Shown here piece after piece: positions 1 through 36,203 of a DNA stretch of 36,203 nt (positions are counted from its first letter, which is position 1; each line of letters begins with the position of its first letter). A model generated the notes under the pieces. It searched no databases and had not been told where the DNA came from. It saw nothing but the letters and a program-made list of their open reading frames with translations. The stretch is taken from contig JAGVGO010000261.1 in NCBI GenBank assembly GCA_020057085.1, forward strand, positions 1 to 36,203, written 5' to 3'. The translations under genes and the position numbers were made by a program. Source of the DNA: Planctomycetota bacterium. GTDB lineage: Bacteria > Planctomycetota > Uabimicrobiia > Uabimicrobiales > JABWCH01.

Positions 1-92
1 AATTTAATCAAATGGACTGAGATAACCATTCTACAGTTTTTCTCAACAGTTTGCTATATTGATATTTCCATTACCACAAAATTCGGTAGAAC

Positions 93-638
93 GTGAAAAA
101 AACGGATGAAGAGTTGATCCACAATTTTCTGCAAGGAGAGCGCGAGGCTATAGGAGAATTGCTCGAAAGGTATCAACGAACGATTTATTTCCTTTGCTTG
201 AGAATGACTTCCGACCATGAAGATGCTCTAGAATTGGTGCAGAAGACATTTGTCCAGGTTATGGAAAAAGTCGTTTCTTTACAAAAAACGGCAGCCTTTA
301 AGACATGGCTATACAGGATCGCTTTAAATCTTTGCTATAACCAACTACGCGAACGCAATATATATACCCGTGCCTTAAATTCTCTTACCCCGGCTTATCC
401 CACAAAAACGTATTTCAGTGACCCTGTGGAACAAGAGGAGCAAAAAAGCATCATCCAGGATTCGCTCGAATCTCTTTCTGACAAACAGAGGACCGCCGTG
501 ATTTTACGTATCTATCACGATCTTTCTTATCAAGAAATCGGTGAAGTACTGGGATGTCAGGAAAGTACGGTGCGCTCCCATTTCCATCTCGGCCTGAAAA
601 AACTTGCAGTCAAACTTAAAAATTTTGCCAGTGAGTAG
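93..638 (+). CDS. ECF-type RNA polymerase sigma factor
   Basis: The product (181 aa) directs RNA polymerase to a specific stress regulon. Region 2 lies at about residues 20-90, with the -10-binding helix around FKTWLYRIALNLCYNQLRER. Region 4 lies at about residues 128-178 and contains the helix-turn-helix LSYQEIGEVLGCQESTVRSH. There is no region 1 or 3, and the length is typical of the RpoE/ECF family. The start is GTG; no in-frame ATG lies nearby and the ribosome site is weak. The anti-sigma gene begins 2 bp after the stop, so the pair is surely cotranscribed and probably translationally coupled. The target promoters and inducing signal cannot be read here. Confidence 0.93.
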   Translation: MKKTDEELIHNFLQGEREAIGELLERYQRTIYFLCLRMTSDHEDALELVQKTFVQVMEKVVSLQKTAAFKTWLYRIALNLCYNQLRERNIYTRALNSLTPAYPTKTYFSDPVEQEEQKSIIQDSLESLSDKQRTAVILRIYHDLSYQEIGEVLGCQESTVRSHFHLGLKKLAVKLKNFASE

Positions 639-640
639 TT

Positions 641-1468
641 ATGAAATGTGAATATGCCGAACTCTACCTCCTGGATTATTTGCAGAACCAACTAGGCTGG
701 TGGCACAGACATAAAGTGGACAAGCACCTGCAACAATGCCCTGAATGCCGGGCATGGCTGGATCGTTTTCGCTCTGTGGTTGATATTTTGCATGGCGATA
801 CCTTGCCCGAACCAGGGACTGGCACATGGCGACAAATTCGCCACCATGTAGAACAAGTGGCTACGACCATTGCTGTGCCTGGTGGACAGCGCCGCACTTT
901 CCGTCGCCCTTGGTGGCAATATGCGGCAGCCATGACGATAGTGTTGATGTCGGCCTTTTTGGGATGGTTGATTTTGCCAGGTAAGACCGTGGTGAAAGAA
1001 GGAAATTGTTCTCTATTCTGGAGTTTTTTTAATTCGGACATGTGGGACTTCTCTAATTTTTTTGATAAAATGAAGAACAAAAAATTGATGCAGATTACCC
1101 CACGCGTCGAAGAAGTAGTGCAAATCCGGCTGGAGCAAGAGCTCGATCTCGATAAACAAAACAGCTCGCGCTTGTTTTCTTTGCTGCGCACTTTTGGTTA
1201 CAAGATGAAAGAATATTATGGCCATTACTGCGTAGCCATGTCTGATTTAGCTCACGCCATGGAAAATGGCGAGCAGACCATGCTGGAAAAATGTCTCGAA
1301 GAGATACAGCAGATCCGACAAAAATGGTCTGAATCTCGCGGTCAGTTTTTGGCCAGTGTCCGTTTTCTTCTCAACCCCAAACAGTTCGCCCGATTTCTAA
1401 TGTTTACCGAACGCCTGCCGCAGGAATTGTACGCCATCTGCGCCCAGGTTTTGAAAGAACAAAGCTAA
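641..1468 (+). CDS. Membrane anti-sigma factor, zinc-finger plus Spy/CpxP-like sensor domain
   Basis: A 275-aa protein expected to hold the upstream ECF sigma factor at the inner membrane. Residues 1-45 carry the zf-HC2 anti-sigma zinc motif H29-x3-C33-x2-C36. A single membrane helix follows at about residues 91-112. The C-terminal 150 residues are charged and helical (LEQELDLDKQNSSRLFSLL near 165, LNPKQFARFLMF near 246), like the LTxxQ motifs of Spy/CpxP/CnrX periplasmic sensors. Seen: the zinc motif, the membrane helix and LTxxQ-like segments. Inferred: the outer domain senses metal or envelope stress and releases sigma. It starts 2 bp after the sigma stop with no clear ribosome site, suggesting coupling. 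Confidence 0.85.
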   Translation: MKCEYAELYLLDYLQNQLGWWHRHKVDKHLQQCPECRAWLDRFRSVVDILHGDTLPEPGTGTWRQIRHHVEQVATTIAVPGGQRRTFRRPWWQYAAAMTIVLMSAFLGWLILPGKTVVKEGNCSLFWSFFNSDMWDFSNFFDKMKNKKLMQITPRVEEVVQIRLEQELDLDKQNSSRLFSLLRTFGYKMKEYYGHYCVAMSDLAHAMENGEQTMLEKCLEEIQQIRQKWSESRGQFLASVRFLLNPKQFARFLMFTERLPQELYAICAQVLKEQS

Positions 1469-1482
1469 GTCGCGCCGTTCAT

Positions 1483-1521
1483 CAACAAAAAAAGCCTTCC
1501 CTAAGAAGGCTTTTTTTGTTG
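1483..1521. terminator. Bidirectional Rho-independent terminator
   Basis: A near-perfect hairpin: CAACAAAAAAAGCCTTC, a short CCTA loop, then GAAGGCTTTTTTTGTTG. The GC stem has an A-run on one side and a T-run on the other, so it can stop transcription from both strands. It sits exactly between the convergent anti-sigma and peptidase genes. Confidence 0.9.
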
Positions 1522-1527
1522 CATGGT

Positions 1528-3363
1528 CTACTGTGGTTGGCGGATGCGTAGCGCCGGGTCACCCAGTATATGGTAGCAGCGGAAATTGCTCAACACTTTC
1601 TCCGTGATGATACCATCGGGGCAGAACTCTCTTACCACTTGAATGCGGGCACGATAGAGAATCTGGCCAAGGCGACTGGCCGGCGCATCACAAAAACCGA
1701 ACATCTCCGGCCACACGGCTCCCAACAGCCCGCGGTTGAAGATATTGTTGATTGGATTGGTGGTGTCGCGCGTAGGAGCGATGAGCGCCACTGCGCCACG
1801 TGCAGAGAGGCGCAGAAGATGCTCGCCGAAGCTTTCATCGCCGCTCGTTACCGGCGTGCCCTCGGTTTCGCGGCGCGCGACAACTGTTTCCGCATCAAAG
1901 CGGGCAGTGGCACAATCCACGTGGAACATGAGCGGATAGCGGTTGTTGCTCAGTTTGTCCAGATCAGGTATACGAAACGCCGGATGGCCCCACCCCTGCG
2001 GGTCGCCGTGGTCGCGGTGGTTCACGATCGCAGCCCCGATATTGACGAAATCCACGATGTCTTGTGTCGTTCCCGTAAACTGAATGTCCGGCGCGACTGG
2101 CGTGTAGTTGTTGTAATATTGCGGCTGGCTGCCGGTGGTTTTGTTGTATGCCCGTTCGCAGGTATATTGTTTGGCCACGAGATAGGCGCGAAACTGCTCA
2201 CTCGTGTAGATATAGTCGCGGTCTTCGATACCATCCAAGCCGACATCCTGGAAGTAAGATGCGAGCAAGACCCGCCGGCTAGGCGTCGCTTTTTCATAAG
2301 CTATGGTTTTTTCCACGATAGCCGTTACTTGCGCCGCATCGTCTACCGGCAGCCTTCCCAGATACACATCGGGCCACCAGTCACCACTGCCGTCGAGCAG
2401 CGTGTAGTGAAAATCTGTCGCCTCGTCGTTTTTGTATTTCACCGGAATGAACTCCACATCCCCGACCAGCAACACATAGGTGAGATTAGGCTGGCGGTGG
2501 TAGTACAAACCCAGGTAGGCGTGCAGCTTGTCGGCTGAAAGAAGCGGTATCTGCATCTCGTCGCGGATTTGCTCGACGGTCTTTATTGTAACCAGCATAC
2601 CCTCCGCCGTGCGCCAGGCAACGAGCGGCTGCAATGCTTCACTGAATGCGCTCGGCGTCACGATCAGATATTCAGGCGGCGCCTCTTCTTCTGTTACCTC
2701 GGCATCGGCGCGCCAGTTGACCAACTGCCGACAGAATGCCGGATATGGCTTGCTACTTTCTAATGGCAAGTTTGTCAACATCAGCCGGATATTCACATTG
2801 TCGGCAACAAACAATTGATCGCCAGACGACTCGGCATAGAACGATTGCAAACTCACGAGGAAGATATTTTGGCCATGTATTTTGCCGAGATTCTTGACCA
2901 TGAGCGGAAACACCGGCTGCCCTGCACGGCCATGTACTCTATTGACCAGCGGGCGGATGCAGTCGTTGGTCGGTTGGCTAGAATCAAGTTCGTAGCTGCT
3001 CGCCATCGGCTCGGCTACCGGCAGATGGGCGAATTCCACTTGCGAGATGAGATAAAGTTCGTAAGCAGCCAGTTCGCCAGGCAAAGTGACTACGTAGGAA
3101 AGGATGGGTAAACGAAAACGTGCGTTCGGTGCGGCTGCTCCCGGCAGCCAGACCGCATATTTCTGTTGTTCTGCCAGCCACATTTTGTAAAAACCGGGCA
3201 GGCGCAAACAGATTTCGATTCTGTCTGGCTTGGCGGTGAATTGTGGAACTAACGATTTGGGCTGCTGGCTGCCCAAAGCCACCCATTCAGGTTGGGCATA
3301 CGCAGAGAAGCAAAACAGCAACATGATGACAGGGTAAAGAATAAAGTTGGTTGCGTGGGTCAT
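1528..3363 (-). CDS. Secreted C25-family (gingipain-like) cysteine peptidase
   Basis: A 611-aa predicted secreted protease. It has a signal peptide (hydrophobic core ILYPVIMLLFCFSAYA, residues about 8-24). The core matches peptidase C25: LIVTPSAFSEAL and VAWRTAEGM at the start, LLVGDVEFIP in the middle, catalytic His452 in NHRDHGD and Cys484 in HVDCATARFD. The 32-residue His-Cys spacing is close to that of gingipain RgpB. The closing motif CYHILGDPALRI is also typical. The start at 3363 is chosen because AAGGAG lies 6 nt upstream; an ATG 18 nt earlier would contain that site. No type IX sorting domain follows, so it is probably periplasmic or released. It shares a terminator with the sigma operon. 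Confidence 0.87.
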   Translation of the reverse strand: MTHATNFILYPVIMLLFCFSAYAQPEWVALGSQQPKSLVPQFTAKPDRIEICLRLPGFYKMWLAEQQKYAVWLPGAAAPNARFRLPILSYVVTLPGELAAYELYLISQVEFAHLPVAEPMASSYELDSSQPTNDCIRPLVNRVHGRAGQPVFPLMVKNLGKIHGQNIFLVSLQSFYAESSGDQLFVADNVNIRLMLTNLPLESSKPYPAFCRQLVNWRADAEVTEEEAPPEYLIVTPSAFSEALQPLVAWRTAEGMLVTIKTVEQIRDEMQIPLLSADKLHAYLGLYYHRQPNLTYVLLVGDVEFIPVKYKNDEATDFHYTLLDGSGDWWPDVYLGRLPVDDAAQVTAIVEKTIAYEKATPSRRVLLASYFQDVGLDGIEDRDYIYTSEQFRAYLVAKQYTCERAYNKTTGSQPQYYNNYTPVAPDIQFTGTTQDIVDFVNIGAAIVNHRDHGDPQGWGHPAFRIPDLDKLSNNRYPLMFHVDCATARFDAETVVARRETEGTPVTSGDESFGEHLLRLSARGAVALIAPTRDTTNPINNIFNRGLLGAVWPEMFGFCDAPASRLGQILYRARIQVVREFCPDGIITEKVLSNFRCYHILGDPALRIRQPQ

Positions 3364-3606
3364 GGTGTTCTCCTTTAGCAAGAGAAATTAAGATAAAAAA
3401 ATGTACTCCACGCATGCCAAAAGCAAACTCAATGCCGGTGACAGACGCTATCGCAATTATCAGAATAACAAAGAATTAAGGTTTTCGTAGCGTTCTGGTC
3501 ACGAAACTGCGTTCGACAAGAGTACATCTTTTTGTAGCATAACCGCACATTGCTGACCAGGAAGAGGGCAAGCGAATACAGCAACGACGGCGGTCGCTTC
3601 TAGCCC
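3364..3606. other. Intergenic leader of the peptidase gene
   Basis: No gene is supported. This holds the ribosome site of the minus-strand peptidase (AAGGAG) and presumably its promoter. An 8-bp inverted repeat, ATGTACTC at 3401-3408 and GAGTACAT at 3520-3527, flanked by A-run and T-run, may be the ends of a decayed insertion. Confidence 0.4.
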
Positions 3607-3801
3607 TTGGCCAAAATCTCGGCGCAACTTGTAAAGGTTATTTATTTACGGCTCCTGAGTTCTGAAAATGAGCTCGCTTCCCAATTGGCTTATGTTGCTG
3701 AAAACCCGGTTCGCCGTGGCTTGGTCTACCGGTGGCAGGACTATCGCTTTACAGGTTCACTTGGTGTTGATTTACGCGCCGTTATGGATGCTATGCTCTA
3801 A
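3607..3801 (+). pseudogene. Remnant of a Y1/REP-associated (RAYT) transposase, C-terminal end
   Basis: From about 3650 to the stop the reading frame gives LAYVAENPVRRGLVYRWQD followed by YRFTGSLGVDL. This is the conserved C-terminal signature of Y1-type REP-associated transposases (an x-NPVRxGLV...W.DY.(F/W)SGS pattern). The catalytic HUH motif and the nucleophilic tyrosine region are absent, and a stop codon lies in frame at 3601-3603, so only the last 50 or so codons survive. A REP-like palindrome sits 11 bp downstream. Confidence 0.68.
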
Positions 3802-3811
3802 CCAACCACGA

Positions 3812-3872
3812 CGCAGGCTTGAGCCGCGTTTGTCCTTTTCCTCTTCCAGGTCTCTCCCGGCTCAACCCTGCG
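3812..3872. repeat. REP-like imperfect palindrome
   Basis: CGCAGGCTTGAGCCG (3812-3826) pairs with CGGCTCAACCCTGCG (3858-3872), 14 of 15 positions, around a 31-nt loop. Its place just after a RAYT remnant fits the known RAYT/REP association, but only one copy is visible in this window. Confidence 0.5.
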
Positions 3873-4023
3873 CCTACAAGCTTTTGGCACTTTCGCTGTT
3901 TTTTCCGCCCTTTGCGAAAAATAAACTTTCGCCCGGCGTTGTGATCGTCACGGCATCCTTGGTTTTTCTGATCCTTGTTGTGCGAAAAATTTTCGTTCGT
4001 CGTTGCTGTCATGCAGTAAAAAA

Positions 4024-4052
4024 CTTGACAAAAATTAGCTTTTATGGTAGCT
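4024..4052 (+). promoter_or_regulatory. Possible sigma-70 promoter (weak -10)
   Basis: A consensus TTGACA at 4024-4029 is followed after 17 bp by TAGCTT at 4047-4052. The -35 box is perfect but the -10 box is poor. It would read into the truncated oxidoreductase and the BamD-like gene, but the MITE now lies just downstream. Confidence 0.3.
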
Positions 4053-4059
4053 TGTACGC

Positions 4060-4227
4060 AGTTTTAAGGGGCGTATCTAACACTTCGGGGGGGATAGAAA
4101 AATTATGGGTAGAGTGTAACCTCTCCCCTGGCGAGCTGGCAAGGGGAGAGGTGATAGGCTTGTACTCTTGTAGTTATTCCAAAAAGATTACTATGCCCCC
4201 TAATTATTGGATACGCCCAGTTTTAAG
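4060..4227. mobile_element. 150-bp MITE with 9-bp target site duplication
   Basis: The element spans 4069-4218. Its ends are inverted repeats: GGGCGTATC on the left and GATACGCCC on the right, with 19 of 23 terminal positions matching when the comparison continues inward into the G-run. It is flanked by a perfect 9-bp direct repeat, AGTTTTAAG, at 4060-4068 and 4219-4227, the mark of transposition. Inside, CCTCTCCCCT (4120-4129) and AGGGGAGAGG (4142-4151) form a perfect 10-bp stem. There is no coding capacity, so it needs a transposase from elsewhere. Related ends occur at 18202-18239 and from 36108. Confidence 0.88.
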
Positions 4228-4290
4228 TCGTGAGTTATCAACTCCCAGCCAGCTTTGCTCTTGTCGGCAAAGAACACGTAAGGAAATAAG

Positions 4291-4395
4291 GTGAGGTACG
4301 CAGAGACAGGGTTTGATTTAGAAGTTGATCTATTCAGAGGAAACATTGAGAGGGGCTCCTATCAACGCGACCGCTACTGTGCAATATCATCTTGA
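4291..4395 (+). pseudogene. N-terminal stump of an aldehyde:ferredoxin oxidoreductase (AOR/BamB-type) gene
   Basis: A GTG start preceded by AAGGA opens a 34-codon frame beginning MRYAETGFDLEVDLFRGNIE. This matches the conserved opening of AOR-family tungsten/molybdenum enzymes, including BamB of benzoyl-CoA reductase (pattern xYAETGxxLEVDLxxGNIEx). After NIER the sequence no longer resembles the family and stops at 4393-4395. The remaining roughly 600 codons are missing. The next gene is a BamD/HdrD-like electron carrier, which commonly follows AOR genes, so an internal deletion removed the enzyme and left its partner. The family call comes from memory of the N-terminal pattern. Confidence 0.6.
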
Positions 4396-4428
4396 CCAGT
4401 ACAAAAAAGAAAGACGAGGCTTAGAAAA

Positions 4429-5580
4429 GTGGAGACCGTTCCCCCCTTCAAAGAGATCATTGATGAAATAAAAGCCAGCGGTGGAGACGCCTTTAAAAGA
4501 TGTTTTCAATGCGGACTATGCGATGTCGTTTGTCCGTGGAACAGGGTTAGAACCTTTAGTATGCGCAAGATAGTCCAGGAGGCTATATTCGGTCTGATTG
4601 AGATAGAAAAAGAAGACATATGGCGTTGTACAACTTGTGGCAGATGCCCGCAGGAGTGCCCGAGGGACGTAAGACAGATAGATTCCGGGGTAGCCTTACG
4701 CAGGATTGCCACGAAATATCAGGTTTTTCCGTCTGCCGTCAAGCCTTTCCGCGCCGCGAACGCCAGCCTCATCGGCGAAGGTAATCCCTTGCAGGAAGAA
4801 CGGAAAAAGCGGGCGGATTGGGCAAGCGGTCTCTCTGTGAAACCGTTTACCGAAGGGATGGAGCTTTTATATTTTGTGGGCTGCTACTATAGCTATGACC
4901 CTAGACTAAAAAAGGTAGCGGTTGCCACAACCAATATCCTCAACAAAGCAGGGGTAGATTTTGGCATATTGGGTACCAGAGAGAATTGCTGTGGCGAAAG
5001 CATCCGCAAGACGGGCGGTGAGCAAATATTCAAAACCTTAGCCAGGGAAAACATCAAGGCTTTTATTGACAGTGGGGTGAAGAAAATCCTCGTTTCTTCA
5101 CCCCATTGCTACCATACCTTTAAAAACGAGTATCCCGAATTTATGGTGAATTTTGAGATCATTCATATCTCCCAGTATTTATATGAGCTTATAAATAAAG
5201 GAAAACTTAAACTCAGCGGCGAGTATGGGAAGAAAATCACTTATCACGACCCGTGTTACCTGGGGCGACATAACGGCATCTATGACGAGCCACGGGAGAT
5301 TTTAAAGAAAGTCCCCGGTTTAAAGCTGATTGAGATGCCTGATGCGCGGATAAAGAGTCTCTGTTGCGGAGGGGGCGGGGGGAGGATATGGATGGAAACA
5401 CCAAAGAGTGAAAGATTCTCTAACCTCAGATTGGAACAAGCCGTCGGGGTCGGGGCTGAGGTGTTGGTTACTGCTTGCCCATATTGCATCACCAATTTTG
5501 AGGACAGCAGATTGAACCGTGAGAATAGTGAGGCCATACAGATTAAAGACATCACAGAAATTCTCCAGGAAGTGATTTAG
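4429..5580 (+). CDS. BamD/HdrD-like Fe-S oxidoreductase with two CCG domains
   Basis: A 383-aa cytoplasmic electron-transfer protein. Two 4Fe-4S ferredoxin motifs lie at the N-terminus: C25-x2-C-x2-C-x3-CP (CFQCGLCDVVCP) and C67-x2-C-x2-C-x3-CP (CTTCGRCPQECP). Two cysteine-rich CCG domains follow: YFVGCYY/NCCGES/SPHCYHTF in the middle, and DPCYLGRHNG/SLCCGGGGG/ACPYCITNF near the end. These bind the non-cubane clusters of heterodisulfide reductase subunit D. The GTG start has GAGG 9 nt upstream. Homologues usually sit beside AOR/BamB-type enzymes and pass electrons to or from them; here only a stump of such a gene remains upstream, so its present partner is unknown. The frame itself is intact. 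Confidence 0.85.
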   Translation: METVPPFKEIIDEIKASGGDAFKRCFQCGLCDVVCPWNRVRTFSMRKIVQEAIFGLIEIEKEDIWRCTTCGRCPQECPRDVRQIDSGVALRRIATKYQVFPSAVKPFRAANASLIGEGNPLQEERKKRADWASGLSVKPFTEGMELLYFVGCYYSYDPRLKKVAVATTNILNKAGVDFGILGTRENCCGESIRKTGGEQIFKTLARENIKAFIDSGVKKILVSSPHCYHTFKNEYPEFMVNFEIIHISQYLYELINKGKLKLSGEYGKKITYHDPCYLGRHNGIYDEPREILKKVPGLKLIEMPDARIKSLCCGGGGGRIWMETPKSERFSNLRLEQAVGVGAEVLVTACPYCITNFEDSRLNRENSEAIQIKDITEILQEVI

Positions 5581-5665
5581 GAAAAGAGACTTTGCGCGAG
5601 CGAAAGTCGCGTGAAAATCGTGCGAAAATCCGCGTTTCCTAAAAACTTATTAGGGAGTGTTCGCC

Positions 5666-8600
5666 ATGGCCAGCTTGCCGCACGAACCAGCCGAAAATCA
5701 CGGCAAAGAGTCGGGAGTGAGCGGCATCAACCAGGATATCGCACGGCAGTTGCAAAGCGCCACCCTGGTGCCGCCATCCATTTTACAAGATTACCTGGCC
5801 AAATGCAGCCAGAACAAGCAGCACCTAGGTCAGAGCTTGGTTAAAGATGGCTATCTCACCGTCCAGCAACTGGCGAAAATCCTGGCGTTGGTCAAAACCA
5901 AAGAAAAAAGTACCGAATCCGCGGCTCATCCAGTCGCTCCCCAGCAGGGTCTTGCCGGAGAGATTTTAGGTGAACACGTAATTCTGGCAGAGCTTGGCCG
6001 CGGCGGTATGGGCGTTGTCTACCAAGCCAGACACCAAACCACCGGGCAAACTGTGGCATTGAAAGTGTTGCTGGGCGGAAGCCAGGCAGATAGCGGACAG
6101 GTGCGCCGTTTTCTGCGCGAAGCAGAATCCATAGCCAATCTCCATCACGACAACATCATCCCGATTTATACGATTTCGCAAGACAAAGGGTATCACTACT
6201 TCACCATGCCCTATCTCACGGGTGGTAGCTTCGAACATTTACTGAACAAAACAGATACCTCGTTCGCGGTAAAAATCGAAATTTTGTGCAAAATCGCCCG
6301 CGCGTTGTCGCACGCCCACGGCAAAAGAATAGTGCATCGTGACTTGAAGCCTGCCAACATCTTGCTGGACCAAAACGGAGAGCCATTTTTGACCGATTTT
6401 GGCCTGGCCAAAAATCTCGACAGCAATTCGCGCCTCACGCAGACCGGAAACGTGGTGGGCACACCTTTTTACATGTCTCCGGAGCAGATAAAAGCTGCCA
6501 AAAAGCTGGACCACAGAAGCGACATTTACAGCCTCGGCATCATCCTTTACCAGATTTTGACCGGGCAACTTCCGTTTGTCGCCGACACGCCGATTGAACT
6601 CTATTGCAAGATCGCCGAACAAGAGCCGCCGGCGCCGAAGTCGCTCAACTCTGCTGTATCCGGCCCATTAGCAGCGATATGTCTCAAGGCAATCGAAAAA
6701 TCTCCAGATTTTCGCTATCAAAATGCCGAAACGTTGGCGGAAGATCTGGAGCGATTTCTGCATGGGGAAAAAGTGATAGCACAAAAACTGGATGTGCGCC
6801 GTTATTTTTCCGCAGCACTCCGGCGTCACCACCTGCATCTCTTATGGGCCAGTCTGCTCGTCATTCTGCCCATGCTGGCTTTGGCCGTAGTAGATTACCA
6901 AGCCAGGTCCCGTCACAAGAGCCCACCGCCAGAGCCGCAAGCGGAAATCGCCAAGAGATATGAAGACGGCGTCGGCAAAATGAATGAACAACGCCCGGAA
7001 GAAGCGTACATCTATTTCAACAAAGCATTGCAATTTCTGTTACTCGAAAAGAAGAAGACCAAGCAAGGCGCGCCCCACAGTAAACTGGATGAGATGGAAA
7101 AACGACTTTACCTGGCCATCGCCGATGCCGCTTATCAGGCGGCCAATTATCAGGAAGCCTACCGTGTCGGCGAGCTGAGTCTGCAATATTTTTCACTGTC
7201 GTCGGCAACAGCGAGGAAGGTACGCTGGCAGATGGCTTGCGCCGCATACCATTGCCAAATTTTCGGCAAAGCGGAAGCACTCTTTGTCAGGCTGGAGCAG
7301 GAATTGACTGCAAGCGACAACTCGGCAACCGTGAGTCCGCTGTCAGGCGAAGATATTTTGCTCTACATCAGCAGCATCTACCACCAGGGTAGCATGTCTT
7401 TCGCCAATGGCTTATGGAAATCTGTCCGGCAGAAGATGGAGCGTGCTATCGAGATCTACCAGGCCAAACAATGTCGCTATGATTTTGGGCCGGCCATGTA
7501 TCTTTATTATTGCGCCAGTGCGCTGGCCGATTTTGAAGCTCCACCTACACCACAAGAGCTGACTTTGATCGCCGGCTACCTCAATACCATCCCCGCCGAC
7601 TTGTCAGCAGATATGGGCAACCTGTATCGTGAAACCAAGGCAAGATATCTGTTGTACGTTGCTCAAAGCGCAGCCGACGGGCAAAAAGAACAGGCGGCCA
7701 GAGAGGTGTTGTCGCTGGTCGAGAGCTGCCTGCAGCAGCGTTTGCGCAAAGGTAGCCTCTATTATATGCGCGGCAGAGCATACCAGTTTTTGCAGGAGTA
7801 TACCAGGGCAAAGAACGATTTTATCAGCGCGATGCTGCGTGATCCGGCCAATCTCAGCTATCTTCGGGCACAGTTGGAACTACTGGCAGAATATGCGGAA
7901 CCGTCCGATTTTCACAACTATTACGTGGATTTTCATCGCGATTCCGAAAAAGTGTTGTGGGCGAAAGTCAATCTTTTTGCCAAAGAATTCGCTCTGTTGA
8001 AAGGTTACTACATCCCGCAAAGCCTGAGTATGGCCAAAGGCATCCCGTTTTCTGAGCAGAAGTTTGCCGAATTTTACCATCTGCTGCAAGACGAATCGCT
8101 GCGGCAGATAGGCGAAGCGGCTCTGTGTAGCATGTTTCCATGGCAAAAGACGACCGGCGCATTGGACGAGAAACTGCGACAGATGACGACGCCCTCCGAT
8201 GGGCAGACTCTGCAAAAATTGATCGTGGCAATCCGTGAGGCGGACCAGCAGCGTCAGATGATTAAATTGCTGGCGACTTTGTCGCAACTGGCAGACGAGG
8301 ACAAAATTTGGGATCTCGATCATTTCAATACTCCGGAGCAATTGAACCTGCTGCAAAACCTGATAAACGACAGCAGATGCGACGTGCTGATGCGTTTTCT
8401 GGCGGCGCGGGTGCTGGTCCGTATGCCTTCTCTCGCTGTCAGGCAGCAGCTTGTCGAGCAATACCAGAAGCAGGATATATCGCTGCGGATCATTATTGCG
8501 CGCGCTCTCCAGGAAGTGGAAATTGTACACACCTTCTGGAACAAAAATTTTTTTGCAGAATTGTCCGTTTTTTTTACCCCGCAGCAAACCGGACTGTCTT

Positions 8601-10579
8601 TTTCCGGCGACAATACCGAAGACAGAATCGTGACAGCGGAAGAAGAGAAAGAGTTTTTGTATTTTTCACTCGCCGAAATATTGCCTTGTTACGAACCCAA
8701 GGCAATTCAGATCGCCCAATGGCTGCTGGAAAACGGAAGCCAGCGCGTAAAGCTGGCAGTGCTTTCGCGTTGCAATATGATTCCAACGCAACTGCGGCCG
8801 CTGCTGGCTGAAGTGTGCAGGCAAGGTGTGTTCTCGACGCAACAAGAAATGCGGACTTACACTATAGCGATTTTGGGCAGACATCTCAACTATTCTCTCG
8901 ATACGATGCAGTCTCTGTGGCGTGGATTCTTTCGCCAGGAATTATGGAACGACACGTTGCATAAACATATCTGCGGTCTGGCACAGCAAGACAATCTGCC
9001 CATGCAAAAAGCCATTCTTTATTTGTGGCGGGGTTTGGCGCGCGTTATCAAGCACTATCCGGGTGAAAAACAAGATATTATAAAAGTTGTCCGCACCATG
9101 TGGAAAAGTACGGACAGCCTTATCCGCTGTCAGGCAATGGCCAGTTCGGCCCAAATGAACGACCAAGAATTGTTGCCAAACCTGCTGGATAAAAAGACCA
9201 GCTTCTCGATTTCCGAACAAATCACAGGACTCCTGGTGAGCTTCAAGATTCAATACCGCCAGAACAAGCAGCATTTAGCCAAATTTATCCAACATTGCCT
9301 AAAAACCATCAAAGACCCGGAAGTTGCCCCACTGCTGCGCGGCATCATGCTTTATATGTGTACGTTGTACATGAACGCCAGCCAGGAGCAGTCTCCAATC
9401 CAACCTATGATGCTCATGCCATTACTGGAAGTCCCTCTGCTCGACGGTTTGCGCAGCCCTTGGCCGATTCTACGCTTTGCTTCGATCTTGGCCGTTGGCA
9501 ATATGTCGCGAGTTTCACTAAAGATGCTAGCGGTGTTGGGCAAAATCAAAGACGACGACACATGTCTTCATATCCGCGCCGCCGCTTCCGGGGTTTTGCT
9601 CGCCCACTACAGAAACAATAGCTTACCGGAATACAATGCGCTCAAGACATGGATCGAACAACAACAAGGCGAAACAGCGCGGATGTACAAACTGGCCGCT
9701 TTATGGGGCTATACCTCCTATCTGACCAACAGCCATCTGATTTCCTACAAAATCAACTCGCAGCTTGGCAGCGAACCGGAAAAGATATGGAGTTATCGGT
9801 GCCAGCGGATGTTACAGTATCTGGAACAAAATCCGGGTGAGCTGCAAGAATACATCAAGCGATTGGAATCAGTCATGGAGCTGAAGCTAGAAGACGAGAT
9901 TCTGCAAACATCTCAAGAATATTTCTATCTGCTGGTGTGGTTTTATCAGATCAGTGGGCAGACGGAAAAGGCTTTGCCGTTGGCATCCTCCACTGTCAAC
10001 AGGCTGGGACGCAAGAATATCCGGCTTACCGAATTGTGGGCTCAACTCATGGTGAAAAACAACCAATCCCCACAAGTCAAAGCCAAACTCGAACAAATGC
10101 TGCAAGAGGCCAGTCAGCCCGTACCTGACGAAGACATGAACAGGCTGGCGATACATCAGGCGTCTTTATACCGGAGCCTGGCCCAAGTGTGCCAGCAGGG
10201 AGCGGAGTACAGTTACGACATCGAACTGTTACTCAAAAATCAATATTTACTAGCGCCTCAGCAGACATTTTCACTGCGTGCCATGCTCGAATATTATTAC
10301 CTGCGCGAAGATTATCAGCAGGTCATTTTTCTGTGCCAGGAGGTGGCTTTCTATTTACCTAACGATGGTGAACCGTACATATGGCTGGCCAAGGCTTATG
10401 CCAGGCTTGGTGATCATGACAAGGGACTGAGCAGTCTCGATATTGCCTGCGATTACGGCTATTTCCACACACCGCAGCATTTAAAGATGCACCCGGAGTT
10501 TGCCGTCTGGGCAGACAGAGCCGAATACAAAAAGATAGTGGAAGACAATTTCAGTTCCAAGAACAAAAAGAACGACTGA
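5666..10579 (+). CDS. Giant membrane Ser/Thr protein kinase with TPR and HEAT-like repeats
   Basis: A 1637-aa PknB-type kinase. Residues about 15-70 form a small helical domain (HLGQSLVKDGYLTVQQLAKI), similar to the N-terminal domains of type II/IV secretion ATPases. The kinase domain (about 100-380) has the glycine loop GRGGMG (111-116), Lys133 in VALK, HRDLKPAN (His224, Asp226) and DFG (Asp244), so it should be active. One membrane helix lies at about 392-411. Beyond it are about 1200 residues of helical repeats: TPR-like (about 425-750), HEAT/ARM-like in the middle, and TPR-like again near the end (YIWLAKAYARLGDHDKG). ATG 5666 is preferred because AGGGAG lies 8 nt upstream. The kinase faces the cytoplasm and the repeats face outward. 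Substrates are unknown. Confidence 0.9.
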   Translation: MASLPHEPAENHGKESGVSGINQDIARQLQSATLVPPSILQDYLAKCSQNKQHLGQSLVKDGYLTVQQLAKILALVKTKEKSTESAAHPVAPQQGLAGEILGEHVILAELGRGGMGVVYQARHQTTGQTVALKVLLGGSQADSGQVRRFLREAESIANLHHDNIIPIYTISQDKGYHYFTMPYLTGGSFEHLLNKTDTSFAVKIEILCKIARALSHAHGKRIVHRDLKPANILLDQNGEPFLTDFGLAKNLDSNSRLTQTGNVVGTPFYMSPEQIKAAKKLDHRSDIYSLGIILYQILTGQLPFVADTPIELYCKIAEQEPPAPKSLNSAVSGPLAAICLKAIEKSPDFRYQNAETLAEDLERFLHGEKVIAQKLDVRRYFSAALRRHHLHLLWASLLVILPMLALAVVDYQARSRHKSPPPEPQAEIAKRYEDGVGKMNEQRPEEAYIYFNKALQFLLLEKKKTKQGAPHSKLDEMEKRLYLAIADAAYQAANYQEAYRVGELSLQYFSLSSATARKVRWQMACAAYHCQIFGKAEALFVRLEQELTASDNSATVSPLSGEDILLYISSIYHQGSMSFANGLWKSVRQKMERAIEIYQAKQCRYDFGPAMYLYYCASALADFEAPPTPQELTLIAGYLNTIPADLSADMGNLYRETKARYLLYVAQSAADGQKEQAAREVLSLVESCLQQRLRKGSLYYMRGRAYQFLQEYTRAKNDFISAMLRDPANLSYLRAQLELLAEYAEPSDFHNYYVDFHRDSEKVLWAKVNLFAKEFALLKGYYIPQSLSMAKGIPFSEQKFAEFYHLLQDESLRQIGEAALCSMFPWQKTTGALDEKLRQMTTPSDGQTLQKLIVAIREADQQRQMIKLLATLSQLADEDKIWDLDHFNTPEQLNLLQNLINDSRCDVLMRFLAARVLVRMPSLAVRQQLVEQYQKQDISLRIIIARALQEVEIVHTFWNKNFFAELSVFFTPQQTGLSFSGDNTEDRIVTAEEEKEFLYFSLAEILPCYEPKAIQIAQWLLENGSQRVKLAVLSRCNMIPTQLRPLLAEVCRQGVFSTQQEMRTYTIAILGRHLNYSLDTMQSLWRGFFRQELWNDTLHKHICGLAQQDNLPMQKAILYLWRGLARVIKHYPGEKQDIIKVVRTMWKSTDSLIRCQAMASSAQMNDQELLPNLLDKKTSFSISEQITGLLVSFKIQYRQNKQHLAKFIQHCLKTIKDPEVAPLLRGIMLYMCTLYMNASQEQSPIQPMMLMPLLEVPLLDGLRSPWPILRFASILAVGNMSRVSLKMLAVLGKIKDDDTCLHIRAAASGVLLAHYRNNSLPEYNALKTWIEQQQGETARMYKLAALWGYTSYLTNSHLISYKINSQLGSEPEKIWSYRCQRMLQYLEQNPGELQEYIKRLESVMELKLEDEILQTSQEYFYLLVWFYQISGQTEKALPLASSTVNRLGRKNIRLTELWAQLMVKNNQSPQVKAKLEQMLQEASQPVPDEDMNRLAIHQASLYRSLAQVCQQGAEYSYDIELLLKNQYLLAPQQTFSLRAMLEYYYLREDYQQVIFLCQEVAFYLPNDGEPYIWLAKAYARLGDHDKGLSSLDIACDYGYFHTPQHLKMHPEFAVWADRAEYKKIVEDNFSSKNKKND

Positions 10580-10643
10580 AAAAAAATCGCCCCGTCATCG
10601 ATAAAAGTGCCCTCAAGAATGTGAAGTTATTTTTAGACAGAGC

Positions 10644-13600
10644 CTAGATCGCCCTGCTTCGCTTGCTTCGGCGTAAACTTTGGCCGGTGTAGCTGTGGCG
10701 GCAGCGCATTACCTCGTCAGGTGTGCCGGCGCACACGAGTTTACCGCCCCGGTCGCCGCCTTCCGGCCCGAGGTCAACCACGAAATCGCTGCTCCTGATC
10801 ACGTCCAGGTTGTGTTCGATGAGAATAACCGTATGTCCCTGCGCGCGCAAGCGGGCGATCACGTCGAGCAGTTTTTGGATGTCGGCCGGGTGTAGTCCGG
10901 TGGTCGGCTCGTCCATGATGTAGAGCGTGTGGGCACCACCGGCCAGCGACAACTCCTTGGCCAGTTTGAGGCGCTGCGCCTCGCCGCCCGACAGGTGGGT
11001 GGTGAGCTGACCCAGCTTGATGTAGCCAAGACCGATGTCGTCTAACACCTGTAGTCTTCTGACGATCTGCGGCCTGCTGGCGAAGAGTTCCCTCACTTCT
11101 ACCACGTCCATATCGAGCACTTCGGCGATGTTTTTTCCGCGATAATGCACGGCCAGCGTGTCTTCCAGATAACGCTTGCCGTGACAAGCCTCACAGGTGA
11201 CCCACACGTCCGACAGAAAGTGCATCTCCACTTCGATCACACCTTGCCCTTGGCAAACTTCGCAGCGCCCGCCCGGCCGGTTGAACGAAAAACGTGCCGG
11301 GGTGAAGCCGCGCGTCACTGAGCCGGCCATGCTGGCGAAAACTTCGCGGATCGGCGTGAAGATATCGCAGTAGGTGGCGACATTGGAATGGGTCGAGCGC
11401 GCCAGAGGTGTCTGATCTACCACACTTAGCCTCCGCACGTTCTCTACGCCGGAGATGTAGGCAAATCCTCGTTCGGCGCTGCCGGCTATGGTGTCGCCTG
11501 CGCTTTCGCCACGTTGTTCCTTCTCGATGAAATGAGTATCGAGCGCCTTCTGCAAAATTTCCACTACCAGAGACGATTTGCCGCTGCCCGATACGCCGGT
11601 CACCACGCAAAAACGTTTGAGCGGGAAGGCCACGTCAATATTTTTCAGGTTGTGCAGGCAAGCCCCATGTATTTCGATCCAGTCGTGCGGCTTTCCCTGG
11701 GCACGCGCGATAGCGACCTGCCACTTGCCTGCAAGGTACTGGCCGGTGACAGAATTGGGGCTTTGCTCCACCGCAGCCGGCGTACCAGAGGCCACCACCG
11801 TACCACCGGCGTGGCCGGCCCCCGGCCCCATGTCAATGAGATGGTCGGCGCTTTGCATGCAGAGTGGGTCGTGCTCTACCATGACCACGGTGTTGCCGAG
11901 GTCTACCAGATTTCGCAGGGTGGCGAGCATGCGTGCGGTGTCGTGCGGGTGCAGTCCTACCGTCGGTTCGTCGAGCACATAGATGACGCCGACCAGGCGA
12001 TTGCCGATCTGGGTGGCCAGCCGGATGCGCTGTGCCTCGCCGCCCGACAGCGTGTCGCCGCGCCGGTCCAGACTGAGGTAATCGAGGCCGACATCGTACA
12101 GAAATTGCAGGCGATTCCTGATGTCCTTGATCGCCTCTTCGGCGATCTTGGCCGCTTGGGCATTCAGTCTGAGGTCGCGCAGAAAGTCGCCGGCCTCGCG
12201 GATGTTGAGGCGACAGAAGGCTGGAAGCGACATGCCGCCCACCGTCACCACGCGGTACTGCGGCTTCAGCTTCTCGCCCTGGCAGGCCGGACAAACCTCA
12301 CGCTCGTCGCTGCTGCCGCGCACCGTGCCCAGCCCGTCGCACTGCGGGCAGGCGCCGAGATAGTGGTTGAACGAGAACATACGCGGGTGCAGTTCTTCTT
12401 CCTGGTAGTAATCGCAGGCAACACAGCCTGGCACCGTGCAAAACGGTAGCGGCAGGTGCGTGTTCTCGCCGGTCCAGAAAAACGCCACCCCCTTGCCCAT
12501 GCCAAACGCCGTCTCGAAATTGGCGGCCAGGCGTGACAGGTTACTTTGCTCGGCGCTTACGCGGTCAATGACCAGATGGATTGGGGCGCGCGGGATGCTG
12601 GCGGGCAATTCCTCCAGCCGCTGCATCTGTCCCTTGATGCACACCCGCACAAAGCCTTGCCGCAACAGTTCCTTGGCATATTTTCTGAGTTCGCAGGGTG
12701 AACTCAAGGTGAACTCTTTGTGCGCACCCGGCCAGCAGAGCGGCGACAGCACCATGCCGTTTTGTCCGCTGAACTGCGCCACCACGCTGGCGGCCGCCGT
12801 ACTCGGCGAGTAGGCCTTGAGTTCCTGGTTGCACTCCGGACAGTGGGCAATGCCGATGCGCGCGTAGATGATGCGCAGGTAGTCGTAGATTTCGGTCATA
12901 GTTGCGACGGTCGAGCGCGGGTTGGCCGAGGCGGTCTTCTGGTCTATCGAAATGGCCGGCGCCAGCCCGTCCACGCCATCCACCTCGCCGTGATCTAGCC
13001 GTCCCAAAAAACGGCGGGCATAGGTGGAAAGCGACTCGAGGAACATGCGCTGCCCCTCGGCAAACAAGGTGTCGAATACCAAAGACGACTTGCCGCTGCC
13101 GGAAACGCCGGTTACCACGGTCATCTTGTGCCACGGGATGGTGACGTTGATGTTTTGCAAATTGTGCTTGGTAGCGCCGCGCACGACAATGTCGCGGTTG
13201 GCGTTTTCGTGTTTGACGCACGGGCGAGAGGTGGCGGTCGTCCGTTGTTCGAGCGTCAACATTTTCATGGCGAAATATTCGCGCAAAGCGGTGCCGGTAT
13301 GCGAGCGTGCGCACGCCATGACGCTTTCGGGCGGCCCTGCCACCACCACTTCGCCACCTTCGGCACCGCCTTCGGGGCCGAGGTCAATGATCCAGTCAGC
13401 CACCTTGATGACATCCATATTGTGCTCGATGACGAGGACGGTGTTGCCCTGGTCAACCAGTTGTTGCAAGGCGGCGAGCAGGTTCTTGATGTCGGCCACG
13501 TGCAGCCCGGTGGTCGGTTCGTCCAGTATATACAATGTTTTTCGGCTCACACGGCTCTGCAGCTCGCGCACTATCTTGATGCGCTGCGCTTCGCCGCCCG

Positions 13601-16058
13601 ACAGATTCGGTGACGGCTGGCCGAGCCGAATGTAGCCAAGCCCCACGGCGAGCATGACGGAAAGGGCCGGCTTCAGTTTCGGATGGTTCTCGAAAAAAAG
13701 AGCCGCCTCGTTCACCGTCATTTCGAGCACGTCGGCTATGTTCTTGTTGCGGTAGTGGATTTCCAGTGTCTCGCGGTTGAAGCGCAGACCGTTGCACTCT
13801 TCGCAAGGTATCCATACGCTCGGCAGAAACTGCATTTCGATCTCTTTGTAGCCGAGCCCTTCGCACATCTGGCAACGTCCCTCGCTCACGTTGAAGGAGA
13901 AACGACCGACCTGGTAGCCGCGCGCGCGTGCTTCGGGCAGCATGCTGAAGAGTTCGCGGATGTCGTCGAAAATTTTGGTGTAAGTGGCTGGGTTGCTGCG
14001 CGGCGTGCGGCCGATAGGCGACTGGTCAACCTCAACCACGCGCTTGATCAGCTCGACGCCGAGAAGTTTTTTGTGTGGGCCGGGCACCTCGCTGCTGCCG
14101 TACAAATGGCGCGCGACTGCGCGGTAGAGCACGTCGTCGAGCAGGGACGATTTACCGCTGCCGGAAACGCCTGTCACCGCCACAAAGAGGCCGAGCGGAA
14201 TGGCGACATCAATGTTCTTGAGATTGTGCGCAGCGGCCCCCACAATGGTCAGCCATTCACTGTCGGGCACACGTCGCGCCACGGGGCTGGCTATTTCCTG
14301 GACACCTGTGAGGTACTGGGCGGTGAGCGATTCGCGGACGTAAGCGATCTGCGCGAGAGTCCCTTCGGCGACGACCCTGCCGCCCTCCTGACCGGCACCA
14401 GGCCCCATGTCAACCAGGTGGTCGGCGGCACGCATGGTTTCTTCGTCGTGCTCGATCACCAGCACGGTGTTGCCGAGATCGCGCAGTTCTTGCAGCGACA
14501 GGAGGAGCTGCTTGTTGTCGCGTGCGTGCAGGCCGATGGACGGCTCGTCGAGAATGTAGAGAACTCCCTGTAGCCCTGCGCCGAGCTGGCGTGCCAGGCG
14601 GATGCGTTGCATTTCACCGCCGGCCAGCGTGTTGCCGTGCCGTTCGAGTGTCAGGTAGGCCAGCCCCAGATGGTGCAAAAACATCAGGCGCGTGGTCAGC
14701 TCGTGGAAAATTTCGCTGCCGATTGTTTCTTCCTGCGGTGACAGGGCGACGCCGCGCAAAAAGGCCAAAAGTTCGCTCACCCGCATGGCGCTTACCTGAG
14801 CTATGTTGTGGTCGTGGAACAACACATGGCGGCTCTCGCTGCGTAACCGCGTGCCCTGACAGTCCGTGCACGGATAGACATTGAGGAAGCGGCGCAGTTG
14901 GTAGAGATGCCATTTTTCGAATATCTGCTGCAACACCGGAATCACACCGGGAAAATAACGAGCGCGGGGTTGGTCTTTGCCCTCGCTATTTCCGTACAGC
15001 AACGTCTGCTGAAAGTCGGGCGGCAGCTCCTGCCACGGCGTGTCGAGCGACAAACCAGAGGCCTCTGCCAGTTCGACGATATCGCTCATGCCGTAGCGAT
15101 GGGAAAAGAGGAGTTCCCCCTCTTTGTTGAAGCATTGCAAGGCTCCTTCATTGAGCGACAGGGTGGGGTCCGGCACCAGGAATCTGGCGTCGAACTCTTC
15201 GTAGCTGCCGCTGCCGTTACAGGTCGGGCAGGCGCCTTCCGGACTGTTGAAAGAGAAGAGGCGCGGTTCGAGTTCCGGAATGCTGAAACCGCAGTGCGGG
15301 CAGGCACGGTGCACCGAAAAGATGTCGTAGGCATTGTCGTCGCCGGCAAAAGCGACCAGTCCGTTGCCGATCTTGGTGGCGTGTTCGATGTCTTCGCGCA
15401 ACCGCGACAACGCAGGCTGGGCGATGACAAGGCGGTCGAGCACAAGTTCCAAAGTATGTTTTTCGTAGCGCGACAGCTTGATCTCCGTTTTCTCGTCGAG
15501 ACGATGTATCTCGCCGTCCGCACGCACGCGCACGAAGCCATCGGCACGCCACTGTGCCAGCTCCTTGCGGTACTCGCCCTTGCGCTCGACGATCATGGGG
15601 GCCAGAATGAGCATCTCCTTCTCCGCATAGCGGCTGAGAGCGAGGCGCGCGATCTGGTCGGTGCTTTGTTTAGCCACTGCCACATGGCAGTTGGGGCAGT
15701 GGGGCGTGCCGAGACGCGCAAACAAGAGCCGCAGGTAGTCATAGATGGCGGTGATGGTGCCCACCGTCGAACGCGAGCTGGCGCCGCGCCGTTTCTGGTC
15801 AATGCACACGGTGGGTGAGATGCCGTCAATGCGTTCTACTTTCGGTTTTTCCATGTTGCCCAAAAACTGGCGCGCATAGGGTGAAAGAGACTCGATGAAA
15901 CGACGCTGCCCTTCCTTGTACAAGGTGTCAAAAGCCAAAGACGATTTGCCGGAGCCGGAGACGCCGGTAATGACAGTGAGCGTGTGGCGAGGGATACGCA
16001 GGGAAATGTTCTGCAAATTGTTCTCGCGCGCGCCTTCAATTTCGATGTAATCTTGCAT
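10644..16058 (-). CDS. uvrA: Tandem (double-length) excinuclease ABC subunit A
   Basis: UvrA finds DNA damage and loads UvrB in nucleotide excision repair. At 1804 aa this is two UvrA units in one chain, the second starting near residue 948. Four Walker A motifs GVSGSGKSS occur, near residues 32, 631, 981 and 1487. Four ABC signatures follow, each with a Walker B of the DEPxxGLH type. Cys-x2-Cys zinc motifs (CPHCGF, CPTCNG, CQMCEG, CEECNG, CPQCDG, CEVCQG) recur in both halves. The first signature is unusual: [12 protein letters not shown] instead of [12 protein letters not shown]. Fused UvrA is known in chlamydiae and planctomycetes. ATG 16058 is chosen over an upstream TTG; neither has a strong ribosome site. 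It lies 52 bp after argS on the same strand. Confidence 0.95.
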
Positions 16059-16110
16059 GGGTAGGTCTTTCAAAGGAAAGGGCTTGGTGGTCTGGTAAAA
16101 ACGGCACTCC

Positions 16111-18120
16111 CTACATGTTCTCCGGGGTGTTGACGCCGAGAAGTGACATGCCGATACGGATTACGTCTGCCACAGCCTGTGCCAACTTCAGCCGTGCATT
16201 GCGCAGCGCCGTATTCTCCGCCTTGAGCATGTCGCCTTTGATCACCGGATGCAGTGCGTACATCCTGGCATAATTTTTGGTGAGTGACAACAGGTAGTTG
16301 GCGATGGGGCTACTGTCGTAAGAACGGCCAGAGGTGAGTACGATGTCAGGGAATTCGCAGAGTTGGCGCGTTACCGCCATTTCTTCCGGCGCGTTAAGCA
16401 GCCCGTAGTCAACATCGCTAAGTTTTTTCATGTCGATTTGGTGCTCGTCGGCCGCCTTACGCAACATGTTGCAGATGCGTGCGTGCGAATATTGGATAGC
16501 CGGGCCGGTGTCACCGGTAAACTCGATGGTCTGGCACGGATCGAACTGGATGTTTTTGTCCATGGACACCTGTAGTACAAAAACTTTGAGCGCCGCCAAG
16601 GCGATAGAAAGAGCCGTTTCATCTAACTTGTCGGCCGACACGCGCAGTTGCTCTTTCATTTCCTGCATTTTTTCTTTCGCCCGCGCCACCATCTCCGAGA
16701 TCAGATCGTCGGCGTCAACGGCGGTACCTTCGCGGCTTTTGATCTTGCCCATGCCGTGCGGCAGCGTCACCATGCCGTAGTAGATGTGGTGGCAGTGTTC
16801 GGCCCAAGGAAAGCCAAGGAGTTTCAGCGCAGAGAACAGAATCTTGAAGTGCAGTATCTGTTCGTCGGCTACCACATAGAGTGAATCGGTGAGTTCAAAA
16901 TCCTTGAATTTGAGAATGGCCGTGCCAATGTCCTGGGTCATGTAGACAGACGTACCGTCGGCGCGGAGCAGCAATTTGTCCTTGAGCTGGATACCTTCAA
17001 ACCATCTGGGTGACACCTCGTGCAATTTGTCGGCGCTCACCCATATCGAGCCATCTGGCTGGCGGTAGAAGACACCCTTCTTCACTCCTTCCTCCACCTG
17101 ATCGCGGCCAAGCGTGTAGGTATCGCTTTCATAGTAGAACTTGTCGAACTTGCAGCCCAGCGTGTCATAGGTCGTCCGAAAACCATCGAGTACCCAGCCG
17201 TTCATTTTCTGCCACAGGGCGCGTACCTTGGGGTCGTTCTGCTCCCAATTGCGCAGCATCTCCATCGCTTCACCATAAAGCTGTGACTGAGCGAGAAACT
17301 CCTGCTCGAATTTTTCGCCGTCGTCGCCGAGCTGGCGCAGCTCATGTTGCAGTTTCTGCTTCGCCGTCGGGTCTTTACAAGCCTTGATCTCTTCGCGCAG
17401 CGATTTTTCGTAATCCTTGCCGAATTTTTTCAGAGCGATGTTCTTGCTCGCCGCGTACTCTTCGCGTTCTTTCTTGAGCGCGTTTTCAAACTGTACGTAG
17501 AATTGTCCTACCAAATGGTCGCCCTTGACACCCGACAACTGGGGCGTGGTATCATTGCCCCATTTGTCATAGGCGAGCATGGATTTGCAGATGTGTACAC
17601 CGCGGTCGTTGACGAGATTTGCCTTGACCACACCGTAGCCGCAGAATTCTAGCACATTGGCAAGTGCCATGCCGATCAGGTTGTTACGCACGTGGCCGAT
17701 GTGGAGCGGTTTATTGGTGTTGGGCGACGAATATTCCACCATCACCCGCCGCCCCTTGCCATCCTGAGAGCGGCCAAAATTTTCCTTGCTTTTGCAGATT
17801 GTTTCACACACCACGCCGATAAATTGTCCGGCCTCTACCTGAATGTTGAGGTAAGGCCCGGCGGCCTCTAGTTTGCGGATGGACGACGTCGCGACGAAAT
17901 TCTCCGCCACTGCCGCCGCCACCAGTGCCGGGTTTTTCTTGAGTTTTTTCGCCAGGTTGAAACAAGGATAAGCAAATTCGCCGAGTTCCAGACTGGGTGG
18001 TTTTTCCAAAACAATGTCGCCGGCGGTGATGCCGCTGTCCGGGAATTTTTGCTGCACGCTGGCAGCCAGTGACTCCTTGAGACCTAAGAGATACTGGCCA
18101 AGTTCAGGATAAGTAGACAT
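16111..18120 (-). CDS. argS: Arginyl-tRNA synthetase
   Basis: Charges tRNA-Arg with arginine, using ATP, in the cytoplasm. The 669-aa protein has an N-terminal Arg-specific domain (about 1-110), then the class I signature in YSSPNTNKPLHIGHVRNN (HIGH motif near residue 140). The class I catalytic core follows, with GMGKIKSREGTAVDADDL as the KMSKS-region equivalent. The C-terminal DALR anticodon-binding domain includes SLTKNYARMYALHPV. It is about 80-100 residues longer than many bacterial ArgRS, because of a charged helical insert after the HIGH motif (about 205-285). AAAGGA lies 9 nt before the ATG. uvrA follows in the same direction, so the two are probably cotranscribed. Confidence 0.96.
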   Translation of the reverse strand: MSTYPELGQYLLGLKESLAASVQQKFPDSGITAGDIVLEKPPSLELGEFAYPCFNLAKKLKKNPALVAAAVAENFVATSSIRKLEAAGPYLNIQVEAGQFIGVVCETICKSKENFGRSQDGKGRRVMVEYSSPNTNKPLHIGHVRNNLIGMALANVLEFCGYGVVKANLVNDRGVHICKSMLAYDKWGNDTTPQLSGVKGDHLVGQFYVQFENALKKEREEYAASKNIALKKFGKDYEKSLREEIKACKDPTAKQKLQHELRQLGDDGEKFEQEFLAQSQLYGEAMEMLRNWEQNDPKVRALWQKMNGWVLDGFRTTYDTLGCKFDKFYYESDTYTLGRDQVEEGVKKGVFYRQPDGSIWVSADKLHEVSPRWFEGIQLKDKLLLRADGTSVYMTQDIGTAILKFKDFELTDSLYVVADEQILHFKILFSALKLLGFPWAEHCHHIYYGMVTLPHGMGKIKSREGTAVDADDLISEMVARAKEKMQEMKEQLRVSADKLDETALSIALAALKVFVLQVSMDKNIQFDPCQTIEFTGDTGPAIQYSHARICNMLRKAADEHQIDMKKLSDVDYGLLNAPEEMAVTRQLCEFPDIVLTSGRSYDSSPIANYLLSLTKNYARMYALHPVIKGDMLKAENTALRNARLKLAQAVADVIRIGMSLLGVNTPENM

Positions 18121-18201
18121 GAACGGGAAATCCTTTCTTGTGAAACGAGCTATTGCGGAGAGCTACGGAAGCAATTTGCCTGCACCACGCCAAAAATCAT
18201 C

Positions 18202-18239
18202 AAAAATGTTACTTTGCCCCCTAATTATTGGATACGCCC
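18202..18239. mobile_element. Solo right end of the MITE family
   Basis: The 24 bases ending GGATACGCCC at 18239 are identical to the right end of the 4069-4218 element, and similarity continues leftward through AAAAA(T/G)... to about 18202. No matching left end or 9-bp target duplication is present nearby, so this is a truncated copy or a different internal deletion. Confidence 0.72.
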
Positions 18240-18504
18240 CCACCAGATCCTTGGCTTCAGGGTCTACCATAACGCACCACATCCAACGCCCGCCAGGCAC
18301 TATTTCGCATTCGATGAGATGACGCTCAATCGGTTGCGAATCGGCGTAGAGCATGTAATAATATTCAGTAGTGTAGCAAACGAATCAACAGGTTGCAAAA
18401 CAAAAATTGCAACTTTGCCAGTAGAAGCCGGTTGCGCAGATCGCCTCGCAGGCCTTACGCGCACTGGGAGACAGAAGGTTACAAAATCAAATGAAAAAAA
18501 GGGA

Positions 18505-18533
18505 TAGACAATAACAACAAAGCATTTTATAAT
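18505..18533 (+). promoter_or_regulatory. Sigma-70-type promoter
   Basis: TAGACA (18505-18510) and a perfect TATAAT (18528-18533) are separated by exactly 17 bp. The -10 box lies about 80 bp before the 595-aa membrane protein and probably drives it and the following pair. Confidence 0.6.
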
Positions 18534-18614
18534 GGCTAAAACTTATGAAGCCCTGCCATTGGCATTGGCGACCGTCAAACACAAAAAAATTGGCTACCGA
18601 GTAGAGAGAGACTT

Positions 18615-20402
18615 ATGCGTGAATTGATTACCAGTATTGTACATCGCAAATCTGTCTTGTATCGTTTCACTTACCTTGGCTGTGTGTCGTTGCTGGCAGC
18701 CACCGCCTGGGGGCTATATCTGGTGCGACCTTACCTCAAATTGCCGGTAGGGCTTGTTTCCGACACAAAAAAACAGATTCTGGTAGAAGTGCCGTTCCAG
18801 AAGCTCAAGGAAAAAATAACCCAGGAAGAGAGAGCCAGATTGAAAGAAGAGATGCAAAAGAACGGCAAAGAGTTACAATTAAATATCTCGCTCTCGCAAT
18901 TGCCAAATACAGTAGAACAGAAGTTGCGCACAAAGTTGGTGGAAAACTTTTACAAGGGAACACCGGTCTATCGCCTGAGCGACCGTTTGCATCTGGCCGG
19001 CTATATCGCCGAGCAACCGAAGATGGAAGAACAGCGCGTTCTTTATTGTCTACAGATGCTGGAAGACAAGGGTATACAGGTACAAGACAGCCCAGGTGAA
19101 ACACATCTCGATTTTGCGCTCTGCATCTCCTCGCCGTCGGTGATGGCCACCCTGCGCCAACTGTTTTATCAAAAGGAAGAGCTGATAAAAGAGAAGGCAA
19201 AAGAGTTGAGCCAAAACCTGAACACCGGGCTTGGCGAACTGTGCAAGCAACTGAACAGCGAGTGTCAGGAAACGGCAACGCTGCCGATTACCATTTCCAA
19301 AGACAAGCTGCGCGAAGTATTGCTGCAATCGCTCGTGGAGAGTGTCAACTGGAACAAGGTGTTGCAGGATATGGGCAGCCACCAGAAAACAGAAGAGCTA
19401 GAGCGTTTGTTCAAAGACAACTTGAGCGTAGCCTCCCTCGTCAGTGCCTCGCTCAAAGGGCTGGTCACGCGGCTGAAGCCGCTCGAAGGCGGCCTCGGAG
19501 ATATCGAACGGCAGCTCAAAAAAATATTGAAGGACAACCAGGAACAAATTTTATCTGATGTATGGAAGATCAGTGAACAAGGCATGCAATCGGCGCAACT
19601 GGAAATAGAGCGAGCCTGGTTGCTGCTCGGCAAAAAAGATTTCAGTGATCTGGATGGCTTCATCGCACAATTGAAAAGCCGGCAAGACAAAGTGTCGGAA
19701 TATCTCTATCAGAAATTGCTTGCCGATTTGCATGCCCAATTGCGCCAGGAACAACCGCAAGTTAAAGAGTTGCCTGTCAAGCTGGATGGACTCTCTACTG
19801 ATCGTATATTGGACATGCTCAATCGCATCTTGGGCAGCCCTTTCTTTTATCAGGAGGCAGGTGATGGTACACCCAAAATAGCCGATGTCTTGCAGCAAAC
19901 CGAACTCAGTGAAGAAACCAAAAAAATGGCGGAACTGGGCCAGGCCATGCGCTGGCGCGGCAACTCCCTCCTGCGTTGCCAGCGTTTGGTCTTGCAGGAT
20001 ATCTATCCCAGCCACATCAAAAAATTGGAGTTTTTGGCAAGAATCTCCTGCCTTTTTTCTCTTGCCGACAATCCGGTACTGCGCCAGTATATCGTTTCAC
20101 AGGTGCCGCCGGACGAACAGGAAGTGGCCTGGCGGAAGTTCCAGAAAATTTTGTATAATCCACCCAGCAACCTGGTGCAACCGCTTCTCAAGATGCAGGA
20201 AGATGTCAAGACCTTTGCCTCGACATGGGTCGAGGCCATTTTACTCAACAAAGACAAAGATGGTCCTAACCCTTTGCTGTTGTTGGCTCTCAAGGAATCA
20301 TTCGCCGGCCAGCGACCGCTCGTCATCTGCTATCTCTCGACGGACGCGATCGACAAACGCAAAAACGACAACCAGCGTTTCATCGGCGCTTACAAGGAAT
20401 AA
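18615..20402 (+). CDS. Membrane-anchored helical protein of unknown function
   Basis: A 595-aa protein I do not recognise. It has a short cytoplasmic start, one membrane helix at about residues 20-38 (TYLGCVSLLAATAWGLYLV), and then a long, highly charged, mainly helical region with coiled-coil character (for example KLKEKITQEERARLKEEM near 63-80 and KEELIKEKAKELSQNL near 196). It has few cysteines and no recognisable catalytic motif. The topology suggests a periplasmic body anchored in the inner membrane. The ATG has AGAGAG 5-10 nt upstream and a TAGACA/TATAAT promoter precedes it. The pentapeptide/pore gene follows after 135 bp containing a short tandem repeat, so cotranscription is possible but unproven. 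Confidence 0.8.
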   Translation: MRELITSIVHRKSVLYRFTYLGCVSLLAATAWGLYLVRPYLKLPVGLVSDTKKQILVEVPFQKLKEKITQEERARLKEEMQKNGKELQLNISLSQLPNTVEQKLRTKLVENFYKGTPVYRLSDRLHLAGYIAEQPKMEEQRVLYCLQMLEDKGIQVQDSPGETHLDFALCISSPSVMATLRQLFYQKEELIKEKAKELSQNLNTGLGELCKQLNSECQETATLPITISKDKLREVLLQSLVESVNWNKVLQDMGSHQKTEELERLFKDNLSVASLVSASLKGLVTRLKPLEGGLGDIERQLKKILKDNQEQILSDVWKISEQGMQSAQLEIERAWLLLGKKDFSDLDGFIAQLKSRQDKVSEYLYQKLLADLHAQLRQEQPQVKELPVKLDGLSTDRILDMLNRILGSPFFYQEAGDGTPKIADVLQQTELSEETKKMAELGQAMRWRGNSLLRCQRLVLQDIYPSHIKKLEFLARISCLFSLADNPVLRQYIVSQVPPDEQEVAWRKFQKILYNPPSNLVQPLLKMQEDVKTFASTWVEAILLNKDKDGPNPLLLLALKESFAGQRPLVICYLSTDAIDKRKNDNQRFIGAYKE

Positions 20403-20449
20403 GGAACCCATCCGGCCGGGACGCCAATTTTTTTCAAGATGAAACTTTA

Positions 20450-20482
20450 TCCGACAGGTCCGACAGGTCCGACAAGTCCGAC
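20450..20482. repeat. 9-bp tandem repeat, unit TCCGACAGG/TCCGACAAG
   Basis: Three full 9-bp units plus a partial fourth (TCCGAC) run in tandem. They lie between two genes, ahead of the true start of the pentapeptide protein. Read in frame they would give PTGPTGPTSPT, which is why an over-long start for that gene should be rejected. The same unit recurs in inverted arrangement at 33181-33216. Confidence 0.8.
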
Positions 20483-20537
20483 GAAAAAATGGCCATGTTT
20501 CATAGAACCCATCCGTACAATTTTGAGGAGACAATTT

Positions 20538-21821
20538 ATGGAAAAAGAATTGCCGCTGTTGAGCAGCGAAGAGTTGAAAAAAAAACTGGAGGCGGGAGAA
20601 CCGATCCAGGGATTTCGTATCGAAAGAATAAGCCTGGGAAAACGCGAAATCACCGTGCCCATCAACCTGGTGGAATGCCAGATTGATACGCTCGATGCCA
20701 ACAACTCCCAGGCGCGCGAGGATATTTGCATCCGCCGCTGCGAAATTGATACGCTGGTGTTGAGCGATACTACTTTCCACAAAAAAATTGATTTCAAGAA
20801 ATCCAAGGTGAGAAGAGGTCGCATCCAGCGGGCCACGTTCAAAGGCGAAGTCAGCATGGATGAGGCGTCTCTCGCCTTCACTTCGTTTCACGAAAGCGTC
20901 TTTGAGGACGCGGCCGATTTCAGCCGCAGCAGCTTCTATGGCGATTCCACGTTCACCAAAACCTCGTTCAAAAAGGACGCCAAGTTTATCTATGCCGAAT
21001 TTGCCACCAAGGCCGCTTTCGCCGGCGCTGAATTTTGCGCTAAAAGCGACTTCCGGCATGCCCAGGTGGGCGAGGACCTGGAATTACAGGACGCGATTTT
21101 CCATGGCGAACTTCTGCTTTTGGGCGCTCTGGTCAAACTCAGCATCAACCTGACCAACGCCCGCCTGGAAGACAAGGTAGATTTTTCTCACGCCATGGCT
21201 GGGCGCAGCATCATTCTCAACGACGCAAAGCTGGGGGAAAAACAGGGGTTCCGCTTCAACAACTGCTCGGCCAACACCATTTTACTGGAACGCGAGACCG
21301 TGGAAGGGCATATCTTCCCTGAGAACGAAGGCGTTTATGCCACCGCGGCAAAGGAATACGGTTTTTTGCGCACCACGTTCGCCAGCCTCAACCGTTTTGA
21401 AGACGAGGATTGGGCGTACTACCAATTCAAACGCATGAACCGCTTGGGCAAACGTATGCCCCGTAATCCTTTGGCTTTGCTGAAACGTGGTTGTGAGTAT
21501 CTGATGCTGGACCTGGGCTGTGGCTATGGCACCAAGCCTTTCCGCACCTTTGGCATGATCGGCGTCATGGTGATTTTGTTCACCCTTGGCTACTTTTTTT
21601 ATTTCAGCAATACCCCTGCCCCTGAAACCTACGGTGTCCAGGCGGAGTGGCTCAACAAGCTGCTCTACTGTTTTCACATCAGCCTGACGAGCTTCAGCGG
21701 TAACTACAGCAATCTCAACATTCCTGGCGCAATCAAGCTGTTGGCAATGCTGGAATACCTGATCGGCGTCGTTTTCATGGGTATTTTCGTGGTTTCTTTC
21801 AGTCGTAAGGTTATACGTTGA
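20538..21821 (+). CDS. Pentapeptide-repeat protein with C-terminal 2-TM pore-like domain
   Basis: A 427-aa protein. Residues about 50-250 contain degenerate pentapeptide repeats with A(D/K)F or FxxAxF spacing (ADFSRSSFYGDSTF, AKFIYAEFATKAAFAGAEF, VDFSHAMAGRSI), predicting a right-handed beta helix. The last 95 residues have membrane helix 1 (about 337-355), a pore-loop-like stretch (YCFHISLTSFSGNYSNLNIP, about 377-396) and membrane helix 2 (about 400-425). This resembles Ion_trans_2 channels, but the filter reads SFSGNYS instead of TVGYG. The start is set at ATG 20538, with GAGGAG 8 nt upstream; an upstream frame extension merely translates the tandem repeat. Its stop TGA overlaps the ATG of the nuclease-like gene, so the two are translationally coupled. 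Confidence 0.82.
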   Translation: MEKELPLLSSEELKKKLEAGEPIQGFRIERISLGKREITVPINLVECQIDTLDANNSQAREDICIRRCEIDTLVLSDTTFHKKIDFKKSKVRRGRIQRATFKGEVSMDEASLAFTSFHESVFEDAADFSRSSFYGDSTFTKTSFKKDAKFIYAEFATKAAFAGAEFCAKSDFRHAQVGEDLELQDAIFHGELLLLGALVKLSINLTNARLEDKVDFSHAMAGRSIILNDAKLGEKQGFRFNNCSANTILLERETVEGHIFPENEGVYATAAKEYGFLRTTFASLNRFEDEDWAYYQFKRMNRLGKRMPRNPLALLKRGCEYLMLDLGCGYGTKPFRTFGMIGVMVILFTLGYFFYFSNTPAPETYGVQAEWLNKLLYCFHISLTSFSGNYSNLNIPGAIKLLAMLEYLIGVVFMGIFVVSFSRKVIR

Positions 21822-23116
21822 TGGAAGAGATGCCAAAGATTCGCCAAGGGATCGTTTTTCTGCGCAGCCTGGCGGCAAAAGATGGTTTTTGCTGGCACGA
21901 CCTGGGGGAAAGCGATTTACGCAATTGTGTAGCGAAGCAGATTGCGAACCGGCAAAACGACGAGCTGTTTACCCATCGCTGCCAGGTCCGCGATTTAAAA
22001 AAAGCTCACTGGCCGCGACTTTCCCAGTTGGAAGCAAATTTGGCGCGGACGACGATCACCTACGACGCCTGCGCCAACAAAGCTCGCCTGGAAATTTTGC
22101 AGCACAGCATCGAAAGCTCGCAAAAAGCCATCGCCGGCTTATCGCAGGCAGTGCAACAAACCCAGGGAGAAAAACGCGCCGCCTGCGAGGCCAAATTGCG
22201 TGAGTTTACAGAGAAGCTGGCGGCTTGCGAAAAGGAATACCAGGATGTGTGGCACAATACGCCGGAAAGGGCGGCACTGAACCAGGCAGAGGAAGAGTTG
22301 GCAAGATTTAAAGAGGCGGTTGGCTTGACCAGTAAAGAGGCACTGGTGGAGGATCTCGCCCACCAACAAGGCAAAAACTCGGGAGCGCGCGGCGATGCTT
22401 TTGAGCAAGCGGCACAGGCGATCCTGGAGAACAAAATTTTGCCTTTGCTGGCACATAAAACTGAGCTGGCGGGTGAGGTATGGAGTACAGTAGCGCCGGA
22501 AATCCACATTCTGTCGCAAGTCACCCTTGGCTGTGCCAGGGCGGAGATGGATTATGTGGTGGTCCGGCAGCCGCAAAACAAAGAGGACACTCCCGTGGAA
22601 GTACTGGCATTGGTGGAAGTCAAACGCAATCTCAACGATGTCGCCGGCGGTTTTTTACAGCGCCAGGAAAACCTGGCGTGGTTTTGCCGCGACGCCCGTG
22701 GGTACGACCCGGCACTGTACCGGACCAAAATTTTCAGCAAAGGCCATTTTGACCGGCCGGCCTGGCACGAGCAAAACGGCGCAAAATTTCTCTTTGCCGC
22801 TGACTCTTTTCGGCGTTTTCATCGGGACAAAAAAACCAGTTATTTCGTTGACAATTTGTTTTTCATTACCCGCCGAAGGGCTTTGCTCGGGATGTCAGCC
22901 GCCGACTATGCAAAATTCCTCTACCACTTGGCCAGCGATATGGCATTCGATTTGGATAGTCAGGCCTATCTTCACACTTTACAAGATTGGCTCAAGGAAA
23001 AGCTCCCCTGTTTCCAGACCGCCGATGTTTTGCGCCTGTACGCCAAGCACCGACCATGGGGCGAGCAATTTCTCGTGCTAGAAAGCCTGCACAAAGGGAC
23101 GCAGCGGTTATCTTGA
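21821..23116 (+). CDS. Coiled-coil PD-(D/E)XK nuclease-like protein
   Basis: A 431-aa cytoplasmic protein. Residues about 55-175 are charged and helical, probably coiled coil. A PD-(D/E)XK-type core then appears: Glu195 in GARGDAFEQ, Asp244 in AEMDYVVV, and Glu266-x-Lys268 in ALVEVKRN. The 22-residue Asp-to-Glu spacing and hydrophobic strands around each motif fit this nuclease superfamily; NLNDVAGGFLQRQENLAWF follows as a helix. The start ATG (21821) overlaps the preceding stop as TGATG. A second ATG at 21830 is possible. No homologue with known function is recognised, so nuclease activity is inferred from motifs only. Its 3' end overlaps napB tail-to-tail by 9 bp. Confidence 0.75.
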   Translation: MEEMPKIRQGIVFLRSLAAKDGFCWHDLGESDLRNCVAKQIANRQNDELFTHRCQVRDLKKAHWPRLSQLEANLARTTITYDACANKARLEILQHSIESSQKAIAGLSQAVQQTQGEKRAACEAKLREFTEKLAACEKEYQDVWHNTPERAALNQAEEELARFKEAVGLTSKEALVEDLAHQQGKNSGARGDAFEQAAQAILENKILPLLAHKTELAGEVWSTVAPEIHILSQVTLGCARAEMDYVVVRQPQNKEDTPVEVLALVEVKRNLNDVAGGFLQRQENLAWFCRDARGYDPALYRTKIFSKGHFDRPAWHEQNGAKFLFAADSFRRFHRDKKTSYFVDNLFFITRRRALLGMSAADYAKFLYHLASDMAFDLDSQAYLHTLQDWLKEKLPCFQTADVLRLYAKHRPWGEQFLVLESLHKGTQRLS

Positions 23117-23530
23117 CTTATATGGCGGCTCTTCGTTGGCCTGAGGTACGTGGCATTGCAAACAATAATAGCGCATGCCAATAACGTTTTCTGACGTTTT
23201 TTCTTGGGTAAAAGGATTCAGGTAATGTGATTGTGGTATCGGCGTCGGCTTCTGCCCTTCGTTTGCCGGGATATGGCACACCAGGCAATCGTGGTCCTCG
23301 GTATTGATGGTCTGTGTCGAAATCTCGTGCGGAATAACCGGCGGAGCGCCTAAGTAGGCTCGCGGCAAGACTGTGTTCTCGCCCGGTTGGCCGGCGGTAA
23401 ACACATTCATGCCTGGTGTATCTGAAAAAAGTACGCTGCGCAAGGTGATAGTTTTATCGCCGGCAAGGGATGCCAACGCCAGGAAAAACAAGGCGACTAC
23501 TAGAATCAAGGGTTTTCTTAACTTGTTCAT
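23108..23530 (-). CDS. napB: Periplasmic nitrate reductase diheme cytochrome c subunit
   Basis: A 140-aa exported diheme cytochrome that hands electrons to NapA. A signal peptide ([17 protein letters not shown]) is followed by NapB landmarks: [10 protein letters not shown], heme site [17 protein letters not shown], and heme site [11 protein letters not shown]. Each CxxCH binds one heme c. The start at 23530 is preferred because its ATG overlaps the napA stop (ATGA), giving translational coupling; a longer frame has no ribosome site. Length and motif order match NapB. The gene ends inside the last codons of the convergent nuclease-like gene, with no terminator visible between them. Confidence 0.92.
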
Positions 23531-25923
23531 ACTTTTTCCACTTTCACCGCACATTTTTTAAAATCTGCTTGGCAGGAAATCGGACAGTAGGCGTCCAGGG
23601 TCACCTCGTTGATCGCTACACTTTCATCAAAGAATGGCACGTACAGCGTACCTGCCGGCGGTTTCACACGTCCGTTAATCTCTACACACACGTGGATGCC
23701 GCCTCGGCGGGAAGATATTTTCACCTGGTCGCCATTTTTGAGGCTGAGTTTTTTGGCGTCGTTGGCATGGATGTTTACCGTGGCGTGCGGATAGGCACGG
23801 TACAATTGCCGCACTCTGCGGGTCATAGTGCCGGAGTGCCAGTGCTCAAGCACCCGGCCAGTACACAGCCAGAAAGGATACTCGGCGTCGGGTAGCTCAG
23901 GCGGCATCTCATAGGGACGTAGCCAGACGACCGCCTTGCCACCGTCTTTCTTGTTGCCATAAAACTGAATTTTTTTCTCTTTTGCCACATACGGGTCGTA
24001 GTCGCTATTGTAACGTATCGCTGTCTCCTTGCCATTTACCACAGGCCAACGCATACCTCGGCGTTGGTGGTACTCCGCAAAGGGTGCCAGGTCATGGCCA
24101 TGGCCCAGCCCAAATTGGCGGTACTCCTCAAAGAGCGCCTTTTCTATATAAAAGCCGGCAGCCACACTGGCATCCGAACTGGTGTAGTCGGCGGGCAGCA
24201 GATAGTCAGCCTTAGCATAGTCGAACAAATAGCCGCATCCCATTTTTTTTGCAAATTCAATGATTTGCCACAGATCGGACTTGGCTTCACCAGGGGCGGC
24301 GATCATTTTTTTCCAGAACTGGGTGCGACGCTCGGCATTGCCAAAGGCCCCCTCTTTTTCGATCCACATAGCCGCCGGCAACACTACATCCGCGTGCTCG
24401 GTCGAGCTGTTGGGATAGACATCGGAAACGACGATGAAACGGCCTTCTTTGCGGGCACTGGCTTGATAGCGTCTGAGATTGGGATAGGTCTGGAATGGAT
24501 TACTGGTACTTGACCAAAAGAACAGGACATCACCACGGTCTAAAGCACGCATCATCTCTATGGCGTTATAGCTGGGTTTGTCTGGAATGGTGCCTGCCGC
24601 TAGTTTCCAGATGCGCTCCGCTGTCTTTCTGTGTTCGGGGTCTGTTACCACCATATCGGCAGGAAGGCGATGGGTAAAAGTGCCGGTTTCCCTACAAGTG
24701 CCGCAGGCAGATGGCTGGCCGGTCAGCGAGAAGGGCGCATTGCCCGGCGTGGCGATTTTGCCGGTCAATAGGTGCAGATTGTAGATGAGATTGTTCATCC
24801 AGGTCCCGCGTGTGTGTTGGTTCACACCCATAGTCCACAGCGACATTACCTTGAGCTTGGGATCGCCATAGTAGTTGGCCAACATTTTGAGTGCGTCAGG
24901 AGAAACGCCGCTTAACTGCTGCACTAACTCCGGTGTGTAGTGCGCCACGAAGGTTTTGTATAGTTCGAAGTCAACAAGCTGGGGGATATCCTTGAAACTA
25001 AATTTATCCTGTAGCCCATAGCCGATATTCTCCAGCCCTTTTTTAAACACCAGGTGCTCACGCATAAAAGCTGTGTTGAGCTGGTTGTTTTGTATGAGGA
25101 GATGCGCGATGCCGTTGGCAATGGCCAGATCGCTTTGCGGTTTGAAGATAATTTCGGCGTTTGCCATGTCACTCGAACGGTTCGAGATGGTGGTCAGGTT
25201 GATGAGCCTGGCATCAGGTTTGGCTTGCAATCGCTTGATTACGTGGGAGAACAGTACCGGGTGCATCTCGGCCATATTGGCTCCCCACAGGATGAAGACA
25301 TCGGCATGCTGAAAATCATCGTAACAGCCCATTGGTTCGTCCATACCAAAGGTAGTCATAAAACCGGCCACCGCGCTGGCCATGCAGTGGCGGGCGTTGA
25401 CTTCCAGGCTGTTGGATTTAAGCCCGCCTTTCCACAGTTTGGAAGCGGCATAACCTTCCCAGATAGTCCACTGGCCGGAGCCAAACATGGCTACGGCGCT
25501 CGGCCCTTTCTGGGCAATAATTTGCTTGGCCTTTTCTGCCATGAGTTCTAAGGCAAAATCCCAGCTCACTTCTGCCCATTCTCCCCGACGGTGGTAGTTG
25601 CCATTTTTCATGCGTACCAGTGGTTTGGTCAGCCGGTCGCTGCCGTAACTGATAAATGGCAGAGCGTAGCCTTTGATACACAGGCAGCCCTGATTGACCG
25701 GTGACTGAGGATCGCCTTTCACCGCGATTACCTTGCCGTCCTTGACGCCTACCATGACACTACAGCCTGTACCGCAGAAACGGCAGGGGGCTTTGTCCCA
25801 AACGACACCATCATTGGCAGTGTCGGCGAATAGTTCCCAAGGATCGCAATAGACCATAGCGCTCGCTCCCAGTGCGCTCAGGGAACCCATACGTAAAAAG
25901 TCTCTCCGCGTGATGTTCTGCAT
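23527..25923 (-). CDS. napA: Periplasmic nitrate reductase, catalytic molybdenum subunit
   Basis: Reduces nitrate to nitrite in the periplasm. The 798-aa protein starts with a Tat signal ([18 protein letters not shown]). It then has the 4Fe-4S ligands C47-x2-C50-x3-C54 and C82 ([14 protein letters not shown]). [13 protein letters not shown] with [13 protein letters not shown] is the NapA signature that supplies the Mo-ligating cysteine. The C-terminal molybdopterin domain ([21 protein letters not shown]) is complete. ATG 25923 is chosen for GGAG 7 nt upstream. Only napB follows; napD, napC, napG/H or another quinol-oxidising partner are not in the window. TATAAT lies 68 bp upstream of the start. 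Confidence 0.95.
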
Positions 25924-25978
25924 AAAAAAACTCCGCATAAGCTAGTTCTTCTTATTTCTGGCCCGTGCCTTCATCATC

Positions 25979-25989
25979 CCGATAATCGG
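25979..25989. promoter_or_regulatory. Possible operator palindrome in the napA leader
   Basis: CCGATAATCGG is an 11-bp odd palindrome, 1 bp downstream of the napA -10 box (reading on the minus strand), where a repressor could block initiation. It does not match the FNR (TTGAT-N4-ATCAA) consensus. Confidence 0.3.
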
Positions 25990-25990
25990 A

Positions 25991-26018
25991 ATTATACTCG
26001 CATCTCAGAAAAAAACAA
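25991..26018 (-). promoter_or_regulatory. Promoter of napAB
   Basis: On the minus strand a perfect TATAAT (25996-25991) has TTGTTT 16 bp upstream (26018-26013). The -35 box is weak, which suggests help from an activator. Confidence 0.5.
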
Positions 26019-26076
26019 AGTATTTTTCCAAAACTGTTCTGGTTAAGATGAGTTGCTGTTGGATAATTTTTTTTTC

Positions 26077-26105
26077 TTGACATGACAAAAATGCCGCCGT
26101 AAAAT
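26077..26105 (+). promoter_or_regulatory. Sigma-70-type promoter of the transporter gene
   Basis: A consensus TTGACA (26077-26082) and TAAAAT (26100-26105) are spaced 17 bp apart. The -10 box ends 71 bp before the transporter ATG and is divergent from napAB. Confidence 0.68.
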
Positions 26106-26176
26106 TTTCACCGTCTCTGCCAGTACCGCAGGGAGTGAGTACTAGAAGACTATTTTTGATAAAAAGGACCTCAGCT

Positions 26177-27865
26177 ATGATCATTCTACAAAATTTTGCC
26201 ATAGACACGGTTGGCACGGACGAGCAGGGCAAAACGTGCGCCTATCCGCTCATTCAAAACGCCAACCTCACGAGCGGTGAAAGCGGCATCATTCTGCTAC
26301 TGGGTCCGAGCGGTTCGGGCAAGTCGCTGCTCATCAACATGCTGCTGGGCCTGGTGTCGCCACATATCCCCGAACTGTGGCTGGATCACAACAGCCAATT
26401 CTGGTTTGTCGCGGACCGGCGTTACGATATTTTGGGCGATTTATATCCGCCCCAGTTGCAGGGCAAGATCGGCATCATGTTCCAGTCGCTTGGACTGTTC
26501 GACGATCTGACGGTCAGGGAAAACATTGCGTTTGCCAACAGCCAATCGCTGCGACCAAGGCCAGCCAAAGAATTTGAGATGTGGCTGCCCAACCTTTTCG
26601 CCGCCAACAACCTCAACCTGGGGCCGAACATGGTCCATGCCCGTCTCAACATCTTGTCGGGTGGGCAACGTCAGCGCGTCGCTTTTGCCCGCCTGCTTGC
26701 CTACCGGCCAGAGGTGAGGATTCTCGACGAGCCGACCGCGGCACTGGATGCAGCAAGCGCGCAAAACGTAGTGCGGCTTATCCAGAGCGACCAGGAAGCG
26801 CAGCTCACCATCATCATCACCCACGATTACGAACGTTTTTTACCCATTGCGCAAAGGGTGTGGTTTATCACCAGCGACCAAGAGCAAAGGCGCGTGATCG
26901 AAGACCATTGCCCGCCGCAGCCGCCGGACTATTATAAACAAAAACTCGCGCAAAACTTGCCTAACTACAGCTACGACCCGACCACCGCCAGAAAGAATGG
27001 ACAGAGTTACCGGCAATATCGTTACAAGTGCCTGGACATTCCCTGGCAGACAGCCCATCGCCGCCTTTACTATGGCTTCCGTCGTGCGTTCCAGTGGAGC
27101 ATCTACCGATGGTTCGGCAAATTTTTCTTTGTCCTGTCGCGATTACTGATACTGCGGGCCACGCCTTATGTGCTGTTCGCCAGTTTTTTTCTGGGACTTG
27201 TGGCCACTTATTTCGCCTTCCACACCAGTTTCGGCAAAGTGCCTGCATCGGAAGTGGAAGTGTCGCACATCATCCGTCCGCTTTTTTTCGAACAGATGTT
27301 GTCTGGTTTCAGCGTCGCCTTGTTTCGTGTGCTGGTGCCACTCCTTGCCTGCATCTTTATCGCCGCGCGTTCCGGCATCGCCATCACCGCCTATCTTTCC
27401 AGCATGCGTGACACAGAAAGGCGGCAGTGGGATGCGTTTCGTACCTTCGGCGTAGATCCCAACACCTTCTTTTTCCCGCAGGTGTTCATCTGTTTTGTCT
27501 TCGGCTGTGCGCTGCTCGCCTACCTGTCGTTTTTCAGCGCTGCCCTTGGTTGCCTTATGATCGCAGTGTACACCAACGAGTTGTGTACCTGGTTTACCTG
27601 GCTGAATAGCTTTTGGAACAACCTGGAACCGGCCTATTTCCTTGGCGTAATACCTTATTTCCGTGGCTTTGGCATGTTTCTCGCCAAAACCATGTGCGCC
27701 GGCGCTGCTATTGCCGTTATCAGCTTCTGGTGGGGAACCCGTGCCAAAAAGAGTTCTCTCGACACGCTGCGCTACCTGATCGGTGCCAACATCTGGAACA
27801 TGATGGCAATCCTCGTCATCTTCTTCATCCTGTTGCTGCTCGATATCCACTATTTCCCGTTGTAA
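26177..27865 (+). CDS. ABC transporter, ATPase-permease fusion (MlaF-MlaE-like)
   Basis: A 562-aa inner-membrane protein. The N-terminal ABC ATPase has Walker A GPSGSGKS (43-50), signature LSGGQRQR (160-167), Walker B/D-loop ILDEPTAALD (Asp184) and switch His in ITHDYERF. From about residue 325 the chain is hydrophobic with about five helices. The stretch ARSGIAITAYLSSMRDTERRQW and FRTFGVDPNTFFFPQV matches the MlaE/YrbE permease signature (R-x-G-x-A-...-M-x-x-x-E-Q-x-D-A...G-x-x-P). In most bacteria MlaF and MlaE are separate and work with MlaD and MlaB in phospholipid transport; none of these partners is adjacent here. ATG 26177 has AAGGA 9 nt upstream. Confidence 0.82.
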   Translation: MIILQNFAIDTVGTDEQGKTCAYPLIQNANLTSGESGIILLLGPSGSGKSLLINMLLGLVSPHIPELWLDHNSQFWFVADRRYDILGDLYPPQLQGKIGIMFQSLGLFDDLTVRENIAFANSQSLRPRPAKEFEMWLPNLFAANNLNLGPNMVHARLNILSGGQRQRVAFARLLAYRPEVRILDEPTAALDAASAQNVVRLIQSDQEAQLTIIITHDYERFLPIAQRVWFITSDQEQRRVIEDHCPPQPPDYYKQKLAQNLPNYSYDPTTARKNGQSYRQYRYKCLDIPWQTAHRRLYYGFRRAFQWSIYRWFGKFFFVLSRLLILRATPYVLFASFFLGLVATYFAFHTSFGKVPASEVEVSHIIRPLFFEQMLSGFSVALFRVLVPLLACIFIAARSGIAITAYLSSMRDTERRQWDAFRTFGVDPNTFFFPQVFICFVFGCALLAYLSFFSAALGCLMIAVYTNELCTWFTWLNSFWNNLEPAYFLGVIPYFRGFGMFLAKTMCAGAAIAVISFWWGTRAKKSSLDTLRYLIGANIWNMMAILVIFFILLLLDIHYFPL

Positions 27866-28334
27866 CATTGACACGTGTGGGTATCGCTTTGATGCCTGTG
27901 TAAAAAGTCGAATGTTTCCCTGCCGCGAATGCGGCACAGTTATAAAGCCTGGCACTTTAGTGCAGGAAATGGGCCTCCTGTTGACCAGAACACAAATATC
28001 ACTATTCTCTCAACCGGATGCCCTGTCAGTCTCTCAAAGGCAATGAATTCTTTATCGCCAGCAAGATATCAGTTCTGAAATACCCACGTGGCGATCCGCA
28101 AACTCAAGGAAGTCCACGCGAAGATGCATCCCGTCCGCAGCAAACTAAGCCCAACGCACGAATAGTCTGAAAAAAAACAAGCCGCAAAAAAAATATTGCA
28201 AACAGCATGGCAGCCTGCTATCATTGTTAGTGAAATCTTAGAAAGGCTTACATTCCGGCTATGAGCAGTATAGTAGGGAAGTATAAATTCGCGCTTTTCC
28301 TGTTTGCAACACAATTTCAAGTGTGGTGGTGTTT
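27866..28334. other. Intergenic region before the kdsA/ubiB operon
   Basis: No gene is supported. TGCCGC-GAAT-GCGGCA (27921-27936) is a perfect 6-bp hairpin but lacks a T-run, so it is not a clear terminator. The downstream part holds the promoter at 28196-28224. The rest shows nothing recognisable. Confidence 0.5.
28196..28224 (+). promoter_or_regulatory. Sigma-70-type promoter of the downstream operon
   Basis: TTGCAA (28196-28201) and TATCAT (28219-28224) are separated by exactly 17 bp, about 110 bp before the zinc-ribbon gene. No other strong promoter was noticed between the following eight genes. Confidence 0.55.
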
Positions 28335-29336
28335 ATGAAAATGATACCTTGCCCCAACTGTGGCAAACTTCTCGAATCCAAGGAAGGTTCTGCACAAGAT
28401 AAGTGGATTGCTCGCTGTCCGCGGTGTGGCAACATTCCTCTACTTGAAGATAGCCAGGTCATCACCATTTCCGGCGGCGAAATGGGTGGCCCCGGGCTAC
28501 GCAATTTACAAGACAAAGAAAAAGAGCTGATCATTCACGCCGGAGTAGCGGCGGAAAAAAACAAAGTAGAGGAATCGGTCATCGAAGCGGAGCAGTTCAC
28601 CGAGGATGCAGACGTAATTTCCGCCCCGCCACCCAACACTCGCAAGCAGGAAGCTACAGTTGAGGAATTATCTGATACTTTCGACTGGGAAGAACAAAAA
28701 AAGCAAATGGCTGGCGGGAAAGGCGGCAGGTCGCACATGGGTGACCCGCGTAAAAAACCTGCCATTGGGACATACAACAGGCAGGCACGCCCCCTCGGGG
28801 GCAATGTACCATCGGCTGCCGAAACAGATCGCCCCAAAAAAAACTCACGCACTATTCAACGTAGCGGCAGACGAGTATATTCGGCCTATTACGCCTGGTT
28901 TGCTTATGGCGTTCCAAGCGTATTGCTGGCAGCGTTAATATTGTTTGCCCTTTACCAGGTAATCTTCCACAAAGATAGCGTACAGCCGAGCAGCACCAAT
29001 CTCCAAGAAATATGGGACAGAGCGAAAGATGCGCAATACAAGGCTTACGATTCTTACAAGGAAGCACTCGAACTGCGCGATATGCAACTACGGCAGCAAA
29101 AACTGCAACACGCGGCAGACCTTTATCAGGAAGCGATCAAACAAGGGCGACAGGTCTGGAATGCACAAATTAAGTTGTTAATGGAAGCGAATCAAATCAG
29201 TGAAGCAGAGGCATTGCAATATGCCCAGTCCCAGTACGGCGGCTATCTGGAAACAATGCAGAGATGGGAACAGAGTTATTATCTGATCCAAGAAAAAATT
29301 AAAAAAATCAAGGCAACTGACAAAATACCAAAGTAG
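28335..29336 (+). CDS. Zinc-ribbon membrane protein of unknown function
   Basis: A 333-aa protein with an N-terminal zinc ribbon (C6-x2-C9 ... C28-x2-C31: CPNCGK and CPRCGN). A long acidic then basic linker follows, with one membrane helix at about residues 186-210 (YGVPSVLLAALILFALYQV). A helical C-terminal domain (about 220-325, KAYDSYKEALELRDMQLRQQ) resembles a TPR-like hairpin. The ribbon faces the cytoplasm and the helices face the periplasm. The start is uncertain: ATG 28335 follows a GGTGGTG stretch, and GTG codons lie just upstream. It is the first gene of a tight operon; the next gene begins 21 bp later and also carries a Cys-x2-Cys motif. Confidence 0.78.
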   Translation: MKMIPCPNCGKLLESKEGSAQDKWIARCPRCGNIPLLEDSQVITISGGEMGGPGLRNLQDKEKELIIHAGVAAEKNKVEESVIEAEQFTEDADVISAPPPNTRKQEATVEELSDTFDWEEQKKQMAGGKGGRSHMGDPRKKPAIGTYNRQARPLGGNVPSAAETDRPKKNSRTIQRSGRRVYSAYYAWFAYGVPSVLLAALILFALYQVIFHKDSVQPSSTNLQEIWDRAKDAQYKAYDSYKEALELRDMQLRQQKLQHAADLYQEAIKQGRQVWNAQIKLLMEANQISEAEALQYAQSQYGGYLETMQRWEQSYYLIQEKIKKIKATDKIPK

Positions 29337-29357
29337 AGAGTTCGGGAAAAACAGTCT

Positions 29358-30863
29358 ATGGCGAACGAATTAAAATTTCGCGTGATATTGTCCGCTCTCA
29401 ATGAAAAATATGTGGATGACAAAGAGGTAATTGCCTTTATGCTGGCAATCACTCTGGACCTGCCTGTGCAGGAAACGCAAACTCTTTGGCAACGCCTGCC
29501 GGTGGTACTGTTTGACAATCTGACAAGCGAAGACCTGAAGAAGATCAAGGAGCGACTGCTGTTTTTATCCAAACTGGGGCTCGATTTCAACATCACCGCT
29601 AAACCATTTCCCCAGATTTACCGCACCAACTGGCAAATTAAGTCTGCCGGTTCCATCATTGCCTGCCCTTGCTGCGGTGAAGAGTTACTGGTAATGCGTG
29701 CTCAGGATATTGGAATTTATATTGCTGCACATGGCGGCAAGCCGACAGGCGCAACAAGCAAAGCAGAACAGCCGGAAAAACCTGGCGAGAGAACAGCAGC
29801 GACCCATCCACGCGAAAAAACGCCGGCGACTAAACCGGACGAAACATCAATAAGAAAACCGGCCGAAGGTGAGGAAGAACTTGCGACCGAACTGGAAGAG
29901 GTCGAAGTATTGTCGAAAGAGCTGGAGGCCATTGTCGCCAAAGAAGAAAACTTCAGTGAAGATATCGAGGAAGTGGGAAGCATTTCCGAAGAGGTAAAGA
30001 AAGTCTCAGACATAGAACCTATCGGCGGTATTTCCGCTGAATTCGAAGAAATCGAAGGCGTGTCCGCCGAATTCGAAAAAGTATATGTCGAGGGCGATGC
30101 CATTGATAATCATATCGGCAGTCTATCAGCCGAAATGGAAGAGATTGAAGGCATTTCGGCTGAACTGGATGCTATCCAGGCACACCGGGACATCTTACCC
30201 AATGAAGCTGGAGACCTGACGGGCGGCCAAGCTACGTTGATTGATTCACGCGAATACGAAATGGAAGAAATCGAAGACATTCCCGCAGTGCTACAAAAAG
30301 CGGCAGACCCAGCCGCTAATCTTTTGGAAAAAACCGGCCAAGAAGAGATGGCCGCCAAGCAAGATAAAGATAAGAATGAGCGTAGCACCGAAGCCAAAGC
30401 AAGCGACGCCAAATCTCCGGCCGAGCCTAAACCGGCTGCCAAAGCAAGCGACGCCAAACCTCCGGCCGAGTCTAAACCGGCTGCCAAAGCAAGCGACGCC
30501 AAACCTCCGGCCGAGTCTAAACCGGCTGCCAAAGCAAGCGACGCCAAACTTCCGGCCGAGCCTAAACCGCAAGTTGACAACAAAACTGTTGCCCGTGCTC
30601 CTGCCGGTGACAGTACTGCCGGCATCAATTTTGATGTAATGATCAATTTCAGCGGCAAGGGCAATATCCAGATGGGTATTCAGTTGCTCGCCCGGCTCAA
30701 AGGTATTTCTCAATCATCGGCGGCCAACCTGGCTGAACAAAAGACGGCCATCGTTGTTGCCAACAACGTGCCTCAGCAGATAGCCGATAGAATTGTGGCC
30801 GAATTCGCCAAATTCAAAATGCAAGGACGTTGCATCCCTGCCCGTGGCACAAACAAAACTTGA
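29358..30863 (+). CDS. Hypothetical protein with L7/L12-like ends and an acidic repeat middle
   Basis: A 501-aa cytoplasmic protein without membrane helices. The N-terminal 80 residues (LPVVLFDNLTSEDLKKIKER) and the last 75 (GIQLLARLKGISQSSAANL, then VPQQIADRIVAEF) both follow the beta-alpha-alpha-beta-alpha-beta pattern of the ribosomal L7/L12 C-terminal domain. A Cys motif ACPCCGEEL lies near residue 102. The middle is very acidic with repeats of SAE(F/M)EEIEG(V/I)SAE, and then has four copies of a 15-residue unit, KASDAKxPAExKPAA. The protein is unrecognised; the fold suggestion is mine from pattern. kdsA starts 13 bp after its stop. Confidence 0.75.
   Translation: MANELKFRVILSALNEKYVDDKEVIAFMLAITLDLPVQETQTLWQRLPVVLFDNLTSEDLKKIKERLLFLSKLGLDFNITAKPFPQIYRTNWQIKSAGSIIACPCCGEELLVMRAQDIGIYIAAHGGKPTGATSKAEQPEKPGERTAATHPREKTPATKPDETSIRKPAEGEEELATELEEVEVLSKELEAIVAKEENFSEDIEEVGSISEEVKKVSDIEPIGGISAEFEEIEGVSAEFEKVYVEGDAIDNHIGSLSAEMEEIEGISAELDAIQAHRDILPNEAGDLTGGQATLIDSREYEMEEIEDIPAVLQKAADPAANLLEKTGQEEMAAKQDKDKNERSTEAKASDAKSPAEPKPAAKASDAKPPAESKPAAKASDAKPPAESKPAAKASDAKLPAEPKPQVDNKTVARAPAGDSTAGINFDVMINFSGKGNIQMGIQLLARLKGISQSSAANLAEQKTAIVVANNVPQQIADRIVAEFAKFKMQGRCIPARGTNKT
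30396..30569 (+). repeat. 45-bp tandem repeat, four copies
   Basis: Units start at 30396, 30441, 30486 and 30531, each opening AAAGCAAGCGACGCCAAA; copies differ at only a few bases. The period is a multiple of three, so copy-number change would lengthen or shorten the linker without breaking the frame. Confidence 0.92.
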
Positions 30864-30876
30864 CGAGGAACTCAAT

Positions 30877-31716
30877 GTGATAAGATGCGATGTTGGCAAC
30901 CTGACATTGACTCAAGACAAACTGTTTTTGATTGCTGGCCCGTGTGTGTTGGAAGATTCGGCCATCGGTTACGAGATTGCCTGTGCGCTCAAGGAAATCA
31001 CGCAGAAATTTGCCATGCCGCTGATTTTCAAAGCTTCCTATACGAAAGCCAATCGTACTTCAAAAGCCGGTTATCGCGGCGTCGGTTTGCATCAGGGATT
31101 GGCACAAATGGCGAGAATTCGCCAGGAATTGCAGATTCCAATATTGTCCGATGTCCATGAAGAAGCCGAAGTTTCCTCCGCAGCCAAGGTGTTGGATATA
31201 CTTCAGATACCGGCTTTCTTGTGTCGCCAAACTGCCTTGCTTGAGGCGGCAGCGGCAACGGGCAAAGCAATCAATGTCAAAAAAGGCCAGTTCATGGCGC
31301 CGTGGGACATGAAGTATGTGGTCGAAAAAATCACAGCTCAGGGCAACCACAAGATATTCCTTACCGAACGTGGCGCATCTTTTGGCTACAACAATCTGGT
31401 AGTGGATATCCGCTCATTGCCAGCGATGTCCAAATTGGGCTGTTTTGTAGTGTTCGACGGCACGCATAGTACACAGTTGCCAGGCGGTGGCAAAGGAGAA
31501 ACCGCAGGGCAGAGGGAGATGGTTCCTTTCCTGGTACGCGCGGCAGTGGCTGCAGGATGTGACGGTATTTTTCTCGAGGTACACCCCGAGCCGGCAAAAT
31601 CTCCAAGCGACAGGGAAACCATCTGGCCAATCTCGCAATTGCCGGACTTGCTCGAAGAAATTCATGCCATACGCCAGGCGTTACAAAATACATTCGCCAG
31701 GCGACAGGGAAAATAA
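30877..31716 (+). CDS. kdsA: 3-deoxy-D-manno-octulosonate 8-phosphate synthase
   Basis: Condenses phosphoenolpyruvate with arabinose 5-phosphate to KDO-8-P for the LPS core, in the cytoplasm. The 279-aa chain shows the full KdsA pattern: IAGPCVLEDS, FKASYTKANRTS, YRGVGLHQGL, LSDVHEEAEV, IPAFLCRQT, INVKKGQFMAPWDM, LTERGASFGYNNLVVDIRSL, THSTQLPGG and EVHPEPAKSPSD. Cys23 in GPC indicates the metal-dependent class, with the His, Glu and Asp ligands in the last three motifs. CRQTALL differs from the usual CRQTDLL. GTG 30877 is chosen because GAGGAA lies 7 nt upstream and the resulting length equals the family norm. Confidence 0.95.
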   Translation: MIRCDVGNLTLTQDKLFLIAGPCVLEDSAIGYEIACALKEITQKFAMPLIFKASYTKANRTSKAGYRGVGLHQGLAQMARIRQELQIPILSDVHEEAEVSSAAKVLDILQIPAFLCRQTALLEAAAATGKAINVKKGQFMAPWDMKYVVEKITAQGNHKIFLTERGASFGYNNLVVDIRSLPAMSKLGCFVVFDGTHSTQLPGGGKGETAGQREMVPFLVRAAVAAGCDGIFLEVHPEPAKSPSDRETIWPISQLPDLLEEIHAIRQALQNTFARRQGK

Positions 31717-31728
31717 GGAGTGCGGGAT

Positions 31729-31968
31729 ATGAAGAAAGAGCGGGAACTATTTGGGATGATTGCCCAGCGCAAAAAATATGTGACCGCCGAGGGTGTAGAA
31801 AAGGCTCTAACGCTCCAGGCACAACGCGACAGTCGCGGAGAACCACACAAGCTGCTCGGTATTCTCATGCTGGAATTAGAGATGTTGAGTTCGTCACAAC
31901 TACTCGACATTTTACAGGAAATGCAGCGCAAAGAAATCAAGGAAAACGATTCATTTCGAACATTTTGA
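31729..31968 (+). CDS. Small helical protein similar to the kinase N-terminal domain
   Basis: A 79-aa soluble protein. Its helical pattern, KKYVTAEGVEKALTLQ then LLGILMLELEMLSSSQLLDI, parallels residues 15-70 of the giant kinase (HLGQSLVKDGYLTVQQLAKI). Both resemble the small helical domains at the start of type II/IV pilus and secretion ATPases. There is no catalytic motif, so an adaptor or binding role is the best guess. AAGGAG lies 8 nt before ATG 31729. It sits 12 bp after kdsA and 18 bp before the cyclophilin gene, clearly in the same operon. Confidence 0.82.
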   Translation: MKKERELFGMIAQRKKYVTAEGVEKALTLQAQRDSRGEPHKLLGILMLELEMLSSSQLLDILQEMQRKEIKENDSFRTF

Positions 31969-31986
31969 AACAGAAAGGAAATATTG

Positions 31987-33168
31987 ATGGCCAAAAAAAG
32001 AAAGGGAGGAAGCGTAAAGAAGATTGCTGCCCCGATCAAAAAACTTCCTGTCAGCCAGGCGACAGAGCCTGCTGCAGAACCGGCACAGGACTGGAAAAAC
32101 AAATTGCAACAGTATCGCAATGTATTGCTGGTGCTGGGCATCGTACTGGTGTTTGGTCTGGGAGTAGCAACTTTGGCGCTGTCCTCTCTTAAACAAAAGA
32201 CCGGCCGCAACTGGCAGATGTTGGGCAATGTACTGAGCGCCATGCAGCCCAATGAAATTCTCGCACGCGACTGGAAAGTCAAAGATTTGAGCGCGAGTGC
32301 CAACCAATTTGTAGTGGAAACTATCAAAGATATTTCAGCGTTGCCGCACAACCCAGGTAAAACTGCTACCCTGAATGAGCTACCGTTCCTCTACCTGCCT
32401 TCCGCCATCCAAGGCGAAGCGTTACGGCTACACAACATTTCCCAGTTGCAGGGACAATTGGCCAATTCACCGGCTAACAGCGCTACTCCCTGGCTCAAAT
32501 ATCTCCTGGGCAATCTATATGTGGCAGAAGGGGGCACAGAATATCTGCAGAAAGCCGAGCAACAGTTCCAATCTATTGGCAGCCAGTACCCCAAACATCC
32601 GCTCAACATGGAAGAAATGGTTTACACAACCGCTTATCTCAGCAAGGAACTGGATTGGTATCGCCGCAATCCACAGTTTGCGCTCACTGCCAAACTGGAA
32701 GAAAAGGGCAAGTATAGTGCCACATTGACTACCAGCAAAGGCAAGGTCGTTATTGAATTGTTCGATCAGGATTGCCCGACCACGGCAGGCCAATTTATAC
32801 GCCTGGCCCAATCCGGTTTCTACAATGGGCTCAACTTCTACAAAGTAGAGGCGGACCGCAACTGGGGAGAGGATAACAAAGAGCAGTCCAGCATATGGAG
32901 TGTGTGGACAGGCTGTCCTTTAGGTAACGGCAAGGGTGGGCCAGGCTCTACGGTAAACGGCGAGCTGCGGGATGTCTGGATGCAGCGCGGCATCGTGGCC
33001 ATGGATAATTACGAAAAAACCGGAGTGGTCGGCAGCCGTTTCTTCATTATGAACAAGTACCGCGAGATGCTTACACCTTACCCTGTATTTGGCAAAGTGA
33101 GCGAAGGACTGCAGGTTGTAGAGCAGTTGACCGGCCAGGACATTTTGCTGGATGTGAGCATAAAATAG
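31987..33168 (+). CDS. Membrane-anchored cyclophilin-type peptidyl-prolyl isomerase
   Basis: A 393-aa protein. The N-terminus is basic (AKKRKGGSVKK), followed by one membrane helix (about 45-68, VLLVLGIVLVFGLGVATLAL). A helical TPR-like middle (WLKYLLGNLYVAEGG, EQQFQSIGSQYPKH) leads to a cyclophilin domain from about 245: GKVVIELFDQDCPTTAGQF, GFYNGLNFYKVE, RGIVAMDNYEKTGVVGSRFF and PVFGKVSEGLQVV. The usual active-site Arg region reads FYKVEADRN and the FxMxxQ-like motif reads RFFIMNK, so activity may be reduced. It should act in the periplasm on exported proteins. AAAGGAA lies 6 nt before ATG 31987. Confidence 0.87.
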   Translation: MAKKRKGGSVKKIAAPIKKLPVSQATEPAAEPAQDWKNKLQQYRNVLLVLGIVLVFGLGVATLALSSLKQKTGRNWQMLGNVLSAMQPNEILARDWKVKDLSASANQFVVETIKDISALPHNPGKTATLNELPFLYLPSAIQGEALRLHNISQLQGQLANSPANSATPWLKYLLGNLYVAEGGTEYLQKAEQQFQSIGSQYPKHPLNMEEMVYTTAYLSKELDWYRRNPQFALTAKLEEKGKYSATLTTSKGKVVIELFDQDCPTTAGQFIRLAQSGFYNGLNFYKVEADRNWGEDNKEQSSIWSVWTGCPLGNGKGGPGSTVNGELRDVWMQRGIVAMDNYEKTGVVGSRFFIMNKYREMLTPYPVFGKVSEGLQVVEQLTGQDILLDVSIK

Positions 33169-33180
33169 GCTTGTCTGAAA

Positions 33181-33216
33181 CAAGTCCGACAAGTCGGACT
33201 TGTCGGACTTGTCGGG
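33181..33216. repeat. Inverted 9-bp repeat cluster, GTCCGACAA/TTGTCGGAC
   Basis: Units of the repeat seen at 20450-20482 occur here in both orientations. CCGACAAG/CTTGTCGG with a 5-nt loop can form an 8-bp stem. It fills most of the gap before ubiB and could influence its expression. Confidence 0.75.
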
Positions 33217-33223
33217 ATAAACC

Positions 33224-34912
33224 ATGAGATTACTGCACGTCAAGCGCACATACCGGTCGTTGGTACGCATCAAGGAGATTTTGCAGGTACTCACCAAACA
33301 TGGGTTCGGCCACGTCGTCTCACGTCTGTATACCCATATGCAACTACCGCGTATGCGCCAGTTAAGAGTGCCAGGGCGAGCACCGGTATATCTACCTGAA
33401 GACACAGTGCCTGTGCGGCTGCGCATGGTGTTGCAGGAACTAGGGCCGACATTTGTCAAGCTCGGCCAAATCTTGTCGGGCCGTCCCGATCTTTTTCCGG
33501 AAGCGTTCATCCAGGAATTGAAGGTACTGCAGGATCACGTTCCTCCTTTTCCCACGCCTAAAGCCAAAGAAATCATCGCTACTGAGCTTGGGGCACCGGC
33601 ACACAAAATTTTTCCGCACTTCTCCGACAAGGTGCTGGCCTCGGGTTCCATTGGCCAGGTACACACTGCTGAGTTACCTGACGGTACAGAAGTGATCGTC
33701 AAAGTGAAACGGCCGGACATAGATAGCATCATCGCTACGGATGTCGCCATTCTCCATTTTCTTGCCGAGATGCTTGAACAATACATTGAGGAAGTACGTC
33801 TTTTCCAGCCGGTAATGATCGTCGAAGAATTTGCCCGGACCATTCGGCGCGAACTTGATTTCACTGCCGAGGCGGCCTACACAGAAAAATTCTACTATCT
33901 GCTCAAAGACAACGCAAAGATTGGCTCGCCCAAGGTGTTCTGGCAATACACTACACCCCATGTCATTACCCTGCAAAAACTCATTGGCACCAACATTGGC
34001 GAGAAAGCGAAACTGCAAGAGTATGGCATAAACATCAAAACACTGGCCCACGATTTGGCTTACTCATTTACCCAGCAATATTTAATCTGGGGCATATTTC
34101 ACGGCGACCCACATCCCGGTAACATTCTGGTATCCCCAAGCGGCAAGATATTTCTCGTTGACTTTGGCATGGTGGGACACCTGTCACGCGAATTGCAGAG
34201 TCAGCTCGCCACCACGCTGATTGCTCTTATGCGCAACGATCTGGAAATGGTCATCGAAGTATACGAAGATATCGGTGCTTTTAGCGAGCAGGTGAACCAC
34301 CGCGATCTCAAAAATGACATTCTGGAGATTATGGACAAATATTTCAATACCCCGTTCCAGCGTCTCGATATAGGCAAAATATTCGAAGACATCGTGCGCC
34401 TGGCCCGCAACCACAAAATAAAGCTGCCGCGAGATTTCGTGCTGCTAGGCAAGTCGCTCGTCACGGTCAGCACCATCGCTCGCGAGCTCGATCCTGATTT
34501 CAATTTTGCCCGCGCAGCCTCTCCGCACGTCAACACTATTCTCAAAGACAAATTCTCACCCAAACGGCTATTTTCGCTGAGTGTGTTCCATTTGTGGTCG
34601 CTCTTTAGCCTGCTGCAGCGACTGCCTTCAGACCTCAAGGAAATACTCCGTCTCATCAGAAGCGGTAAACTGAGGCTGACGCTGCGGCTGGAAGCTCTCG
34701 ACCGCTGCTTGCAGGAATTCGAAAAAGCGACGAACCGTTTATCTTTCAGTATTGTTATCGGCTCGATTTTGCTTTCCTCCTCAGTGCTCGTGCTGGCCAA
34801 AGCCGGCCCGCAATACCACAACATTTCGATTTTCGGTCTGATCGGCTACATGATTGCCGCGCTGTTGGGAATGTGGTTGGTTTCTGCCGTGCTGCGCTCC
34901 GGGCGGCTGTAA
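33224..34912 (+). CDS. ubiB: UbiB/ABC1/ADCK family atypical kinase
   Basis: A 562-aa membrane protein of the UbiB family, which supports quinone biosynthesis or lipid homeostasis. It has the family's KxGQ motif (VKLGQILSGRPDLFPEAF, near residue 80), the alanine/serine-loop GSIGQVHTAELPDG (near 140), ELDFTAEA, catalytic HGDPHPGNILV (near 292) and VDFGMVG (near 312). Two C-terminal membrane helices lie at about 508-526 and 534-560, as in bacterial UbiB. The ATG lacks a strong ribosome site (GGATAAACC) and the inverted repeat cluster is just upstream. No other ubiquinone or menaquinone gene is nearby, so the pathway is not settled. The symbol is by family. Confidence 0.9.
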   Translation: MRLLHVKRTYRSLVRIKEILQVLTKHGFGHVVSRLYTHMQLPRMRQLRVPGRAPVYLPEDTVPVRLRMVLQELGPTFVKLGQILSGRPDLFPEAFIQELKVLQDHVPPFPTPKAKEIIATELGAPAHKIFPHFSDKVLASGSIGQVHTAELPDGTEVIVKVKRPDIDSIIATDVAILHFLAEMLEQYIEEVRLFQPVMIVEEFARTIRRELDFTAEAAYTEKFYYLLKDNAKIGSPKVFWQYTTPHVITLQKLIGTNIGEKAKLQEYGINIKTLAHDLAYSFTQQYLIWGIFHGDPHPGNILVSPSGKIFLVDFGMVGHLSRELQSQLATTLIALMRNDLEMVIEVYEDIGAFSEQVNHRDLKNDILEIMDKYFNTPFQRLDIGKIFEDIVRLARNHKIKLPRDFVLLGKSLVTVSTIARELDPDFNFARAASPHVNTILKDKFSPKRLFSLSVFHLWSLFSLLQRLPSDLKEILRLIRSGKLRLTLRLEALDRCLQEFEKATNRLSFSIVIGSILLSSSVLVLAKAGPQYHNISIFGLIGYMIAALLGMWLVSAVLRSGRL

Positions 34913-34937
34913 CGTAGTATATTTAAGGAAGTTAATT

Positions 34938-35312
34938 ATGCCCAACAAAAAAGAAAAAAACATCGGCCAGTTCGCGCTGGCCGGCTGTGTTGGTGGTGCA
35001 GCCTACTATCTGGCAGGCTCACTGCGTTTCGGAGGATTCGGTGCCGACGTGTTCACCATGCTGATAGTGGCTGCTATCGGCTCGCTTGGCGGCCTTTTTC
35101 CACAGCTTATGGAAAGGGTGATCGGTAACGACGTGCCCTTTCTGTGCTCCTGGACCATGGTCGCCATCCTCATTTTCGCGCCACTCTTGTTCTTCTATGG
35201 TTATGGTTACAGCGGCCAATTTATGTTCCGTCTGTTCACCGCTTTTTTCTACGGCTACCTCTTCAGTCTTTTATGGAAGGCGCGATGTGAAGGTGCGTTG
35301 AGGGATATATGA
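34938..35312 (+). CDS. Small integral membrane protein
   Basis: A 124-aa protein with about four hydrophobic helices (FALAGCVGGAAYYLAGSL, VFTMLIVAAIGSLGGLF, MVAILIFAPLLFFYGYGY, LFTAFFYGYLFSLLW) and a basic cytoplasmic start. I do not recognise a family. ATG 34938 is preferred because AAGGAAG lies 6 nt upstream; the longer frame overlaps ubiB. It lies 25 bp after ubiB in the same direction, so a shared transcript is likely. Confidence 0.78.
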   Translation: MPNKKEKNIGQFALAGCVGGAAYYLAGSLRFGGFGADVFTMLIVAAIGSLGGLFPQLMERVIGNDVPFLCSWTMVAILIFAPLLFFYGYGYSGQFMFRLFTAFFYGYLFSLLWKARCEGALRDI

Positions 35313-35360
35313 CACTCTTCAATTTACAACATTGGATAACATTTTGAAAGGCAAATTGCA

Positions 35361-35723
35361 ATGCCAACCTATACGTATGTCTGTGAACAATGCCATCAAC
35401 AACTGGATGTATGGCAAAAGATCAGCGAAGAAGCTCTGCGGGTATGCCCACATTGCGAGCAACCTGCTCTCAGAAGGAAAATCGGCGGGGGCGCTGGTCT
35501 GATTTTTAAAGGTTCTGGATTCTATATCACAGACTACCGTAGCGACAGCTACAAGCAAAAGGCACAAAGCGAAAGTGGCAGCACTAGCACTAGCACCCCT
35601 AGCAGCACTAGCACCCCTAGCAGCACTAGCACCCCTAGCACCCCTAGTACTAGCACCCCTAGCACCCCTAGCAACAACAGTACTGGCAGCGATAGTACGT
35701 GTGCTACGGCGAGCAAGAAGTGA
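35361..35723 (+). CDS. FmdB-family zinc-ribbon protein with Ser/Thr/Pro-rich tail
   Basis: A 120-aa protein. Residues 1-58 are a standard FmdB/CxxC_CxxC zinc ribbon: MPTYTYVCEQC with C8/C11 and C29/C32 (CPHC), ending GGGAGLIFKGSGFYITDYR. The family's function is uncertain (a regulatory role was proposed for the founding member). The tail (about 74-106) is almost only Ser, Thr and Pro and is encoded by a DNA repeat, so it is probably disordered and variable in length. AAAGG lies 9-13 nt before the ATG. It ends the visible operon. Confidence 0.9.
   Translation: MPTYTYVCEQCHQQLDVWQKISEEALRVCPHCEQPALRRKIGGGAGLIFKGSGFYITDYRSDSYKQKAQSESGSTSTSTPSSTSTPSSTSTPSTPSTSTPSTPSNNSTGSDSTCATASKK
35581..35672 (+). 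repeat. AGCACTAGCACCCCT-type repeat in the FmdB-family gene
   Basis: Imperfect copies of AGCACTAGCACCCCT, made of 6- and 9-bp subunits (AGCACT, AGCACCCCT), run for about 90 bp. All periods are multiples of three, so the frame is kept. Confidence 0.9.
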
Positions 35724-36107
35724 ACTGCCAAGAAATAGTTGCCAGTCTGAACCACGATTACACGGATTTACAGGATGGCCAGGATAGCCACTTGCCAGAA
35801 CCTTGTGCATCTGGTTCAGGCGACCAACCTCTCGAACATGTAATACCAACCGTTCCAGAAGATAAGCCTGGCGAGCATTCATCCTGTTCATCCTCTCATC
35901 CTGAAAATCCTGGTTCAGACAACCAGCCTGCAGCTAAAGAGGAAAATTCGGTCGAGCCATCCCCGCTCAACCCCACCGAAAACCGATTCGCTCTCTCTTT
36001 CTGTTAGCAAGCCGCTAAAGGGAAAACAGGTAGTTTTTCATACCTCCAATTTTATGGAATGTGGTATAAGGCTTTTGGAAAAAAATAATTGTCCCAGGCA
36101 TAGAAAC
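35724..36107. other. Intergenic region after the FmdB-family gene
   Basis: No gene is supported. It holds the inverted-repeat element at 35745-35920 and a 20-bp direct repeat with three mismatches (35811-35830 and 35910-35929, core CTGGTTCAG). A 102-codon frame crosses it but is explained by the repeats. Confidence 0.5.
35745..35920. repeat. Inverted-repeat element with GTCTGAACCA ends
   Basis: GTCTGAACCA (35745-35754) and TGGTTCAGAC (35911-35920) are a perfect 10-bp inverted pair. Just inside them, GGATTTACAGGATGG and the ATCCTGTTCATCC/ATCCTGAAAATCC runs continue the complementarity imperfectly. This resembles the GTCTGAACC...GGTTCAGAC intergenic repeats seen in varied bacteria. No target duplication was found. 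Confidence 0.6.
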
Positions 36108-36203
36108 GGGCGTATCTAACACTTCGGGGGGATAAAAAAATTATGGGTAGAGTATAACCTTTCCCCTGGCGGGCTGTTTTGTACCCACAAGTTTCGTGGC
36201 AGT
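36108..36203. mobile_element. Left end of a further MITE/IS-family copy, cut by the window edge
   Basis: From GGGCGTATC at 36108 the sequence matches the left end of the 4069-4218 element at about 90% for 69 bp, to about 36176. It then departs completely from the short element: no AGGGGAGAGG arm follows. This copy may be a longer version, possibly carrying a transposase beyond the window. Confidence 0.78.

Follow-up and report, generated by a model that had tools for sequence, protein, structure and literature searches.

Antiphage systems that tie a membrane component to an enzyme acting on nucleic acids have already been described (Hailong, Kiwa, Zorya, and SNIPE), in line with an earlier note on the present locus, which had called this a known antiphage design. 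In Hailong, the effector HalA (NCBIfam NF051894) has pentapeptide repeats and, after them, a membrane ion channel; according to two papers that cite the original work, DNA adducts or oligomers keep this channel shut, and the block is lifted by the exonuclease activity of phages (PMC13275509, PMC12657230). Kiwa (KwaA/KwaB) joins a membrane protein to a cytoplasmic partner that acts on DNA; in a review that also treats Zorya and SNIPE, KwaB is described as binding DNA without cutting it (PMC12904381). Zorya combines an ion-passing membrane unit with nuclease effectors (PMC12904381), and SNIPE places a nuclease at the inner membrane, where it cuts the DNA of a phage as this is being injected (PMC13190303). 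A further set of relatives, the pentapeptide-repeat channels of the potassium type (Ion_trans_2 fusions), join a beta-helix to a 2-TM pore through an EDWAY-type linker.

The locus that we compare with these systems is a pair of genes in a stretch of 36,203 nt (the window), which is contig 111 of a Planctomycetota genome that is 59% complete; among the relatives of this genome are a Candidatus Brocadiia MAG and Candidatus Uabimicrobium amorphum. Gene 1 (20538..21821, +; 427 aa) encodes a pentapeptide-repeat beta-helix (Pentapeptide_3, E 2.7e-16) with a 2-TM pore, and gene 2 (21821..23116, +; 431 aa; model pLDDT 84.6) encodes a coiled coil with a likely PD-(D/E)XK-type nuclease. The two genes share 1 nt in a TGATG stop/start overlap (21819..21823, +; TGA 21819-21821, ATG 21821-21823), which likely couples their translation. 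The earlier note had listed both reading frames, this overlap, an SFSGNYS loop in gene 1, and the residues E195, D244, and E266-x-K268 in gene 2, and all of these are confirmed in the sequence. The repeat E-value, the invariance of the residues, the core model, and recurrence in seven loci indicate that these features are more than chance.

Around the pair, units resembling TCCGACAGG form a short tandem array just 5′ of gene 1 (20450-20483, +), and NapB- and NapA-like nitrate reductase genes follow directly downstream in convergent orientation (23108-25938, −), the NapB frame sharing the last 9 bases of the nuclease gene. Elsewhere in the window are a Ser/Thr protein kinase with HEAT repeats (5657-10579, +; 1640 aa), a protein of 1804 aa that combines UvrA interaction and DNA-binding domains with several ABC-type ATPase regions and appears to be a UvrA of double length (10647-16058, −), and a single protein that fuses an ABC ATPase with an MlaE permease, which are usually two subunits (26135-27865, +).

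The pore protein

The pentapeptide-repeat region of gene 1 (about aa 40-250; 20655..21287, +) is predicted from its Pfam match to form a mildly acidic cytoplasmic beta-helix. A conserved linker, EDEDWAYYQFKR (aa 289-300; 21402..21437, +), precedes the pore, and its EDEDWAY is partly shared with the EDWAY-type linkers of paralogous channels. The pore itself comprises TM1 (about aa 337-357; 21546..21608, +; hydropathy peak 2.0), a degenerate selectivity filter, SGNYSN (aa 387-392; 21696..21713, +), and TM2 (about aa 399-420; 21732..21797, +; hydropathy peak 2.45), after which comes the conserved C-terminus SRKVIR.

Gene 1 alone reaches only E 0.25 against Ion_trans_2, and nothing in NCBIfam matches it at E 1. 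However, 10 out of 19 relatives of gene 1 do match Ion_trans_2 (best E 1.5e-12), and although a profile of the full gene matched nothing in the PDB, a profile of the pore part built from these 19 relatives, paralogues included, matches KirBac3.1 (E 1.7e-4) as well as the KcsA and NaK channels. Two TM helices and a pore loop homologous to those of solved channels place gene 1, on these profile comparisons, in the potassium-channel superfamily.

The earlier note had described the filter as a non-potassium one. This holds for the window copy, in which the T-x-G-[YF]-G selectivity filter is absent, but the alignment refines the description, since the closest orthologues (45-51% identity) carry SGGYGD, SGGYSD, or SGGYSA, and some paralogues carry TTMGFGD. 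The window sequence is therefore better described as a decayed potassium-type filter. Proteins like gene 1 are abundant in the window's order, with 4-15 matching places per genome, so gene 1 may have an ordinary channel role.

The coiled-coil nuclease

Gene 2 has no TM segment (hydropathy maximum 0.98). Its model shows a coiled-coil arm (about aa 64-190; 22010..22390, +) among helices at residues 64-82, 87-113, 117-145, 148-167, and 169-216, followed by a predicted nuclease core (22388..22690, +) that is defined by invariant columns and the core model. The four candidate active-site residues, all encoded on the + strand, are E195 (22403-22405), D244 (22550-22552), E266 (22616-22618), and K268 (22622-22624); they are unchanged in eight homologues and again in a 12-member alignment of the core.

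Since the full-length model was swamped by coiled coils in Foldseek, the core was remodeled alone. The resulting AlphaFold2 model (mean pLDDT 87.5) contains, in its own numbering, a helix at 2-43, strands at 54-61, 70-77, and 87-94, a helix at 98-115, and then a strand at 141-145. This is the PD-(D/E)XK order of helix, three strands, helix, and strand, with the catalytic Glu in the helix and the Asp and (D/E)-x-K in strands 2-3, at their expected places. The modeled topology and the position of the conserved residues support the earlier reading of gene 2 as a coiled coil fused to a PD-(D/E)XK-type nuclease core, and we regard this fold as likely.

Fold searches with the core gave weak matches. 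Foldseek found no PDB match at E 0.001, returning weak matches to PaqCI and restriction-endonuclease-like proteins, and profiles of the nuclease alignment found only coiled coils in the PDB, or nothing. Among viral models, the best structural matches are two unnamed proteins of the giant virus Yasminevirus (BFVD A0A5K0UB34 and A0A5K0UC66; E 5.8e-4 and 1.4e-3), with herpesvirus UL24 matching weakly. Matches of gene 2 to V-SNARE, ZnuA, and Avs2 were discarded as weak and mostly within the coiled coil. In hhalign, the nuclease-like family DUF6602 (PF20247) aligns with gene 2 at a probability of 78% (P 1.8e-5), with the three motifs matched in the same order (G..E / D / E-x-K); however, the single-sequence Pfam match is insignificant (E 0.04-0.13), and the DUF6602 members examined lack the coiled-coil arm of gene 2.

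Distribution of the pair

Homologues of the nuclease are rare. Seven are credible among 392 sampled Planctomycetota, two other genomes (G090 and G111) having been dropped because their weak matches covered short N-terminal or coiled-coil stretches only. By order, the nuclease is found in five out of 170 genomes of Planctomycetales (the order of G290), in nine out of 145 genomes of Myxococcales (the order of Archangium), and in five of the six genomes of the window's own order.

In seven Planctomycetota lineages the nuclease gene is immediately preceded by the pore gene in the same orientation: in the window, in G004 (L028, pore 8219-9496 and nuclease 9505-10779), in G484 (L040), in L039, in G290 (L056), in G418 (L059), and in G527 (L060). 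The spacing between the two genes ranges from an 8-base overlap up to 109 bases, and each locus has different genes on its two sides. Homologues that never occur as neighbors, a possibility that the earlier note had set against its own reading, are thus not what we find. The association is strictest in Planctomycetales, where the C-terminal domain of the partner occurs in only four out of 170 genomes, each time as the gene just before the nuclease (P = 1.5e-7 for co-occurrence); in the fifth nuclease genome, G436, the nuclease copy is cut by a contig end, and no pore domain was found elsewhere in that genome. The Planctomycetales partners are of a different pentapeptide type from window gene 1, and a comparison of the full gene with them gave hhalign P 0.06; with a deeper pore profile, the pore domains of the two types are homologous (hhalign probability 88.8, P 2.5e-6). 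Adjacency in seven lineages together with strict co-occurrence in one order supports the joint function that had been proposed for the two proteins, which we consider probable.

Four of these partners carry an additional N-terminal domain, detected by profile match (L056:7420-8160, +; L059:7808-8608, −; L060:11500-12290, −; L039:393-1190, +). It is covered by no Pfam family and matches chain 6d7y_A over 98 positions (E 1.2e-4), with the common pattern ALxKHxxR...GxGxR..DG.FxGF.D. The deposited name of this chain is "Hemagglutinin"; we take it for the toxic tip of CdiA, a protein of contact-dependent inhibition. Window gene 1 has no such domain.

The two genes also occur apart, some of the window's relatives included. 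Both are present but unlinked in G001 and G005, G003 has the nuclease with only remote pore relatives, and G002 has the pore and lacks the nuclease; gene 1 orthologues in G001, G002, and G005 accordingly have no nuclease nearby. In G068, the nuclease copy is interrupted by masked bases and has no adjacent pore. The nine nuclease-bearing Myxococcales genomes have the nuclease alone, neither pore type being detected genome-wide. In the nuclease tree, three groups follow lineages (Planctomycetales, the window's order, and Myxococcota), although most deep nodes are weakly supported; this grouping and the presence of the gene in most genomes of the window's order make the nuclease look inherited rather than mobile.

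Solo copies and a lineage-wise tree are what might be seen if gene 2 were a housekeeping nuclease of repair or nucleic-acid quality control, recruited to the membrane by gene 1 in some lineages only. The same explanation gains from Ca. Uabimicrobium amorphum, whose nuclease carries a fused endonuclease V domain (L030:7698-9647, −; aa 441-622, E 2.8e-48). However, two more endonuclease V genes stand alone in this genome, and the endonuclease V genes of its relatives are unlinked to the nuclease. The fusion therefore looks like a single late event, and we rejected it as proof of a repair role. A patchy distribution is moreover unlike that of a housekeeping enzyme, and a maintenance role leaves the strict co-occurrence with the pore in Planctomycetales unexplained. 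On balance, we consider this explanation unlikely.

Function of the pair and comparison with described systems

The genomic surroundings give little indication of a defense role. Among 51 flanking proteins from six loci, there is no defense-gene cluster around the pair; matches are few, weak, or isolated, and the flanks consist of ordinary metabolic and regulatory genes. One mad3-type PADLOC match (E 1.4e-21) occurs among the flanking proteins and is absent from a rescan of ten candidate proteins. Neither gene 1 nor gene 2 credibly matches a PADLOC system protein, and no carrier of the nuclease was found in the phages, plasmids, and viral contigs searched. The enrichment near defense genes that the earlier note had envisaged is therefore not seen, and its proposal of a defense role is not established; we regard the chances of a conflict or defense role as about even.

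Two clues from sequence comparison point toward effectors. One is the toxin-like domain of the four Planctomycetales partners. The other is HalA itself: positions 155-338 of the HalA model, its C-terminal part, match gene 1 paralogues in five genomes, far below the 250-bit cut-off, which no protein in ten genomes exceeds. The pentapeptide part of the same model matches the Planctomycetales partners, which may reflect the repeats only.

The explanation that we favor, although tentatively, is that the two genes encode a two-component conflict module at the membrane, made up of a pore and a nuclease. It draws on the adjacency of the pair in seven lineages, in constant order and orientation and with differing flanks, on the co-occurrence in Planctomycetales, on the invariant active site, on the match of the pore profile to KirBac, KcsA, and NaK, on the homology of the pores of both partner types, on the two clues toward effectors, and on the patchy distribution. 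Against it stand the missing defense cluster and mobile carriers, lineage-wise inheritance in the window's order, the nucleases without a linked pore in several lineages, the gene 1 orthologues without a nuclease nearby, and the lack of a toxin-like domain in window gene 1.

The homology of the pore, the likely nuclease fold and its conserved active site, and the constancy of both adjacency and gene order come from the sequence comparisons; from these we infer a physical complex, DNA as its substrate, pore opening, a trigger, and an action against invaders. Gene 1 would form a HalA-like pore, probably tetrameric, with its beta-helix toward the cytoplasm, and the soluble coiled-coil nuclease would dock on this beta-helix, so that pore and nuclease are kept together beneath the inner membrane. 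Once the complex is reached by foreign DNA, or by a disturbance that a phage causes, the nuclease would cut nucleic acid there, or the pore would open and depolarize the cell, or both, and the infection would be stopped. This specific picture, of a nuclease held at a HalA-like pore, is somewhat more doubtful than a conflict or defense role as such.

A different division of labor would make the pore the effector and the nuclease its control, with the nuclease making or removing a nucleic-acid ligand that keeps the pore shut, as DNA oligomers do in Hailong. The pair would then be a self-contained immune switch of two genes in Planctomycetota and a new class of membrane effector gated by nucleic acid. 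In it, a PD-(D/E)XK-type nuclease of the same locus, and not a nucleotidyltransferase, would rule the HalA-like pore, and the contact-inhibition-type toxin domain of the Planctomycetales pores would be taken in as well. The HalA-like architecture and the recurrence of a nucleic-acid enzyme as partner agree with this, as does the Hailong evidence in PMC12657230. However, no HalB nucleotidyltransferase is seen among the genes neighboring the pore gene, where the nuclease stands instead; the filter residues of the window copy are lost; and the similarity to HalA is remote. We think such gating rather unlikely.

Control in the style of a toxin-antitoxin pair, in which one protein is toxic and the other restrains it, appears improbable. 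The overlapping, co-directional genes fit such a pair, and the beta-helix could mimic DNA toward the nuclease in the way that the pentapeptide beta-helices of MfpA and Qnr do toward gyrase. The window beta-helix is only mildly acidic, however (net charge about −5 over 221 residues), there is no small antitoxin-like gene, and in Myxococcales the nuclease occurs without the pore. Chance adjacency in pore-rich genomes, to which the unlinked copies in G001 and G005 might point, is very improbable given seven adjacencies in different contexts, with the pore always first, and the co-occurrence in an order that has no other copies of that pore type.

Returning to the conflict module, its general design is not new, since membrane-plus-DNA-enzyme defense is known from all four systems above; the pair is rather an undescribed variant. 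Searches of PADLOC, NCBIfam, and the literature found no described system with this pairing, in agreement with the earlier note. Compared with Hailong, gene 1 shares with HalA the order of pentapeptide repeats and then a membrane channel, and in both systems the pore protein is paired with a nucleic-acid enzyme, but the partner of HalA is the nucleotidyltransferase HalB and that of gene 1 a PD-(D/E)XK-type nuclease. With Kiwa the pair shares the two-gene plan, although neither window protein matches a PADLOC Kiwa model, and with Zorya the combination of an ion-passing unit and a nuclease, although the ZorAB motor, ZorC, and ZorD have no PADLOC match in the window proteins. SNIPE resembles the role proposed here but is one protein, with DUF4041 and a GIY-YIG nuclease, whereas the pair consists of two, and its nuclease is of the PD-(D/E)XK type. 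The pentapeptide-repeat channels of the potassium type share the architecture of gene 1, but some keep TTMGFGD-type filters, and across the searched genomes none is linked to the nuclease. Should the prediction hold, the pair would add a nuclease-partnered branch to the pentapeptide-pore effectors, for which the described example that we found is HalA of Hailong, and would show how two genes suffice to unite a pore with a DNA-cutting enzyme. In Planctomycetota, whose immune systems are little studied, it offers a concrete, testable system with named residues for mutation.
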